From assembly GCF_018424605.1 (NCBI RefSeq), contig NZ_QTKT01000002.1, positions 310,001-374,000 of the forward strand: a stretch of 64,000 bases of DNA, in the 5' to 3' direction. A program made the position numbers and the translations under genes. Each line of letters begins with the position of its first letter. Positions within the stretch are counted from its first letter, which is position 1. Positions 1-64,000 of this stretch are shown piece after piece. This DNA is from Marinobacter lipolyticus (lineage in GTDB: Bacteria > Pseudomonadota > Gammaproteobacteria > Pseudomonadales > Oleiphilaceae). The notes beneath the pieces were generated by a model that saw only the letters and a list, made by a program, of their open reading frames with translations, was not told the DNA's origin and searched no databases.

Positions 1-357
1 CAGGCGGTGGCGCGGGGCGGTGAACCCCGGGCCAGACAGATGCCAGCCAACCGGCAAGTGGTCTCCGTTAGCCAGTCGTTCCGGGAAGGGCTGCTGTCTA
101 ACGTTCTGAACCCGAAAACCGCGCTGTTCTATATGGCTCTGTTGCCACAGTTTATTGATCCCTCTGGGAACGCCTTCTTGCAGTCACTGGTGTTGGCGGG
201 GGTTCACTTTCTGTTGGCGATGATCTGGCAATGCGGCCTCGCCTGGGCAGTAGTGCGCTTCCGCGGCATGGGCGCCAGTGCCGGGATTCGGCGTGGGCTC
301 AATGCGCTGACGGGTGGTTTCTTTGTCGCGATGGGGGCGAAGCTGGCAGCAAACTGA
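1..357 (+). CDS. LysE/RhtB-family amino-acid exporter, C-terminal part (5' end outside the window)
   Basis: The frame is open from the first base, so the true start lies upstream; the GTG at base 7 is not a credible start. The visible part holds the family pattern SFREGLLSNVLNPKTALFY followed by LLPQFI, then two hydrophobic segments (LVLAGVHFLLAMIWQ and GGFFVAMGAKLA). LysE/RhtB proteins are small inner-membrane exporters of amino acids and related metabolites; the substrate cannot be read from this fragment. The gene ends at a symmetric terminator shared with the convergent fdxA. Confidence 0.85.
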   Translation, partial: QAVARGGEPRARQMPANRQVVSVSQSFREGLLSNVLNPKTALFYMALLPQFIDPSGNAFLQSLVLAGVHFLLAMIWQCGLAWAVVRFRGMGASAGIRRGLNALTGGFFVAMGAKLAAN

Positions 358-375
358 CCTGCCGTCGGCGGGCAG

Positions 376-406
376 AAAAAAAGGGAAGCCGAGGCTTCCC
401 TTTTTT
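376..406. terminator. Bidirectional Rho-independent terminator between the LysE-family gene and fdxA
   Basis: An 8-bp stem (GGGAAGCC/GGCTTCCC, 383-400) is flanked by an A run on the left and a T run on the right. It can therefore end transcription from both converging genes. Confidence 0.85.
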
Positions 407-455
407 ATTGCGATTTTTGATTGCGATCGCATGCGCGCGTTGGCGCGCGACGCCC

Positions 456-779
456 TTACTTCTCCAGGTACTGGAGCTTGTCGGGCTTGCCGTCCCATTC
501 TTCGGCATCCGGCAGCGGATCTTTTTTCTCGGTGATGTTCGGCCATTTGCCCGCCAGATCGGCGTTGATCTCAACGAACTGTTCCTGCCCGGCAGGCAGT
601 TCGTCTTCAGAGAAAATGGCTTCAGCCGGGCACTCCGGCTCGCACAGTGCGCAGTCGATACACTCGTCCGGATCAATCACCAGAAAATTCGGGCCTTCGT
701 AAAAGCAGTCCACGGGACATACCTCTACGCAGTCGGTGTATTTACACTTGATGCAGTTATCAGTAACGATAAAGGCCAT
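456..779 (-). CDS. fdxA: 7Fe ferredoxin FdxA (3Fe-4S/4Fe-4S)
   Basis: A 107-residue protein beginning [17 protein letters not shown]. Cysteine-rich motifs ([17 protein letters not shown] and [12 protein letters not shown]) fit a bacterial ferredoxin with one 3Fe-4S and one 4Fe-4S cluster, followed by the usual acidic tail. The ATG at 779 is chosen because MAFIV is the family N-terminus; an in-frame start 17 codons upstream adds unrelated sequence. FdxA is a small cytoplasmic electron carrier that often lies beside mutS in Pseudomonas-like genomes, as it does here, on the same strand 160 bp downstream of mutS. Confidence 0.95.
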
Positions 780-941
780 AGTCAGATCCCTGGTCCAGTG
801 GTCGGTCAATCTCATCAGGAGCGCCGTCACGGCGCAACCGTTATATTTTAGTGCGCGATATTGTAGGGAGAGGCCCCGGCTCCCGCAAGCGTCAGCCCGC
901 TATAACCTTATTACATAGATCAATCTGGCCGAATTTACCGC

Positions 942-3551
942 TCAGACTTGCAGCAATTCCTTCATCTGGTAAAGGCGCTCCAGGGCTTCCCGCGGGGTCA
1001 GGCCATCCAGGTCGAGCTCTTTCAGGGCGGTTTCCACCGCGCTTGGCTCGGCAGTGGCGAACATGTCGCCCTGCCAAACGGGTCCATTCGCCTCATGTTC
1101 CCGCACCGCCGGTGCGGGAACATGAACAGGCGCAGCAGTCGCACTGGCTCCCTCGAGGTGGGTGAGCTGAGCCCTGGCGTTGCGAATCACGTCCTGGGGC
1201 ACACCGGCCAGTTTGGCGACCTGAAGGCCGTAACTCTGGCTGGCGGGGCCATCGTGAACATTGTGCAGGAACACGATGCTGTCGTCGTGTTCGGTGGCGG
1301 TCAGGTGCACGTTTACGGCGTGCCGCAGGTCGTCCGCCAGTTGTGTGAGCTCGAAATAATGAGTGGCAAACAGGGTGTAGCAGCGAATTTCCTTCGCCAG
1401 ATGCTCCGCCGTGGCCCAGGCCAGTGACAGGCCGTCAAACGTGCTGGTGCCGCGACCCACTTCGTCCATCAATACCAGGCTGTATTCGGTGGCGTTGTGG
1501 AGAATGTTGGCGGTTTCAGTCATCTCCACCATGAAGGTGGAGCGGCCGCCGGCGATGTCGTCGGAGGAGCCCATGCGAGTGAATATGCGGTCCACCGGCC
1601 CCAGGATCGCGCGGTTGGCCGGTACGAAGCTGCCGGTGTAGGCGAGCAGGGCAATCAGTGCGGCCTGGCGCATGTAGGTGGACTTACCGCCCATGTTGGG
1701 GCCGGTGATCACCAGCATGCGGCGCTGGGTGTCCATCAGCAGGTCGTTGGGCACGTACGGCTCGCTGAGCAGCTGCTCCACCACCGGGTGCCGCCCCTCT
1801 TCAATGTCAAAGCCCGGCATCTCGCTGAATTCCGGTGCGGAGAAGCGAAGGCTGGTGGCTCGCTCGGCGAAGTTGCTGAGCACGTCCAGTTCCGCCAGTG
1901 CCTGCGCCGCATCCTGCAGCGGCGCCAGTTCGGCCGCCACGGTTTCCAGTACCTCATCGTACAGGGACTTCTCCCGGGCCAGGGCACGGCTCTTGGCGCT
2001 CAGAGCCTTGTCTTCGAATTCCTTGAGCTCGGGGGTGATGAACCGTTCGGCGTTTTTCAGGGTCTGGCGGCGGATGTAGTCCACCGGCGCCTGGTCAGAC
2101 TGGGCGCGGCTGATCTCGATGTAGTAACCGTGAACGCGGTTGTAACCCACTTTCAGTGTGCTGATGCCGGTGCGTTCTTTTTCCCGGGTTTCAACGTCCA
2201 GCAGATACTGGCCCGCGTTCTCGCTGATATTGCGCAGTTCGTCCAGCTCCTCGTCAAAGCCCTCGCGGATCACTCCGCCGTCCCGGATCACCACCGGCGG
2301 GTTGTCGATGATGGCGCGTTCCAGCAGGTCCGCCAGCTCCGGGTACTCGCTGATCACCGTGGCCAGCCTGACGATATGATGGGAGTTGACCGGCTTCAGG
2401 GTTTCCTGCAACTCCGGCAAGGCCGCGAAGGCGTCCCGCAGCCGTGCCAGATCCCGCGGACGAGCGGAGCGCAGGGCAACTCGCGCCAGTACCCGCTCGA
2501 TATCCCCCACGGTTTTCAGCAGGTCGTGTACCGGCTCGTAATGGAAGCCCTCCAACAGTGCCGATACTGCTTGCTGGCGTTGCTGCACCACGTCCACATC
2601 CCGCAACGGGCGGTTCAGCCAGCGCCGCAGCTCGCGGCCACCCATGGCGGTGGCGGTGCGATCCATCACCCAGGCCAGGGTGTGCTGGTGACCGCCCACC
2701 AGATTGGTGTCAATTTCCAGGTTGCGGCGGCTGGTAGCGTCCAGAATCACCGCTTCTTCGCGGCGCTCACGGGTCAGCTTGCGAATGTGGGGCAGGGCCG
2801 TGCGCTGGGTTTCCTTGGCGTACTGAAGCAGGCAGCCGGCGGCACAGACGGCCAGGGTGAGCTCCTCACAGCCGAAACCGGTGAGATCCCGTACCTGCAA
2901 CTGCTGGGTAATCACCCGGCGCGCGGTGTCTGACTCAAACAGCCAGGGACCCTGGCGGCGAACACCGGTGAAACCCTCCAGCAACTCCTGATACGGGAAG
3001 TCTTCGCTGATCAGGATTTCCGCAGGGCGCAGACGCTGTAATTCACCCTGCAGCGCTTCCAGGTCGTCCAGTTCGGACACCGCGAAGCGCCCGCTTGAAA
3101 TATCCAGGGAGGCGAAACCAAAGCGTTCCCGCTGATTGAAAATGGACACCAGCAGGTTGTCGCGCCGGTCTTCCAGAAAGGCGTCATCGCTCAGTGTGCC
3201 CGGGGTGACGATCCTGACGACTTTCCGCTCGACCGGGCCTTTGCTGGTGGCCGGATCGCCAATCTGCTCGCAAATGGCGATGGATTGACCCGCCCGCACC
3301 AGCCGTGCAATGTAACCTTCAGCGGAGTGATAGGGAATGCCGGCCATGGGAATGGGGTTGCCCCCGGACTGCCCGCGGGCGGTGAGCGTAATGTCCATCA
3401 GCTCGGCGGCTTTTTTGGCGTCGTCGTAAAACAGCTCGTAGAAGTCCCCCATGCGGTAGAACACCAGTTCGTTGGGGTGTTCGCCCTTGATTTTGAGGTA
3501 CTGCCTCATCATCGGGGTATGCTGTGAAAGGTCGGTCTGAGCTGCTGACAT
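942..3551 (-). CDS. mutS: DNA mismatch repair protein MutS
   Basis: This 869-residue protein recognises base-base mismatches and small loops and recruits MutL. Near the N-terminus is the mismatch-binding [11 protein letters not shown] segment with the Phe-x-Glu wedge. The Walker A motif GPNMGGKST lies near residue 617, followed by the [13 protein letters not shown] Walker B region and FATHYFEL. The ATG at 3551 ([18 protein letters not shown]) is preferred over an ATG 31 codons upstream because the conserved domain starts directly after it. The gene diverges from pncC across an 82-bp gap. Length is typical of MutS1. Confidence 0.97.
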
Positions 3552-3633
3552 GAAGGCGTCCGGATCCACTGGCTTTAAACGGAGCCCCGGATTGTAAGAA
3601 AATAATGCCCCGGATGAAACGAAGGAGAGCAAT

Positions 3634-4134
3634 ATGTCGGTCACGGATCAGGATCTTGAAGAGGCAGGCGCGCAACTGGGCGATCTGCTGATGCGTCAGG
3701 GTTGGACCATTGCGACGGCCGAAAGCTGCACCGGCGGCTGGGTTGCCAAGGTGCTGACCGACCGGGCCGGCTCGTCCACTTACGTACATGGCGGATTGGT
3801 AACCTACAGCAACGAGGCCAAGCATGATCTGCTGGGGGTATCTGAAGATTATCTCGCGCAATTCGGCGCTGTCAGCGAACCGGTGGTGCGTCAGATGGTC
3901 TCCGGGACGCTGGCGGTAACCGGCGCGGACCTGGCTGTTGCCATCAGCGGCGTCGCCGGCCCCGGGGGCGGCAGTGTGGAAAAGCCCTTAGGCACGGTGT
4001 GGTTTGCCTGGGGGGGCAGCGGAGACACCACAGAGGCCAGGGTAGAGCGCTTTGAAGGCGACCGCGACGCCGTTCGCCGACAGGCCGTGCTCTATGCTTT
4101 GCGGGGTGTGAGCGAGTATGTGAAGCGATCGTGA
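3634..4134 (+). CDS. pncC: Nicotinamide-nucleotide amidase PncC (stand-alone CinA C-terminal domain)
   Basis: A 166-residue CinA C-terminal domain protein. The signature [16 protein letters not shown] starts near residue 28 and contains the presumed nucleophile Ser31; YSNEAK, GAVSE and [11 protein letters not shown] follow. The family hydrolyses nicotinamide mononucleotide to nicotinic acid mononucleotide, recycling NMN produced by NAD-dependent DNA ligase. There is no N-terminal CinA domain. It lies 73 bp upstream of recA on the same strand, a conserved neighbourhood in many bacteria, and may supply some read-through transcription to recA. Confidence 0.93.
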
Positions 4135-4173
4135 AAACAGGGGTTGGTCTCGCCAACCGGTTATGTTTTAATA

Positions 4174-4189
4174 CTGTTCAAATATACAG
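4174..4189 (+). promoter_or_regulatory. LexA (SOS) box upstream of recA
   Basis: CTGT-N8-ACAG, an exact match to the LexA consensus of gammaproteobacteria with an A/T-rich centre. It ends 18 bp before the recA start codon, so a bound repressor would block the recA promoter or its first transcribed bases. Confidence 0.93.
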
Positions 4190-4207
4190 GCATGAGGTTT
4201 TGCACCG

Positions 4208-5266
4208 ATGGAAGACAACCGCAAGAAAGCATTGAGCGCAGCACTGGGTCAGATCGAACGGCAGTTCGGCAAGGGCGCCGTGATGAAAATGGGCGACCAG
4301 CCCCGTGAAGCCATTCCTGCGGTGTCCACCGGCTCCCTTGGACTTGACGTGGCGCTGGGCATAGGTGGTCTGCCGTACGGCCGGATTGTGGAAATCTACG
4401 GTCCGGAAAGCTCCGGTAAAACCACGCTGACCCTGCAGGTGATTGCCGAAGCCCAGAAGCAGGGCAAAACCTGTGCCTTCGTTGATGCCGAGCATGCCCT
4501 TGATCCTGTATACGCCGAGAAGCTGGGTGTGAATGTCGACGAGCTGCTGGTGTCTCAGCCGGATACCGGTGAGCAGGCGCTGGAAATCGCCGACATGCTG
4601 GTGCGCTCCAACGCGGTGGACGTGATCATTGTCGATTCCGTCGCTGCGCTGACGCCGAAAGCGGAAATTGAAGGCGAGATGGGCGACAGCCACGTCGGCC
4701 TGCAGGCCCGCCTGATGTCCCAGGCCCTGCGGAAGCTGACGGGCAACGTCAAACACGCCAACTGTCTGATGGTGTTCATCAACCAGATCCGTATGAAGAT
4801 CGGCGTGATGTTCGGCAGCCCGGAAACCACCACCGGTGGTAACGCCCTCAAGTTCTATTCCTCTGTGCGTCTCGACATCCGCCGGATCGGTGCGGTGAAG
4901 GACGGTGACGAAGTGGTGGGTAACGAAACCCGCGTGAAAGTGGTGAAGAACAAGGTTTCTCCGCCGTTCCGTCAGGCGGAGTTCCAGATCATGTACGGCA
5001 AAGGCATTTATCACATGGCCGAAGTGCTGGACATGGGGGTGAAGGAAGGCTTCGTGGACAAGTCCGGTGCGTGGTACGCCTACAACGGCGACAAGATTGG
5101 CCAGGGCAAGGCCAACGCCTGCAAATATCTGGAAGAGAACCTCGACATCGCCCAGGAGATTGAGGCCAAGGTTCGCGACAAGCTGATGCCGAAGCCGGTT
5201 TCCAAGAAGGAGGCAGCGGCAGCAGCGGAGGCTGAGACCGCCGAGGCGAACGGCGAGCTGCTCTAA
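4208..5266 (+). CDS. recA: Recombinase RecA
   Basis: A 352-residue protein that forms filaments on single-stranded DNA, carries out strand exchange and triggers LexA self-cleavage. Walker A GPESSGKT is at residues 65-72, preceded by [18 protein letters not shown]; the loop-2 region [17 protein letters not shown] is intact. The tail is Ala/Glu-rich and acidic. An SOS box lies just upstream. No recX follows: the next gene encodes a flavodoxin-fold protein, whereas recX commonly sits directly behind recA in related genera. Confidence 0.99.
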
Positions 5267-5298
5267 GCAGTGTCGTCTTTAACGGTGGAGTAAAGGGC

Positions 5299-5769
5299 AT
5301 GGGCAACAAAAAAAGACTTCTGATCGTTGCCCACGCTCCTTCTCCGAACACCCTCAAGTTGCGCGAAGCCGCAGAGCATGGCGCCAGAGACCAGGACATC
5401 GAGAACGTCGACGTTACCGTGCTGTCGCCGTTTGACGCGGGACCGGATGACGTCCTCGCCTGCGACGCCATCATTCTCGGCACCACCGAAAACCTCGGTT
5501 ACATGAGCGGCGCCCTCAAAGACTTCTTTGACCGCAGTTATTACCCATGTCTTGAGCAGACCCAGGGTCTTCCTTTCGCCTACTACATCCGTGCCGGCCA
5601 CGACGGCACCGGCACCCACCGAGCCATCGAAACCATCACTACCGGCCTGCGCTGGAAACGGATCCAGGAGCCGCTGATCTGCCGTGGCGACTATAAAGAC
5701 GAGTTCAGGGAGCAATGCCGGGAGCTGGGGTTGTACGTTGCCGCCAGCCTGGATGCGGGCGTGTTGTAA
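5299..5769 (+). CDS. Flavodoxin-fold NAD(P)H-dependent oxidoreductase-like protein
   Basis: A 156-residue flavodoxin-like protein. The N-terminal strand KRLLIVAHAPSPNT is followed by a phosphate-binding-type loop, and the mid-region ILGTTENLGYMSGALKDFFDR is typical of FMN-binding NADPH-dependent reductases. No signal peptide or membrane segment is visible. It starts 32 bp after recA, with GGAG upstream of the ATG, so it may be cotranscribed with recA and weakly SOS-linked. The substrate is unknown. Confidence 0.75.
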   Translation: MGNKKRLLIVAHAPSPNTLKLREAAEHGARDQDIENVDVTVLSPFDAGPDDVLACDAIILGTTENLGYMSGALKDFFDRSYYPCLEQTQGLPFAYYIRAGHDGTGTHRAIETITTGLRWKRIQEPLICRGDYKDEFREQCRELGLYVAASLDAGVL

Positions 5770-5793
5770 GCGGACTGCTGGCAGGCCAGTGAA

Positions 5794-6168
5794 TCAACTG
5801 GCAAAACGGTTGTAAAAGCCCTCGATCCTCGACAGTGCGTTGTCCACCGTTCGCGAATAACCCTTCTTGTCACAGCAGTAACTGAATCGCAGGCTGACCC
5901 GATAACCGGTCTGGAACGCCTGGCAATTCACCACCTGCGCGGCCACCCGCGACTCTGAAATGTACTTGCCGTCGAAATCCAGATACAGGCGGGCGCCGGG
6001 TTCCACCGGGCGTGGGCACAGTACCGCCATGCCGTAGCGATTCATATCCAGGCAGGTCACCGGTGTCGGTTTCTTTCCCCGCCCGAAGAAGCCACGCTCA
6101 CGCAGCCTGACCTTCAGGCACATGGCAGGGTAGCGGTCCTTGATTCTGCGGTCTGCGGAATCATTCAT
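5794..6168 (-). CDS. PilZ-domain protein (candidate c-di-GMP receptor)
   Basis: A small protein of about 124 residues, starting MNDSADRRIKDRYPAM. It contains RIKDRYPAMCLKVRLRER, DMNRYGMAV and a C-terminal VNCQAFQTGYRVSLRFSY strand. This resembles PilZ (an RxxxR-type N-terminus, a D/NxSxxG-like element changed to DMNRYGM, then a beta barrel), so c-di-GMP binding may be weakened. The start is uncertain because ATGs lie further upstream (codon 1 at 6267), but the homologous part begins here. It is convergent with the flavodoxin gene, with no clear terminator between. Confidence 0.65.
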   Translation of the reverse strand: MNDSADRRIKDRYPAMCLKVRLRERGFFGRGKKPTPVTCLDMNRYGMAVLCPRPVEPGARLYLDFDGKYISESRVAAQVVNCQAFQTGYRVSLRFSYCCDKKGYSRTVDNALSRIEGFYNRFAS

Positions 6169-6447
6169 TATCAATAGGCATCCATTGCATATCTTATGAT
6201 TGTTTTTTCCGGACATCCGCCGGGAGATGAAGTTTAGTTCTGGAACAGTTGTCTGAAAAATGACCAAGGCGGAAATTGTGAGCTGGTTAACAAAAACAGG
6301 ATTGTCTGACCGTCATCGATAAATCTTGGGCCGGAACGCGACATAGCGGACGGCAGATTCTACAATGACCGGCCATAAACAAAACCAGAGGCGGCTCGCC
6401 CACGTGGGGGCGAGCGCCAAGCATTCTGACCGTTACAGGACCGAACC

Positions 6448-8856
6448 TTGAAGTCACTGTCCCTGCACCAGCTCTACAAAGCCTGTGTTCTAAAAGATCT
6501 GCCGTTCAAGACTACCCGGCAACTGGAGCCGCTGGCGGAAATCGTCGGCCAGAACCGTGCCCAGGAAGCCGTTCGCTTTGCCCTGGCGATGCCCCACAGC
6601 GGTTACAACGTCTATGCCGTTGGCCGCAACGGCCTGGGCAAGCGCACCATGATGCTGCGCTACCTGGAGCACCATGTGGATACCGAACACAGCAGCCACG
6701 ACTGGTGTTATGTGGCGGATTTTGAAGAGCCGCGAGTGCCCCGGGTGCTGCGTTTGCCGGCGGGCAAGGGCACCACGCTGAAGCAGGACATGGAAAAGCT
6801 GATGGGGCGGCTGATGAAAATCATCCCCCAGACCTTCGACAGTGACAGTTTTCTGGAGCGTTCCGAGCAGCTGAAGAACGAATACGGCAAGAAACAGGAA
6901 GACGAACTGGAGCGGGTCGCCGCCCAGGCCAGGCGCAAGAAAGTGAGTCTCACGGTGTCCACGCCGGGCGGATACCGCCTGGTTGCGATGAACGGCGACG
7001 AGCCCCACACCGCGGAATCGTTCAAGGAGCTGACCGATCAGCAACGGGACAAGTTTGAAGAGGACATCAACCGCCTTGAGAAAAAGCTGCGTCAGGCGCT
7101 GCGTAAACTGGCGGACTGGGAGCAGGAGTATGCCGAGAAACAGCAGGCGCTCAATCAGGAGACGCTGGAAGGTATTTCCGGCCACCAGCTTGATGAACTG
7201 GTGGAGAAATACAAGGACCTGCCGGAGGTCGTCAGATACATAGAGTCCGTTCGCGAGGATATGGCGGAAAGCCTGGATATTTTTCTCGAGGATAACGACG
7301 AGCAGGCGGCGATTGCCTACGCTTCCCTCGACAAGAAGATGCCCCGGCGTTATCTGGTGAACGTGCTGGTGCACCAGAAGAACGACGAGGTGCCGGTGGT
7401 GGTGGAAGACAACCCGACCTACCATAACCTGTTCGGTTACGTGGAGAATGTCACCTACAAGGGCACCGTGTTCACCGATTTCTCGTTGATCCGGCCCGGC
7501 AGCATCCATCGCGCCAATGGCGGCTATCTGCTGATGGATGCCATCAAGGTGCTTGAGCAGCCGTTTGTCTGGGACGCGCTCAAGCGGGCGTTGCGCTCAA
7601 AATCCCTCCAGATCAATTCCCTCGAGCGTGAACTGACGCTCTCTGGAACCATCTCCATCGAGCCGGAGGCGATTCCACTGGACGTCAAACTCGTGCTGTT
7701 CGGTGACCGGGAAACCTGGTTGCTGCTGCAGGACTACGATCCGGAGTTCAGTGAGCTGTTCCGGGTGACGGCGGATTTCGAGAACGAGATGTACCGCTCC
7801 GATGACAGTCAGATCCTCTACGCCAAATTTATTGCCAGCCTGGTCAGTGAAAAGAAGCTGTTGCACTGTTCCAACAAGGCCGTGGCGCGGATCATTGAGT
7901 ACAGCGCGCGCATGGCAGAGCACCAGGACCGGCTGTCGCTGCACGCGGCGGATATCGCCAACCTGCTGCGGGAGTCCGATTTCTGGGCACGCCAGGCCGG
8001 TGCGAAGCTGATTCAGGATCTGCATGTGGAGCGGGCCCTGGAAAGCGCCAAATACCGCAGCAGCCGAATCCGGGACCAGTTCTACGATTCCATTCGGGAT
8101 GGGTCGACGCTGGTCACCACCAGCGGGACCTGCGTGGGGCAGGTCAACGCGTTGTCCGTGCTCTCTACCGGTGGCTTCGAATTCGGTTTGTCCAATCGCA
8201 TCACCGCCACCTGCTATTATGGAGATGGCGCGGTGATGGATATCGAGCGCGACGTCAAACTCGGCGGCAACATCCATTCAAAGGGTGTGATGATTCTGAG
8301 TAGCTGGCTGGCGGCTCACTTCGCCGTGAACGACCCCATGCACCTGTCGGCAAGCCTGACCTTCGAGCAGAACTACGGCGAAGTGGACGGTGACAGCGCC
8401 TCCCTTGCCGAGCTGTGCGCGCTGGTGTCTGCACTCTCGGAGTTGCCGGTGCGTCAGGATCTGGCGATTACCGGTTCGGTCAACCAGTTCGGTGAAGTGC
8501 AGCCGATCGGTGGCGTAAACGAGAAAGTTGAGGGTTTTTTCAATACCTGTCAGCTTAAAGGCGGTCTGACCGGGAGCCAGGGTGTCATTGTGCCTGTCAC
8601 CAACGTCCAGAACCTGATGCTCGACAGCGAGGTGGTTCAGGCGGTGCGCAAAGGCAAGTTTGCGGTGTACGCGGTGTCCCGTGCCGAGGAAGCTATAACG
8701 TTGCTGCTGGGTAAGCCAGCCGGCAAGGCCGATGACAAGGGCCGGTACCCGAAGCAGAGTGTTTTTGGCATTATCCAGCAACGGCTTGAGAAAATGCGTG
8801 AACATGAACGCCAGGAGCACGCCCGGGACGAGCATAAAGACCCGTCGATCCACTGA
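6448..8856 (+). CDS. Lon-family ATP-dependent protease (LonB-like, AAA plus S16 domains)
   Basis: An 802-residue soluble protein. A Walker A-like GRNGLGKRT is near residue 60; a helical insertion spans roughly residues 130-280 (Lys/Glu/Gln-rich, coiled-coil-like); AAA motifs follow, with SIHRANGGYLLMDA. The C-terminal Lon protease domain carries the Ser-Lys dyad, seen as GDSAS (Ser650) and NEK (Lys693). It is not canonical Lon, lacking the N-terminal LON domain, and resembles the COG1067 group that includes Pseudomonas AsrA. Translation probably begins at TTG 6448, just after an ACAGGA element; the N-terminus from there is conserved-looking. Confidence 0.88.
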   Translation: MKSLSLHQLYKACVLKDLPFKTTRQLEPLAEIVGQNRAQEAVRFALAMPHSGYNVYAVGRNGLGKRTMMLRYLEHHVDTEHSSHDWCYVADFEEPRVPRVLRLPAGKGTTLKQDMEKLMGRLMKIIPQTFDSDSFLERSEQLKNEYGKKQEDELERVAAQARRKKVSLTVSTPGGYRLVAMNGDEPHTAESFKELTDQQRDKFEEDINRLEKKLRQALRKLADWEQEYAEKQQALNQETLEGISGHQLDELVEKYKDLPEVVRYIESVREDMAESLDIFLEDNDEQAAIAYASLDKKMPRRYLVNVLVHQKNDEVPVVVEDNPTYHNLFGYVENVTYKGTVFTDFSLIRPGSIHRANGGYLLMDAIKVLEQPFVWDALKRALRSKSLQINSLERELTLSGTISIEPEAIPLDVKLVLFGDRETWLLLQDYDPEFSELFRVTADFENEMYRSDDSQILYAKFIASLVSEKKLLHCSNKAVARIIEYSARMAEHQDRLSLHAADIANLLRESDFWARQAGAKLIQDLHVERALESAKYRSSRIRDQFYDSIRDGSTLVTTSGTCVGQVNALSVLSTGGFEFGLSNRITATCYYGDGAVMDIERDVKLGGNIHSKGVMILSSWLAAHFAVNDPMHLSASLTFEQNYGEVDGDSASLAELCALVSALSELPVRQDLAITGSVNQFGEVQPIGGVNEKVEGFFNTCQLKGGLTGSQGVIVPVTNVQNLMLDSEVVQAVRKGKFAVYAVSRAEEAITLLLGKPAGKADDKGRYPKQSVFGIIQQRLEKMREHERQEHARDEHKDPSIH

Positions 8857-8893
8857 CCGGCAACGATAATAAAGGACAGGAGAGTTAGATCAC

Positions 8894-9520
8894 ATGACTG
8901 ATATCCAGCAAACCGTTTACGTGGTAGAGGATGATGAGGCGGTACGGGATTCACTGGAACTGCTGCTGAAGTCCGATGATAAATCGGTAAAGACCTATGA
9001 AAACGCCATGGCCTTTCTGCGGGACTACTCCGAGAACATGGCCGGCTGTATCGTGCTGGATATCCGCATGCCGGGCATGGACGGCATGGAACTGCAGAAG
9101 AAGCTGAACGAAAAGCACTCCATCCTGCCGATCATCTTTGTGACCGGCCACGGCGACGTTCCCATGGCGGTAGACGCCATGAAGGAAGGCGCGGTGGACT
9201 TCATCCAGAAGCCTTATCGCGAAGAAGCGTTGCTGGAAAAAATTGAAGCGGCCCTGGCCCAGGACCGTGAGCAGCGCAAGTCGCTCGACGAGAAGCAGGA
9301 AATCATCAAGCGCATCCGCAGCCTTACCCCCCGTGAGCATGAAATCATGGATCGGATGATTGCCGGTCAGGCCAACAAGGTGATTGCCATCGAACTGGAG
9401 ATCAGTCAGCGCACGGTGGAGATTCACCGGTCCCGGGTCATGCATAAAATGGGAACCCACTCGCTGGCGCACCTGGTTCGTATGGTCCTGTCCGTAAAGG
9501 ACCTTATCGACGCCCGATGA
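8894..9520 (+). CDS. FixJ-family response regulator (REC plus LuxR-type HTH)
   Basis: A 208-residue two-domain regulator. The receiver domain has the acidic pair in VVEDDEAV, phospho-acceptor Asp56 in VLDIRMPGMDG, Thr in FVTGHGDV and Lys in IQKPY. The C-terminal LuxR/GerE helix-turn-helix contains LTPREHEIMDRMIAG and ISQRTVEIHRSRVMHKM. FixJ-type proteins activate transcription once phosphorylated. It starts 37 bp after the Lon-like protease gene behind GGACAGGAGAG and is followed 45 bp later by a PAS-histidine kinase, which is its likely partner. Confidence 0.93.
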   Translation: MTDIQQTVYVVEDDEAVRDSLELLLKSDDKSVKTYENAMAFLRDYSENMAGCIVLDIRMPGMDGMELQKKLNEKHSILPIIFVTGHGDVPMAVDAMKEGAVDFIQKPYREEALLEKIEAALAQDREQRKSLDEKQEIIKRIRSLTPREHEIMDRMIAGQANKVIAIELEISQRTVEIHRSRVMHKMGTHSLAHLVRMVLSVKDLIDAR

Positions 9521-9565
9521 TTCGGCCGGCATGATACCGGTAACTTCTTAACCGGCCCTGTTTAT

Positions 9566-11131
9566 ATGACTGCAGTTGTCAGTGAGTCCGATGAGACCAC
9601 GGTTCTGCTGGTGGACGACAATCCCCAGAACCTGAAAGTGCTCTATGAAACCCTGAAGGACAAAGGTTACCGCCTGCTGATCGCCAACGACGGCGAGAAG
9701 GCCCTGGATCTGGCGCACCGCCATCAACCAGAGGTCATTCTGCTGGATATCATGATGCCGGAACTGGACGGTTACCAGGTCTGTCAGCGGCTCAAGGCAG
9801 ATCCCGTAACCTCCGACAGCGCCGTGGTGTTCCTGTCTGCGCTCGACGACGTGCAGGCAAAGGTCAAGGGGTTCTCCCTTGGCGGTGCCGACTATATCTC
9901 CAAGCCGTTCCAGGCGCAGGAAGTGATTGCGCGGGTAAAGACTCACGCCCGTGTCATCCGTCTTGAGCGCGAACTCCAGGCCCGCAACCGCCAGTTGGAA
10001 AACGATCAGGCCCGCATCCTGAATTCCATCAGCGAGGGTATTTACGGCCTGGACGCCGACGGCACCATCGTGTTTGCCAACCCGGCGGCGGCGCTGATCA
10101 TGCGTAGCCCGGCGGAAGAACTGATCGGTCGCAACTTCTTTGAGCTGCATGTGCCCGCCCAGCAAGGCACCTCCGCGTATAAGCCCGTACAGGCCACCTG
10201 CCAGCAGGGCGTTGCCGAAAACCAGCGCGATATAGCCCTGCAACGGGTCGACGGCAGTTCGTTTCCGGCGGAGTATCGGTCAACGCCAAAGCTTGATGGT
10301 GAAACCCTCCATGGCGCTGTCGTGGTGTTCCGGGATATTACCGTGGAGCTGGAAGGTGAGCAGGAGCTGGAAGACGCACGGGCGCTTGTCCAGGAGCAGC
10401 GGGACCAGCTCGCCCATGCTTCGCGCCTGTCGACGATGGGGGAAATGGCCGCGGGCTTTGCGCACGAGGTGAACCAGCCACTGACGGCGATTACCAATTA
10501 CGCCCGGGTTGCCAAGCGCATGATGGCAAAAGACACGCTGGACCGGGACCTGTTGCAGGAAACCCTCGACAAGATTGAAGCCCAGTCTCATCGCGCCAGC
10601 GAGATCATCCGCCGGATCCGTCGTTTTATGAAGAAGCCCGCGACCGGTAAGGAAGTGTTGTCGGTCCCGGCGCTGCTGGATGATACCCGTCAGTTTGCGG
10701 AAGTGGACATGCGAAATAATGAAGGCGGTATCGATCTGACGGTTGAAGACGGCGTGCAGGAGGTTCTGGCCGATCCGATCCAGGTTCAGCAGGTGGCGCT
10801 CAATCTGATTCGCAATGCGCTGGAGGCAACGCGCAGCGCCGGGTCGTCCACGCCTGTAAAGGTTGCTGCGGCGATGTGCGGGTCCGGCTGTGTGCGGATC
10901 GAGGTGCGCGATCACGGCACCGGTTTGCCCGAGGACGCGGAAGAAAAGCTGTTCCTGCCGTTTTACACCACCAAGGACGATGGCATGGGTATCGGGTTAT
11001 CCATGTGCCGTTCGCTGATTCAGGCCCAGGGCGGTGATATCGGCTTTGAGCGCCCCGAGGATGGCGGCGCCTGCTTCTACTTCACCCTGCCGGTTGCCGG
11101 CGCCCCTGACAACGCCTGCGAAGCCGGTTAG
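9566..11131 (+). CDS. Soluble hybrid sensor kinase (REC-PAS-HisKA-HATPase), likely partner of the FixJ-like regulator
   Basis: A 521-residue protein without membrane segments. The receiver domain is N-terminal (VLLVDDNPQN, Asp61 in LLDIMMPELDG, Lys in ISKPF). A linker helix and a PAS domain (about residues 150-260) follow. The H-box MGEMAAGFAHEVNQPLTAI contains His300, and an HATPase domain ends the protein (NLIRNALEA, DHGTGLP, GMGIGLSMCRSLIQ). The H-box and NQPL pattern are of the FixL/DctB type. The N-terminal REC suggests control by an upstream phosphorelay. Its stop codon overlaps that of the convergent MaoC gene. Confidence 0.92.
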   Translation: MTAVVSESDETTVLLVDDNPQNLKVLYETLKDKGYRLLIANDGEKALDLAHRHQPEVILLDIMMPELDGYQVCQRLKADPVTSDSAVVFLSALDDVQAKVKGFSLGGADYISKPFQAQEVIARVKTHARVIRLERELQARNRQLENDQARILNSISEGIYGLDADGTIVFANPAAALIMRSPAEELIGRNFFELHVPAQQGTSAYKPVQATCQQGVAENQRDIALQRVDGSSFPAEYRSTPKLDGETLHGAVVVFRDITVELEGEQELEDARALVQEQRDQLAHASRLSTMGEMAAGFAHEVNQPLTAITNYARVAKRMMAKDTLDRDLLQETLDKIEAQSHRASEIIRRIRRFMKKPATGKEVLSVPALLDDTRQFAEVDMRNNEGGIDLTVEDGVQEVLADPIQVQQVALNLIRNALEATRSAGSSTPVKVAAAMCGSGCVRIEVRDHGTGLPEDAEEKLFLPFYTTKDDGMGIGLSMCRSLIQAQGGDIGFERPEDGGACFYFTLPVAGAPDNACEAG

Positions 11132-12000
11132 CCCCAGGTCACCTCGCCGGTCAGGTGAGGTGCATCGCCTTTCGCGTTGAGCAATTGATAATCCCACCTT
11201 CCTGATCCTGTCTGCCAGTTCAGTTGTGCCGTGCCCGGTAAAAACAGCGGTTTTTTGAACTGGCATGAGACAGTGACGTTCTGTCCGCTCCAGCCCGCCT
11301 GTTGCTCAAGCTGAGCCAAGGCTTGGGCTTTACTCCACATGCCGTGGGCAATGGCCCTTGGAAAACCGAACGCCTTGGCGCTCAGGGCGTGCATGTGAAT
11401 CGGATTGCGATCTCCGGAAACGCTCGCATACTGCCGGCCGATCGACTCCGGCGCGTGGATGCTCTGTGTGTTGGGAAAACGCTGCAGTTGCGGTCGCTCG
11501 GCGGAAGCGGCGGAGGCATCCGGGCGGGCCTGACGAAAGAGATTGGTGCTGGTTTCTTCCCACACCAGCGTGCCGGCGGAGCGGGCCTCGGTCACCAGAT
11601 CAAACTCCAGTCCTTTCGGGCCCTCGTTCTGACCCTGCAGGCGTACCTCGATATCGACGGTCTCACCAACCCCGATGGGGCGGTGCTGGGTGATGGTGTT
11701 GCGAAGGTGTACCAACCCAAGCAAGGGCAGGGGAAACGCCTTCTCGGTCAGCAGTTTGAGGTGCAGAGGGAATGCCAGAATATGGGGCCAGGTGATGGGG
11801 ACGCTGGTTTGAGGGGCAAAGCCGCATACCTTTTGATAACGTTTCAGGTTATCGTTGGCCGTACTGACGCCCACCAGGCGCGCCCCGAGATCGGGAATGA
11901 CAATCCCGGTCCCGGTTTTCCGTCCCCGTGCGAACAGCGCTTTACCGTACAGTGACCAGAGGGAAGGTGGGGTGTTGTGGTACAGGGAAGGCTCCGGCAT
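11128..12000 (-). CDS. MaoC-like hot-dog hydratase
   Basis: A 290-residue protein with two hot-dog halves. The C-terminal half carries the hydratase motif YASVSGDRNPIHMHALSAKAFGFPRAIAHGM (Asp and His of the R-specific enoyl-CoA hydratase signature); the N-terminal half resembles a degenerate copy. It probably hydrates enoyl-CoA in fatty-acid or hydroxyalkanoate metabolism. The ATG at 12000 is chosen for the upstream GGAG; an in-frame start 17 codons earlier has no such site. It diverges from an AraC-type regulator, which is a candidate controller. Confidence 0.85.
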   Translation of the reverse strand: MPEPSLYHNTPPSLWSLYGKALFARGRKTGTGIVIPDLGARLVGVSTANDNLKRYQKVCGFAPQTSVPITWPHILAFPLHLKLLTEKAFPLPLLGLVHLRNTITQHRPIGVGETVDIEVRLQGQNEGPKGLEFDLVTEARSAGTLVWEETSTNLFRQARPDASAASAERPQLQRFPNTQSIHAPESIGRQYASVSGDRNPIHMHALSAKAFGFPRAIAHGMWSKAQALAQLEQQAGWSGQNVTVSCQFKKPLFLPGTAQLNWQTGSGRWDYQLLNAKGDAPHLTGEVTWG

Positions 12001-12039
12001 GATTTTGAAACTCCAACACATTGAAACAGTTATAGGTAC

Positions 12040-12052
12040 TTTGGTCACCAAA
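12040..12052. promoter_or_regulatory. Small inverted repeat, candidate operator between the MaoC and AraC genes
   Basis: TTTGGT-C-ACCAAA, perfect 6-bp arms around one base. It lies 40 bp upstream of the MaoC start and 178 bp upstream of the AraC-type gene. Regulatory use is inferred only from position and symmetry. Confidence 0.3.
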
Positions 12053-12229
12053 AGACGGGTCGCTTACACAATCTGGTACAACTGTGCGCTTGTGGCCTGA
12101 TATGCTCTAATATAAGACCATTGTCTGAAAGTCTGGCAAACCCGGCCAGGTTCAACATTGACTTGGTTCGCAGCGGCGAATGTCCGAACGGCCAAGGCGG
12201 TTTCCAAACACAACTATAAGCGGGATGTT

Positions 12230-13261
12230 ATGCAGGAACTTCGTGACGCAGGAGTAATGTTACGTCTGATTTATGAGGCGATGAAGAAGAAGGGTATCGA
12301 CACCAATGCAATATTCAGCCGTCTCGGCGTTGACGAAAATTACGTATACACCGACCAGCTGAGAACCCCCCACAGCGCCCAGCTGTATTTCTGGCAAGCG
12401 GTTGAAGATGTGTCCGGTGATCCTGATGTTGGCTTGCATCTTGGTCAGTTGCTCCCCGCCTACAAGGGCCAGGTCCTGGAATACCTGTTTCTTAGCAGTC
12501 CCACCTTCGGCGAAGGCCTCCGCCGCGCGCAGAATTATCAACGCCTGCTCAGCGACGCCGCCAACACCGATTTCTTCATTGAGGGCGATGACGCCTGCAT
12601 GGTGCTCGACGCCGCCTCGGAAGAGATCAGCCGCCTCAGACATTTCAACGAGTGCTTTGTTCAGGGTCTGATCATTTTCTTCAAGTCCATCACCGACGGG
12701 CAGTTTGGTCCTTCCCGCATCGAGTTCGAGCACAACCGGGAGCATGGTCACGAACGTGTGGAAGAGGTGATGGGCTGCAAGGTGATTTTCGGCGCCGAAC
12801 AGAACCGTCTGTATTTCCCCGCCAGTATGCTTGCCCACGCGTCACCCCACGCCGAGCCGGAGCTGCTCGACCTGCACGAGCGTTTCGCCAGTGAGCAGGT
12901 TGCCCGGCTTGAGAAAAAGGACATCGTGGGCCAGGTGGAGCGCATTGTCGCGGAGCTGCTCGACAGTGGCGAGGTCACCCTGGACGCGGTTGCCGAGAGA
13001 CTGGGAATCAAGCCCCGTACTTTGCGCACCCGCCTGACCGAAGCGGAAACCAGCTTCAACCAGGTGCTGGCGGACTTCCGCTATCGACTGGCCCGGCAGC
13101 TGCTGGCCACCACGGACGAATCCATCGATGAAATTGTCTACCTGACCGGTTTCTCGGAACCCAGCACCTTCTATCGCGCGTTCAAACGCTGGTCGGGAAT
13201 GACGCCCATCGAGTACCGCAAAACCGCACAGGGCAAGGACGCGATGGTCGATGCCATGTGA
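12230..13261 (+). CDS. AraC-family transcriptional regulator (arabinose-binding-like sensor domain)
   Basis: A 343-residue regulator. The N-terminal two-thirds match the Arabinose_bd-type sensor found in OruR/ArgR-like AraC proteins (GLHLGQLLPAYKGQVLEYLFLSS). The C-terminal double helix-turn-helix contains VAERLGIKPRTLRTRLTEAE and DEIVYLTGFSEPSTFYRAFKRWSGMTPIEYR. The ATG at 12230 follows a GCGGG element; a TTG 24 codons upstream is possible but adds sequence unlike the family. Divergent from the MaoC hydratase, it may respond to a fatty acid or acyl-CoA, though the ligand is not visible. Confidence 0.88.
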   Translation: MQELRDAGVMLRLIYEAMKKKGIDTNAIFSRLGVDENYVYTDQLRTPHSAQLYFWQAVEDVSGDPDVGLHLGQLLPAYKGQVLEYLFLSSPTFGEGLRRAQNYQRLLSDAANTDFFIEGDDACMVLDAASEEISRLRHFNECFVQGLIIFFKSITDGQFGPSRIEFEHNREHGHERVEEVMGCKVIFGAEQNRLYFPASMLAHASPHAEPELLDLHERFASEQVARLEKKDIVGQVERIVAELLDSGEVTLDAVAERLGIKPRTLRTRLTEAETSFNQVLADFRYRLARQLLATTDESIDEIVYLTGFSEPSTFYRAFKRWSGMTPIEYRKTAQGKDAMVDAM

Positions 13262-13299
13262 GGTGGTTGGTCATTGCGAAGATTTTTTGCGGAAAAGCG

Positions 13300-13327
13300 T
13301 TGACATAAACGGGGGCCTCTTTATAAT
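13300..13327 (+). promoter_or_regulatory. Sigma-70 promoter of the tRNA-Asp transcript
   Basis: TTGACA at 13300-13305 and TATAAT at 13322-13327, both exact consensus, separated by 16 bp. A G+C-rich stretch (GCGCCC) follows the -10 element, resembling the discriminator of stringently controlled stable-RNA promoters. The tRNA begins 105 bp after the -10 element. Confidence 0.9.
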
Positions 13328-13340
13328 GCGCCCTCGTTGT

Positions 13341-13370
13341 CACCAAGCAGTCAGGCCCCTGACTGTGGTG
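13341..13370 (+). other. Stem-loop in the leader of the tRNA-Asp transcript
   Basis: CAGTCAGG (13348-13355) is complementary to CCTGACTG (13358-13365). CACC (13341-13344) and GGTG (13367-13370) extend the stem across a small bulge. The innermost pairs must open to form a loop. It lies between the promoter and the mature tRNA and may guide processing. Confidence 0.5.
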
Positions 13371-13432
13371 GATGGAACAGCCTGATCTTAAACGAGAAAG
13401 CAGTTCCAGTTCCTGAAGGTGGCGGCCTACGC

Positions 13433-13509
13433 GGAGCGGTAGTTCAGCTGGTTAGAATACCGGCCTGTCACGCCGGGGGTCGCGGGTTCGAGTCCCGTCC
13501 GCTCCGCCA
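13433..13509 (+). tRNA. tRNA-Asp (anticodon GTC)
   Basis: A 77-nt cloverleaf with acceptor stem GGAGCGG/CCGCTCC, discriminator G and encoded CCA. The D arm GTTCAGCTGGTTAGAAT, the anticodon loop CTGTCAC and the T arm GGGTTCGAGTCCC are intact. It is nearly identical in layout to E. coli tRNA-Asp. It is transcribed alone from a consensus promoter and followed by a weak T-rich stretch. Confidence 0.97.
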
Positions 13510-13555
13510 TTTTTTCCCCTGTTTTATTTCCCGCTTAATCTGTATTTAGTCTGCG

Positions 13556-14629
13556 TCAGCGGATGCCTTTGCGTGCCTGTTCTTCGTAAAACTGCTTCCT
13601 GTGCTCTCCCGGACTGATTGCGAACCATCGTCGGTATGCCTTGTGAAAAGCCGCCGGATTGGCGAAGCCCAGCAGCCAGGCAATCTCCGCCAGTGAGGTT
13701 CTGGTTTCGCGAATGTAGTCCGCTGCCAGGTCTTGTCGTGTTTGATCCACCAGCTCGCGAAACCCCGTGTTTTCCTCCGCCAGTTGACGTTGCAGGGTCC
13801 AGGGCGCCGTGCCCAGGCGGGTTGCAACGGTTTCCAGTGTCGGTGTCGCCCCCTGCAGCAACGGCGTTAGCAGATCCCTGACCCGATCGCCCGTGGTCCA
13901 TCCCTGTCGAATTCTCTGCAGCGACTCTTCACACTGTCGGGTCAGGGCCGCGTACATGGCGTTCTGCGCCTGAAGCGATGGCAAGGCCCCTGCGCCCGCT
14001 GCCAGCGTGAGGCCATTGCCGCGGGCGCCGAACTGCACCGGGCAGCCAAACCAGTCCTCGAACACGTGGTCCAGGCCGATGGAGGGGTATTCAATGCTGA
14101 CTTTCTCAAGCACATCGTGGCGACCGCTGATCAAGCGCAGGAAGCTGGTCCAGGCGGCGAGCACCGAGTCCACCACGAAATAATTGAAGACGTTGTAGGG
14201 ACGAATGGAATAGAAGTGCGCCTGTCGGCCCTGCTCCGAAGTGCTGGCCGCTCCCCGGCTGTTGCGACTGGTCAGCAGGCTGTAACGGATCAGGGTGGCT
14301 AGCGCTTCGGCCGTTGTCGGCGCACATTGGGCGGCCAACCCGGCGATGCCGGCATCGACGGGGCGTGTCAGTTCGCCCATGCGCAGACCAATAGCCCGGT
14401 CGCCGGTAAGCTCAATGGCGGCATGCCCCAGCCGCATGAACCGGGGGATGCTGATGCGCGCATCCGGCGATGTCAGGGTTTCCCGGGTCAGTCCGAATCG
14501 CTCCATCAAGGGTGAGGGATCATGACCTGCCGCGCTCACTGCCCTCATCAGCACGGTTATGTAGAGCACGCTGATATCGCCAAGGGAGTTGCGCTGCCTG
14601 CCCGGGCGCGGTTCGACTGAAGCTTCCAT
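13556..14629 (-). CDS. AraC-family transcriptional regulator divergent from fadH
   Basis: About 357 residues. The sensor domain contains GDRAIGLRMGELTRPVDAG and FEDWFGCPVQFGA; the C-terminal AraC domain contains VATRLGTAPWTLQRQLAEEN and LAEIAWLLGFANPAAFHKAYRRWFAISPGEHR. ATG 14629 (MEASVEPRPGRQRN) is used; the frame stays open upstream into the fadH leader, but those residues are not family-like. A 149-bp divergent spacer to fadH contains TCATTAAATGA (14737-14747), a symmetric element that could be an operator. Control of fadH is likely from position. Confidence 0.85.
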   Translation of the reverse strand: MEASVEPRPGRQRNSLGDISVLYITVLMRAVSAAGHDPSPLMERFGLTRETLTSPDARISIPRFMRLGHAAIELTGDRAIGLRMGELTRPVDAGIAGLAAQCAPTTAEALATLIRYSLLTSRNSRGAASTSEQGRQAHFYSIRPYNVFNYFVVDSVLAAWTSFLRLISGRHDVLEKVSIEYPSIGLDHVFEDWFGCPVQFGARGNGLTLAAGAGALPSLQAQNAMYAALTRQCEESLQRIRQGWTTGDRVRDLLTPLLQGATPTLETVATRLGTAPWTLQRQLAEENTGFRELVDQTRQDLAADYIRETRTSLAEIAWLLGFANPAAFHKAYRRWFAISPGEHRKQFYEEQARKGIR

Positions 14630-14715
14630 CAAATGCCTTTGTCTTACATGTTGTTCAGGGATAATAAAATGTAGTTCACGGATATTGTTCAATGCAAGCA
14701 GCATGGGTACTTTAG

Positions 14716-16848
<2,133 letters not shown>

Positions 16849-16925
16849 TCACAAAACGTTTCAGTTTTTCGCTGTTCCCCGCCGCCAGTCTGGCTAGACT
16901 ATGATGGATGAGTCAGTCAGAACGG

Positions 16926-16962
16926 CGCCTTGCCCCGGCTAGAAGTCAGTCGGGGCAAGGCG
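16926..16962 (+). other. 12-bp stem-loop downstream of fadH
   Basis: CGCCTTGCCCCG and CGGGGCAAGGCG form a perfect 12-bp stem around a 13-nt loop. No T run follows, so it is not a standard Rho-independent terminator. It could stabilise the fadH mRNA 3' end or aid Rho-dependent termination before the next gene at 17038. Confidence 0.5.
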
Positions 16963-17037
16963 TCGCTCAACATTCAATGGAATACCCAGGGGTGTTTGAG
17001 GTGTTGATGTCAGGTTTGAACAAGCGGGGAGTCAACA

Positions 17038-18288
17038 ATGGTGTCTGCCGACCAGGCAAGTGATGGTTATGCGGCGGTGTTCTTCATGGATGGCGGCAAT
17101 GTATCGCGGCAGATGCGTGCGACCGAGTTTGGCGCCTTTCTGGACGGTTACGTAGGCCTCTCCGACCTTGCCGAGACCGACGTCCGCGCCGCGCTGGTAG
17201 AGCTGGGCGATGATCTTCTGGTGCGGGCGCTGGTGTTCTTCCGCATTTATTTTGATGAGGAAGGGCGGGCCGACAGCCACTGGAACATTCCCATTGAAAA
17301 GCTTGCCCGGCAGGGAGCCAAGGGGCCGGACATGGGGGCCGGCCCTATTCGCCTGGTGTGTCGCAGCCAATGTCCGGACCCTGCCATTGCGCAAGAGCTC
17401 TGGGACCCGGATATGACCCCCGGAAGCAATACCTTTCAATCGATCCGCAAGGCCGTCGACGGCAACAGCCTCAAGTTTCGCAAGATCGAGCCCGCGCAGG
17501 ACGAAAACATTCCCACACTGGCGGCCGAGCCGGTTCAGACCGAGAATGCGGCGGCGTCCGCGGACCGCGTCCGGCTGGCTCAGCTCATACGCGAGCAGCG
17601 GCTTCGTATCAAAACCCTGCAGAGTGTTCATCGCGATTCCCTGTCCGATATCCAGCGAGAACACCGGCTGGAGATGCAGACCCTTCGCAACGAGTTGTCG
17701 GCGCTCGAACAGAAGTTCGAGCGTCAGCGCCTGAGTAACGAGCAGCTGAAGAGTCGGCTGGCCGAGCGGAACGAGCAGTACCTCACCATGCAGGAGCAGA
17801 TTGCCCGCAACGGCGAGCAGGACGTCCGCCAGGATGCCCATTCCGATGCGGAAATGGTGCTGGTTCGCGAGCAGCTGGAACGCAAGCAGCGGGAGTTGGA
17901 GTTGCGGGATGACAAGATCGTCGCCCTGGAGCAGGAGAATTACGATCTGCGCCACCAGGAGCCGGTGGAAAATTCCGTGATGGAGCATCTCAAGCAGCAA
18001 TCGGTGTTTCTGGTGGCCTACCACGCCGGGGTGGGACACCTGACCTTGCCCTACGATGATATCGAAGACTACTTTCGCAACCCGGTGGCCTACGCAGCGG
18101 AGCGTTGCGGCCTGAATGAGCCGGCCTATCTGGAGTGGCTTGAGCATTACGAGAATCCTGTTTGCCTCCATCAGGACGGCAATGGCGACCCTTGCGGCGA
18201 ACCCGTCATGCGGGTCAGTCAGCCGGGGGATTTCCAGGCGGGCACCGATGACCGGTGTGAAAAACATCGGGAACCGGCTACCGCGTGA
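17038..18288 (+). CDS. Conserved coiled-coil protein upstream of nadK, function unknown
   Basis: A 416-residue soluble protein without a signal peptide. An N-terminal globular part (about residues 1-130) is followed by a long Glu/Arg/Gln-rich coiled coil (about 175-300; heptad-like LRNELSALEQKFERQRLSNE). The C-terminal domain has VAYHAGVGHLTLPYDDIEDYF and CLHQDGNGDPC. The last part ends with several His/Cys/Asp residues (CGEPV, DRCEKH) that could bind metal. It occupies the position of a hypothetical gene upstream of the NAD kinase in Pseudomonas. ATG 17038 follows GCGGGGA. No function can be assigned. Confidence 0.75.
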   Translation: MVSADQASDGYAAVFFMDGGNVSRQMRATEFGAFLDGYVGLSDLAETDVRAALVELGDDLLVRALVFFRIYFDEEGRADSHWNIPIEKLARQGAKGPDMGAGPIRLVCRSQCPDPAIAQELWDPDMTPGSNTFQSIRKAVDGNSLKFRKIEPAQDENIPTLAAEPVQTENAAASADRVRLAQLIREQRLRIKTLQSVHRDSLSDIQREHRLEMQTLRNELSALEQKFERQRLSNEQLKSRLAERNEQYLTMQEQIARNGEQDVRQDAHSDAEMVLVREQLERKQRELELRDDKIVALEQENYDLRHQEPVENSVMEHLKQQSVFLVAYHAGVGHLTLPYDDIEDYFRNPVAYAAERCGLNEPAYLEWLEHYENPVCLHQDGNGDPCGEPVMRVSQPGDFQAGTDDRCEKHREPATA

Positions 18289-18408
18289 GTTGTTCCTGAT
18301 CCTCAACGGCTTCTTTTTTCAGATTCCGGGTAACTTTCGTTAAACTGTGCGGGAAGGTCGCCGCCGCCCTGCCGGCCCGGCTCCATTCCCGACACCACAG
18401 GAAGTTAC

Positions 18409-19293
18409 ATGGACCAATTCAGGAATATCGGCGTTATTGGCCGTATGGGCAGCGTCAAGGTGGTCGAATCCCTGCGCCAGCTCAAGCAGTATCTGGTCAA
18501 TCATCACTACCATGTGATCATCGAGGAAGACACGGCCAGCATGCTCCCTGGTCACGGTTTGCAGGTGGCCAGCAAGAAGTTGCTGGGCGAGATCTGTGAC
18601 CTGGTGATCGTAGTGGGGGGCGACGGCAGCTTGCTGGGGGCGGCGCGGGAACTGGCCAAATCCAAGATTCCGCTGTTGGGTGTTAACCGTGGCCGGCTGG
18701 GTTTTCTGACGGACATTTCCCCGTCTGATCTGGAAGAGCGTCTGGGCAAGGTGCTGCAGGGTGAGTATATCGAGGAGACCCGTTTCCTGCTCGATGGCAA
18801 TGTCGAACGTAATGGTCAGCCCCTGGGCTTTGGCACGGCCCTCAACGACGTGGTGCTGCACCCCGGTAAATCCACCCGAATGATCGGCTTTGACCTGTTT
18901 ATTGATGGTCATTTTGTATACAGTCAGCGCTCGGATGGTCTGATCGTGTCCACACCCACTGGCTCCACCGCCTACTCGTTGTCGGCGGGCGGGCCGATCA
19001 TGCACCCCAAGCTGGACGCCGTTGTGTTGGTGCCAATGTTTCCCCACACCCTCAGTAGCCGGCCGATTGTTGTGGATGGCAAGAGTGAAATCAAACTGGT
19101 GATTGGCGAAACCAACGAAACCTATCCCCAGATCAGTTTTGACGGGCAGATGAACATTGCCTGCGCCCCCGGTGACATCATTCGCATCACCAAGAAGCCG
19201 TTCAAGATTCGCCTTATTCACCCGGTGGATCACAATTTTTACGCCACATGCCGCGATAAGCTGGGCTGGGCCAGTGAGATCGCAGCGAGTTGA
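18409..19293 (+). CDS. nadK: NAD kinase
   Basis: A 294-residue cytoplasmic enzyme that phosphorylates NAD to NADP. The diagnostic GGDGSLLG lies at residues 70-77 with catalytic Asp72. The second motif VSTPTGSTAYSLSAGGPI and the C-terminal VDGKSEIKL/FDGQMN region are intact. Length is normal for a bacterial enzyme. An AGGAAG element sits just upstream of the ATG. The gene ends within a few bases of the phosphoesterase start, so translation is probably coupled. Confidence 0.97.
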   Translation: MDQFRNIGVIGRMGSVKVVESLRQLKQYLVNHHYHVIIEEDTASMLPGHGLQVASKKLLGEICDLVIVVGGDGSLLGAARELAKSKIPLLGVNRGRLGFLTDISPSDLEERLGKVLQGEYIEETRFLLDGNVERNGQPLGFGTALNDVVLHPGKSTRMIGFDLFIDGHFVYSQRSDGLIVSTPTGSTAYSLSAGGPIMHPKLDAVVLVPMFPHTLSSRPIVVDGKSEIKLVIGETNETYPQISFDGQMNIACAPGDIIRITKKPFKIRLIHPVDHNFYATCRDKLGWASEIAAS

Positions 19294-19295
19294 GC

Positions 19296-20309
19296 ATGTC
19301 AGGACACGTAAGCACCGCAAGTCGCGGTTATGACATTATTGGTGATATCCATGGGTGCGCCCACACACTGACCCGCTTGCTGGATCAGATGGGGTATCGA
19401 AAGATTAACGGTGTTTACCAGCACCCCAGCCGCCAGGCTATTTTCATTGGCGATATCATCGATCGCGGCCCGCGAATCCGTGAGGCCCTGCACCTGGTGC
19501 GCGACATGGTTGAGCATGGCGCAGCGCGCATTGTCATGGGCAACCATGAGTACAACGCTCTGGGTTACTGCACCCGGGCCCGCCCCGGCAGTGGCAGGAA
19601 GTGGCTGCGGGAGCACAACGCCCGCCACGACCGGCTGATCCGCGAAACCCTGGAGCAATTCGAACGCTATCCCCACGAGTGGAATGACTTCCTCGAATGG
19701 TTTTACACCATTCCTCTGTTTATTGAAGACGACGGATTCCGGGTGGTACACGCGTGCTGGGACGGTGATCTGATCGAAAAATTCAGACAGTCCCAGGGCG
19801 GCGCCTGCATTGATGAAGACTTCCTGCATGCATCCTCGGCTATTGAGTCATTCGCCGGTCAGGTCATGGACACGCTGTTGCGGGGCACCGACCTGCGCCT
19901 GCCGGAAGGGGTGAAGATCACCGGCAAGGACGGCTATGTACGTGAGTTTTTCCGTACCAAGTTCTGGGCCGACAATCCGCAGACCTATGCCGATGTGGTG
20001 TTTCAGCCGGACCCGTTGCCGCCAGAGGTGGCGTGCCGGGAATTGACCGACGCCGAGCGTCGGCAGCTGATTACCTACCCCTTGAGTGAACCGCCGGTTT
20101 TCGTGGGCCATTACTGGATGGACAGCAGCCCGGCGCCGCTCAAGCCCAACGTCGCCTGTATTGATTACAGTGCCGTTAAATATGGCAGGCTGGTGGCCTA
20201 TCGCATGGATGGCGAGCGTACCTTGTCCAAAGACAAATTTGTGTGGGTGGATGTGGAGCGTCCGGAGCAGCCGGATTATCCAACCAGCGAAGACAGCGTG
20301 GCGAGGTAG
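19296..20309 (+). CDS. PPP-type metallophosphoesterase
   Basis: A 337-residue protein with the calcineurin-like metal motifs GDIHG (residues 16-20), GDIIDRGP (52-59) and GNHEY (82-86), plus downstream GHYWMD. These bind the two-metal centre of phosphoprotein phosphatases and ApaH/PrpE-like enzymes; the substrate is unknown. ATG 19296 is used. A TTG two codons earlier overlaps the nadK stop and would add only two residues. It stands between nadK and a rhomboid protease, an arrangement shared with Pseudomonas. Confidence 0.88.
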   Translation: MSGHVSTASRGYDIIGDIHGCAHTLTRLLDQMGYRKINGVYQHPSRQAIFIGDIIDRGPRIREALHLVRDMVEHGAARIVMGNHEYNALGYCTRARPGSGRKWLREHNARHDRLIRETLEQFERYPHEWNDFLEWFYTIPLFIEDDGFRVVHACWDGDLIEKFRQSQGGACIDEDFLHASSAIESFAGQVMDTLLRGTDLRLPEGVKITGKDGYVREFFRTKFWADNPQTYADVVFQPDPLPPEVACRELTDAERRQLITYPLSEPPVFVGHYWMDSSPAPLKPNVACIDYSAVKYGRLVAYRMDGERTLSKDKFVWVDVERPEQPDYPTSEDSVAR

Positions 20310-20312
20310 CCG

Positions 20313-21176
20313 GTGTATCGAGTCAAACAGCTTGACGTCAGCGTGGATCTGGCGGGCTTCAGCCGCTGGCTGCGGGAACAGAATGTGGGGCACCGGATTA
20401 CCGAAGAAGGTGGGTTCCAGGTGTTGTGGCTGGAAAATCCCGATCACGCCGGGCCTGTGCTGGAGGCGCTGGAGCGCTTCCTTACCGAGCCTGACGTGCA
20501 GCAAGCGGTGAATACCACCAGCCGGTCACCGGTGTTCGTGGGCGGGCGCTGGCAACCCTCGCCCCGCCACGCGCCCTTGGTGCTCGCCATCATCCTGCTG
20601 GCGGCGCTGGTGGCCTGGGTGACCGGTATGGGCACGAATCAGGCCTCCACTGTGATGATGATGGTGGACCCACAGAACTTTACCTGGAATACCCTGTCAG
20701 CCAGAGTGGAAGCCCTGCGTGACACGCTGGCGGCTGGCCAGGTCTGGCGTCTGATCACACCGGATTTCCTGCATTTCAGCTGGACCCATATCATTTTTAA
20801 CTCGGTCATGCTCTGGTTTCTGGGTAGCCAGGTCGAATGGTTTGACGGCAAGCCGCGACTGGTCGGGCTGTTTCTGTTTACCAGTCTGGTGTCCAATGGC
20901 TTGCAGTATTTTGTCTCCGGGCCCTTGTTCGGCGGTCTGTCGGGAGTAGTGTACGGTATCCTCGGCTATTGCTGGCTGAGCCAGCGGCGAGTGCCGAGAT
21001 TTCAGTTTCCGCCGGCGCTGGTGACGTTCGCGGTGGTCTGGATGGTGATCGGCTTTACCCCGCTGCCGGAGATGCTCGGGCTCGGCCGGATGGCCAATGA
21101 GGCGCACCTGGGCGGTTTTATCGCCGGGCTGGCGCTGGCGGTGGCGCTCCCGGCCCGCCGGGTGGAGCGATCGTAG
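20313..21176 (+). CDS. glpG: Rhomboid intramembrane serine protease GlpG
   Basis: A 287-residue membrane protease. A cytoplasmic N-terminal domain (about residues 1-85) precedes six hydrophobic segments. The catalytic dyad is visible as Ser210 in GGLSGVVYG and His265 in EAHLGGFIAG; the HIIFNS element is the oxyanion-supporting motif. Rhomboids cleave transmembrane substrates within the bilayer. The GTG start at 20313 lies three bases after the preceding stop and behind GCGAGG, so the gene is coupled to the phosphoesterase. Confidence 0.92.
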   Translation: MYRVKQLDVSVDLAGFSRWLREQNVGHRITEEGGFQVLWLENPDHAGPVLEALERFLTEPDVQQAVNTTSRSPVFVGGRWQPSPRHAPLVLAIILLAALVAWVTGMGTNQASTVMMMVDPQNFTWNTLSARVEALRDTLAAGQVWRLITPDFLHFSWTHIIFNSVMLWFLGSQVEWFDGKPRLVGLFLFTSLVSNGLQYFVSGPLFGGLSGVVYGILGYCWLSQRRVPRFQFPPALVTFAVVWMVIGFTPLPEMLGLGRMANEAHLGGFIAGLALAVALPARRVERS

Positions 21177-21180
21177 CGGC

Positions 21181-21207
21181 AAAAAAAAACCCCGCCAAAC
21201 GGCGGGG
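21181..21207 (-). terminator. Rho-independent terminator of the candidate small RNA
   Basis: CCCCGCC (21190-21196) and GGCGGGG (21201-21207) form a 7-bp all-G/C stem with a 4-nt loop. Nine consecutive A on the plus strand (21181-21189) give a perfect U tract only for minus-strand transcription. Plus-strand glpG transcripts would have no U tract here. Confidence 0.85.
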
Positions 21208-21270
21208 CATTAAAAGAGCTTATAGCTCCTGATGAGAGAGACCAAATGAATACGACCTTCGTCATTTGGT
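21182..21270 (-). ncRNA. Candidate Fur-repressed small regulatory RNA, about 90 nt
   Basis: Read on the minus strand, a consensus promoter (TTGACA 21306-21301, 18-bp spacer, TATCAT 21282-21277) predicts a start near 21270. The RNA would begin with ACCAAAUGA pairing with UCAUUUGGU (21262-21270 with 21241-21249). Next come a CU-rich linker (21231-21240), a second hairpin (GAGCU/AGCUC, 21216-21228), then a CCCCGCC/GGCGGGG terminator and nine U. There is no credible ORF and no minus-strand gene downstream. A Fur box overlaps the promoter. The structure fits RyhB/PrrF-type iron-sparing RNAs, but no homology to them was recognised. Confidence 0.65.
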
Positions 21271-21275
21271 GAGTG

Positions 21276-21294
21276 AATGATAATCGTTATCATT
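21276..21294. promoter_or_regulatory. Fur box
   Basis: AATGATAATCGTTATCATT has 8-bp perfect inverted arms (AATGATAA/TTATCATT). Its core TGATAATCGTTATCA agrees with the Fur 7-1-7 consensus at nearly every position. It overlaps the spacer and -10 element of the minus-strand promoter and lies 56 bp before the YeaC-like start codon on the plus strand. Confidence 0.88.
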
Positions 21295-21306
21295 TTTATC
21301 TGTCAA
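21277..21306 (-). promoter_or_regulatory. Sigma-70 promoter of the candidate small RNA
   Basis: On the minus strand, exact TTGACA (21306-21301) and TATCAT (21282-21277) are separated by 18 bp. The Fur box covers the -10 element and about two-thirds of the spacer, so iron-loaded Fur should block RNA polymerase. Confidence 0.75.
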
Positions 21307-21349
21307 CCCTTTGCAGGTGATTTTTCGCGACTATGCGCAGGAGACCACG

Positions 21350-21637
21350 ATGACGTACGAAGAGCTGATCGAGCGGTTGGATCCCACGGTGTATGCCAAC
21401 CTGCGGCGGTCCATTGAGCTGGGAAAATGGCCCGACGGCCGCCGCCTGTCGCCAGAGCAGCGGGAGATCTGCCTGGAGGCGGTGATTTATTACGAGAATC
21501 GGCACAACATTCCCGAAACAGAACGGGTAGGCTACCTGGATCGCGGCAGTAAGGCCGGCACCGCCTGCGACCCGTCGGTTAAGCAGTCCGCCGGGCAGAA
21601 CGTCGACCCCTCCCAGTTTGTCGAGGTCAAGTCTTGA
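21350..21637 (+). CDS. yeaC: DUF1315 family protein (YeaC-like)
   Basis: A 95-residue protein, MTYEELIERLDPTVYANLRR..., with the family core KWPDGRRLSPEQREICLEAVIYYE. Soluble, with no signal peptide, function unknown. The ATG at 21350 follows CAGGAGA; an in-frame start at 21311 lies too close to the Fur box to be likely. The Fur box is 56 bp upstream, so iron control of this gene as well as the small RNA is possible. Its end overlaps the start of the DUF2797 gene. Confidence 0.85.
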   Translation: MTYEELIERLDPTVYANLRRSIELGKWPDGRRLSPEQREICLEAVIYYENRHNIPETERVGYLDRGSKAGTACDPSVKQSAGQNVDPSQFVEVKS

Positions 21638-22476
21638 GCTCACTGGTTGATGTCAGTGGCCGGCTGCGCAAGATGCCAGCGGAAGCCGGCACGCCGGTTG
21701 AATATGTGATTCGCGTCGGTGATACCCGCATACCGCTCAATGATATGATCGGTCATCCGATACAGATTGATTACGACGGGGTTATCCGCTGTATTCACTG
21801 CGACCGGACGACCAAGAAAAGTTTCAGTCAGGGCTACTGCTATCCGTGCTTCCGAAAACTGGCGGCGTGTGACAGTTGCATCATGAGCCCGGAGAAATGC
21901 CATTACCATGAGGGTACCTGCCGCGAACCGGAGTGGGGGGAAACCCACTGCATGGTCGAGCATGTGGTCTATCTGGCCAATTCGTCGGGGCTGAAAGTGG
22001 GTATTACCCGCGGCTCCCAGGTGCCAACCCGCTGGATTGATCAGGGCGCAGTCGAGGCGATTCCGATGATGCGGGTGTCCACCCGACAGCTGGCCGGATT
22101 CGTCGAAGTTGCCTGCAAACAGCACGTGTCGGATCGCACCAACTGGCGGGCGATGCTGAAGGGCGATGTGCCGGCGATGGATCTGGTGGCCGAGCGTGAG
22201 CGCCTGCTGGTGCTGATCGCCGACGATCTGGCGGAACTGCGGGCGGCCCACGGGGCGGATGCCCTTCGGGTCGTTGACGAGCAGGGCCTTGGGCTCAGTT
22301 ACCCGGTGCAGGTCTGGCCGCAAAAGGTCAAAACCCATAATCTGGACAAGTCGCCCTCGGCGGAGGGCGTGCTCGAGGGAATTAAGGGGCAGTATCTTAT
22401 GCTCGATACCGGGGTGATCAATATCCGGAAGTACACCGGGTATGATGTCCGCTTCCGGGTCTTCCCCAAACCCTGA
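21634..22476 (+). CDS. DUF2797 family protein with Cys-rich zinc-finger-like N-terminus
   Basis: A 280-residue soluble protein of unknown function. Residues 45-110 hold several cysteine pairs (CIHCDRTTKKSF, CYPCFRKLAACDSC, CHYHEGTC), consistent with zinc binding. The region YLANSSGLKVGITRGSQVPTRWIDQGA resembles a GIY-YIG-like fold segment, a weak similarity only. The TTG start at 21634 overlaps the preceding stop (TTGA) behind TCGAGG, indicating translational coupling with the YeaC-like gene. The YeaC-DUF2797-PepN order is shared with Pseudomonas. Confidence 0.8.
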   Translation: MSSLVDVSGRLRKMPAEAGTPVEYVIRVGDTRIPLNDMIGHPIQIDYDGVIRCIHCDRTTKKSFSQGYCYPCFRKLAACDSCIMSPEKCHYHEGTCREPEWGETHCMVEHVVYLANSSGLKVGITRGSQVPTRWIDQGAVEAIPMMRVSTRQLAGFVEVACKQHVSDRTNWRAMLKGDVPAMDLVAERERLLVLIADDLAELRAAHGADALRVVDEQGLGLSYPVQVWPQKVKTHNLDKSPSAEGVLEGIKGQYLMLDTGVINIRKYTGYDVRFRVFPKP

Positions 22477-22549
22477 GGCCCTCCCTGACAGACAGGGGGT
22501 GAGCACCGTTCATCCGTGCCGCCTTACAACGAATTTCTGGAGACAACTC

Positions 22550-25189
22550 ATGCGCACCAGCCAGCCACAGACCATTTATCTCAAAGACTACCGTGTTCCC
22601 GCGTTTCTGGTCGATCACGTGGACCTGCGGTTCGAGTTGTTTGAAGACGGTGCGCGCGTCCACAGTGTGTTGTCGATGCGGCGCAATCCGGATTCGGCTG
22701 ACCGGCAGGGTGCCCTGGAACTGGATGGCGACAGTCTGAAGCTGGAGGCGGTGTCGCTGGACGGCGCCGATCTGCGCGGTGGGCAATACCAGGATCTTGG
22801 CGATCGGCTGGTTGTGGCCGAAGTGCCCGACAGCTTTGAGCTGAAGGTGGTGACCTGGATTGAGCCGCAGAACAACACCCGCCTCGAGGGGTTGTACAAG
22901 TCCTCCGGCATGTTCTGCACCCAGTGCGAGGCGGAGGGCTTCCGTTGCATTACCTTCTTCCCGGACCGGCCGGACGTTATGGCCCGTTTCCGCACCCGGG
23001 TGGAGGCAGATAAAGCCGCCTATCCGATCCTGCTGTCCAACGGCAACGATGTCGAGCGCGGCGACCTGGCTGATGGCCGGCATTTCGTAACCTGGGAGGA
23101 TCCGTTCCCGAAACCCTGTTACCTGTTCGCGCTGGTGGCCGGCGATCTTGTGGAAAAGCGGGATAGCTTCACGACCGTGTCCGGCCGTGAGATTGACCTG
23201 CGCATGTACGTCGAGCCGCGCAACGCTGAAAAATGCGACTACGCCCTGGATTCTCTCAAGCGTTCGATGCGCTGGGATGAAGAGGTCTATGGCCGCGAAT
23301 ACGATCTGGATATCTTCATGATCGTTGCCGTGGATGACTTCAACATGGGGGCCATGGAGAACAAGGGGCTGAACATTTTCAACTCCTCGTGCGTGCTGGC
23401 GAGCCAGGATACCGCCACCGATCTTGCCTTCCAGCGTATCGAGGCGATCGTCGCCCACGAGTATTTCCACAACTGGTCCGGTAACCGGGTGACCTGCCGC
23501 GACTGGTTCCAGCTGAGCCTGAAGGAAGGGTTCACCGTGTTCCGGGACGCCCAGTTCTCCTCGGACATGGGGTCGCCCACGGTCAAGCGCATTGAGGACG
23601 TCACCCTCTTGCGGACCGCGCAGTTTGCGGAAGACGGAGGCCCCATGGCGCATCCGGTACGCCCGGCCTCTTACATGGAAATTTCCAACTTCTACACCCT
23701 GACGATCTACGAGAAAGGGGAAGAAGTGGTGCGAATGATCCACACCCTGCTGGGGCCGGATCTGTTCCGCCAGGGCTGCGACCTGTATTTCGAACGGCAC
23801 GACGGTCAGGCGGTTACCACGGATGATTTTGTCACCGCGATGGAAGACGCCAGCGGCCGTGACCTCTCCCAGTTCAGGCTCTGGTATGAACAGGCAGGTA
23901 CTCCGGTGCTCAGTGTGAGTGACCATTACGATGACCAGGCCGGTACCTACCGTCTGACCATTGAGCAGAGCATCCCGGATACGCCCGGGCAGCGTGACAA
24001 GAAGCCGCAGCATATCCCGTTTGCCATCGGCTTGCTCGACAGCCGTGGTCAGGATCTGCCGCTGACATTGGCCGGTGAGAACGGGGCTCCCACCGAGCGG
24101 GTGCTGGAATTGACCGAAGCCAGTCACACCTTCGAATTCAGCGGACTTGCGGAGCGCCCGGTGCCTTCACTGTTGCGGGACTTCTCTGCGCCGGTGCGAG
24201 TCGTGTATCCGTGGACTCGTGAGCAGTTATTGTTCCTGATGAACCACGATGCCGATGGCTTTAACCGCTGGGATGCCGGGCAGCGGTTGGCCATCGATGT
24301 GATTCAGTCGCTCGTGGGTGCCGGTGAGGAGGTGGGTATTGAGCCTCGTCTGGTGTCTGCCTATCGTCAGCTGTTGTCGGATCAGTCGCTGGATCAGGCC
24401 CTGGTGGCCAAAATGATGCAGCTGCCTTCAGAGGCCTATCTGATTGAGCTGGCAGACAGCCCCGATGTACCGGCTATCCATAAGGCGCGCGAGCGGGTGC
24501 TCGCCCATCTGGCGGGCGAACTGCGCGAGGAATTGCTGAGCTGTTATCAGCGTCATGCCGCGGATGGCTCTTACGGCCTGTCACCGGCGGAGGTTGCCGG
24601 CCGCAGTCTGCGCAATACAGCGCTTGCCTGGCTCCTGCATATCAATGACGAGCAGGGCCGTGATCTTGCGGTGACGCAGTTCCGCGAGGCGGATAATATG
24701 ACCGACCGGCTCGGAGCGCTGCGCGCGCTGGTGAACTCCGGATTCGTGCGCGATCGTGAGCAGGCGCTGGAGAGCTTCTATCAGCGGTTTTCCTCCGACC
24801 CGCAGGTGGTCGAGCAATGGTTCTCGGTGCAGGCTTCAAGCCCTGCCACCGGTAGCCTGGAGCAGATTCGGGCGTTGATGGACCACGACGCCTTCGACTG
24901 GAAGAATCCCAACAAGATTCGCTCGGTCATTGGCGTGTTCGCCGGTCAGAACCTGGCGGCTTTTCACGCCGCGGACGGGTCCGGTTATCGCTTCCTGGCG
25001 GAGCAGGTTTCCCGCCTGGATGACAGCAACCCGCAGATTGCTGCCCGGCTTGTTACGCCGTTAACCCGCTGGAAGAAATTCGCGACGGTCCACGGCGACC
25101 CGATGAAGAAAGCCCTGGAGCAGATTCGGGACAAGAAAGGCCTGTCGCGGGACGTCTACGAGGTTGTTCACAAGAGCCTGGCGGGCTGA
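22550..25189 (+). CDS. pepN: Aminopeptidase N
   Basis: An 879-residue cytoplasmic M1-family zinc metallopeptidase that removes N-terminal residues from peptides. The exopeptidase motif GAMEN is at residues 267-271. The zinc site HEYFH is at 303-307 (His303, Glu304 and His307), with the third zinc ligand Glu further downstream (SLKEGFTVFRD). The C-terminal DUF3458 and helical domains are full length. ATG 22550 follows CTGGAGA; an earlier in-frame ATG would overlap the DUF2797 gene and adds unrelated sequence. Confidence 0.97.
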   Translation: MRTSQPQTIYLKDYRVPAFLVDHVDLRFELFEDGARVHSVLSMRRNPDSADRQGALELDGDSLKLEAVSLDGADLRGGQYQDLGDRLVVAEVPDSFELKVVTWIEPQNNTRLEGLYKSSGMFCTQCEAEGFRCITFFPDRPDVMARFRTRVEADKAAYPILLSNGNDVERGDLADGRHFVTWEDPFPKPCYLFALVAGDLVEKRDSFTTVSGREIDLRMYVEPRNAEKCDYALDSLKRSMRWDEEVYGREYDLDIFMIVAVDDFNMGAMENKGLNIFNSSCVLASQDTATDLAFQRIEAIVAHEYFHNWSGNRVTCRDWFQLSLKEGFTVFRDAQFSSDMGSPTVKRIEDVTLLRTAQFAEDGGPMAHPVRPASYMEISNFYTLTIYEKGEEVVRMIHTLLGPDLFRQGCDLYFERHDGQAVTTDDFVTAMEDASGRDLSQFRLWYEQAGTPVLSVSDHYDDQAGTYRLTIEQSIPDTPGQRDKKPQHIPFAIGLLDSRGQDLPLTLAGENGAPTERVLELTEASHTFEFSGLAERPVPSLLRDFSAPVRVVYPWTREQLLFLMNHDADGFNRWDAGQRLAIDVIQSLVGAGEEVGIEPRLVSAYRQLLSDQSLDQALVAKMMQLPSEAYLIELADSPDVPAIHKARERVLAHLAGELREELLSCYQRHAADGSYGLSPAEVAGRSLRNTALAWLLHINDEQGRDLAVTQFREADNMTDRLGALRALVNSGFVRDREQALESFYQRFSSDPQVVEQWFSVQASSPATGSLEQIRALMDHDAFDWKNPNKIRSVIGVFAGQNLAAFHAADGSGYRFLAEQVSRLDDSNPQIAARLVTPLTRWKKFATVHGDPMKKALEQIRDKKGLSRDVYEVVHKSLAG

Positions 25190-25331
25190 CAGACACGTTC
25201 AGATACAAAATCGCACTTTCGGTCGATAGACAATATCGGCCATTCGGCTAACCTGTGGCTTAGTCGGTAAACCATGAAACGACAATAAAAAAGCCCTCCA
25301 AAGGGCCTCCAGACGGAATTAAGGTTTCATA

Positions 25332-26720
25332 ATGAGATACAACAAGAACTTCATTCTGGGCAGTTTGTTTGCATTTTCTGTGGCGTCAGCGCCCGCCATG
25401 GCGGCGGTGTCCTCCAGCGAAGCCGCGCGACTGGGGCAGGATCTGACCCCTTTCGGCTCCGTTAAAGCGGGTAATGACGCGGGAACCATTCCGGCCTGGG
25501 ACGGCGGTCTGACAACCCCGCCGGCGGGGTATGAGGGCAGTGGCCAGCACCACATCAATCCGTTCCCGGACGATGAAGTTCTGTTTACCATCAGCGCCTC
25601 CAACATGGAGCAGTACAGCGAGTACCTCACCGATGGTGTGAAGGCGATGATGGAAACCTATCCCACCACCTTCCGTATTCCTGTTTATAAGACCCGTCGT
25701 ACCCACGCGGTGCCGGACTGGGTCGCGGAGAATACCCGCGAAAACGCGGTGAGCGCCGAGATCGTTGGCCAGGGCGAGGGCCTTGACGGGGCCTTCGGCG
25801 GCTATCCGTTCCCGATCCTGCACGGTAACAACGAAGAGAAGGCGTGGCAGGTGATCTGGAACCATCTCACCCGCTGGCGTGGTGTGAGTGTGACCCGTCG
25901 CTCCAGTGAAGTGGCGGTTCAGACCAACGGTGACTATTCGCTGGTCACCTCGCAACAGGAAGCGTTCTTCAACTTCTACAACCCGGAAGGTGGTGAGAGC
26001 GAACTGGATAACGTCATTTTCTACTACCTGTCGTTTACCCAGTCTCCGCCCCGTCTCGCCGGTGGCGCGATCCTGATCCACGAAACCCTCAACCAGATCA
26101 TCAACCCGCGTAACGGCTGGGGCTACAACGCCGGTCAGCGCCGGGTGCGCCGGGCGCCGAACCTCGGTTACGATTCGCCCATTGCGGCAGCGGAAAACCT
26201 GCGTACCGCCGACGATACTGATATCTTCAACGGGGCGCTGGATCGCTACAACTGGAACTATGAGGGTATGCGGGAGATCTACATCCCGTACAACAACTAC
26301 CGGATCGGCGAAAAAGGCACCCCTTACTCCGAAATTCTCGGTATTTCCCATATCAACCCGGATCTGACCCGTTGGGAGCTGCATCGGGTGCACGTGGTGG
26401 AAGCAACCCTGAAGGACGGTGAGCGCCATATTTATGGTAAGCGCCGCTTCTATGTGGATGCCGACAGCTGGAACACGGTGCTGCTTGATCAGTACGACGG
26501 CCGTGGCGAGCTGTGGCGCGTTACCATGGGGCTGCCAAAGAACTATTATGAACTGCCGGGCGTGTGGACGGTGCTTGATGTCTATCACGACCTGCAGGCG
26601 CGCCGTTATCACGTACTGGGTCTGGACACTGAAGAGCAGAACACCAGAACCTTTACCAACGACGTACCCAACAAGCGCTACTTCTCGCCGGCCTCCCTGC
26701 GCCGTCGGAGTGTCCGCTAA
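25332..26720 (+). CDS. DUF1329 periplasmic protein (LolA-fold relative) of an RND-export module
   Basis: A 462-residue protein with a signal peptide (MRYNKNFILG..., cleavage probably after APAMA). The mature part matches DUF1329 (LGQDLTPFGSVKAGND, IPAWDGG, RNGWGYNAGQRRVRRAPNLGYDSP, INPDLTRWELHRVHVVEA). DUF1329 proteins are predicted to fold like lipoprotein carriers and commonly occur next to RND/MMPL exporters and YCF48 proteins, as here. The likely role is periplasmic handling of a lipid-like substrate; that is inference. A perfect hairpin separates it from the next gene, which may set relative expression. Confidence 0.85.
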   Translation: MRYNKNFILGSLFAFSVASAPAMAAVSSSEAARLGQDLTPFGSVKAGNDAGTIPAWDGGLTTPPAGYEGSGQHHINPFPDDEVLFTISASNMEQYSEYLTDGVKAMMETYPTTFRIPVYKTRRTHAVPDWVAENTRENAVSAEIVGQGEGLDGAFGGYPFPILHGNNEEKAWQVIWNHLTRWRGVSVTRRSSEVAVQTNGDYSLVTSQQEAFFNFYNPEGGESELDNVIFYYLSFTQSPPRLAGGAILIHETLNQIINPRNGWGYNAGQRRVRRAPNLGYDSPIAAAENLRTADDTDIFNGALDRYNWNYEGMREIYIPYNNYRIGEKGTPYSEILGISHINPDLTRWELHRVHVVEATLKDGERHIYGKRRFYVDADSWNTVLLDQYDGRGELWRVTMGLPKNYYELPGVWTVLDVYHDLQARRYHVLGLDTEEQNTRTFTNDVPNKRYFSPASLRRRSVR

Positions 26721-26770
26721 AGCACCGTTGCTTTACGGATAACGTCCTCGCCCAGAGGAAGTGGCGAACC

Positions 26771-26804
26771 AACATACCGGTAACCGAGAGGTTACCGGTA
26801 TGTT
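26771..26804 (+). other. 15-bp perfect stem-loop with GAGA tetraloop between the DUF1329 and YCF48 genes
   Basis: Arms 26771-26785 and 26790-26804 are fully complementary and capped by GAGA, a stable GNRA tetraloop. Only TTTA follows, so termination would be weak. It may act as a partial terminator or protect the upstream mRNA. Confidence 0.7.
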
Positions 26805-26869
26805 TATGAAACTGGCCGGTTTTCCGGCACCACAGAGACACAGTTCCAAACAACATATAGGCAATCTGA

Positions 26870-28018
26870 ATGGCTACAAGGTTGATGTGCAAGACTGTGG
26901 GTGCGGCTTGTCTTGGAGTATCCATGGCACTGTCCGCCCCTTCGGTGTTTGCGCTTGCAGATATCATCGAAACTCCTTCCCGGCCGACGCAACTGGCGCC
27001 GCAGTCACTGCTGAACGATGTGACCCGCGCCGGTGACCGGATTGTGGCAACCGGCGAGCGTGGACACATCATCTATTCCGAGGATGACGGGCAAACCTGG
27101 ACACAGGCAGAGGTGCCTGTGTCAGTCACCATGACCGGTATCGACTTCGGCACCGATCAGCATGGCTGGGCGGTCGGGCATAGCGGTGTGGTTCTGCATT
27201 CCTCGGATGCCGGGGAAAGCTGGGAGCTGCAACTGACCGGTGTTCAGGCGGCCGAACTTGCCATTGAAAGCAAGCAGGAACAGATTGCCGAAATGGAAGA
27301 GCGGATCGAGGAAGCGCCGGAAGAAGAGAAGGGCGACCTCGAGTGGGCGCTGGATGATCTGTTCTTTGCCGTCGAGAACATGCAGGCGGATCTGGAAATC
27401 GGGCCGGTCAACCCGCTGCTTGACGTCTGGTTCGAGAACGAAAGCCATGGCCTGGTAGTGGGCGCCTACGGCATGGTGCTGCGCACCACGGACGGCGGTG
27501 ATAGCTGGAAGGACATGTCTGTCGAATTCGACAACCCGCAGAACTTCCACCTCAACGGCATTACCCGCATTACCGGCGGTGCGCTGGTGATTGTGGGCGA
27601 GGCGGGTCAGATCTACGTTTCCATCGACGGCGGTGAGAGCTGGGAGCGCCGTGAGAGCCCCTACGCCGGTTCTCTGTTCGGCGTTATCGGCACCGGTCAG
27701 GTCAACGAAATCATTGCCTTCGGACTGCGTGGCAACATGATGATGTCGACGGACCTGGGCCGGTCCTGGAATATGATTCCCAACGAAGGCGGTGCAACGC
27801 TGATGAGCGGAACGGTTGCCGATGACGGTCGGATTACTCTGGTGGGTAACGGCGGCGCCGTGCTGCTGAGCACCAACGGCGGCGAATCCTTCCGGCCGTA
27901 TTTCCGCAATGATCGCGAAGGCGTAATGGGTGTGGTCCCGGTTTCCGGTACCGACCTGCTTCTGGTCGGCGAAGGTGGCGTCAAGCGCACCGATGCCCGT
28001 GGCAAGAACCTTCAATAA
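26870..28018 (+). CDS. Secreted YCF48/BNR-type beta-propeller protein of the RND-export module
   Basis: A 382-residue protein with a signal peptide (cleavage near PSVFA). At least five Asp-box-like repeats are visible (SEDDGQTWTQ, SSDAGESWEL, TTDGGDSWKD, SIDGGESWER, STDLGRSWNM), typical of YCF48 propellers. A Glu-rich helical insertion (about residues 130-175) interrupts the propeller after the second repeat. It sits between the DUF1329 and RND genes. YCF48 relatives help assemble protein complexes; here it probably supports the exporter. Confidence 0.83.
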   Translation: MATRLMCKTVGAACLGVSMALSAPSVFALADIIETPSRPTQLAPQSLLNDVTRAGDRIVATGERGHIIYSEDDGQTWTQAEVPVSVTMTGIDFGTDQHGWAVGHSGVVLHSSDAGESWELQLTGVQAAELAIESKQEQIAEMEERIEEAPEEEKGDLEWALDDLFFAVENMQADLEIGPVNPLLDVWFENESHGLVVGAYGMVLRTTDGGDSWKDMSVEFDNPQNFHLNGITRITGGALVIVGEAGQIYVSIDGGESWERRESPYAGSLFGVIGTGQVNEIIAFGLRGNMMMSTDLGRSWNMIPNEGGATLMSGTVADDGRITLVGNGGAVLLSTNGGESFRPYFRNDREGVMGVVPVSGTDLLLVGEGGVKRTDARGKNLQ

Positions 28019-28064
28019 CGCCCTGATGCGGCAACAACAGAACGGATAATAGAGGGGCTTTTGA

Positions 28065-30449
28065 ATGTCGAACCCGAAGCACGACAAGGGCGAACATTAC
28101 CTGACGACACCGAAGGCAGAGCCGTTCCTGGAACGTCTGATCTTCAACAATCGGGCCATCATCCTGATTGCATTCTTTTTCCTGACGCTGTTTCTGGGCT
28201 ACAACGCCATCAAGATTCAGCCGGATGCCAGTTTCGAGCGGATGATTCCGCTGGAGCATCCATACATTGTAAACATGCTCGAGCACAGGAATGACCTGGA
28301 GAATCTGGGTAACTTTGTGCGAATCGCCGTGGAAGTCAAAGAAGGCGATATCTTCACCAAAGAGTACATGGAGACCTTGAAGGAGATCACCGATGAGGTC
28401 TTCTACCTCAGTGGGGTGGATCGTTCCGGCCTGAAATCCCTGTGGACCGCCAACGTTCGCTGGGTAGAGGTGACCGAGCAGGGGTTCCAGGGCGGCACCG
28501 TGATTCCGGACGGCTACGACGGTTCCCGGGAGAGCCTTGAGGCCCTGCGCCAGAACGTGTTGCGCTCCAACGAAGTCGGCCGGCTGATTTCCGACAACTT
28601 CCAGTCGACCATTGTTTACGCTCCGCTGTACGAGAAAAATCCGGATACCGGGGAGCCCCTGGACTACGGCAACTTTTCCCAGCAGCTGGAAGAGAAGATC
28701 CGCCAGAAGTACGGCGCGAATAACCCGAACATCGAGATTCACATTGTCGGTTTCGCCAAGAAGGTGGGTGACCTGATCGAAGGTATCGGTTCGATCGCCT
28801 ATTTCGCCGGTATCACCATTCTGCTGACCACGCTGCTACTGTTCTGGTACTCACGCTGCATCGCCGGCACCCTGGTGCCCGTGTTCTCGTCGATTGTTGC
28901 GGTATTCTGGCAGCTGGGTGCACTGAAGTTGCTGGGCTATGGTCTGGACCCATACTCGGTTCTGGTGCCCTTCCTGGTGTTCGCCATCGGTATCAGTCAC
29001 GGTGTTCAGGTGGTCAATGCCATGGCCGCCGAGGCCGCCAAGGGCTTTGACCCGATTACCGCTGCCCGTCTGGCTTTCCGCGCACTGTACATTCCGGGCA
29101 TGCTGGCGCTGATTTCGGACGCCTTCGGTTTCCTCACGCTGCTGTATATCGAAATCGATGTCATCAAGGATCTGGCGGTTGCTGCTGGCCTGGGCGTCGC
29201 CATTGTTATCGTCACCAACCTGGTACTGCATCCGCTGATCATGTCGTACATCGGGATCACCAAGGGTGGTATCCGCAATGTGCAGAATCGCGGTGAGAAG
29301 CAGGATCGTAAATGGCGGGTCATGTCCTACTTTGCTCACCCGGGTGTGGCGCCGATCTCCCTGCTGATTGCGGTGATCGGTCTTGGCCTGGGGCTGTATT
29401 ACAAGCAGGGCCTGAAGGTCGGTGACCTCGACCAGGGCGCGCCGGAGCTGCGGGCAGACTCCCGTTACAACCTCGATAATGCGTACATCATCGACAACTA
29501 CTCCACCAGTGCCGACGTGCTCGTGGTCATGGTGCAGACGCCGGAAGAGCAGTGTACCCAGTACAACGTTCTGAGAGCGATGGACCGCCTGCAGTGGGAG
29601 CTGCAGAACACCCCGGGGGTTCAGTCAACCGCGTCCCTGGCGGATGTGTCCAAGATCGTGACCAAGGCGCTTAACGAGGGCAGCTGGAAGTGGTACGAGA
29701 TCTCCCGCAACCAGACCATCATCAACGCGTCTATCCGTGAGGCCCCGGCCGGACTGATCAACACCAACTGCGATCTGACCCCGGTACTGGTGTTCCTGGA
29801 GGATCATAAGGCCGAAACGCTGCAGACGGTTGTTGAGCGTGTTGAAGAGTTCGCCGAGGCCAACAGCAATGAGGAGCATACCTTCAAGCTGGCGGCCGGC
29901 AACGCGGGCGTCGAGGCCGCAACGAACGAAGTTATTTCCAGCGCCAAGAACATGATGCTGATCTTCGTTTACAGCGTGGTGAGTTTGCTGTGCTTCCTGA
30001 CCTTCCGCTCCATTCGCGCGGTGCTGTGTATCGTTGTGCCACTGGGCCTGACCTCCATTCTGTGTGAGGCGATCATGGCGGTGTCCGGTATCGGCATCAA
30101 GGTGGCAACGCTGCCGGTGATTGCACTGGGCGTGGGTATCGGTGTCGACTACGGCATCTATATCTACAGCAAACTGGAGAAGTTCCTGCTGGAAGGCAAG
30201 ACGCTTCAGGACGCCTATTTCGAGACCCTGCGCTCTACTGGTAAGGCCGTTATCTTTACCGGTGTGACCCTGGGCCTTGGCGTAGTGACCTGGATCTTCT
30301 CTCCCATCAAGTTCCAGGCCGATATGGGCTTCCTGCTGTTCTTCATGTTCCTGTGGAACATGATCGGGGCCATCTGGCTGCTGCCGGCTCTGGCGCGCTT
30401 CCTGTTGCGCCCGGACCGCATGCTTGCCAAGGCGCGCGCTTCGAAATAA
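28065..30449 (+). CDS. RND/MMPL-superfamily transporter
   Basis: A 794-residue inner-membrane protein with RND topology: a first helix after residue 25 (AIILIAFFFLTLFLG), a large periplasmic domain, a group of helices, a second periplasmic domain (about 410-620) and a final helix group. GVGIGVDYGIYIYSKLEKFL matches the conserved acidic helix of the proton relay. MMPL-like RND proteins move hydrophobic substrates such as lipids out of the inner membrane. The substrate is unknown. An AGAGGGG site precedes the ATG, and a strong terminator follows, ending the module. Confidence 0.88.
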   Translation: MSNPKHDKGEHYLTTPKAEPFLERLIFNNRAIILIAFFFLTLFLGYNAIKIQPDASFERMIPLEHPYIVNMLEHRNDLENLGNFVRIAVEVKEGDIFTKEYMETLKEITDEVFYLSGVDRSGLKSLWTANVRWVEVTEQGFQGGTVIPDGYDGSRESLEALRQNVLRSNEVGRLISDNFQSTIVYAPLYEKNPDTGEPLDYGNFSQQLEEKIRQKYGANNPNIEIHIVGFAKKVGDLIEGIGSIAYFAGITILLTTLLLFWYSRCIAGTLVPVFSSIVAVFWQLGALKLLGYGLDPYSVLVPFLVFAIGISHGVQVVNAMAAEAAKGFDPITAARLAFRALYIPGMLALISDAFGFLTLLYIEIDVIKDLAVAAGLGVAIVIVTNLVLHPLIMSYIGITKGGIRNVQNRGEKQDRKWRVMSYFAHPGVAPISLLIAVIGLGLGLYYKQGLKVGDLDQGAPELRADSRYNLDNAYIIDNYSTSADVLVVMVQTPEEQCTQYNVLRAMDRLQWELQNTPGVQSTASLADVSKIVTKALNEGSWKWYEISRNQTIINASIREAPAGLINTNCDLTPVLVFLEDHKAETLQTVVERVEEFAEANSNEEHTFKLAAGNAGVEAATNEVISSAKNMMLIFVYSVVSLLCFLTFRSIRAVLCIVVPLGLTSILCEAIMAVSGIGIKVATLPVIALGVGIGVDYGIYIYSKLEKFLLEGKTLQDAYFETLRSTGKAVIFTGVTLGLGVVTWIFSPIKFQADMGFLLFFMFLWNMIGAIWLLPALARFLLRPDRMLAKARASK

Positions 30450-30464
30450 GCGCCGCCAGCACCA

Positions 30465-30494
30465 ACAAAAAAGCCCGCTTTGCGGGCTTTTTTG
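30465..30494 (+). terminator. Rho-independent terminator after the RND transporter gene
   Basis: GCCCGC (30473-30478) and GCGGGC (30482-30487), extended by six A-T pairs and followed by a T run. It closes the DUF1329-YCF48-RND module. Confidence 0.93.
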
Positions 30495-30633
30495 TTTCCT
30501 GCTCAACCGTTTAGCCAGCTAATCCAAGCTTTATTTATGGCCTGAAGTGGTCTATGTTTCAAAACGAACCGGAAGTTTGTCCGTGTACACGCGCGGGCAG
30601 CAAATGATAACGATGAGAAAAAAGGAAGATCCC

Positions 30634-31617
30634 ATGACACTAAGAATCAAAGGTTCCGTTCTCGCCCTGGCCGCCGCTGTCAGCCTCGGTGCCGCTTCTT
30701 CAGCGGTTTCCGCTCAGGAGCAGCGCTTTGTCACCATTGGTACCGGTGGTGTAACCGGCGTTTACTACCCGGCCGGTGGTGCGATCTGTCGTCTGGTTAA
30801 CATGGACCGTAAGGAGCACGGTATCCGCTGCTCGGTTGAGAGCACCGGCGGTTCCGTATACAACCTGAACGCCATCCGCGAAGGTGAGCTGGACCTGGCC
30901 GTCGCCCAGTCGGACTGGCAGTACCACGCCTACAACGGCACCAGCGAGTTCGAAGACGCTGGTAAAGACGAGAAGCTGCGCGCGGTTTTCTCACTGCACC
31001 CTGAGCCGTTCACGGTTGTTGCAAGCAAAGGTTCCGGTATCAAGACCTTTGAAGATCTGGAAGGCAAGCGCGTGTCCATCGGTAACCCGGGCTCAGGTCA
31101 GCGCGCCACCGCGGAAGTGCTGATGAAGGAAATGGGTTGGGATGAGAGTAAATTCTCCCTGGCGGCTGAAATCAAAGCGGCTGAGCAATCACAGGCCCTG
31201 TGTGATGGCAATATCGATGCCTTCTTCTACACCGTTGGACACCCCTCCGGTGCAATCAAGGAAGCCACCACGTCCTGTGACAGTGTTCTGGTGAACGTTG
31301 ATAACGACGCCACCAAGAAGCTGATCGACGAGAACCCATACTACCGCAAAGCCGTCATCCCCGGCGGCATGTACCGTGGCAGTGACGACGACGTCACCAC
31401 CTTCGGTGTGGCGGCAACCTTCGTTTCCTCCACCGACGTACCGGATGATGTGGTGTATGCGGTCGTGAAAGCGGTCTTCGAGAACTTCGACAGCTTCAAG
31501 CGTCTGCATCCGGCCTTCGCCAACCTCGACAAGAAAGAGATGGTCACCGATGCCAACAGCGCACCCCTGCACCCGGGTGCTGAGAAGTACTTCAAGGAAG
31601 CCGGCCTGATCGACTGA
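30634..31617 (+). CDS. TAXI-family TRAP transporter substrate-binding protein
   Basis: A 327-residue periplasmic binding protein with a signal peptide ending near AVSAQEQ. The mature N-terminus [25 protein letters not shown] and later [25 protein letters not shown] are hallmarks of TAXI proteins, as is the [14 protein letters not shown] segment. ATG 30634 has an AAAGGAAG site. An in-frame start 29 codons upstream would put a charged stretch before the signal peptide. It is followed by a fused TRAP permease. Known TAXI ligands include glutamate-like and dicarboxylate compounds; the substrate here is unknown. Confidence 0.92.
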
Positions 31618-31700
31618 TCTGTCTGCGTCTCAGCACAGCGGGCCACGTGCCCGCTGTGCTGTCTCTCCGGGATTAATCTTTCACGTTACAGGAATCTTTT

Positions 31701-34301
31701 ATGGCGACGAGCGACCCGGCTAGCGGGGCTGGTGTGGATGGCGGAAACGTAGAGCAGATTCTGCAGACAGAGACCGGGGGCAGGGCAACCAGCGGCAATG
31801 CCGCCATCGTTCTTTTCATTGTTCCTCTGGTATGGTCTCTGTTCCAACTCTGGATCGCATCACCTCTGCCGTACATTGTCGATTTCGGCCTGTTCAATTC
31901 CACCGAGGCCCGCTCCATACACCTGGGCTTTGCGGTATTTCTGGCTTTCTCTGCTTTCCCGATGATCAAGGGGGTGCACACCAATTATGTGCCTTTCTAC
32001 GATTGGGTTCTGGCCGTTGTTGCGGCGTTTTGCGCATCCTATCTGTATGTGTTTTATGAAGAATTAGCGAGCCGCCCGGGGTTACCTACCACCCGGGATC
32101 TCTGGGTTTCCATGATCGGTCTGGTGCTTCTGCTGGAAGCCACCCGTCGTTCTCTCGGCCTGCCGCTGACCATCGTGGCCGCCGTGTTTATTACCTACTC
32201 CCTGGCCGGTCCCTACATGCCGGATGTTATTGCCCACAAGGGCGTCAGTCTCAGCAAACTGGCTTCCCACCAGTGGCTCGGCACTGAGGGGGTGTTCGGT
32301 GTGGCGCTGGGTGTGTCCACCAGTTTCGTTTTCCTGTTCGTGCTGTTCGGCGCGCTGCTTGAGCGGGCTGGAGCGGGTAACTATTTCATCAAGGTGGCCT
32401 ATGCCGGGCTTGGCCACATGCGTGGCGGCCCGGCCAAGGCCGCGGTGGTTTCCAGTGGTCTGAGTGGGGTGATTTCAGGGTCATCCATTGCCAACGTGGT
32501 GACCACCGGTACATTCACTATTCCGCTGATGAAGCGTGTGGGCTTCCCGGCCACCAAGGCCGGTGCAGTCGAAGTGGCTGCCTCTACCAACGGCCAGCTG
32601 ACGCCACCTATCATGGGTGCCGCTGCCTTCCTGATGGTCGAATATGTTGGTATTTCCTACCTTGAGGTTATCAAGCACGCGATCCTGCCGGCGCTGATTT
32701 CCTATGTGGCACTGATCTACATCGTTCACCTGGAAGCCTGCAAGCTCAAGATGCAGGGCATGGAACGTCCGAATAAACCGACGTTGGCCCAGCGGCTGCT
32801 GAATTGGGTCGTCCTGCTGATCGGCCTCAGTGTGTTGACGTTAGCGGTCTACTACGGTGTCGGTTGGCTGAAAACCCTGATGGGCGAAGCCGCCGTTTGG
32901 GTTCTTGGGCCCTTGCTGTTACTGGCGTACATCGCACTTGTGGCCTATGCCACCCGCTTCCCACAACTGGAGGCGGATGACCCGGAAGCCGAAATGGGCG
33001 AGCTGCCCGAGATGGGACCGACGGTCAAAACCGGTCTGTATTACCTGTTGCCAGTGGTAGTACTGATCTGGTGCCTGACGGTAGAGCGCTTTTCGCCCCA
33101 GCTGTCCGCATTCTGGGCCACGCTGTTCATGATCTTTATCGTGATTACGCAGCGACCGCTGCTTGCGTTTTTCCGCAAGCAGGGCGCCTTGATGGAAAGC
33201 GCTAAAACCGGTTTCTTTGATCTGGCACATTCGCTGGCAACCGGTGCCCGCAACATGGTGGGTATCGGGGTGGCCACCGCTACTGCCGGTATTGTCGTAG
33301 GTACCGTGACGCTGACCGGCATTGGCCTGGTGATGACCGAGTTCGTGGAATTCCTCTCCGGCGGCAACCTGCTGCTGATGCTGATTTTCACGGCCGTCAT
33401 CAGCCTGATCCTTGGGATGGGCTTGCCAACCACCGCCAATTACATCGTGGTGTCGACCCTGATGGCGCCGGTCATCGTGACCTTGGGCGCCCAGAACGGC
33501 TTGCTGGTGCCGCTGATTGCGGTGCATCTGTTCGTGTTCTATTTCGGCATTCTGGCCGACGATACGCCACCGGTGGGGCTCGCGGCCTACGCCGCTGCCG
33601 CCATATCCGGGGCAGACCCGATCCGCACGGGTATTCAGGGCTTTACCTACGATATCCGTACCGCCATTCTGCCGTTTATGTTCATCTTCAACACCCAGCT
33701 GCTGCTGATCGGGCTGAGCGGGTGGTTCGATCTCCTCGTGACCATCTTTGGCGCGGTCACCGCCATGCTGGTGTTCTCCGCCGCGACCCAGGGCTTCTGG
33801 TTTACCAAGAGCTATAAATGGGAATCCCTGCTGTTGTTGTTGATCACCTTCACCATGTTCCGGCCCGGGTTCTGGTGGGATATGGTCTACCCGGCCACAG
33901 AGGAGCGGCCCGGGTCCGAGATCATGGAGTACGTGGAGAATGTGCCGGCGGACAAGGGGATCGTGCTGAAAGCGTCGGGCATGTCACTGGATGGCAGTGA
34001 GGTGACCACTTACCTCAAGCTCGAGATTCCCGCAGGCGATACGCCCGAGGAGCGTCTGATGGGCGCCGGCATCGAGTTGCGGCCGGATGGCGATCGTATG
34101 GCCGTCGACTTCGTGGAGTTCGGCAGCCCGGCAGAAGATGCCGGTATCAGTTTCGGCTGGACCATTGATGCGGTTCAGGTCGAGCTGGAACGCCCGCCGA
34201 AAGAGCTGATGTTCATTCCGGCCCTGATCCTTCTGGGCCTGGTGGCGTTCGGCCAGTTGCGCCGCAAAGCCAGGGAGGACGCTGCGGCAGCGCCGGCCTG
34301 A
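31701..34301 (+). CDS. TRAP transporter fused permease (DctQM fusion) with a C-terminal soluble domain
   Basis: An 866-residue membrane protein joining the small (DctQ-like) and large (DctM-like) permease parts. There are many hydrophobic helices up to about residue 730, with the DctM signatures GGPAKAAVVSSGLSGVISGSS and AASTNGQLTPPIMGAAAFL, and a repeat-like second set (GMGLPTTANYIVVSTLMAP). After the last helices, about 120 residues form a soluble domain (EYVENVPADKG... to VQVELERPP), then a final helix; this resembles DUF3394, a tentative match. It imports a solute using an ion gradient. Confidence 0.9.
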   Translation: MATSDPASGAGVDGGNVEQILQTETGGRATSGNAAIVLFIVPLVWSLFQLWIASPLPYIVDFGLFNSTEARSIHLGFAVFLAFSAFPMIKGVHTNYVPFYDWVLAVVAAFCASYLYVFYEELASRPGLPTTRDLWVSMIGLVLLLEATRRSLGLPLTIVAAVFITYSLAGPYMPDVIAHKGVSLSKLASHQWLGTEGVFGVALGVSTSFVFLFVLFGALLERAGAGNYFIKVAYAGLGHMRGGPAKAAVVSSGLSGVISGSSIANVVTTGTFTIPLMKRVGFPATKAGAVEVAASTNGQLTPPIMGAAAFLMVEYVGISYLEVIKHAILPALISYVALIYIVHLEACKLKMQGMERPNKPTLAQRLLNWVVLLIGLSVLTLAVYYGVGWLKTLMGEAAVWVLGPLLLLAYIALVAYATRFPQLEADDPEAEMGELPEMGPTVKTGLYYLLPVVVLIWCLTVERFSPQLSAFWATLFMIFIVITQRPLLAFFRKQGALMESAKTGFFDLAHSLATGARNMVGIGVATATAGIVVGTVTLTGIGLVMTEFVEFLSGGNLLLMLIFTAVISLILGMGLPTTANYIVVSTLMAPVIVTLGAQNGLLVPLIAVHLFVFYFGILADDTPPVGLAAYAAAAISGADPIRTGIQGFTYDIRTAILPFMFIFNTQLLLIGLSGWFDLLVTIFGAVTAMLVFSAATQGFWFTKSYKWESLLLLLITFTMFRPGFWWDMVYPATEERPGSEIMEYVENVPADKGIVLKASGMSLDGSEVTTYLKLEIPAGDTPEERLMGAGIELRPDGDRMAVDFVEFGSPAEDAGISFGWTIDAVQVELERPPKELMFIPALILLGLVAFGQLRRKAREDAAAAPA

Positions 34302-34320
34302 CAGGTGCGCTGTATCGGAA

Positions 34321-34349
34321 AACCCGGCGTTAACCCGCCGGGTTTTTTT
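34321..34349 (+). terminator. Rho-independent terminator after the TRAP operon
   Basis: CCCGGCG (34323-34329) and CGCCGGG (34336-34342) form the stem, followed by seven T. It separates the TRAP genes from thrS. Confidence 0.93.
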
Positions 34350-34459
34350 CTGGTAAACTCCGCTGCGAATGCGGCCCGTGGTTTGTATCACGGAAGGCCG
34401 CCAACATGTGATCTTTGGTACGGATCACCGCTGAGACCTTTTCAAGTCAGGAGAGCACC

Positions 34460-36385
34460 ATGCCCGTAATTACCCTGCCGGATGGCAGTCACCGCAGTTT
34501 TGCCGAATCCGTAACGGTTCACGATGTCGCCGCCGATATTGGCGCCGGGCTTGCCAAGGCCGCTCTTGCCGGCCGGGTCAACGGTAAGCTGGTGGACACC
34601 AGCCATTCGATCGATGACGACGTTGAACTGGCCATCATCACCGAGCGCGATGAAGAGGGCGTCGACATTGTTCGCCATTCGACCGCTCATTTGCTGGCTA
34701 TGGCGGTCAAGGAGCTGTTTCCGGCTGCCCAGGTCACCATCGGTCCGGTGATTGACAACGGCTTTTACTACGATTTCAAATTCGATCGCCCGTTTACCAA
34801 CGAAGATCTTCAGCGCATCGAAAAGCGTATGGAAGAACTCGCCAAGCAGGACATTCCCGTGTCCCGCTCCGTGATGTCACGGGACGAGGCGGTCAAGCTG
34901 TTTGACGAGATGGGCGAGGAATACAAGGTGCGCATCATCGAGGACATTCCCGGTGATGAGGATCTGTCTTTTTACCGTCAGGGTGATTTCATCGATTTGT
35001 GCCGCGGGCCTCACGTGCCCAGCACCGGCAAGCTGAAAGCCTTCAAGCTGACCAAGGTGGCCGGTGCCTACTGGCGCGGTGATACCGGCAACGAGCAGTT
35101 GCAGCGGGTCTACGGCACCGCCTGGGGCAACAAGAAAGACCTGAAAGCCTACCTGCATCGTCTTGAAGAAGCGGAGAAGCGGGATCATCGCAAAATTGGC
35201 AAGAAGCTGAACCTGTTTCACATGCAGGAAGAAGCGCCGGGCATGGTGTTCTGGCATCCGGATGGCTGGTCGCTGTACCAGGAAATCGAACAGTACATGC
35301 GCGATATCCTGCACCGCCATGGCTACAAGGAAATCAAGACGCCGCAGGTGGTTTCCCGGGCGCTGTGGGAGAAGTCCGGTCACTGGGACAAGTTCCACGA
35401 TGACATGTTCACCACCGAGTCCGAAAAGCACGACTTTGCCATCAAGCCGATGAACTGCCCGTGCCATATCCAGGTGTTCAACCAGGGTCTGAAAAGCTAC
35501 AAAGACCTGCCGCTGCGTCTGGCGGAATTCGGCTCTTGCCACCGCAATGAGGCGTCTGGCGCCCTGCACGGGCTGATGCGGGTTCGTGGCTTTACCCAGG
35601 ATGACGCCCACATCTTCTGTGAGGAAGACGCGATCCAGGAAGAGGTTTCACGGTTCATTGACTTGCTCCATGAAGTCTACAAGGATTTCGGATTCGACAA
35701 GATTCTCTACAAGCTCTCGACCCGTCCGGAAAAACGCGTCGGATCCGATGAGGTGTGGGATAAATCGGAAGCCGCATTGGAAGAAGCCCTTAATCGGGAA
35801 GGCGTGGATTGGGAATTGTTGCCGGGTGAGGGCGCCTTCTACGGCCCCAAAATCGAATTCTCCCTGAAAGACTGTATCGGCCGGGTATGGCAATGCGGTA
35901 CCATTCAGGTCGATTTTTCCATGCCGGGCCGCCTTGGCGCCCAGTATGTGGCCGATAATTCCGAGCGGAAAACACCGGTTATGCTGCACCGCGCAGTACT
36001 CGGTTCGTTCGAGCGCTTCATCGGTATTCTCATTGAAGAATACGAAGGTGCCTTCCCCACCTGGCTGGCACCCACTCAGGTAGCGGTCCTCAATATCACC
36101 GATAATCAGCGTGATTATTGTCAGAAACTGGCGAAAAAGTGGGATTCTTTGGGCTATAGGGTTAATGCTGACTTGAGAAACGAGAAGATCGGCTTTAAAA
36201 TCCGCGAGCACACTATTAATAAAGTTCCCTTTTTGGTTGTTGTCGGAGACAAAGAAATCGAGAACAACGCCGTAGCGGTGAGAACCCGCAGAGGTGAAGA
36301 TCTGGGAACTATGTCGCTCGAAGCGTTTGAACAGCTGCTGGCTGACGACATTCAACGCAAGGGCAGAACCAAAACGGAGAGTTGA
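34460..36385 (+). CDS. thrS: Threonyl-tRNA synthetase
   Basis: A 641-residue class II synthetase. An N-terminal TGS domain ([14 protein letters not shown]...) is followed by the editing domain with [15 protein letters not shown]. The catalytic core contains [34 protein letters not shown] (motif 2) and [21 protein letters not shown] (motif 3). The anticodon-binding domain is C-terminal. ATG 34460 follows AGGAGAG; an upstream in-frame start at 34415 is rejected. thrS leads the infC-rpmI-rplT-pheST-ihfA cluster as in enteric bacteria, and its stop lies next to the infC start. Confidence 0.98.
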
Positions 36386-36387
36386 TT

Positions 36388-36927
36388 ATTAAACAGCGAG
36401 CGAATCGGGGTGGGCGCACACCAAAGGCGCCGATCAATGAGAACATTGACGCAACTGAAGTCCGACTGATCGATGCCGAAGGCAATCAGGTCGGGATTGT
36501 CCCGATCGAAGAGGCTTTGAAGTTGGCGGAAGAAGCCACTCTTGATCTGGTGCAGGTTACGGATTCCGATCCGATTGTCTGTAAGATAATGGACTACGGC
36601 AAGAAAATCTTCGAAGAGAAGAAGGCCAAAGCGGCTGCCAAGAAAAAGCAGAAGCAGACGCAGGTCAAAGAGCTTAAGTTCCGTCCAGGAACTGAAGAAG
36701 GGGATTATCAGGTCAAACTACGCAACCTGGTACGTTTCCTTGAAAACGGGGACCGCGGCAAGATCACGATCCGTTTCCGTGGCCGTGAGATGGCACACCA
36801 GGAAATTGGTATGAAGCTCATGGGCCGGATTGAAGCGGATATCGAAGAGATTGCAACGGTTGAGATGCGGCCGAAAATGGAAGGCCGGCAGATGACCATG
36901 ATTGTGGCTCCCCGCAAGAAGAAGTGA
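36388..36927 (+). CDS. infC: Translation initiation factor IF-3
   Basis: About 179 residues, with the IF-3 N-terminal domain ([24 protein letters not shown]), a Lys-rich linker ([16 protein letters not shown]) and the C-terminal domain ([39 protein letters not shown]). No ATG, GTG or CTG is available at the right place. ATT ATT AAA follows a GGAG site and the thrS stop, matching the AUU-AAA start of E. coli infC. That rare start lets IF-3 repress its own translation. ATT 36385 or TTG 36382 are alternatives. Confidence 0.95.
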
Positions 36928-36943
36928 ACCTGATCGGGTGATG

Positions 36944-36965
36944 ATCCCCCGCGCCTGCGGGGGAT
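36944..36965 (+). terminator. Hairpin between infC and rpmI
   Basis: ATCCCCCGC (36944-36952) and GCGGGGGAT (36957-36965) form a perfect 9-bp stem with a GCCT loop, followed only by TTTGT. It is probably a partial terminator or attenuator inside the operon, or an mRNA-stabilising hairpin. Confidence 0.6.
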
Positions 36966-37021
36966 TTGTCGTTCAGGGGCACATTTTGTTTGTTTAAAAA
37001 ATAGAATGCGGAGTTTTAAAA

Positions 37022-37213
37022 ATGCCTAAGATGAAAACCAAAAGCGGAGCCACCAAGCGGTTCAAGAAAACCGCCACCGGCTTCAAGCACAAGCAGTCCT
37101 TCACCAGTCATATCTTGACCAAAAAGAGCCCCAAGCGTAAGCGTCAGCTCCGTGGTACCAAGCTGATTGCCAAGTCTGATGTGGCTTCCATCAAGCGTAT
37201 GACGGCGTGCTGA
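37022..37213 (+). CDS. rpmI: 50S ribosomal protein bL35
   Basis: A 63-residue, strongly basic protein: [20 protein letters not shown], then [15 protein letters not shown]. It is a small component of the large ribosomal subunit. It lies between infC and rplT as in most gammaproteobacteria. In E. coli, L20 binding near rpmI represses rpmI and rplT translation; the same control is plausible but no binding structure was verified here. Confidence 0.98.
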
Positions 37214-37263
37214 TTCAGCCGCTAATCATTCCTGCAAAGGTTTAAAGGTAGAAGGATTAAAGT

Positions 37264-37617
37264 ATGGCTCGTGTAAAGCGTGGCGTGGTCGCACGTCGTC
37301 GTCACAAGAAGATTCTCAATCAGGCCAAAGGTTATTACGGAGCGCGTAGCCGCGTCTATCGTGTAGCCAAGCAGGCGGTTATCAAAGCCGGTCAGTACGC
37401 ATACCGTGACCGTCGTAACCGTAAGCGCGCATTCCGCGCTCTGTGGATTGCCCGTATCAACGCGGGTGCCCGCGCTAACGGTCTGTCTTACAGCCGTCTG
37501 ATCGCTGGTCTGAAAAAGGCTAACGTTGAGATCGATCGCAAGGTTCTGGCCGATCTGGCCATGAACGAGCAGCAGGCATTTGCTGCTGTCGTTGAGAAGG
37601 CCAAAGCGTCCCTGTGA
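37264..37617 (+). CDS. rplT: 50S ribosomal protein bL20
   Basis: A 117-residue basic protein, [20 protein letters not shown]... with [19 protein letters not shown] and [16 protein letters not shown]. bL20 is essential for early large-subunit assembly and represses its own operon in E. coli. It starts 50 bp after rpmI with a GTAGAAGGA site and is followed by a Rho-independent terminator before pheS. Confidence 0.98.
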
Positions 37618-38769
<1,152 letters not shown>

Positions 38770-38828
38770 AGCGCGACACACGGCAATCGAATCATCAGGC
38801 AAAACCGCATCAGGACAAGGCAAAAACC

Positions 38829-41201
38829 ATGAAATTCAGTGAACAGTGGCTGCGCGAGTGGGTTAATCCGGATCTCAACACCCAGGAATTGATGGACCAG
38901 ATCACCATGGCGGGTCTGGAAGTGGACGGATTCGAGCCGGTGGCCGGGAAGTTCCAGGGCGTTGTCGTTGGCGAGGTTGTGGCGGTGGAGCCACACCCCG
39001 ATGCCGACAAGCTGCGTGTATGCCAGGTAAGCAATGGCACAGGCTCTGTGCAAGTCGTCTGCGGAGCACCCAACGTTCGGGCGGGGCTCAAGGTGCCCTT
39101 TGCCGAGGTCGGTGCGGTTCTGCCCGGGGATTTCCGCATCAAAAAGGCCAAGCTTCGTGGCCAGCCCTCTGAGGGCATGCTGTGTTCCGCGTCGGAGCTG
39201 GAGTTGTCCGAGGATCACGCCGGGCTGATGGAGCTGCCTGCCGATGCGCCCGTCGGTGCTTCACTGACGGATTATCTGAAGCTCAATGATGTCACTATCG
39301 ATGTGGATCTCACGCCCAACCGGGCCGATTGCCTGTCCATCAAGGGCATCGCACGGGAAGTCGGTGTGCTGAACAGCCTGCTGGTGGAGGCGCCGGAGAT
39401 TGAAGCGGTTCAAGCGGTGCATTCCGACGTGCCGCAAATTGCCGTACAGGCCCCGGCGGGTTGCCCGCGCTACCTCGGGCGCATCCTCCGCAACGTCAAT
39501 CTCAATGCGCCGACACCGCTGTGGATGCAGGAGAAACTGCGTCGCTCCGGCATTCGGTCTATCGATGCGGCCGTGGACGTAACCAACTACGTCCTGCTCG
39601 AGCTGGGTCAGCCGATGCACGCGTTCGACAGGAACAGAATCCAGGGCGGCATTGTGGTACGCATGGCCAAGCAGGGTGAAAAGCTGGTTCTGCTTGACGG
39701 TCAGGAAGTCGAACTGACAGCGGAGACGCTGGTCATTGCTGATCACGACAAGCCGGTGGCGATCGCAGGTGTCATGGGTGGCGAGGATTCCGGGGTAGGC
39801 CCCGAGACGCGGGATCTGGTGCTGGAATCCGCCTATTTCGACCCCATCACCCTCGCCGGCAAGGCCCGCCATTACGGTTTGCACACGGACGCTTCCCATC
39901 GTTTTGAACGCGGGGTGGATTACCAGCTGGCGCGGGATGCCATGGAACGTTGCACGGCGTTGCTGATGAGCATCGTGGGCGGCGAGCCGGGGGAGATCGT
40001 CGAGGTGGCCAGCGAATCGCATCTGCCGAAAAGCAGGGTGATTGACCTTCGTGAGCGCCGTCTGGCCGATGTGCTCGGCCTGGCGATTGACCGCACCACG
40101 GTTGAAGAAATCCTCAGCAGGCTGGGTCTTCATATCGACAAACTGCTCAGGGACGGCTGGCAGGTGAGTGTACCGTCATTCCGCCCGGATATTTCCATTG
40201 AGGAAGACCTGATCGAGGAGGTCGGCCGGATCTATGGCTACAACAACCTGCCGGTGACCGAGCCAGTGGGTTCGCTTGGTCTGCGGGTCGAGGAAGAAGC
40301 CGTGCGCCCGGTCTCTGCGATTCAGAATTATTTCGTGGCCTGCGGCTACCAGGAAGCGGTCACTTACAGCTTTGTCGATCCGCGGGTTCAGCAGATGATC
40401 GACCCCGAGCGGGAGGGCATTGCGCTGGCAAATCCCATCTCGTCTGATCTTTCCGTGATGAGGACGAGCCTCTGGAGCGGGTTGTTGAAAACCGTTGCTT
40501 ACAACCAGAACCGCCAGCAGCCCCGCATCCGGCTGTTTGAAACCGGTCTGCGATTTGTAAAGGATGGCGACGGTATCGATCAGCAGCCGATGCTCGCGGG
40601 TGTGGTGGTTGGCGACCAACTGCCTGCAAACTGGGCGAACGGTCGCAGAACGGCGGACTTCTTTGATGTAAAAGGAGAATTGGAGAGCCTGTTCCGCCTG
40701 CTGGGTATCGACGTGCAGTTTATCGCCAGTCAGCATCCGGCACTGCATCCGGGGCAGACCGCGGAATTGGTTCGGGATGGCGAACACGTTGGATGGATCG
40801 GCACGCTGCACCCACAAGTGCAGAAAAATCTTGAACTTAATGGCACGATCCTGATGTTTGAGCTATTCTTGAATTCGATCGTTTCCGGATATGTGCCTAA
40901 TTTCAAAGAAATTTCAAAATTCCCTGAAGTTCGGCGAGATTTGGCTATCATTATCGGGAACCATGTGGCGTTTGCCGATGTTGAGCGTGTGGCCAAAAAG
41001 CACGCCGGGGAACGCCTGACGGCGTTGCGCGCGTTTGATGTCTATGAGGGTGAAAGTCTGGGGGAAGGTAACCGCAGCCTGGCCCTGAGCCTGTTCTGGC
41101 AGCATCCTGAACGCACGCTCAATGAAGAAGAGGTGCACTCGCTCTTCACCGGTGTGATTGATGCACTGCAGGAGGAGCTGGGCGCAACATTAAGGAGTTA
41201 A
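38829..41201 (+). CDS. pheT: Phenylalanyl-tRNA synthetase beta subunit
   Basis: A 790-residue subunit for tRNA recognition and editing. The N-terminal tRNA-binding EMAP-like domain (FQGVVVGEVVAVEPHPDADKLRVC, VCGAPNVRAGLKVPFA) is followed by B3/B4 editing (LELGQPMHAFDRNRI, VMGGEDSGV), B5 and the C-terminal FDX-ACB domain (FPEVRRDLAIII). ATG 38829 is used; the open frame upstream overlaps pheS. The C-terminal region runs to three bases before ihfA. Confidence 0.98.
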   Translation: MKFSEQWLREWVNPDLNTQELMDQITMAGLEVDGFEPVAGKFQGVVVGEVVAVEPHPDADKLRVCQVSNGTGSVQVVCGAPNVRAGLKVPFAEVGAVLPGDFRIKKAKLRGQPSEGMLCSASELELSEDHAGLMELPADAPVGASLTDYLKLNDVTIDVDLTPNRADCLSIKGIAREVGVLNSLLVEAPEIEAVQAVHSDVPQIAVQAPAGCPRYLGRILRNVNLNAPTPLWMQEKLRRSGIRSIDAAVDVTNYVLLELGQPMHAFDRNRIQGGIVVRMAKQGEKLVLLDGQEVELTAETLVIADHDKPVAIAGVMGGEDSGVGPETRDLVLESAYFDPITLAGKARHYGLHTDASHRFERGVDYQLARDAMERCTALLMSIVGGEPGEIVEVASESHLPKSRVIDLRERRLADVLGLAIDRTTVEEILSRLGLHIDKLLRDGWQVSVPSFRPDISIEEDLIEEVGRIYGYNNLPVTEPVGSLGLRVEEEAVRPVSAIQNYFVACGYQEAVTYSFVDPRVQQMIDPEREGIALANPISSDLSVMRTSLWSGLLKTVAYNQNRQQPRIRLFETGLRFVKDGDGIDQQPMLAGVVVGDQLPANWANGRRTADFFDVKGELESLFRLLGIDVQFIASQHPALHPGQTAELVRDGEHVGWIGTLHPQVQKNLELNGTILMFELFLNSIVSGYVPNFKEISKFPEVRRDLAIIIGNHVAFADVERVAKKHAGERLTALRAFDVYEGESLGEGNRSLALSLFWQHPERTLNEEEVHSLFTGVIDALQEELGATLRS

Positions 41202-41204
41202 CAG

Positions 41205-41507
41205 ATGGCGGCTTTGACGAAAGCGGAAATGGCGGAACGCTTGTATGACGAGTTGGGGCTGAACAAGCGTGAAGCCAAGGAAATGGTAGAAGCTTTTTTC
41301 GATGAAATCAGAGGCGCTCTCAGCCACAACGAGCAAGTGAAGTTGTCCGGTTTCGGTAATTTTGACCTGCGTGACAAAAAGCAGCGGCCGGGACGGAACC
41401 CGAAAACTGGTGAAGAGATTCCCATCAGCGCGCGGCGTGTCGTAACATTTCGACCAGGTCAAAAACTAAAACAGAAAGTAGAAACGTATGCTGGAACCGA
41501 GTCATAA
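41205..41507 (+). CDS. ihfA: Integration host factor alpha subunit
   Basis: A 100-residue DNA-bending HU-family protein. [32 protein letters not shown] and the beta-arm region [29 protein letters not shown] are intact, including the Pro that intercalates in the minor groove. It dimerises with IhfB. It begins three bases after pheT behind AAGGAG, and its end overlaps the following merR-like gene by 20 bp. Confidence 0.98.
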
Positions 41508-41853
41508 CAACGAACTGCCCACGATCCCGGGCAAGCGCTACTTCACCATTGGGGAAGTGGCGGAACTGTGTGCGGTGAAAGCCCACGTGCTGCGATATTG
41601 GGAGCAGGAATTTCCGCAGCTGTCGCCGGTCAAGCGGCGGGGCAACCGTCGTTACTACCAGCGTGCCGATGTTATTACCATCCGGCAAATACGTAGCCTG
41701 CTATATGACCAGGGCTACACCATTGGTGGCGCCAAGCAGAAGCTGAGCAGTCACGAGGTCAAAGACGACACCTCTCAGTACAAGCAACTGATACGCCAGA
41801 TGATTACCGAGCTGGAAGAGGTGCTGGACGTGCTCAACTCGCCCGTGCGGTGA
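41488..41853 (+). CDS. MerR-family transcriptional regulator
   Basis: A 121-residue protein with a MerR helix-turn-helix ([45 protein letters not shown]) and a short C-terminal helix. It lacks a metal-binding cysteine tail, so it resembles the small regulators that commonly follow ihfA rather than metal sensors. It overlaps the end of ihfA by 20 bp, indicating cotranscription, and ends at a strong terminator. Confidence 0.92.
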
Positions 41854-41876
41854 TTCCGAAAAGCTGCTCCAGAAAG

Positions 41877-41903
41877 AACCGAAGGTACGCCTTCGGTTTT
41901 TTT
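41877..41903 (+). terminator. Rho-independent terminator of the thrS-ihfA-merR cluster
   Basis: AACCGAAGG (41877-41885) and CCTTCGGTT (41890-41898) with a TACG loop, running into seven T. Confidence 0.93.
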
Positions 41904-42094
41904 ATGCGTTGTGAATATTCATTAATAAGACTTGCTCACATTAACGGATTGGACGAAAGTAAGTTTCTGTAACAGACTGACGTAGAAAGAGGCAGTTCTG
42001 TGATTTGTTAGCGATCAGGGTGGTAGCCCGTGGCTTAAGCGCGGCTTGATGATTCGCTGGGAATTTCTTTGGCAAAAGAACACGGATAGGTGCT

Positions 42095-45000
42095 ATGACC
42101 GCCGAGACTACCCCGGATCCACTGGTTGTCGGAATTGCCGCATCCGCTGGCGGCCTTGATGCGCTCAAACAGTTACTGAAGCAACTGGATGCGACTGCGG
42201 CGCTGTCTATCGTTATCGCCCAGCACCTGTCACCAGATCACGAGAGCATGCTGACCAAGCTTTTGTCGCGGGAGACAAAGCTGAAGGTGTTGAACGCCAC
42301 CGACGGGGCACCCATTGAGGTTGGCACCGCCTATGTGATCCCGCCTGGCCATAATGCCTCGATTCAGAACCATCAGGTCAGGCTGACCGTCACCGAACAG
42401 CATGGTGTGCCCAAGCCGTCCGCAAACGAGTTGTTCGTATCTCTTGCCGAAGCCTATACCACCCGCGCGGTCGGCGTGGTGCTCTCGGGAACCGGCAGCG
42501 ATGGCGCGCAGGGTTGCCGTGTCATAAAGGCCTACGAAGGATTTACCTTCGCCCAGGATCCCTCGGAAGCTAAGTACGACGGAATGCCGCGATCGGCAAT
42601 TGAGACCGCCTGTGTCGACAAGGTGTTGACGGTAAAGGACATTGCCAGGCAACTGGTGAGGTTGGCCACGCAAACGGATTTGCCCGCAGAGGAATCGGAA
42701 CGCAGTGGCAAAAACGAGGCCCTGGCGGGCATTCTGGACATGCTCTCCAAAGAAACCGGCGTTGATTTTACCGAGTACAAGGAAAATACCCTTCAGCGGA
42801 GGGTACAGCGTCGCATGGTCGCGACGGATACGTCGAGCTGGATTGAGTACGAGACTTTCGTCAGGGAACACCCGGCTGAGCTGCAACATCTCTATCAGGA
42901 TTTGCTGATATCGGTCACGGCTTTTTTCCGGGATGGCGGAGCGTTCGAAAAGCTGGGCCAGACGCTCAAGAATATTGTTGAGCATAAACGGCCGGGCGAT
43001 GAAATCCGCATCTGGGTGGCGGGATGCGCGACCGGAGAGGAGGCATACTCCATTGCCATGCTCCTGCATGAGACCCTGGGAACGGATATTTACGATTACA
43101 ATGTTCAGATCTTTGCCACCGATATCGATATACCGGCTCTCACTATAGCCCGCCGGGGGCGTTATGAATCCGTGTCGGTCAAGGATCTGTCCAAGGAGCG
43201 GCTCGAAAAGTACTTTACCCCGGCCAGTGATGGCTGCCAGGTCAAGAAACACATTCGTGAGATGGTGACCTTCGCGCGTCAGAATCTGGTCGGCGACCCG
43301 GCGTTTCTGCGGCTCGATCTGGTGAGTTGCAGAAACGTTCTGATTTACATGAAAGCGGAACTCCAGAAGCAGATTCAGGCGACGTTCCACTATGCGCTGC
43401 GACCCGGTGGCTATCTGTTTCTGGGCAAATCCGAATCCCTGCCAGGTAGTGAGCTCTTCGAAGCATCCTCCACGGATAGCCGGGTGCTGATTCGTAACGA
43501 TGCCGTAGGCAACGAAATCTACCGTCGTTACAAACTGAGTAACCGGTCAATGCAGACCCGACCTCCCATCGCCGAGGAGAACGCCGGCAACACCTATGAG
43601 ACCTTGGGCGACAAGGTGAATCGTGCCATCTCCCGCCACGTCATGAAGAATGCGTTCGTGGTCGATGAAGCCATGGACATCAAGTTCATCTACGGCGACC
43701 TGCGTGAAATCACCAAGATAGGCAAAGGCAAGGCCAGCCTCAACCTGCAGAATATCGTGCATGGCAATCTCCAGCTCGAGTTGAAGAGCCTGCTTTTCAA
43801 GGCTCGGAAAGACGGTTCGGTACAGAAATCGCGTCCGATCGCCCACGAGGGGCACCTTTTCTATTTTGAAGTGATCCCTCTGTCAGAGCAGGGCGAGCAG
43901 GAATTTCTTTATCTGGTTCGCTACGACATTACAACCATCAAGGGCGATATCACACCGATCCCGGTGGACAAGTCCGACGATCAGGTAGAAAAACTGCAGC
44001 TTGAACTGACCGGCATGCGAGAGCACCTTCAAACCGTGATCGAGGAGCTCGAAACCTCCAATGAGGAATTGCAGGCGGTAAACGAAGAGCTGCAGTCCGC
44101 CAATGAGGAATTGCAATCCACCAATGAAGAGCTGGAAACCTCCAACGAAGAGCTGCAGTCGACCAACCAGGAACTGACCACGGTTAACGAGGAAATCCAG
44201 GTCAAGGCGAGCGAAATCGAGGCACTGCACGCGGACCTGAGCAACCTCCAGCGGAGCTTGCCCCATCCGCTGCTGGCGCTGGACGCCGACCTCAAGGTGC
44301 TGCATTTCAACCCGGCGGCAACGGAGATCTTTGCGTTTGATGACGATAGCGCGGGTCAGCCGGTGGATCAGCTGGAGCCGAAGCTGGACTTGCCCAACCT
44401 GAAGTTGTTGATTGAGCAGGCCTTCAAAAGCCAGCGTGCGGCATTTGTGCAGATCAAAGGCAACGAACGCAGCTTCGAGCTTTCTGTAAACAGTTATCGC
44501 GACGAGAACGGCGAGCTCAGCGGGGTCATCCTGTTGTTCTGGGACAACACCGAACTGCTGAGGATTTACGACTCCCTGCAGCAGGCCTTGCGTGATAACT
44601 CCCTGCAGGCCCGCGCCATGGAGGCAGCGGATCAGGGCATTATCATCGTCGATGCCCAGTCTGAAGATATGCCCATTATGTACGTTAATCGGGCGTTCAC
44701 GGAAATGACGGGCTATGAGCGGGAAGAAGCGCTCGGGCGCAACTGCCGCTTTCTCCAGGGGCCAGACACCGATCCCCGCACCGTGGATGCGATCCGCTCC
44801 TGTATCGAAGCCCAGGGGGCCAGCAAGGAATTAATCCTGAACTACAAAAAGGACGGCACTCCGTTCTGGAACCGCCTCAGTGTGTCGCCGGTGGCCAGCG
44901 AGGGCAAGCTGACTCACTATCTCGGCATCCAGAGCGATGTCTCTGACATGGTGTACCGACAGAAACAAATGGCTCTGGCCGAAGCGGTTTTCAACAATAC

Positions 45001-46660
45001 CCACGAGAAAATCGCGGTGTTTGACGATAAAAAGCAGCTGGTCTTCCTCAACCGGGCATTTTCCGACTCCCTGATGCCGGCGTCAGATTCCGAACTCTTC
45101 GACATCGAAAGCTTTTTCCGCCCTACCGACAAGGACCTTTCGCTGGATACCATCTGGCAAATGGCAGAGCGCGATGGCAAATGGCGGGGCGAGTTGCTGT
45201 TCGTGAATGCCGGTGCCATCGAACCTCACTATGTCTCGGTGAGCCCGCTTTATGATGATCTGGACCGGTCGGTCCGTTGGGTGTTTGTCTGTAACGACAT
45301 TGCTGAACTCAAGGTTCGGGAAGAAGAGCTGCATGAGATGGCGATGTTCGATGAGCTCACTGGGCTTCCCAATCGTTTGCACCTTAATGACCATTTGACC
45401 GATACCGTGCTCCGGCACACCCGCGCCGGTACCCGTTTTGCGCTGCTGTTCCTCGATATCGACAAGTTCAAGCGGATCAATGATTCCCTGGGGCATGCCG
45501 TCGGTGACTCGATCCTCAAACATTTCGCAGAAACCCTGCACTCGCTGATTCGCGATTGCGACTTTTTCGCGCGGATCAGCGGCGACGAATTCGTCGTGAT
45601 TATGGACGAGCTGGATGAGATGGAGTGCGCACAGGCCTTTGCCACCCGCATCCTCGAAAGCCTGAAGAGCCCGATCGAGATCGCCGGCGAGAAGCTGTTC
45701 ATATCCTCAAGCATCGGCATTGCCATTTTCCCGGAGGATGGCGAACGGCAGGATATTCTGCTTCGTAACGCCGACATTGCCATGTACAGAGCAAAGCAGA
45801 CCGGGCGCGCGAAGTTCAGTTTTGTCGATCCCAAGCGCAGCGATGAAATGCTGGAGCAGTTGCGTGTCGAATACGAGCTGAAAACCACGCTGCAGCAGGG
45901 CATCGACAACGGATTGCATCTGGTGTTTCAACCCTATTTCCGCAACGGGGGAGCAGGGCAGTTACTCGGCGTGGAGGCGTTGATCCGCTGGAATCATCCG
46001 GAGCTCGGTGCGCTGGGTCCGGTGCCGATTCTCAAGGCAGCGGAGATTGCCCATCTCCAGGAGCGTCTGGACTGCTGGGTTCTGAGCCGGGCAATCGAAC
46101 AGAGAGAAGCCTGGATCAAGGCGGATGCACGCATGAAGAACCTGCAGATCTCTATCAATATTCATCCGAAGAACCTGTGCAAACTTCATGACCCGCAATA
46201 CGCCATGCACAAGATTCTCGATGAGACCAACAATCTCGACTGGTTGACACTGGAAGTGACGGAAGAGGCCCTGTTGGTGCGCACCGAGGAACTGGATGAA
46301 TCGCTGGCGTACCTTGCCACCAAGTCCGTCAAGCTGGCGATTGACGACTTTGGTGCGGGTTACTCGAATTTCAGCTACCTGACCGAAATCGGATACGTTT
46401 CCAAGGTGAAACTCGATGGCAAGCTGTTCCGCGAGGTGGAGCATAACGCGGATAAACAGGAAAAAATGTCTGCTCTGATTCAGATGCTGAAATCAATGGG
46501 CTTTGAAACCGTCGCGGAAGGGATAGAAACCGAGGAAGCGCACCGGATTCTCAACAAGATGGCCTGTAGCACGCTGCAGGGCTTTTATCTGAGCCGGCCA
46601 GTGCAGGAGTCGGCAATTCGGGAAATGACGGCGGCCCGTTACTCCGGCGCCGCTGTCTGA
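42095..46660 (+). CDS. CheB-CheR-PAS-LOV-PAS-GGDEF-EAL fusion: candidate blue-light and c-di-GMP signalling protein
   Basis: A 1521-residue soluble protein. Domains in order: CheB methylesterase without receiver (Ser17 in [27 protein letters not shown]); CheR methyltransferase (about 210-480; [29 protein letters not shown]); a Glu/Leu coiled coil with repeated SNEELQ-type units (about 630-710); a PAS; a LOV-type PAS with GRNCRFLQG, photoactive Cys884; another PAS; a GGDEF domain with SGDEF (1162-1166); and an EAL domain with intact EALIRW (Glu1294), [10 protein letters not shown] and AEGIET. Phosphodiesterase activity is likely; cyclase activity is uncertain. A GATAGG site precedes the ATG. 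Confidence 0.9.
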
Positions 46661-46669
46661 AAACAACAA

Positions 46670-46694
46670 AGCCCGGACCTTGCGGTGCCGGGCT
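46670..46694. terminator. Hairpin terminator shared by the large signalling gene and tRNA-Pro
   Basis: AGCCCGG and CCGGGCT, extended by ACC/GGT, form the stem. On the minus strand it is followed by TTGTTGTTTT, a better T tract than on the plus strand, so it mainly serves tRNA-Pro. Confidence 0.65.
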
Positions 46695-46707
46695 CTGTTC
46701 GGAGATT

Positions 46708-46784
<77 letters not shown>

Positions 46785-46904
46785 AAACGCTATAACCCAC
46801 TGTGACTGGCTCGAAGATGAGAGTTATCTCAGTGGCTTAGCGGGAGCGAAGTCTACACCAGCCCCCAACAAAAATAAACAGGGTTTTCCCATTAACCGCA
46901 AATT

Positions 46905-48548
46905 TTAGCGCAGTTTGGTTTCCCGCAACTGAAGCACGAATTCGGGTGGGCCGAAGGTATTGGCATCGGCTTCCGGCCAGTACTTGTCGAAGACCGTCAG
47001 GCCGGTTTTTCCCTCCAGCAAGGCGCCGGGTGAGAGGAACGGGAGCATGTCCATGTAGGACTGAACTTCGGTTTTCGACGTGCGCTGGATGATGTGTTCC
47101 GGGCCAAGCTCCGAAGGGTGGCGCAGGCCGGATGCTTGCAACAGATTTTGCAGGGCATCCAGGGTGTTCTTGTGGAAGTTGTATACGCGCTCGCTTTTAT
47201 CCGGAACATCGAGTTTGTTGCCGCGCCGTGGGTCCTGGGTAGCCACACCGCTGGGGCAGCGGCCAGTGTGGCAGTTGAGCGCCTGGATGCAGCCAAGAGC
47301 AAACATATAGCCACGGGCGGAATTGCACCAGTCGGCGCCGAGTGCCAGTGTGCGTGCGATATTAAAGGCTGATGTGATCTTGCCCGCCGCGCCGATGGCG
47401 ATGTCTTCCCTCAAATGGGTGCCGACCAGCGTGTTGTGAACCAGTAGCAGGGCTTCCTTCATTGGCATGCCGAGCCGGTTGATGAATTCCAGTGGGGCCG
47501 CACCGGTGCCCCCTTCGCCGCCATCCACTACGATAAAGTCCGGTTTCATGCCGGTTTTCAGCATGGCTTTGACGATAGCAAACCACTCCCAGGGGTGGCC
47601 GATTGCGAGCTTGAAACCCACGGGCTTGCCGCCAGAAAGTTCCCGCAGGCGCTCAATAAACTCCAGTAGTTCGATGGGTGTATCGAACGCGGAGTGCCGG
47701 GCCGGAGAAACCACGTCCTCACCCACTGCGACACCCCGGGCTTCGGCGATTTCCGGGGTAACTTTCGCCCCGGGCAGAATGCCTCCATGCCCCGGTTTGG
47801 CCCCCTGAGATAGTTTGAGCTCTATCATTTTTACCTGGTCCAGGGTGGCGTTTTTCTCGAACATCTCCTCGTTAAAGGTGCCGTCCGGGTGACGGCATCC
47901 GAAATAGCCCGAGCCGATTTCCCACACCAGATCTCCGCCGGGTTGGCGATGGTAGCGGGAAATGGAGCCCTCACCGGTGTCGTGGTAGAAGTTGCCCTTC
48001 TCCGCACCGGCATTCAGGCTGAGGATCGCATTGGCGGAGAGCGACCCAAAGCTCATGGCGGAAATGTTGAACACGCTGGCGCTGTAGGGTTTCGCGCACT
48101 GCCTGCCGATGAGAATCCGAAAATCGCTGCTGTCCAGACGGGTGGGATTGAGGGAATGGCTCATCCATTCATAGCCTTCATCGTACGTGCTTAGTTGTGA
48201 ACCGAATGGCCGCTTATCCAGCACGTTCTTGGCACGTTGGTAGACAATGGTTCGCTGTTCGCGGGAGAAGGGCCGCTCTTCGGTGTCAGACTGGATAAAG
48301 TACTGGCGAATCTCCGGTCCGATGGATTCCAGAAAGTAGCGGAAATTGGCAAGAATCGGGTAGTTGCGGCTGAGGGTGCGCTTGCGTTGCAGAAGATCCC
48401 AGATACCCACCGCGGTCAGGGTCCCGAAGATGACCGGCAGAAGATACCACCCCCGGAGGTAGTAGCTCAGCGGCGCTGTAACCAGCAACCCCGCAACACT
48501 GAGGGCAAAGGTGGTGTACCTGATCGGGAAAGTTGTGGTCTTCTCCAT
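46905..48548 (-). CDS. Glutamate synthase-like FMN/Fe-S protein (GltB central-domain family), membrane-anchored
   Basis: A 547-residue protein. Two N-terminal hydrophobic segments (about residues 10-50) anchor it. The rest matches the FMN-binding barrel of glutamate synthase: NISAMSFGSLSANAILSLNAGA, KPGHGGILPGAKV, DGGEGGTGAAP, then the 3Fe-4S cysteines in ALGCIQALNCHTGRCPSGVAT. There is no glutaminase domain, so it is not complete GltB. ATG 48548 follows AGAGGAC. The reaction is unknown; electron transfer to an amino acid or other acceptor is possible. It diverges from a BCCT transporter. Confidence 0.87.
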   Translation of the reverse strand: MEKTTTFPIRYTTFALSVAGLLVTAPLSYYLRGWYLLPVIFGTLTAVGIWDLLQRKRTLSRNYPILANFRYFLESIGPEIRQYFIQSDTEERPFSREQRTIVYQRAKNVLDKRPFGSQLSTYDEGYEWMSHSLNPTRLDSSDFRILIGRQCAKPYSASVFNISAMSFGSLSANAILSLNAGAEKGNFYHDTGEGSISRYHRQPGGDLVWEIGSGYFGCRHPDGTFNEEMFEKNATLDQVKMIELKLSQGAKPGHGGILPGAKVTPEIAEARGVAVGEDVVSPARHSAFDTPIELLEFIERLRELSGGKPVGFKLAIGHPWEWFAIVKAMLKTGMKPDFIVVDGGEGGTGAAPLEFINRLGMPMKEALLLVHNTLVGTHLREDIAIGAAGKITSAFNIARTLALGADWCNSARGYMFALGCIQALNCHTGRCPSGVATQDPRRGNKLDVPDKSERVYNFHKNTLDALQNLLQASGLRHPSELGPEHIIQRTSKTEVQSYMDMLPFLSPGALLEGKTGLTVFDKYWPEADANTFGPPEFVLQLRETKLR

Positions 48549-48716
48549 CGTGTCCTCTATTTTGCAATGACCGATCAATCCAGTGTACAGAAATACGGTA
48601 CAAACCGTTGAAGCGATTGCCGCGGCCGGTGCGGGTCTGACGGCGGCGGGAGGACCATAACTGGTCTATGCTTTGTCGGGCTTGCCCGGAAAGTAACAAC
48701 TGATCGCATTTTGATG

Positions 48717-48730
48717 TTTTGAGTTCAAAA
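48717..48730. promoter_or_regulatory. Small palindrome upstream of the BCCT gene, candidate operator
   Basis: TTTTGA-GT-TCAAAA, perfect 6-bp arms, 73 bp before the BCCT start codon. Function is inferred from symmetry and position only. Confidence 0.3.
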
Positions 48731-48802
48731 TATTAGACTTGCGTTTTCTGAACCCATGAATCTTAATTTTCAGTAATCCCAACACAACAGGAGGCTCCAA
48801 AC

Positions 48803-50392
48803 GTGGGCGACGTTGTAAAAGACGAGTACCAGACGGATTACGTCGCGGGCCAGGATAATATAAATCCCCTGGGCCTCGACCTACATGCACCTGTATTCCC
48901 GATCACGGCGATACTGGTGATTCTTTTTGTCGTCGGAACGCTGATGTTTCCGGGAGAGGCGAAGACCCTCCTCGACGGTGCCAAGCTGAGCATTATTGAA
49001 ACCTTTGACTGGTTTTTCCTGCTGAGCGCCAACGTGTTCGTGGTGGTCTGCCTGGCGCTGATCTTTATGCCCGTTGGTAAGATTCGTATCGGTGGTATGG
49101 ATGCCAAGCCGGAATTTTCCACTCTGTCGTGGTTTGCCATGCTGTTCGCGGCAGGCATGGGCATCGGCCTGATGTTCTGGGCGGTTGCTGAACCAACGGC
49201 CTATTACACCGGGTGGTATGGCACGCCGTTCAACGTTGATCCGAACACCCCAGAGGCGCTCGATCTGGCCATGGGCGGCACCATGTACCACTGGGGCCTT
49301 CACCCCTGGGCAATCTACGCCATTGTGGCCCTGTCGCTGGCATTCTTTGCCTACAACAAGGGCATGCCGCTGACCATCCGCTCTGCCTTCTTCCCGCTCC
49401 TGCGTGACCGGGTCTGGGGCTGGCCGGGTCATATCATTGACGTGCTGGCGGTGGTTGCGACCATCTTCGGTCTTGCGACGTCCCTCGGGTTCGGTGCCCA
49501 GCAGGCGGCGTCCGGTCTCGATTACCTTTTCGGGGTTTCCTCTGGCATTAACACCCAGATGGCTATCATCACCGGCGTCACCGCGGTGGCCCTCATATCG
49601 GTACTGCGCGGCCTTGACGGCGGCGTAAAGATTCTCAGTAACTTCAATATGATTCTGGCAGCGATTCTGCTGTTCTTCGTTATCTTTGCCGGTCCCACGA
49701 TGGCGATCATCGAGACCTTGTGGACGACCTCCTCGACCTACGTGGCTAATCTGATCCCGTTGAGCAACCCGTTTGGACGTGAAGACCAGACCTGGTTCCA
49801 CGGCTGGACTGTGTTCTACTGGGCATGGTGGATTTCCTGGTCACCGTTCGTAGGTATGTTTATCGCCCGTGTTTCCAAGGGTCGTACGGTACGTGAGTTC
49901 GTAACTGCGGTGCTGATCATCCCGACCGTCATTACCGTGGTGTGGATGAGTACCTTCGGTGGCTCTGCGCTTGAGCAAATCACACAGGGTATCGGTGAGC
50001 TGGCCGAGAATGGTCTGACCGATGTGTCACTGGCCATGTTCCAGATGTTCGCAAACCTGCCTCTGACCGGCATTCTGTCTTTCGTGGGCATTATTCTGGT
50101 GCTGGTGTTCTTTGTGACCTCTTCGGATTCCGGTTCATTGGTAATCGACAGCATCACCGCCGGTGGTAAAACCGACGCGCCGACCGCTCAGCGTGTGTTC
50201 TGGGTGGTAATGGAAGGTGCGATTGCTGCCGCGCTGATTTTTGGTGGCGGTGCAGACGCTCTGGGCGCCATTCAGGCAACTGCGATCTCGGCTGGCCTTC
50301 CCTTTACGCTAATCCTGCTGATCATGACTTGGGGCCTGCTCAAGGGCCTGACTCATGAGCGCAAACTGCTGATTGCGGAAGGTAAGCTGTAA
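48803..50392 (+). CDS. BCCT-family betaine/choline/carnitine transporter
   Basis: A 529-residue inner-membrane protein with about 12 helices. The family signature GWTVFYWAWWISWSPFVGMFIARVSKGRT is complete, as is GMGIGLMFWAVAEP in helix 3. BCCT carriers take up compatible solutes such as glycine betaine or choline driven by Na+ or H+, and are typical of marine bacteria. The cytoplasmic C-terminal tail is very short, so osmosensing through a long tail (as in BetP) is unlikely. The GTG start has a perfect AGGAGG site. A terminator follows. Confidence 0.95.
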   Translation: MGDVVKDEYQTDYVAGQDNINPLGLDLHAPVFPITAILVILFVVGTLMFPGEAKTLLDGAKLSIIETFDWFFLLSANVFVVVCLALIFMPVGKIRIGGMDAKPEFSTLSWFAMLFAAGMGIGLMFWAVAEPTAYYTGWYGTPFNVDPNTPEALDLAMGGTMYHWGLHPWAIYAIVALSLAFFAYNKGMPLTIRSAFFPLLRDRVWGWPGHIIDVLAVVATIFGLATSLGFGAQQAASGLDYLFGVSSGINTQMAIITGVTAVALISVLRGLDGGVKILSNFNMILAAILLFFVIFAGPTMAIIETLWTTSSTYVANLIPLSNPFGREDQTWFHGWTVFYWAWWISWSPFVGMFIARVSKGRTVREFVTAVLIIPTVITVVWMSTFGGSALEQITQGIGELAENGLTDVSLAMFQMFANLPLTGILSFVGIILVLVFFVTSSDSGSLVIDSITAGGKTDAPTAQRVFWVVMEGAIAAALIFGGGADALGAIQATAISAGLPFTLILLIMTWGLLKGLTHERKLLIAEGKL

Positions 50393-50414
50393 GCCTGGCA
50401 AACAGGCATGAAAA

Positions 50415-50441
50415 AACCGGAGCCATGGCTCCGGTTTTTTT
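50415..50441. terminator. Rho-independent terminator after the BCCT gene
   Basis: AACCGGAGCC (50415-50424) and GGCTCCGGTT (50427-50436) form a 10-bp stem flanked by an A run and a T run. It also serves the convergent ATP-grasp operon, which ends at 50469. Confidence 0.92.
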
Positions 50442-50468
50442 ATGTCTGTTGGATGGAAGTCCGCTGAT

Positions 50469-51419
50469 TCAGTGCCGGGCCGCAAACATTTCCATGGCGT
50501 AACGGGCCCGCGCTTCGGGAGTGAAGTGATGCCTCTTCAGGTTCTCAATGGCGTTCAGTCGCGGCAGCAGGCCGCGCCCATTGGCCATCTGAATGGCCAG
50601 CCCCGGTCGCGCATTGAGCTCCAGCAACAGCGGTCCGTCATTGACGTCCACCACCAGATCCACGCCCATATAGCCCAAGCCAGTGGCCTCATAGCACCGG
50701 GACGCCATAATCAGCATCTCTTCCCAGTCGGTAATGTGGATGTTGTCGAGGGCGAGCCCGGTATCCGGGTGAAGGGTGATGGGGCGATTGAACTGAACCG
50801 AGTTCAGGCTGTGGCCACTGCCAATATCCAGCCCCACACCAACGGCGCCCTGGTGGAGGTTGGCCTTGCCATCGGAGGCCTTGGTCGCCAGGCGCAGCAT
50901 GGCCATGACCGGGTAGCCCTGGAAAATCACAATGCGGATATCCGGCACACCCTGAAACGAGTATTTCGCCAGTTCCGGCACCGATTGCACCAGGTTCTCG
51001 ACGATGGCGACGTCGGGGGTGCCCGCCAGTGAGTACAGGCCGGCCAGAATGTTGGACAGATGTCGCTCAAGGTAAGCGGCCTGAACGCGAGCGCCGGACG
51101 CCTTGATGAATTCCTCCTCGTCGCGACCGGTAATCACGGTAATGCCCTTACCGCCAGAGCCCTTGGCTGGTTTGATGGCGAAGCCGCTCAAGTCTTCGGC
51201 CATCTCGCGGAAGCCGGAAATCTCATGTTGCTGGCGCACCACCTGCAGCAGCTTAGGGGTCTTCACCCCGTATTCGGCCACCACAAGCTTGGTTTTCAGC
51301 TTGTTGTCCACCAGCGGGTAGGAGGTCCGGTCATTGTACCGGGAAATGTAATCCACATTTCGCCGGTTCATGTTCAGCATGCCCAGGCGGTTCAGGGCGC
51401 GGGGTGAAATCCAGCCCAT
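50469..51419 (-). CDS. RimK-like ATP-grasp ligase (alpha-L-glutamate ligase-like)
   Basis: A 316-residue soluble ATP-grasp enzyme. The ATP-binding elements include FAIKPAKGSGGKGITVI and AAYLERHLSNILAG; the metal-binding end is GVDLVVDVNDGPLLLELNARPGLAIQMAN. RimK relatives add glutamate or another amino acid to a carboxylate of a peptide or protein. It is the last gene of a three-gene operon; its ATG overlaps the stop of the 7TM protein gene (TGATG), indicating translational coupling. The substrate is unknown. Confidence 0.87.
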   Translation of the reverse strand: MGWISPRALNRLGMLNMNRRNVDYISRYNDRTSYPLVDNKLKTKLVVAEYGVKTPKLLQVVRQQHEISGFREMAEDLSGFAIKPAKGSGGKGITVITGRDEEEFIKASGARVQAAYLERHLSNILAGLYSLAGTPDVAIVENLVQSVPELAKYSFQGVPDIRIVIFQGYPVMAMLRLATKASDGKANLHQGAVGVGLDIGSGHSLNSVQFNRPITLHPDTGLALDNIHITDWEEMLIMASRCYEATGLGYMGVDLVVDVNDGPLLLELNARPGLAIQMANGRGLLPRLNAIENLKRHHFTPEARARYAMEMFAARH

Positions 51420-52939
51420 CAGTCGTAAGCCTTCATCGGCGTGAAGCGGCGCAACTCACTCAGTTTGTAGCCGGTGTACTGTCCCATCAGCAGGATCAGG
51501 CCGAGCACCGCAAAGTGAAGCTCCGGGAAATTGAAGGTCAGGTGGCGCGACAAAGGTGCGTCCATCAACAGAAACGCGCAGATAGCCACAAACAGGCTGC
51601 CGGCACCCTGAACCATGACTTCGTGGGCGCCTTCTTCCTCCCACAGGATCGACATGCGCTCGATGGTCCAAGCGATGATCACCATCGGGAAGAAGGTGAC
51701 CGTCATTCCGGTGTTAAAGCCCATGTGGTAACCGGCGATACTCAGCCCGGCGGTGATGAAAATCACCAGGATGATCAGCGCGGAAATCCGCGACACCAGC
51801 AGCAGGTTCAGGCTGGACAGATAGCCCCGCATCAGCAGGCCGATGGCGACCACCGAGGTGAATGCAATAAGCCCCGGAATCAGCGTAGTCTGAACAAATG
51901 CTACGGCAATCAGCACCGGCATGAAGGTGCCGGATGTGCGAATGCCGATCACGATCCGCATGAACGCCACCATCAGGGCGCCCAGGGGCAGTAGCAGAAG
52001 CATGCGGAACATACCCTGTTCTTCGATCGGCAGCTGGTAGAGGCTCAGAAAGCCAAAGCCGTTTTCGTCGGACTGCATGACGGCCAGTTGCAGCGCCGGA
52101 ATGGTCTGCCTGAGCATCGAAAAACTGACGTCTGACCCTTCACCGCCGACCACGTCGAGCAGGGATTCCGCTCCCTGTCGCCATAGCAGCACGTTTTCAG
52201 GCAGGCCCTGTTCCGCGGTTCTGGGGTCGTAGGTGAGCCATTCTTCGCCGTTGAATATCTGCAGGTACGGGTTGAGGGCCTGACGACGTCGTGCGTCTTC
52301 CAGGTTGAGGCCGTCAGCGGTTCTGGCGGGAATACCGGCGTGGTTGAGCATGCGCACCAGCAGGTCCAGGTAGTTGGCGCCTGTCACCAGCAGCGTGGTG
52401 TTCTGGGCCTGGTCGTCTTCGGGTTGCAACAGGCGTATCAGCTCCCGGGTCAGGCTTTCCGGTGTGCTTGAGCGCTGCTCAGCCTGTTGCAGTATTTCCC
52501 GAACCGCCGTGGCCTGGGGCTCCTCCCAGAACACAGCGATGGGCTTGGGCGCTTTGCTCGGGCGATCCCGGTTGGCGTTGGGGTCGGGAATGAACTGGGT
52601 CTTGAAGTACAGGGTTTGCTCGCCGAGCACGTCGCGCTTGCTCCACTCGGCGCGCCGGCTGCCATCCTTCTCCACCACCGAGAAGCCGTACCCGGGAGAG
52701 GCGGCCTGTTCGGACAGAATGCGGAAACCCGGGGACTGTTCCGGAATGTTGAGGCTGGCGAGCACCGGCTCGCCAGTGGCCTCGAAATCAATGCGGGCTT
52801 CCACCATCCACACCGGCTGCTGTTCGCCGGTCAGCCAGGGAATGCCCAGCTCCAGATGCCTCCAGGTGGCGATGGAAATGCCAGCAACAATCAGCAGGAC
52901 GATGGCGGCGAAAAACGGAATGCGCGAGCGTGCTGTCAC
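51419..52939 (-). CDS. Inactive transglutaminase-like protein fused to seven transmembrane helices
   Basis: A 506-residue protein. An N-terminal membrane anchor (PFFAAIVLLIVAGISIATW) is followed by a periplasmic region (about residues 30-280) containing a transglutaminase-like segment (LLVTGANYLDLLVRMLNHAGIPARTADGL) without an obvious catalytic cysteine. Seven helices follow from about residue 310 to the C-terminus. Start and stop overlap the neighbours by four and one bases, so all three genes are coupled. The architecture is known from ATP-grasp peptide-ligase gene clusters; the biological role is not established. Confidence 0.85.
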   Translation of the reverse strand: MTARSRIPFFAAIVLLIVAGISIATWRHLELGIPWLTGEQQPVWMVEARIDFEATGEPVLASLNIPEQSPGFRILSEQAASPGYGFSVVEKDGSRRAEWSKRDVLGEQTLYFKTQFIPDPNANRDRPSKAPKPIAVFWEEPQATAVREILQQAEQRSSTPESLTRELIRLLQPEDDQAQNTTLLVTGANYLDLLVRMLNHAGIPARTADGLNLEDARRRQALNPYLQIFNGEEWLTYDPRTAEQGLPENVLLWRQGAESLLDVVGGEGSDVSFSMLRQTIPALQLAVMQSDENGFGFLSLYQLPIEEQGMFRMLLLLPLGALMVAFMRIVIGIRTSGTFMPVLIAVAFVQTTLIPGLIAFTSVVAIGLLMRGYLSSLNLLLVSRISALIILVIFITAGLSIAGYHMGFNTGMTVTFFPMVIIAWTIERMSILWEEEGAHEVMVQGAGSLFVAICAFLLMDAPLSRHLTFNFPELHFAVLGLILLMGQYTGYKLSELRRFTPMKAYD

Positions 52940-53733
52940 GAGTCGTCCTTGTCAGAATTGGTGATCGATTCCGGAAGTTTGGTTGCGAATTCCTTGCCGA
53001 CGTCGATCAGCATCACATCCCGCAGTATGTTGCGACCAATCAGCACGGTATGGCTGAGGTGGCCACGATCCGTCAGGGTAAATTCCGCGACCTGCTGATG
53101 GTCGCCAATGGCGAATTGCAACTCGACCACCACACGACGATCGGCCTCGTCGGCGCTACTCTGAATAACCTTTACCCGGCGGGAGATTTCCTTTTCCATG
53201 GTGACGAATTCGTCGGTTTTCGGCACCGGCACGTCGAAACGCACCCAGTTACTGCCGTCCCGTTCGAAGCGGGTAATGTTACGGGCATCCAGCGAGGAGG
53301 TTTCAGCGCCGCTGTCGATGCGCGCGTCGTAGACCAGCCCGGGGCCGGCCAGATAGAATTTTTCCAGTTCGCCGACAATCACCTTGCCCTTGAGACGGTC
53401 AGCACGACCCCGGTCCTCCTGGGTGGCGCGGGAGGGCGGTGGGCAGGCCTGAGCAGCCACAACCGGGCACTTGGGTTTCTCGACTTTTTGTTCGATTGCG
53501 TCAAGGATGCTCTGGGTAGACTCGCTGTTCGCCCGAAGGGCCCTTTCATGGCGGGCATGGGCATTGTCTTCCATGGTGACCAGAGTGGCCCGCTGGATCT
53601 GCATAGAGCCCTTGAGTTCACCAAGGTCATCCTTGGGAACCATCAGGTAACGATCCGTAGAGCAGCCAGACACCGTGAACAGGAAAGCGAGGACAGCCAG
53701 TGGCTTTCCGTAACCGAAACGCGTTGAGAACAT
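52936..53733 (-). CDS. Retropepsin-like (RimB/DUF785-type) protease lipoprotein
   Basis: A 265-residue lipoprotein. The signal peptide ends in a lipobox with Cys24 (FTVSGC). A helical stalk (about residues 50-90) precedes an aspartic-protease-like domain with DSGA (Asp140-Ser-Gly-Ala), LDARNITRF and a late HTVLIGRNIL element, typical of the retropepsin fold formerly annotated as ATP-dependent zinc protease. First gene of the operon with the 7TM protein and ATP-grasp ligase. It probably processes the ligase product or its peptide partner in the periplasm. ATG 53733 is chosen for the signal peptide. Confidence 0.85.
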   Translation of the reverse strand: MFSTRFGYGKPLAVLAFLFTVSGCSTDRYLMVPKDDLGELKGSMQIQRATLVTMEDNAHARHERALRANSESTQSILDAIEQKVEKPKCPVVAAQACPPPSRATQEDRGRADRLKGKVIVGELEKFYLAGPGLVYDARIDSGAETSSLDARNITRFERDGSNWVRFDVPVPKTDEFVTMEKEISRRVKVIQSSADEADRRVVVELQFAIGDHQQVAEFTLTDRGHLSHTVLIGRNILRDVMLIDVGKEFATKLPESITNSDKDDS

Positions 53734-53902
53734 GTAAAACCCCTGAACCTGCGGACCTCTCAATCTACTAGCTTAGGCCCGCCATGAAGACCTGCAAGCA
53801 AATGCAGTAAGATACTTGCAGCGGGAGTATACAACAAGCGATGTGTGTGTTCGCTTTACAGTTGATTAAGGGTAGGAAAATTTTACAATTTTGCGCAGTT
53901 TT

Positions 53903-54274
53903 TCAGGCTTTGCTGATGAAATGCTGGTGCCCCAGCACTTCTTCCGAGCGCAGGTACTCCTGAATCACCGGGGAACAGTTGAGATAGAAGAGCAGCAGTT
54001 CCCGCTGAACATCCTGATCCTGTATCCGTGACGCGAAATGAATCAGTTCACGAATGGCCTCATCACCGGCCGTACCTGAATCTTCAAAGCCCATGCTGTA
54101 GCGTTTCTTGAGCAGTGCAGTCAGTCTTTCCAGGTGAAATTCACCGGTATGGGTAATGTGCGGCAGCAGCTTGAAGCCGTCAGCACCACCGACGCCCACC
54201 AACGAATCCTGGGCGCCAACGCAACCGGATTGCGAGAATTCGGATTCCAGTTTTCTCCAGAGCTCTTTCAACAT
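53903..54274 (-). CDS. Hypothetical protein, helical
   Basis: About 123 residues (MLKELWRKLESEFSQSG...), predicted mainly helical, with a Gly-rich turn (GVGGADGFKLLP) and a helical C-terminal half (RELIHFASRIQDQDVQRELLLFYLN). No signal peptide, membrane segment or catalytic motif is recognisable. The ATG at 54274 follows CAGGTGG; a GTG three codons upstream is the alternative. It is divergent from rmuC with 86 bp between and upstream of, but separate from, the protease-ligase operon. Function unknown. Confidence 0.7.
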   Translation of the reverse strand: MLKELWRKLESEFSQSGCVGAQDSLVGVGGADGFKLLPHITHTGEFHLERLTALLKKRYSMGFEDSGTAGDEAIRELIHFASRIQDQDVQRELLLFYLNCSPVIQEYLRSEEVLGHQHFISKA

Positions 54275-54360
54275 GTTGACCACCTGGACGGAACACTCTT
54301 TCCTTTTAGTTTATATTACGGTCTGAGTCCATAAGTGGATGCAACGCACAGGAGGATAAT

Positions 54361-55737
54361 GTGCCCGAGGCTATCGCAGAAACGATCCGGAACCAGCCCG
54401 GCTTTGTTACCGTTGTCGCCGCGCTGGTGGTGTTGGTCGGATTGCTGATGATCCTGTTGCTGCGCAACAGCCGCGGGCAGATTGCCCGACTGATGGCGGA
54501 AAATGCAGAGCAGGCACAGCGGCTGGACGACCTGGTGGGTGAGCTGGGCGATGCCCGGGTAATGATGCGGGAGTACGAAGTGACCCTGGCCGCCGAACGC
54601 AGGGCCACTTCCGAAAAGGTGTCGCTGCTGGAACGCAATCGCGACGCATTGAAGCAGGAGTTCGAAAACCTCGCCAACCGCATTTTTGACCAGAAGAGCG
54701 AGCGTTTCGCCCAACAGAACCGCACCAGTCTTGACTCTTTGCTCAATCCGTTTCGCGACCAGCTGCAGGATTTCCGCAAGCGGGTGGAGGACGTGTACAC
54801 CTCCGAAACCCGCGATCGTCAGGCATTGCGAAGTGAAATCAAATCCTTACAGGACCTTAACCGACAGATCACCGAAGAGGCTGCTAATCTTGCGCGCGCT
54901 CTGAAAGGTGACAAGAAGATCCAGGGCAACTGGGGGGAGCTGATTCTGGAGCGGGTTCTGGAGCGCTCAGGCCTGCGCAAAGGGGTAGAGTACGACACCC
55001 AGGGCAGCTATCGCGACAGTGACAACCAGCTGCTGCGTCCCGATGTGGTGGTACACCTGCCGGATAACCGCCATCTGGTGGTGGATTCCAAGGTGTCGCT
55101 GGTGGCCTACCAGCAGTGGGTCAATGAAGAAGACGATGCCGTCCGCGCAGAGCGGCTGCGAGAGCACGTGGAAGCGGTGCGAGCTCACATTCGCACCCTC
55201 AGCGAAAAAGACTACAGCCAGCTGAACGGCCTGCATTCGCCGGACTTTGTGTTGCTGTTCATGCCCATCGAGCCGGCGTTTGTGGCAGCGTTTCAGCAAG
55301 ACGAGAACCTCTTCGCAGAAGCCTTCGAGCGAAAGATTATTGTGGTAACACCCACCACGTTGCTGGCCACGCTGAGAACCATTGAAAACATCTGGCGCTA
55401 TGAGCGCCAGAGCCAGAACGCGAGGCGCATTGCCGACCGGGCAGGTGCGGTCTATGACAAGCTGAGGGTGTTTGTGGAATCCATGGAAAAGCTCGGCGCC
55501 CAGCTGCACACCGCCCAGGGCAGCTACGAAGCAGCCATGAACACGCTGACCCGGGGTCGCGGTAATCTGGTGTCGCAGGCCAACCGCTTTGTGGAGCTGG
55601 GGGTTCGTGTTAAAAAAGAACTGCCCCGGGGCATCCTCGAGCAGGCGGAAGTGGATCCGGATGACGAGAGCGAACCCCAGGAGCCGGCGCAGGAAACGGC
55701 CCGCATGAATGAATTTGCGGGCAATCATCAGGAGTAG
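54361..55737 (+). CDS. rmuC: DNA recombination protein RmuC
   Basis: A 458-residue protein. An N-terminal membrane segment (VTVVAALVVLVGLLMILLL) is followed by a coiled coil (about 35-180) and the RmuC nuclease-like domain (KKIQGNWGELILERVLERSGLRKGVEY, RPDVVVHLPDNRHLVVDSKVSL, LFMPIEPAFVAA, VVTPTTLLATLRTIENIW). RmuC limits DNA inversions and rearrangements in E. coli. GTG start 54361 follows GGAGGAT. The hypothetical exported protein starts six bases after the stop. Confidence 0.94.
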   Translation: MPEAIAETIRNQPGFVTVVAALVVLVGLLMILLLRNSRGQIARLMAENAEQAQRLDDLVGELGDARVMMREYEVTLAAERRATSEKVSLLERNRDALKQEFENLANRIFDQKSERFAQQNRTSLDSLLNPFRDQLQDFRKRVEDVYTSETRDRQALRSEIKSLQDLNRQITEEAANLARALKGDKKIQGNWGELILERVLERSGLRKGVEYDTQGSYRDSDNQLLRPDVVVHLPDNRHLVVDSKVSLVAYQQWVNEEDDAVRAERLREHVEAVRAHIRTLSEKDYSQLNGLHSPDFVLLFMPIEPAFVAAFQQDENLFAEAFERKIIVVTPTTLLATLRTIENIWRYERQSQNARRIADRAGAVYDKLRVFVESMEKLGAQLHTAQGSYEAAMNTLTRGRGNLVSQANRFVELGVRVKKELPRGILEQAEVDPDDESEPQEPAQETARMNEFAGNHQE

Positions 55738-55742
55738 TGGTC

Positions 55743-56594
55743 ATGTTGAATGTATTCCGAACCGGGCGTTCAGCCCTTCGAAGCCTGGTGCTGGCCTCGG
55801 TGCTGGTGAGTGTGAACGCCCAGGGTACTGCCCTGGCGCCGGAACACGAGGTGCGGCGGCTGATGCTGGCTACCGAAGAGGCGGTGGCCGGCGGTAACTG
55901 GGGGCAGGCCGGAGAGTATCTGAATCGTCTGCAGCGCCTGGAAGGTGAAAAGCCGGTGGATTACTACTATTACCGCGGACGGGTCATGCAGGAATCTGCG
56001 CACCTGAACGAGGCGCAGTCGGCGCTGGAGTCCTATGTGGCCAGGGCCGGAGTGGAAGGCTCCCATTACCAGGATGCGCTGAAACGTATTACTGCCATTG
56101 AAAGGGCGCGCACGGATCGTTCGCGGCAGGCTCAGGCGCAGCCAGATCAGAGCCAGCCGGTGGCCGTTATCGAGCCGGCTGGTCAGCAGGCGCTGGCCGA
56201 TCTGAAAAGTCTCTATCTGGTGGATTCCGACCGTGAGGCGCTGACCCTGCACCTCAACAGCCTGCTGGATCTCGCCGGTTGGCGGGCAGATCAACGCGTG
56301 GTCCGGATTGATGTGCCGGCCGACATCAGTTACCGGGTTGCCGCCGGTGCCAGTTTGATCGAGATTCAGGAGTCCAACCGGGAAGGCAACAACCGGATCA
56401 GCAAAAACACCCAGACCATCGAAGTCTATGGTGTCAGCCCACAGGTTGAATGGGATTGTCAGGGGGCGACCTGCTGGATTTACGACCCGCGTGACGGCTC
56501 GCGCCTGATGAAACTGGGGCCAGCTCAGGACCGCGCTGCGGAAATTGCCAGTACGCTGGGGCGGTTGATCAAGGCGCTGCAGAGCCCGGGCTGA
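55743..56594 (+). CDS. Hypothetical exported protein with helical repeat-like N-terminal domain
   Basis: A 283-residue protein. The N-terminus (MLNVFRTGRSALRSLVLASVLVSVNAQG) looks like a signal peptide. Residues 35-120 resemble a tetratricopeptide-like helical hairpin set (WGQAGEYLNRLQRLEGEKPVDYYYYRG). The second half is a beta-rich domain with Cys pair CQGATCW and no known catalytic motif. It starts five bases after rmuC with GGAG upstream, so it is cotranscribed with it. Function unknown. Confidence 0.7.
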   Translation: MLNVFRTGRSALRSLVLASVLVSVNAQGTALAPEHEVRRLMLATEEAVAGGNWGQAGEYLNRLQRLEGEKPVDYYYYRGRVMQESAHLNEAQSALESYVARAGVEGSHYQDALKRITAIERARTDRSRQAQAQPDQSQPVAVIEPAGQQALADLKSLYLVDSDREALTLHLNSLLDLAGWRADQRVVRIDVPADISYRVAAGASLIEIQESNREGNNRISKNTQTIEVYGVSPQVEWDCQGATCWIYDPRDGSRLMKLGPAQDRAAEIASTLGRLIKALQSPG

Positions 56595-56609
56595 CGGCCC
56601 GCCAACCAA

Positions 56610-57626
56610 TCACTCGGTGCCGCGCCGCTCTCCTTCGCGGTAGGCACCGGGCGTTACTCCGGTCCACTTCTTGAAGGCCCGATGGAAGGTGGATGGCTCC
56701 GTGAACCCCACCTTACTGGCAATGTCGTTGATGGGCAGATCCTGTCGCCCCAGGTAGTAGATTGCCATGTCCCGCCGCAGCAGATCCTTGATCTCCTGAA
56801 ACGAGGTGTTTTCCTGCTTGAGCCGCCGGCGCAGGGTTTGCGGGCTGGTGTGCAGTTCCGCCGCAATCCACTCGAAATCCGGCAGGGGTTTCGAGAAATC
56901 CCGGCCAATCAACGCACGAATGCGGCCAGTGAAGGTATTGCTCTCGTCAGGGCGTGACAGCAGGTCTGCCGGGGAGGTTTTCAGGAACTGGCGCATCTCC
57001 GGTCGGTCGCGGATCACCGGGGCCGAGAGGAACCGTTTGTCGAAGGTCAGCGCGGTGCGGCTGGCCTCGAATTCCAGCGGGCAGTGGAAGATGTGGCGGT
57101 ATTCATCGCCATGAACCGGGCGGGGGTAGTCAAATTCCGCTTTCTGCAGTTCCACCGGCTGACCGATCAACCAGCTTCCCAACCGGTGCCAGATCACCAG
57201 AAGGCTCTCGCGCATGAAATACTGGGGGTCGTTGATCTCGCCCTCGATCACGGTCACCAGCCGCGCTACTTTGTCGTCCACCTCGAGTTCCATGGTGACC
57301 ATGGGTTCGAACAGGCGCGAGAACTGAAACGCCTGGCGGTAAACCGATTCGAGTGTCGGGCAGTCAATCACCAGCGCGCACATGGTGGCAAAGGTACCGG
57401 CCCGGCATTTCCGAGGCCCCAACCCCATAAACTCGTCGTCCATGCGGTTCCAGAGCACCTGCATCAAGCGGCTGAACTGGTCGCTGTTTACGCGTGCCAT
57501 TTCAATTTTCAGCAGGTCAGGCGAAATACCAGCTGCCCGCAGCATGTCGCGGGTGTCGAAACCGGCTCGCTCTGCGCCAATCAGGGCAGCCTCTACAAAA
57601 TGTCGTGAAACCGTCAGGTTAGACAT
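56610..57626 (-). CDS. AraC-family transcriptional regulator divergent from a CaiB-family gene
   Basis: About 338 residues: an N-terminal Arabinose_bd-type sensor (TVSRHFVEAALIGAERAGFDTRDML, ALVIDCPTLESVYRQAFQFSRLF) and a C-terminal AraC domain (ELHTSPQTLRRRLKQENTSF, INDIASKVGFTEPSTFHRAFKKWTGVTPGAYR). ATG 57626 is used; ATGs at 57659 and 57662, behind a GGGGGG stretch, are real alternatives. Divergence from the acyl-CoA enzyme gene (174 bp apart) suggests it controls that gene. Confidence 0.85.
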   Translation of the reverse strand: MSNLTVSRHFVEAALIGAERAGFDTRDMLRAAGISPDLLKIEMARVNSDQFSRLMQVLWNRMDDEFMGLGPRKCRAGTFATMCALVIDCPTLESVYRQAFQFSRLFEPMVTMELEVDDKVARLVTVIEGEINDPQYFMRESLLVIWHRLGSWLIGQPVELQKAEFDYPRPVHGDEYRHIFHCPLEFEASRTALTFDKRFLSAPVIRDRPEMRQFLKTSPADLLSRPDESNTFTGRIRALIGRDFSKPLPDFEWIAAELHTSPQTLRRRLKQENTSFQEIKDLLRRDMAIYYLGRQDLPINDIASKVGFTEPSTFHRAFKKWTGVTPGAYREGERRGTE

Positions 57627-57799
57627 GCCACTCGAAATTCCTGGAAAAACGAAGTCCATCATAAAACCCCCCGGCGACAATGCAACCGGCAGGTGCCCGA
57701 AAAACTGGCAGAAATGGCCAACCGGAATGACGGAACACGCAGTTGGCCTCTCTGGAAAAAACGGTCAGGATAGAATCCATAACCAACAAGGAGAACACC

Positions 57800-58921
57800 A
57801 TGGCAGGCCCATTAACCTCATTGAAAGTACTCGATTTCAGCACTCTGTTGCCCGGCCCCTACGCCACCATGCTGCTGGCGGACATGGGCGCGGATGTACT
57901 GCGCGTGGAAGCGCCGGACCGTATGGACCTGACCCGAGTAATGCCTCCCCACGATGGCGGCGTGAGCACGGCCCACGGCTTCCTGAATCGCGGCAAGCGA
58001 TCGCTGGGGCTGGATCTGAAGAAAGAGGGCAGTACCGATGTCATCAAGGATCTGGTCAAAGAGTACGATGTGGTCATTGAGCAGTTCCGGCCGGGGGTTA
58101 TGGACCGTCTGGGGATCGGCTATGAAACCCTCAAAGCCATCAACCCCGGGCTGATTTACTGCGCCATCACCGGCTACGGCCAGACCGGCCCGTATCGGCA
58201 CCGCGCAGGGCATGACATCAACTACCTTTCACTGGCCGGCGTCTCCAGCCACTGTGGGCGCGCTGACAGCGGTCCGCCACCGATGGGTATCCAGGTTGCC
58301 GACGTGGCCGGTGGTTCCCACCACGCGGTGATGGGCATACTGGCGGCGGTGGTTCACCGGCAGCAGACCGGGGAAGGGCAGTTCGTGGATGTGAGCATGA
58401 CGGACGCGGCGTTTGCCCTGAATGCCATGTCTGGCGCCGCCAGCCTCGCTGGTGGTCAAGAGCAGAAACCGGAAGGCGGCATGCTCAATGGCGGCAGCTT
58501 CTACGACTACTATCAGACCGCGGACGGTCGTTGGCTGTCGATCGGCAGCCTGGAGCCCCAGTTCTCCGCGCGCCTGTGCGATACCCTGGGCCTGCCTGAC
58601 ATGAAGAGCTTTGCCCAAAGCCAGAACCCGGAGCTCCAGCAGAAACTCAAAGGGGCCCTGAAAGCTGCAATCGCGAAGAAAACCCTGGCGGAGTGGCAGC
58701 AAACCTTCGCGGAGCAGGACGCCTGCGTGGAGCCGGTGCTGACCATAACCGAGGCCGCCGAGCACCCCCAGCTGGTTGCCCGGGACATGGTGATCGAGGT
58801 TCCCAGGGAGGACGGATCCAGCCAGCGCCAGATTGGTTTTCCCATCAAGTTTGGCGTGACGGCCTGCTCGGCCTCTCATGTGGGTCGAAAGTTGGGTGCC
58901 GATAACAGCGACATTCTTTAA
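57800..58921 (+). CDS. CaiB/BaiF-family CoA enzyme, alpha-methylacyl-CoA racemase-like
   Basis: A 373-residue soluble enzyme. The N-terminal LKVLDFSTLLPGPYATMLLADMGADVLRVEAPD and NRGKRSLGLDLKKEG match class III CoA-transferases. GHDINYLSLAG carries His138 and Asp139; this wording is closer to alpha-methylacyl-CoA racemases than to formyl-CoA transferases. The likely role is epimerising branched 2-methylacyl-CoA for beta-oxidation, an inference. ATG 57800 follows AAGGAG; 19 codons of open frame upstream are rejected. Confidence 0.85.
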   Translation: MAGPLTSLKVLDFSTLLPGPYATMLLADMGADVLRVEAPDRMDLTRVMPPHDGGVSTAHGFLNRGKRSLGLDLKKEGSTDVIKDLVKEYDVVIEQFRPGVMDRLGIGYETLKAINPGLIYCAITGYGQTGPYRHRAGHDINYLSLAGVSSHCGRADSGPPPMGIQVADVAGGSHHAVMGILAAVVHRQQTGEGQFVDVSMTDAAFALNAMSGAASLAGGQEQKPEGGMLNGGSFYDYYQTADGRWLSIGSLEPQFSARLCDTLGLPDMKSFAQSQNPELQQKLKGALKAAIAKKTLAEWQQTFAEQDACVEPVLTITEAAEHPQLVARDMVIEVPREDGSSQRQIGFPIKFGVTACSASHVGRKLGADNSDIL

Positions 58922-59034
58922 AGAAATAAGGGAAGGGCGGAAGTTAATAAAGCGTCATTGGCAATTCAGGTCACCCCGGTCTTTAATGACATAGCAGTCA
59001 ACCATAGATCAAAAAATGATCAAGGAGGTGCCTG

Positions 59035-59397
59035 ATGTATTTTAAAACCCTTAGCCTTTCCGCCCTGATGTCTCTCGCCTTGGCTGTGCCAGCTGCATAC
59101 GCTGATGATGCGAGCGAGATGGGAGAAGAAGCTGCCGGCGGCAGCGCCAGTGATGTCATGGAAGAGCAAACCACGGGCTCTGCCGGTATGGGCATGCGCT
59201 CTGGTTCATTTGAGGAGATGGATGCGAACCAGGACGGTGTGCTGACCGAAGACGAGCTGAACATGTATGGCAGTACAGCCGCTGGCAATCCCGACCAGGA
59301 GCGCATGTCCGGGCAGGAAACCCGAGACATGATGATGGAGCTGGATCAGGACAGTGATGGCCAGCTTACTCAGGATGAGTATGAGAGTATGGAGTAA
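59035..59397 (+). CDS. Secreted small EF-hand protein
   Basis: A 120-residue protein with a signal peptide (cleavage near AYA-DD, residue 23). Two canonical calcium-binding loops are visible: Asp63-Glu74 (DANQDGVLTEDE) and Asp104-Glu115 (DQDSDGQLTQDE), with a Gly/Ser/Met-rich spacer upstream. It is presumably a periplasmic calcium buffer or sensor. The AAGGAGGTG site is excellent. A decayed copy of this gene lies 3.7 kb downstream. Confidence 0.87.
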   Translation: MYFKTLSLSALMSLALAVPAAYADDASEMGEEAAGGSASDVMEEQTTGSAGMGMRSGSFEEMDANQDGVLTEDELNMYGSTAAGNPDQERMSGQETRDMMMELDQDSDGQLTQDEYESME

Positions 59398-59436
59398 GTC
59401 ACGCGTGTGACTGGACCCTCATTGATAATGTTCTAT

Positions 59437-59466
59437 CCCCCGGCATCGTGCCGGGGGCTCTTATTT
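59437..59466 (+). terminator. Rho-independent terminator after the EF-hand gene
   Basis: CCCCCGGCA (59437-59445) and TGCCGGGGG (59449-59457) form a 9-bp stem with loop TCG, followed by CTCTTATTT. Confidence 0.85.
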
Positions 59467-59621
59467 CACTTCTTCCTACCACTCTACTCACCGGCTTTTC
59501 CGACTGAAAACAAAAAGTGAACCGCCAGTCAGTTTTTTAGCGGCTTTCAGGGTTGTCTGCTAATTTGTGATTACGAGTCAGGTTTTGGCTCGGTCATAAC
59601 AATCACAATGGATGCAGGACT

Positions 59622-62297
59622 ATGAAAACGTTATTACCCAATCTGATGAGTCTGGGGACTGGCGCTGTGCGGCCAATCTGCCTGGCACTTGCTGGAAGCT
59701 TTGTTCTCTCGGGGTGTTTTGATGGAGGAAGTTCATCGTCGTCTGGAGATTCCGTCAACGAACAGCTGTTTCCGGCCGATGGTAAATTCGCTGCAGATAT
59801 TCGCAGGACAACCAACGGCATACCCCATGTGAAGGCCGATAATCTTGCTTCGGCGGCGTTTGGGCATGGCTACGCCCAGGCCCAGGATAATGTGTGTGTG
59901 CTGGCTGAGGCGATTGTTAAAGCCAGGAGCGAGAGAGCCAAATATTTCGGCTCTGGACCTGATACAGCATTTGGTGTCGGACTAAATATAGTCAATGACT
60001 TCAGCTATAAAGCACAGAAGATATACAGTGGGGCCGAAGTTGAGTTTCCCACACTGACTGAAGAGAGCCGCGCGCTGATCGAGGGCTTCACGGCTGGCTA
60101 CAACCTTTACGTGACCGAAACCGCTCCGGGTGACCTGCCCGAAGAGTGCAGGGATCAGGAATGGGTAAAAACAATCACTCCGGTTGATCTTTTGGCCCAT
60201 TACAGAATAGTTGGTCAGTACGCCAGTGGCGCCCAGTTTGCGACGGGAGCGGTTTTCCTGGCCGTGCCTCCGGGTGAAAGCCCTGCTCCATTAGCGGTTT
60301 CTGCGGTTTCCAATACAGAGCAGGTTGAGAATCTACGTAAAGCCGTTATCGCGACGGCTGAAGCCAACGCCAGGGCCGTTCAGGATTTTACGGATACCGG
60401 ACTCGCCAGTAACGCTTGGGGTATCGGCGGAACGATGACCGAGCAGGGGCGCGGGGCCCTCTTGGCGAACCCGCACTTCCCCTACACTGGACACCGGCGT
60501 CTTTACGAAGTGCAGATGACCGTCCCGGGGTATTTGAATGTCCATGGTGCTGGTTTGCTTGGCACGGCAATACCACTGATCAATTTCAATGAAAACCTGG
60601 CTTGGTCACACACTGTGACGACAAGCCGACGGTTTACATGGTATGAGCTGACCCTCAAAACGGGAGATGACCTTACCTATATAAAAGATGGTGTCGAAAA
60701 GCCCATCGAAGTTGAGACTTACCAAATCGAAGTAAAAATGCCTGGTATGTCAGAGCCGCTGGTGCTGGAGCGGGACTTCTACTTTTCTGAGTATGGTCCG
60801 ATGATTGCCGCCAACGCGGTTAATGATCAGTTGCCGGCCTGGGGTGGTAATGGAGCACTGAATCCAACCGGATCGGTGGCGATGACGTATCGCGATGCCA
60901 ACGCCAATACAGGCGGCTTGTTGGATACCTGGCTGCAAATGAGTCGGGCGACCAACCTATCTGAGTTCCAGGATGTGTTCAGGAACTGCGGCTCCACACT
61001 CTGGACGAATACCACATACGCGGATGACCAGGGCAACGCGTTCTATATCGACAGCAGCTCTGTGCCAAACCTGTCTGAAAAGGCGATTGCGCTTGTCAAT
61101 TTCAGGCGATTCGGCAGCGCTTCCTACGCCGGATTGTTCGATCAGGGCGTCACGCTTCTTGACGGCAGCCAATCCATAGAAGACTGGGTTGAAACCTCTT
61201 GTGGCCCGCTGGTGCCGTACAGTGATAAACCCAAACTGGTTCGTACCGACTGGGTTCAAAATTCTAACAGCAGTCACTGGGCGACCAACCCCGATGCGTT
61301 TCTGACTGGCTACTCCCCGTTGTTTGGAGAGGAAAAAGCTCCGATCAATGCCCGTACCCGGCTGGGTATCAAGATGCTTCAGAACCCGCTTGAGCCTGGT
61401 GTTCCTGCTGCGCCACTTCCCGCTGGTCAGGATGGTAAATTCAACGCAGAAGAGCTTCTGGGAGTCATCTGGAATAACCGTGCGTGGTACGCGGAACAGT
61501 TTCTTCCTGAATTGTTAGAGCGTTGCGACGCAATTGGCGCTACCGCTGTGAATGGTCAGGATCTCTCATCCTGGTGTCAGTCACTGCAAAATTGGGATGG
61601 CCTGTACAACCTCGATAGTGTGGGTGCCCACATTTTCAGGGTGTTCATGGCGAATTATCTGGATGACGTGGATACAGACCTGACCCAGCCGTTCAATCCG
61701 TCTGACCCGGTAGGTACCCCGGCCAGTCCCTCCGCAGAAAATGGCGGCACGCCCGACGACACAATGCTGCTTGCACTGGCTGCGGGTGTTGAGTCGCTTG
61801 TTTCGCAGGGAATTACGCCTACAGCCGCTCTGGGAGATCTACAGTACTACCGCGCCTCAGGTGGAGTAGTGCCGGGCTCTGAAGATGCCCCGGTATTCCA
61901 GACCGCTGAAATCCCCTGGCATGGAGGAGATGGTTCAATCGACGGCGCATTCAACGCAATTGGCGTCGTGAATGACCAGTTTGCTGAGGACACTCGCTTC
62001 CCACGAATTGCTCCTTCAACCATAGACAATACCGCTGGGCTCTCCGATGGTAGCAACAGTATCGACGGTTGGTTAATGGCGAGGGGCACTAGCTGGCATT
62101 TCGGACTGGAGTTCACTGATAACGGGCCAGAAGCTTATGGTCTGGTCAGTTACTCACAATCGACGGACGCGATGTCTCCCTATTTCAGCGACCAGAGCGA
62201 GGCTTATTCTAACAAGGTGATCCGTAAGCTTCTGTTCACTGAAGAAGAGATCGAAGCGAATCTCCTTCCTCAAGGGAGAACGGTGATAACTCAATAG
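59622..62297 (+). CDS. Penicillin acylase-family lipoprotein
   Basis: An 891-residue Ntn-hydrolase precursor. The signal peptide ends in lipobox LSGC (Cys32), then a Ser-rich linker. The alpha-chain motif RRTTNGIPHVKADNLASAAFGHGYAQAQDN is typical. The expected self-cleavage site and beta-chain nucleophile is Ser263 in LASNAWGIGG, with downstream NPHFPY and LLGTAIPLINFNENLAWSHT. Members cleave penicillins, acyl-homoserine lactones or other N-acyl amides; this one's substrate cannot be read. The lipoprotein form suggests attachment to the outer membrane. A strong terminator follows. Confidence 0.9.
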   Translation: MKTLLPNLMSLGTGAVRPICLALAGSFVLSGCFDGGSSSSSGDSVNEQLFPADGKFAADIRRTTNGIPHVKADNLASAAFGHGYAQAQDNVCVLAEAIVKARSERAKYFGSGPDTAFGVGLNIVNDFSYKAQKIYSGAEVEFPTLTEESRALIEGFTAGYNLYVTETAPGDLPEECRDQEWVKTITPVDLLAHYRIVGQYASGAQFATGAVFLAVPPGESPAPLAVSAVSNTEQVENLRKAVIATAEANARAVQDFTDTGLASNAWGIGGTMTEQGRGALLANPHFPYTGHRRLYEVQMTVPGYLNVHGAGLLGTAIPLINFNENLAWSHTVTTSRRFTWYELTLKTGDDLTYIKDGVEKPIEVETYQIEVKMPGMSEPLVLERDFYFSEYGPMIAANAVNDQLPAWGGNGALNPTGSVAMTYRDANANTGGLLDTWLQMSRATNLSEFQDVFRNCGSTLWTNTTYADDQGNAFYIDSSSVPNLSEKAIALVNFRRFGSASYAGLFDQGVTLLDGSQSIEDWVETSCGPLVPYSDKPKLVRTDWVQNSNSSHWATNPDAFLTGYSPLFGEEKAPINARTRLGIKMLQNPLEPGVPAAPLPAGQDGKFNAEELLGVIWNNRAWYAEQFLPELLERCDAIGATAVNGQDLSSWCQSLQNWDGLYNLDSVGAHIFRVFMANYLDDVDTDLTQPFNPSDPVGTPASPSAENGGTPDDTMLLALAAGVESLVSQGITPTAALGDLQYYRASGGVVPGSEDAPVFQTAEIPWHGGDGSIDGAFNAIGVVNDQFAEDTRFPRIAPSTIDNTAGLSDGSNSIDGWLMARGTSWHFGLEFTDNGPEAYGLVSYSQSTDAMSPYFSDQSEAYSNKVIRKLLFTEEEIEANLLPQGRTVITQ

Positions 62298-62340
62298 TCA
62301 TGAGGCTCAGATTAAATAGCAATACGTTATACAGTGAAGC

Positions 62341-62377
62341 AAGGCTGGCGATACCATATCGCCGGCCTTTTTAGTTT
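62341..62377 (+). terminator. Rho-independent terminator after the penicillin-acylase gene
   Basis: AAGGCTGGCGAT (62341-62352) and ATCGCCGGCCTT (62358-62369) pair over 12 bp with one G-T pair, a 5-nt loop and a T-rich tail. Confidence 0.88.
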
Positions 62378-62423
62378 TTGCTTTGCGGCTGATGGGACTT
62401 CGCGATTAGACAAAACTAGACTA

Positions 62424-62684
62424 TTAAATTATGTCAAAAACGCAGGCATCAGAACAAGATTTCGTGCCACCGGAGAGGCTCGCAGCCCGCATTGCGCCGC
62501 CTATCGGGGTGTCGGTGTCTACGATGTCACGACCTTCATCAGCCTCCGACAACAAGTTATCGCCGGTATCAAGGTCTATCTGAGATATAAGAGGCTCTGT
62601 GCACCTTAGCGGGAACGATAACGCATCGCCCAGCAGGTTGGCGTTGGCTTCTTTCGGCACGGTTGTGTCTCCGGCTGTTTCCAT
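62424..62684 (-). pseudogene. Decayed internal fragment of the neighbouring lipase gene
   Basis: The translation starts METAGDTTVPKEANANLLGD and continues with RCTEPLISQIDLDTGDNLL. It parallels EVVGDTTVPNEANVNPLGD and ASTEPLMALIDLGADGGTL of the intact lipase at 63140. The match stops before the lipase C-terminus, and the N-terminal two-thirds, including the GHSLGG active site, is missing. There is no ribosome-binding site. It sits between the acylase gene and the EF-hand remnant and looks like the relic of a duplication. Confidence 0.75.
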
Positions 62685-62696
62685 AGTCAGGATTGT

Positions 62697-62966
62697 GTGG
62701 GGAAACGACGCAGCGGGCAGTGATGGTGCCGAGCCGATGTAGCAAGAAGCCGGCGGGCAGGGTAAAGCTATGGCGCCTTCGATGAGATCGGTACGAACTA
62801 AGATGGTGTGACCACTGAAGACGACGTAAGTATATACGGAACAGTTGCGGCGGCATCCGCGATGCAGGCAGGATCTGCTCGGTACAACCGAGACATGATA
62901 ATGGAGCAGGATTGGGACAGCGATGGCTGGCTTACTCAGGATGAGTTTGAGCGTTGTAGTAAGTGA
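62697..62966 (+). pseudogene. Decayed copy of the EF-hand gene, with internal stop codons
   Basis: The frame ending at 62966 reads TEDDVSIYGTVAAASA... then RDMIMEQDWDSDGWLTQDEFERCSK, parallel to the end of the intact EF-hand protein. The first calcium loop survives as GTN-stop-DGVTTEDD, where a TAA replaces the expected Gln66. Further in-frame stops lie upstream in the Gly/Ser-rich part, and no signal peptide or ribosome-binding site remains. The second EF-hand loop (DWDSDGWLTQDE) is intact, so this decay is recent or the frame is constrained. Confidence 0.75.
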
Positions 62967-63094
62967 AGTTGGGGTTGAATGACGAAATTTATTGAGAACG
63001 GTTCAAGAAAAAGCCCCGAATTCTGAATTGCCCTCCAAAGGTTGGATAATGAATCCAGACTGGTGGGCTTTTCAATATATCGGGGCTTGCTTGT
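62967..63094. other. Non-coding remnant between the EF-hand pseudogene and the lipase terminator
   Basis: No ORF with a start and ribosome-binding site. It contains a widely spaced inverted pair, GCCCCGA (63013-63019) and TCGGGGC (about 63080-63086), enclosing some 60 bases. Nothing else is recognised. Confidence 0.4.
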
Positions 63095-63122
63095 TAAAAA
63101 GAGGGGTGAATGTCACCCCCCT
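63095..63122 (-). terminator. Rho-independent terminator of the lipase gene
   Basis: GGGGTGA (63103-63109) and TCACCCC (63113-63119) form the stem. The A run at 63096-63100 gives TCTTTTT after the hairpin when read on the minus strand. Confidence 0.75.
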
Positions 63123-63139
63123 TCCTGTTTAACTCTCAG

Positions 63140-64000
63140 TTATTCAGCTTCGTCCTGATCCAGAGCGTTCACTAATGTGTCGCTTGAACCCAATACTGTC
63201 AAATCCGCATTCGTGTCAGTTGTCGCCAGAACCGGAGCTCCGTTGATTGCCAGTATGGTCTGACGAACCATCTCTGAGAAAGCCGAGATGGTGTTGGTCC
63301 CACCTGGGCACTGAAGATCTTCAGGGTTAGCCGGTGTGGCTGGTCCCACAAACGTGCCATGGTTAGCATCTGCGCACGGGTTGGCACCTTCGAAGAAGGA
63401 AGCTGCCGGCAATACACCCTGATTAGCCGCCGATCCTGTTTGTACTAGACTCAGGCCAGAGCCATCAGCCAGAGTTCCACCATCAGCGCCGAGATCGATC
63501 AAGGCCATTAATGGCTCAGTTGATGCCAGAGGGGCAGAGAAGGCATCTCCCAAAGGATTGACGTTTGCTTCGTTTGGCACAGTCGTATCTCCAACAACTT
63601 CACTGATCAGTATATTGGTCGTGGAGCCGCCGAGAGCTTCAGCGAAGTTAACCGGGTCGGTCGCGTCAACAACAGATTGGAACACGTAAAAGAAACTCTC
63701 GAAGTTTGCAGAGCCTTGGCTCACGTCTGCCTCTTCCAAACCACCAAGTATCGGGGTTGAAAACGCTGGTGAGTTTTCGATGAGTCGAGTTACCTGTCCC
63801 CCAGTGTTATGCAACACTACGGTCGAAAGCGTTGGAAAAGTAAATGGAAGTCCAGCCGCAGAGTAGGTACCGTTGAGCGTAGCATTCAATGTTGGGTCAT
63901 TGGCTAGTGAAGCAAAGGTCGTTCCTGAAATGCCTCCCAGTGAGTGGCCCACGAAGTGCACCGGCAGGGTGGCAAGTCCGCCAGTGCTGGCCGGCCCTGA
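63140..64000 (-). CDS. Extracellular lipase/esterase, C-terminal part (5' end outside the window)
   Basis: The frame is open to the window edge, with at least 286 codons visible and the N-terminus missing. Just inside is the nucleophile elbow GHSLGG in VHFVGHSLGGISGTTFAS, typical of alpha/beta-hydrolase lipases. The later GDTTVPNEAN may supply the acidic triad residue, and HG in ADANHGTF the histidine. Two cysteines (NPCADAN, LQCPGG) could form a disulfide, as expected for a secreted enzyme. Part of it is duplicated as the fragment at 62424. It ends at a minus-strand terminator. Confidence 0.87.
   Translation of the reverse strand, partial: SGPASTGGLATLPVHFVGHSLGGISGTTFASLANDPTLNATLNGTYSAAGLPFTFPTLSTVVLHNTGGQVTRLIENSPAFSTPILGGLEEADVSQGSANFESFFYVFQSVVDATDPVNFAEALGGSTTNILISEVVGDTTVPNEANVNPLGDAFSAPLASTEPLMALIDLGADGGTLADGSGLSLVQTGSAANQGVLPAASFFEGANPCADANHGTFVGPATPANPEDLQCPGGTNTISAFSEMVRQTILAINGAPVLATTDTNADLTVLGSSDTLVNALDQDEAE

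Follow-up and report, generated by a model that had tools for sequence, protein, structure and literature searches.

The gap between glpG and yeaC in the analysed Marinobacter lipolyticus DNA (a stretch of 64 kb, referred to here as the window) carries on its minus strand a real and conserved small RNA gene, most likely coding for the iron-sparing RNA of Marinobacter, a genus of oil-degrading bacteria from iron-poor water. We consider it highly probable, on comparative grounds, that this gene specifies a Fur-repressed, trans-acting iron-sparing small RNA which is a diverged and relocated relative of PrrF. An iron-sparing role had been proposed in the initial annotation of this DNA, and the sequence comparisons support it: the gene is conserved, its putative seed is invariant and mostly unpaired, and the start regions matching that seed best are mainly those of genes for iron proteins.

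Structure of the glpG–yeaC locus

The gap lies between two plus-strand genes, which are, as annotated, GlpG of the rhomboid family and YeaC with DUF1315. The features of the locus are the following.

21301–21306, minus strand: −35 element TTGACA, from the sequence; exact in 86 of 89 distinct Marinobacter copies
21277–21282, minus strand: −10 element TATCAT, from the sequence; 18-nt spacer to the −35 element
21276–21294, no strand assigned: Fur operator-like palindrome overlapping the −10 element, from a consensus scan (0.02 expected in the window)
21181–21270, minus strand: predicted small RNA of about 90 nt, with predicted start and end; from fold and alignment
21241–21270, minus strand: hairpin 1, stem ACCAAAUGA/UCAUUUGGU, loop with GGUCGU; from fold and covariation
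21229–21239, minus strand: invariant seed UCUCUCAUCAG, identical in all 89 distinct copies and for the most part single-stranded in the predicted fold
21214–21230, minus strand: hairpin 2 (GGAGC/GCUCU), standing where PrrF has the 3′ half of its core
21181–21208, minus strand: intrinsic terminator, 8-bp stem and U tract; from fold, covariation and scan

The promoter could be read directly at 21306–21277 as it had been listed (TTGACA, 18-nt spacer, TATCAT); it has 11 of 12 consensus matches and is the sole promoter-like site in the 1-kb stretch scanned, where 0.4 would be expected. The palindrome that had been placed over the −10 element is AATGATAA-CGA-TTATCATT (21294–21276), with perfect 8-bp arms. 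When scored against a 19-bp Fur consensus, it is the one site with at most 3 mismatches in the 64 kb (exactly 3, with 0.02 such sites expected). A Fur box over a sigma-70 promoter, as looked for in a PrrF gene, is therewith present by sequence alone, and the source genome contains two Fur-family genes.

The 91-nt RNA has a predicted folding energy of −34.1 kcal/mol, against −18.8 ± 3.0 for shuffled sequences (z −5.05; 0 of 200 shuffles as low). The fold recovers the 9-bp stem of hairpin 1 at the predicted +1 (21270), leaves the CU-rich linker CUCUCUCAUC unpaired, as had been described, and in the single-sequence prediction also contains the second hairpin. The terminator has its G+C-rich stem, and its U tract does lie on the minus strand; of the nine U of the annotation, the scan counts eight T following the stem and takes the ninth as the last base of the stem itself. 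An Rfam scan of the full window at gathering thresholds returned two tRNAs only; GcvB, the rnk leader, anti-hemB and other lower-scoring families were discarded at this locus, as they align mainly via the terminator and low-information parts.

Conservation and covariation within Marinobacter

By BLAST, the gene is found in 88 of 90 Marinobacter genomes, including the source genome, in all cases at E ≤ 1.5e-14. The two genomes without a match are G033, an assembly that is 62% complete, and G081, where a single seed-like stretch was inspected and proved to lack a recognisable promoter, hairpins and terminator in its surroundings. A total of 110 loci were screened; two are cut by contig ends (L098, L104) and one is without the gene (L102), and the remaining 107 were aligned and represent 89 distinct copies. 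The sequence UCUCUCAUCAG is unchanged in every one of these, and each of the 89 promoters has a Fur box with 0–4 mismatches to the consensus. A second genus of the family (G273) likewise has the gene between glpG and yeaC.

Covariation was counted on 56 representative copies (alignment A1), in whose stems 98.0% of cells are paired and 6 of 22 pairs show two-sided changes. Cells with two-sided changes number 45, compared with 15.3 ± 5.4 in shuffles, and none of 500 shuffles reached this value. RNAalifold proposed only hairpin 1 and the terminator; hairpin 2 was added from the single-sequence fold and then counted; its arms vary from GGAGC/GCTCT to GAAGC/GCTTC, with 96.4% of cells paired. The initial annotation had suggested looking for the hairpins in related genomes and had taken their non-conservation as an argument against the gene. 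The stems are kept and covary across the genus, which answers this point in its favour.

A few loci deviate from the common arrangement. In Marinobacter gelidimuriae BF04_CF-4 (L102:1950-2000), the gene is gone in place, with the terminator and a few bases remaining beside yeaC, either through natural loss or through an assembly fault. One Marinobacter genome (G020, locus L184) has two tandem copies that represent a local duplication of the glpG–yeaC gene, with a Fur-like box within 75 nt upstream of both. A metagenome-assembled genome titled Halomonas (PAKW01000046.1, L059) has a Marinobacter-type yeaC together with the RNA gene and is probably mislabelled.

Candidate targets in Marinobacter

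The seed UCUCUCAUCAG is complementary to the ribosome-binding sites of petA, nirJ, phoX, sufB and a cytochrome c gene. The comparisons that follow support the view that most of the start regions best matching the seed are those of genes for iron-sulfur proteins, haem proteins or other proteins with iron. All counts for reversed patterns given below are weak controls, because reversal also affects the codon content and the ATG.

A widespread site is that of petA, which codes for the Rieske subunit of complex III. A search for CTGATGRGAGA at 2–15 nt from a following ATG was positive for 88 of 89 genomes, a tally that includes the RNA gene itself, compared to 10 matches for the reversed pattern; among the matches listed, CTGATGGGAGA-NN-ACCATAATG is present in 45 of 46 genomes. 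The sites were identified as petA from the N-terminus in 12 cases and by HMM in one. The motif persists in G081, the Marinobacter genome in which no copy of the RNA was detected by BLAST.

A search of 124 genomes with the pattern CTGATGAGAGAN{7,15}ATG gave 27 distinct sites (reversed pattern: 5 matches). Five are the RNA gene and 12 precede nirJ (6), phoX (3), cytochrome c (2) or sufB (1); PhoX is an iron-holding protein. Two precede non-iron genes (a quinone oxidoreductase and a TRAP permease), one lies 44 nt before a porin-like gene, six are inside or antisense to coding sequence, and one is without a gene assignment. The HMM check was made on one representative per iron family, the other assignments resting on start sequences. 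A wider search added a site before gltD, a perfect site before a TetR gene, whose duplex is as strong as the best, and one-mismatch versions of CTGATGGGAGA before OsmC- and DoxX-like genes.

Duplex energies, all computed with the seed of the window RNA, beat 500 of 500 shuffled leaders for petA, nirJ, sufB, phoX, cytochrome c and TetR. The p values are 0.010 for gltD and the quinone oxidoreductase, 0.028 for a CDGSH gene, and about 0.12 for the TRAP permease and a CMAS-type methyltransferase (0.116 for the latter). One further possible site lies within the window:

14764–14774, plus strand: candidate target sequence CTGAGGAGAGA, separated by 4 nt from the ATG at 14779; duplex p 0.002

The gene starting at 14779 codes for an FMN/pyridine-nucleotide oxidoreductase with an Fe-S-type motif CX2CX3CX12C, as read by eye. 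Among the start-proximal sites of the source genome, only petA, this oxidoreductase and the CDGSH gene stand out.

Seed sites with one mismatch number 53, against 12 for the reversed pattern, a difference that is not meaningful because CTGATGA is codon-rich. Fifty of the 53 were examined, three on contig C46 being left out. The start-proximal ones belong to petA, the oxidoreductase at 14779, the CDGSH gene and the CMAS-type methyltransferase; further ones overlap, or lie up to 58 nt before, the starts of genes read by eye as FKBP-like (L157), RpoC (L159) and TrpE (L146) and of one gene without assignment (L130). A perfect seed site precedes a small cysteine-rich, unassigned reading frame (MTLCPIAAAMSCTRCPAYKICP..., by eye) at L230 (G073:C5:80887).

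A possible second contact with sodB

The leader of sodB, the classical target of such RNAs, mostly reads GAGAGA..GGGAGAACGACCTCATG in Marinobacter and is without CTGATG; its duplex with the seed, mostly at −13.7 kcal/mol, is no better than those of shuffled leaders of other genes. The loop of hairpin 1, GGUCGU, is complementary to ACGACC beside the sodB start. This loop departs from GGTCGT in 4 of 42 genomes, and in three of these the ACGACC of sodB departs as well: the change is compensatory in G062 (GGUUGU/ACAACC), both elements are lost in G047, and G022 is the third case. The sodB element alone differs in 5 of 42 genomes, with G015 breaking a pair. The covariation is mixed and no more than suggestive of a contact between the loop of hairpin 1 and sodB.

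Relationship to PrrF

In a permissive local scan, the best Rfam match of the locus is PrrF (RF00444) with 37.9 bits, below the gathering score of 90. When RF00444 was run over the source genome, the locus ranked first (E 1.1e-4), the next hit having 20 bits. This search covered 30 chosen whole genomes: the same gene was found in 9 of 10 other family genomes tested (none in G030), the four chosen comparison genomes gave no match, and 5 of 14 control genomes matched at E ≤ 1, none of them over the cut-off. The PrrF model also covers promoter and terminator, so that some of the similarity is what any Fur-controlled RNA would show. A model built from Marinobacter copies alone (R1) recovers five genes recognised as PrrF by Rfam (149–162 bits), with R1 E-values of only 1.7e-5 to 0.003. 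R1 has limited specificity: beyond the family it gave 15 hits with E < 0.001, of which 10 have a PrrF-type core and 5 are plain terminators. Among 35 printed R1 hits, 11 (L176, L179, L189-L192, L195-L198, L200) lack both the core and a Fur box and were rejected as plain terminators.

The seed UCUCUCAUCAG corresponds to the 5′ half of the full PrrF core CUCAUCAGGCUAAUCACGG, and no more than this half is present; a full PrrF-type core is absent from all 15 Marinobacter-family genomes searched. Because the score falls short of the Rfam threshold and the core is incomplete, the gene is filed not under RF00444 but as a diverged PrrF-type variant. PrrF apparently is the nearest relative, which the initial annotation had overlooked, and the Marinobacter RNA, being a diverged PrrF, would be the lineage version of a known RNA.

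PrrF-type genes and petA across the order

The core CTCATCA(N0-2)GCTARTCACGG was detected in 39 of 341 genomes of the order, distributed over seven family groups, with no match in controls. Among 25 other PrrF-type loci compared, 11 adjoin a gene for a cyclic-nucleotide-binding protein, the proteins being 34–75% identical; counted by distinct places, these are 10 of 23, from four families. In this comparison, made within flanks of about 1.5 kb, the neighbour is frequent and not strictly PrrF-defining: it occurs at only 2 of 7 Pseudomonadaceae-type places and is absent at L001 and L173.

Several of these loci are multiplied. The largest array consists of five tandem PrrF-type genes (L181, G339:C3:1546000-1550500; at 1625, 1927, 2204, 2481 and 2758, 277–302 bp apart), each with its own Fur-like box (5–6 mismatches) and with a cyclic-nucleotide-binding protein gene nearby; Rfam PrrF gives the copies 57–66 bits, below threshold. 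Three tandem genes occur in G189 (L182), one of them with a Fur-like box within 75 nt upstream, and two in G126 (L183), neither having such a box within that distance. The loci L385-L396 have a full PrrF-type core and come from families where Rfam recognises none of 11 loci scanned. Ten of them were read: TTGAC is present in 9 (L395 is without it), and 9 have a Fur-like box better than 96% of shuffles (L388 has p 0.057). The Rfam coverage of PrrF looks incomplete.

Of 14 genomes with a PrrF-type gene, 12 have the petA leader motif TGATGGGAGA, against 1 of 11 in which no such gene was detected (Fisher p 0.0002); with one entry per family, the figures are 4 of 6 families and 1 of 11 (p 0.028). 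The exceptions are G189 and G090, with a PrrF-type gene and without the motif, and G104, with the motif and without such a gene. The sample consists of 27 hand-picked genomes with petA, of which 25 leaders were counted (G092, misread, and G132, unread, were left out). Since kinship is only partly controlled, the genomes are hand-picked and the ribosome-binding site lies within the motif, these figures lend support, short of proof, to petA as an old target of the whole PrrF-type family. Where f38 genomes offer enough leader (four cases), CAUCAA is the end of the RNA and petA reads TTGATG (TTGATGGGAGA), and in most Pseudomonadaceae-type genomes the RNA end CAUCAG pairs with the CTGATG of petA (CTGATGGGAGA). 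A matched change of seed end and petA is not claimed, as G095 and G108 break the pattern.

Alternative explanations

The strongest alternative, which we nevertheless regard as unlikely, is an iron-sparing RNA of independent origin that has converged on PrrF, its PrrF score reflecting the likeness of promoter and terminator. A short CU-rich seed matches Shine-Dalgarno sequences and so could arise repeatedly. Such an origin would agree with the lack of the full core in 15 of 15 family genomes and of the 5′ hairpin, with a locus that differs from that of PrrF, with the score below gathering, and with the plain terminators that R1 also picks. However, the likeness extends beyond promoter and terminator into the hairpin before the core, which reads ACCAA...GGTCG...TTGG in both RNAs, and in 10 of 11 family genomes tested it is this gene that RF00444 picks out. 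Moreover, the petA leader motif is common to Marinobacter and Pseudomonadaceae-type genomes, and further PrrF-type forms exist in other families of the order.

It is very improbable that the main role of the Fur box is to control yeaC (DUF1315) on the plus strand, together with its neighbour, and that the minus-strand features are secondary. The palindrome does lie about 55 nt before the yeaC start, but the stretch scanned has no promoter-like site on the plus strand, and the conserved and covarying parts, including the invariant seed, are on the side of the minus-strand RNA. Still more improbable is a small mRNA, or an RNA acting without pairing as a protein sponge: a mechanical minus-strand reading frame crosses the gene, but what is invariant is the stretch that is mostly unpaired and complementary to the targets, and hairpin lengths shift by single bases across copies, which would break any reading frame.

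Proposed mode of action and implications

In the mechanism that we favour, iron-loaded Fur would bind the palindrome and block the promoter, so that the 90-nt RNA, ending in the U tract, would be made when iron is scarce. The unpaired seed UCUCUCAUCAG would then pair with the ribosome-binding sites of iron-protein mRNAs, first of all that of the Rieske protein (petA), and in some species also with those of nirJ, phoX, sufB or a cytochrome c gene. This pairing would block translation and promote decay, probably with the involvement of Hfq. At sodB, a second contact, between the loop GGUCGU of hairpin 1 and ACGACC, may help.

A broader scenario is possible, although we hold it only tentatively. 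PrrF would represent a single branch within a family of Fur-controlled RNAs that spans the order and has petA as its shared old target. In the Marinobacter family, the RNA would have moved its locus, lost half of its pairing core, become a two-contact regulator (unpaired seed and hairpin-1 loop) in co-evolution with sodB, and recruited iron genes specific to the lineage, nirJ and phoX among them, while elsewhere tandem arrays of up to five copies would have formed.

The literature searched (Marinobacter with PrrF, iron-limitation sRNA or Fur-regulated sRNA, and PrrF in Halomonas and related groups, most subscription journals lying outside the scope) contained nothing on this RNA; the single paper with both PrrF and Marinobacter in its text mentions Marinobacter in the reference list only. 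If the proposal is true, a whole genus of marine bacteria has an iron-sparing RNA with ready-made targets, namely the respiratory bc1 complex, joined in certain species by haem d1 synthesis and Fe-S assembly. To the specialist, the surprise would lie in the reshaped core, the link to petA and the wider PrrF-type family, rather than in the existence of such an RNA. The Rfam PrrF family may be only part of a wider one, as the data suggest, and the 89 distinct natural variants can be used to ask which parts of a small RNA serve which target.

Comparison with known systems

RyhB of enterobacteria is a Fur-repressed iron-sparing RNA according to PMC4211561, and so resembles the RNA described here in its proposed role. 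The two RNAs are related in sequence only at the terminator end: RF00057 gives 15.6 bits (E 1.6; gathering score 55), in agreement with the earlier view that the gene is not homologous in sequence to RyhB, and the alignment covers 21223–21183, which is the terminator and a few bases before it.

The PrrF RNAs of P. aeruginosa are described in PMC13104616 as Fur-repressed and acting on sodB, katA and brnD mRNA; complementarity to nap/nir has been predicted with CopraRNA (PMC12004955), and both tandem and distal arrangements of PrrF pairs are described in PMC4211561. ArrF and NrrF are named as PrrF homologs in PMC2851614, which describes ArrF of Azotobacter as iron-repressed with sodB among its targets, a likeness to the present RNA by description only.

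The PrrF-type genes of other families, which are below the Rfam threshold, mostly share TTGAC with a Fur-like box, a CTCATCA-type core and a terminator with the Marinobacter gene. They differ from it in having kept the full core and, in three of these families, in adjoining a gene for a cyclic-nucleotide-binding protein.

With PrrF1 and PrrF2 of Pseudomonas, the Marinobacter RNA has in common the Fur box at a sigma-70 promoter, the terminator, the hairpin ACCAA..GGTCG..TTGG directly before the core, and a core beginning with CUCAUCAG. The candidate targets are of a similar kind, and the petA leader CTGATGGGAGA is shared as well, being present in all five Pseudomonadaceae-type genomes read. Unlike PrrF, the Marinobacter RNA has no 5′ hairpin (hairpin I), which is deleted in the alignment, and the GCUAAUCACGG half of the core is replaced by a hairpin; it is about 90 nt long, is located between glpG and yeaC, and usually occurs as a single copy.
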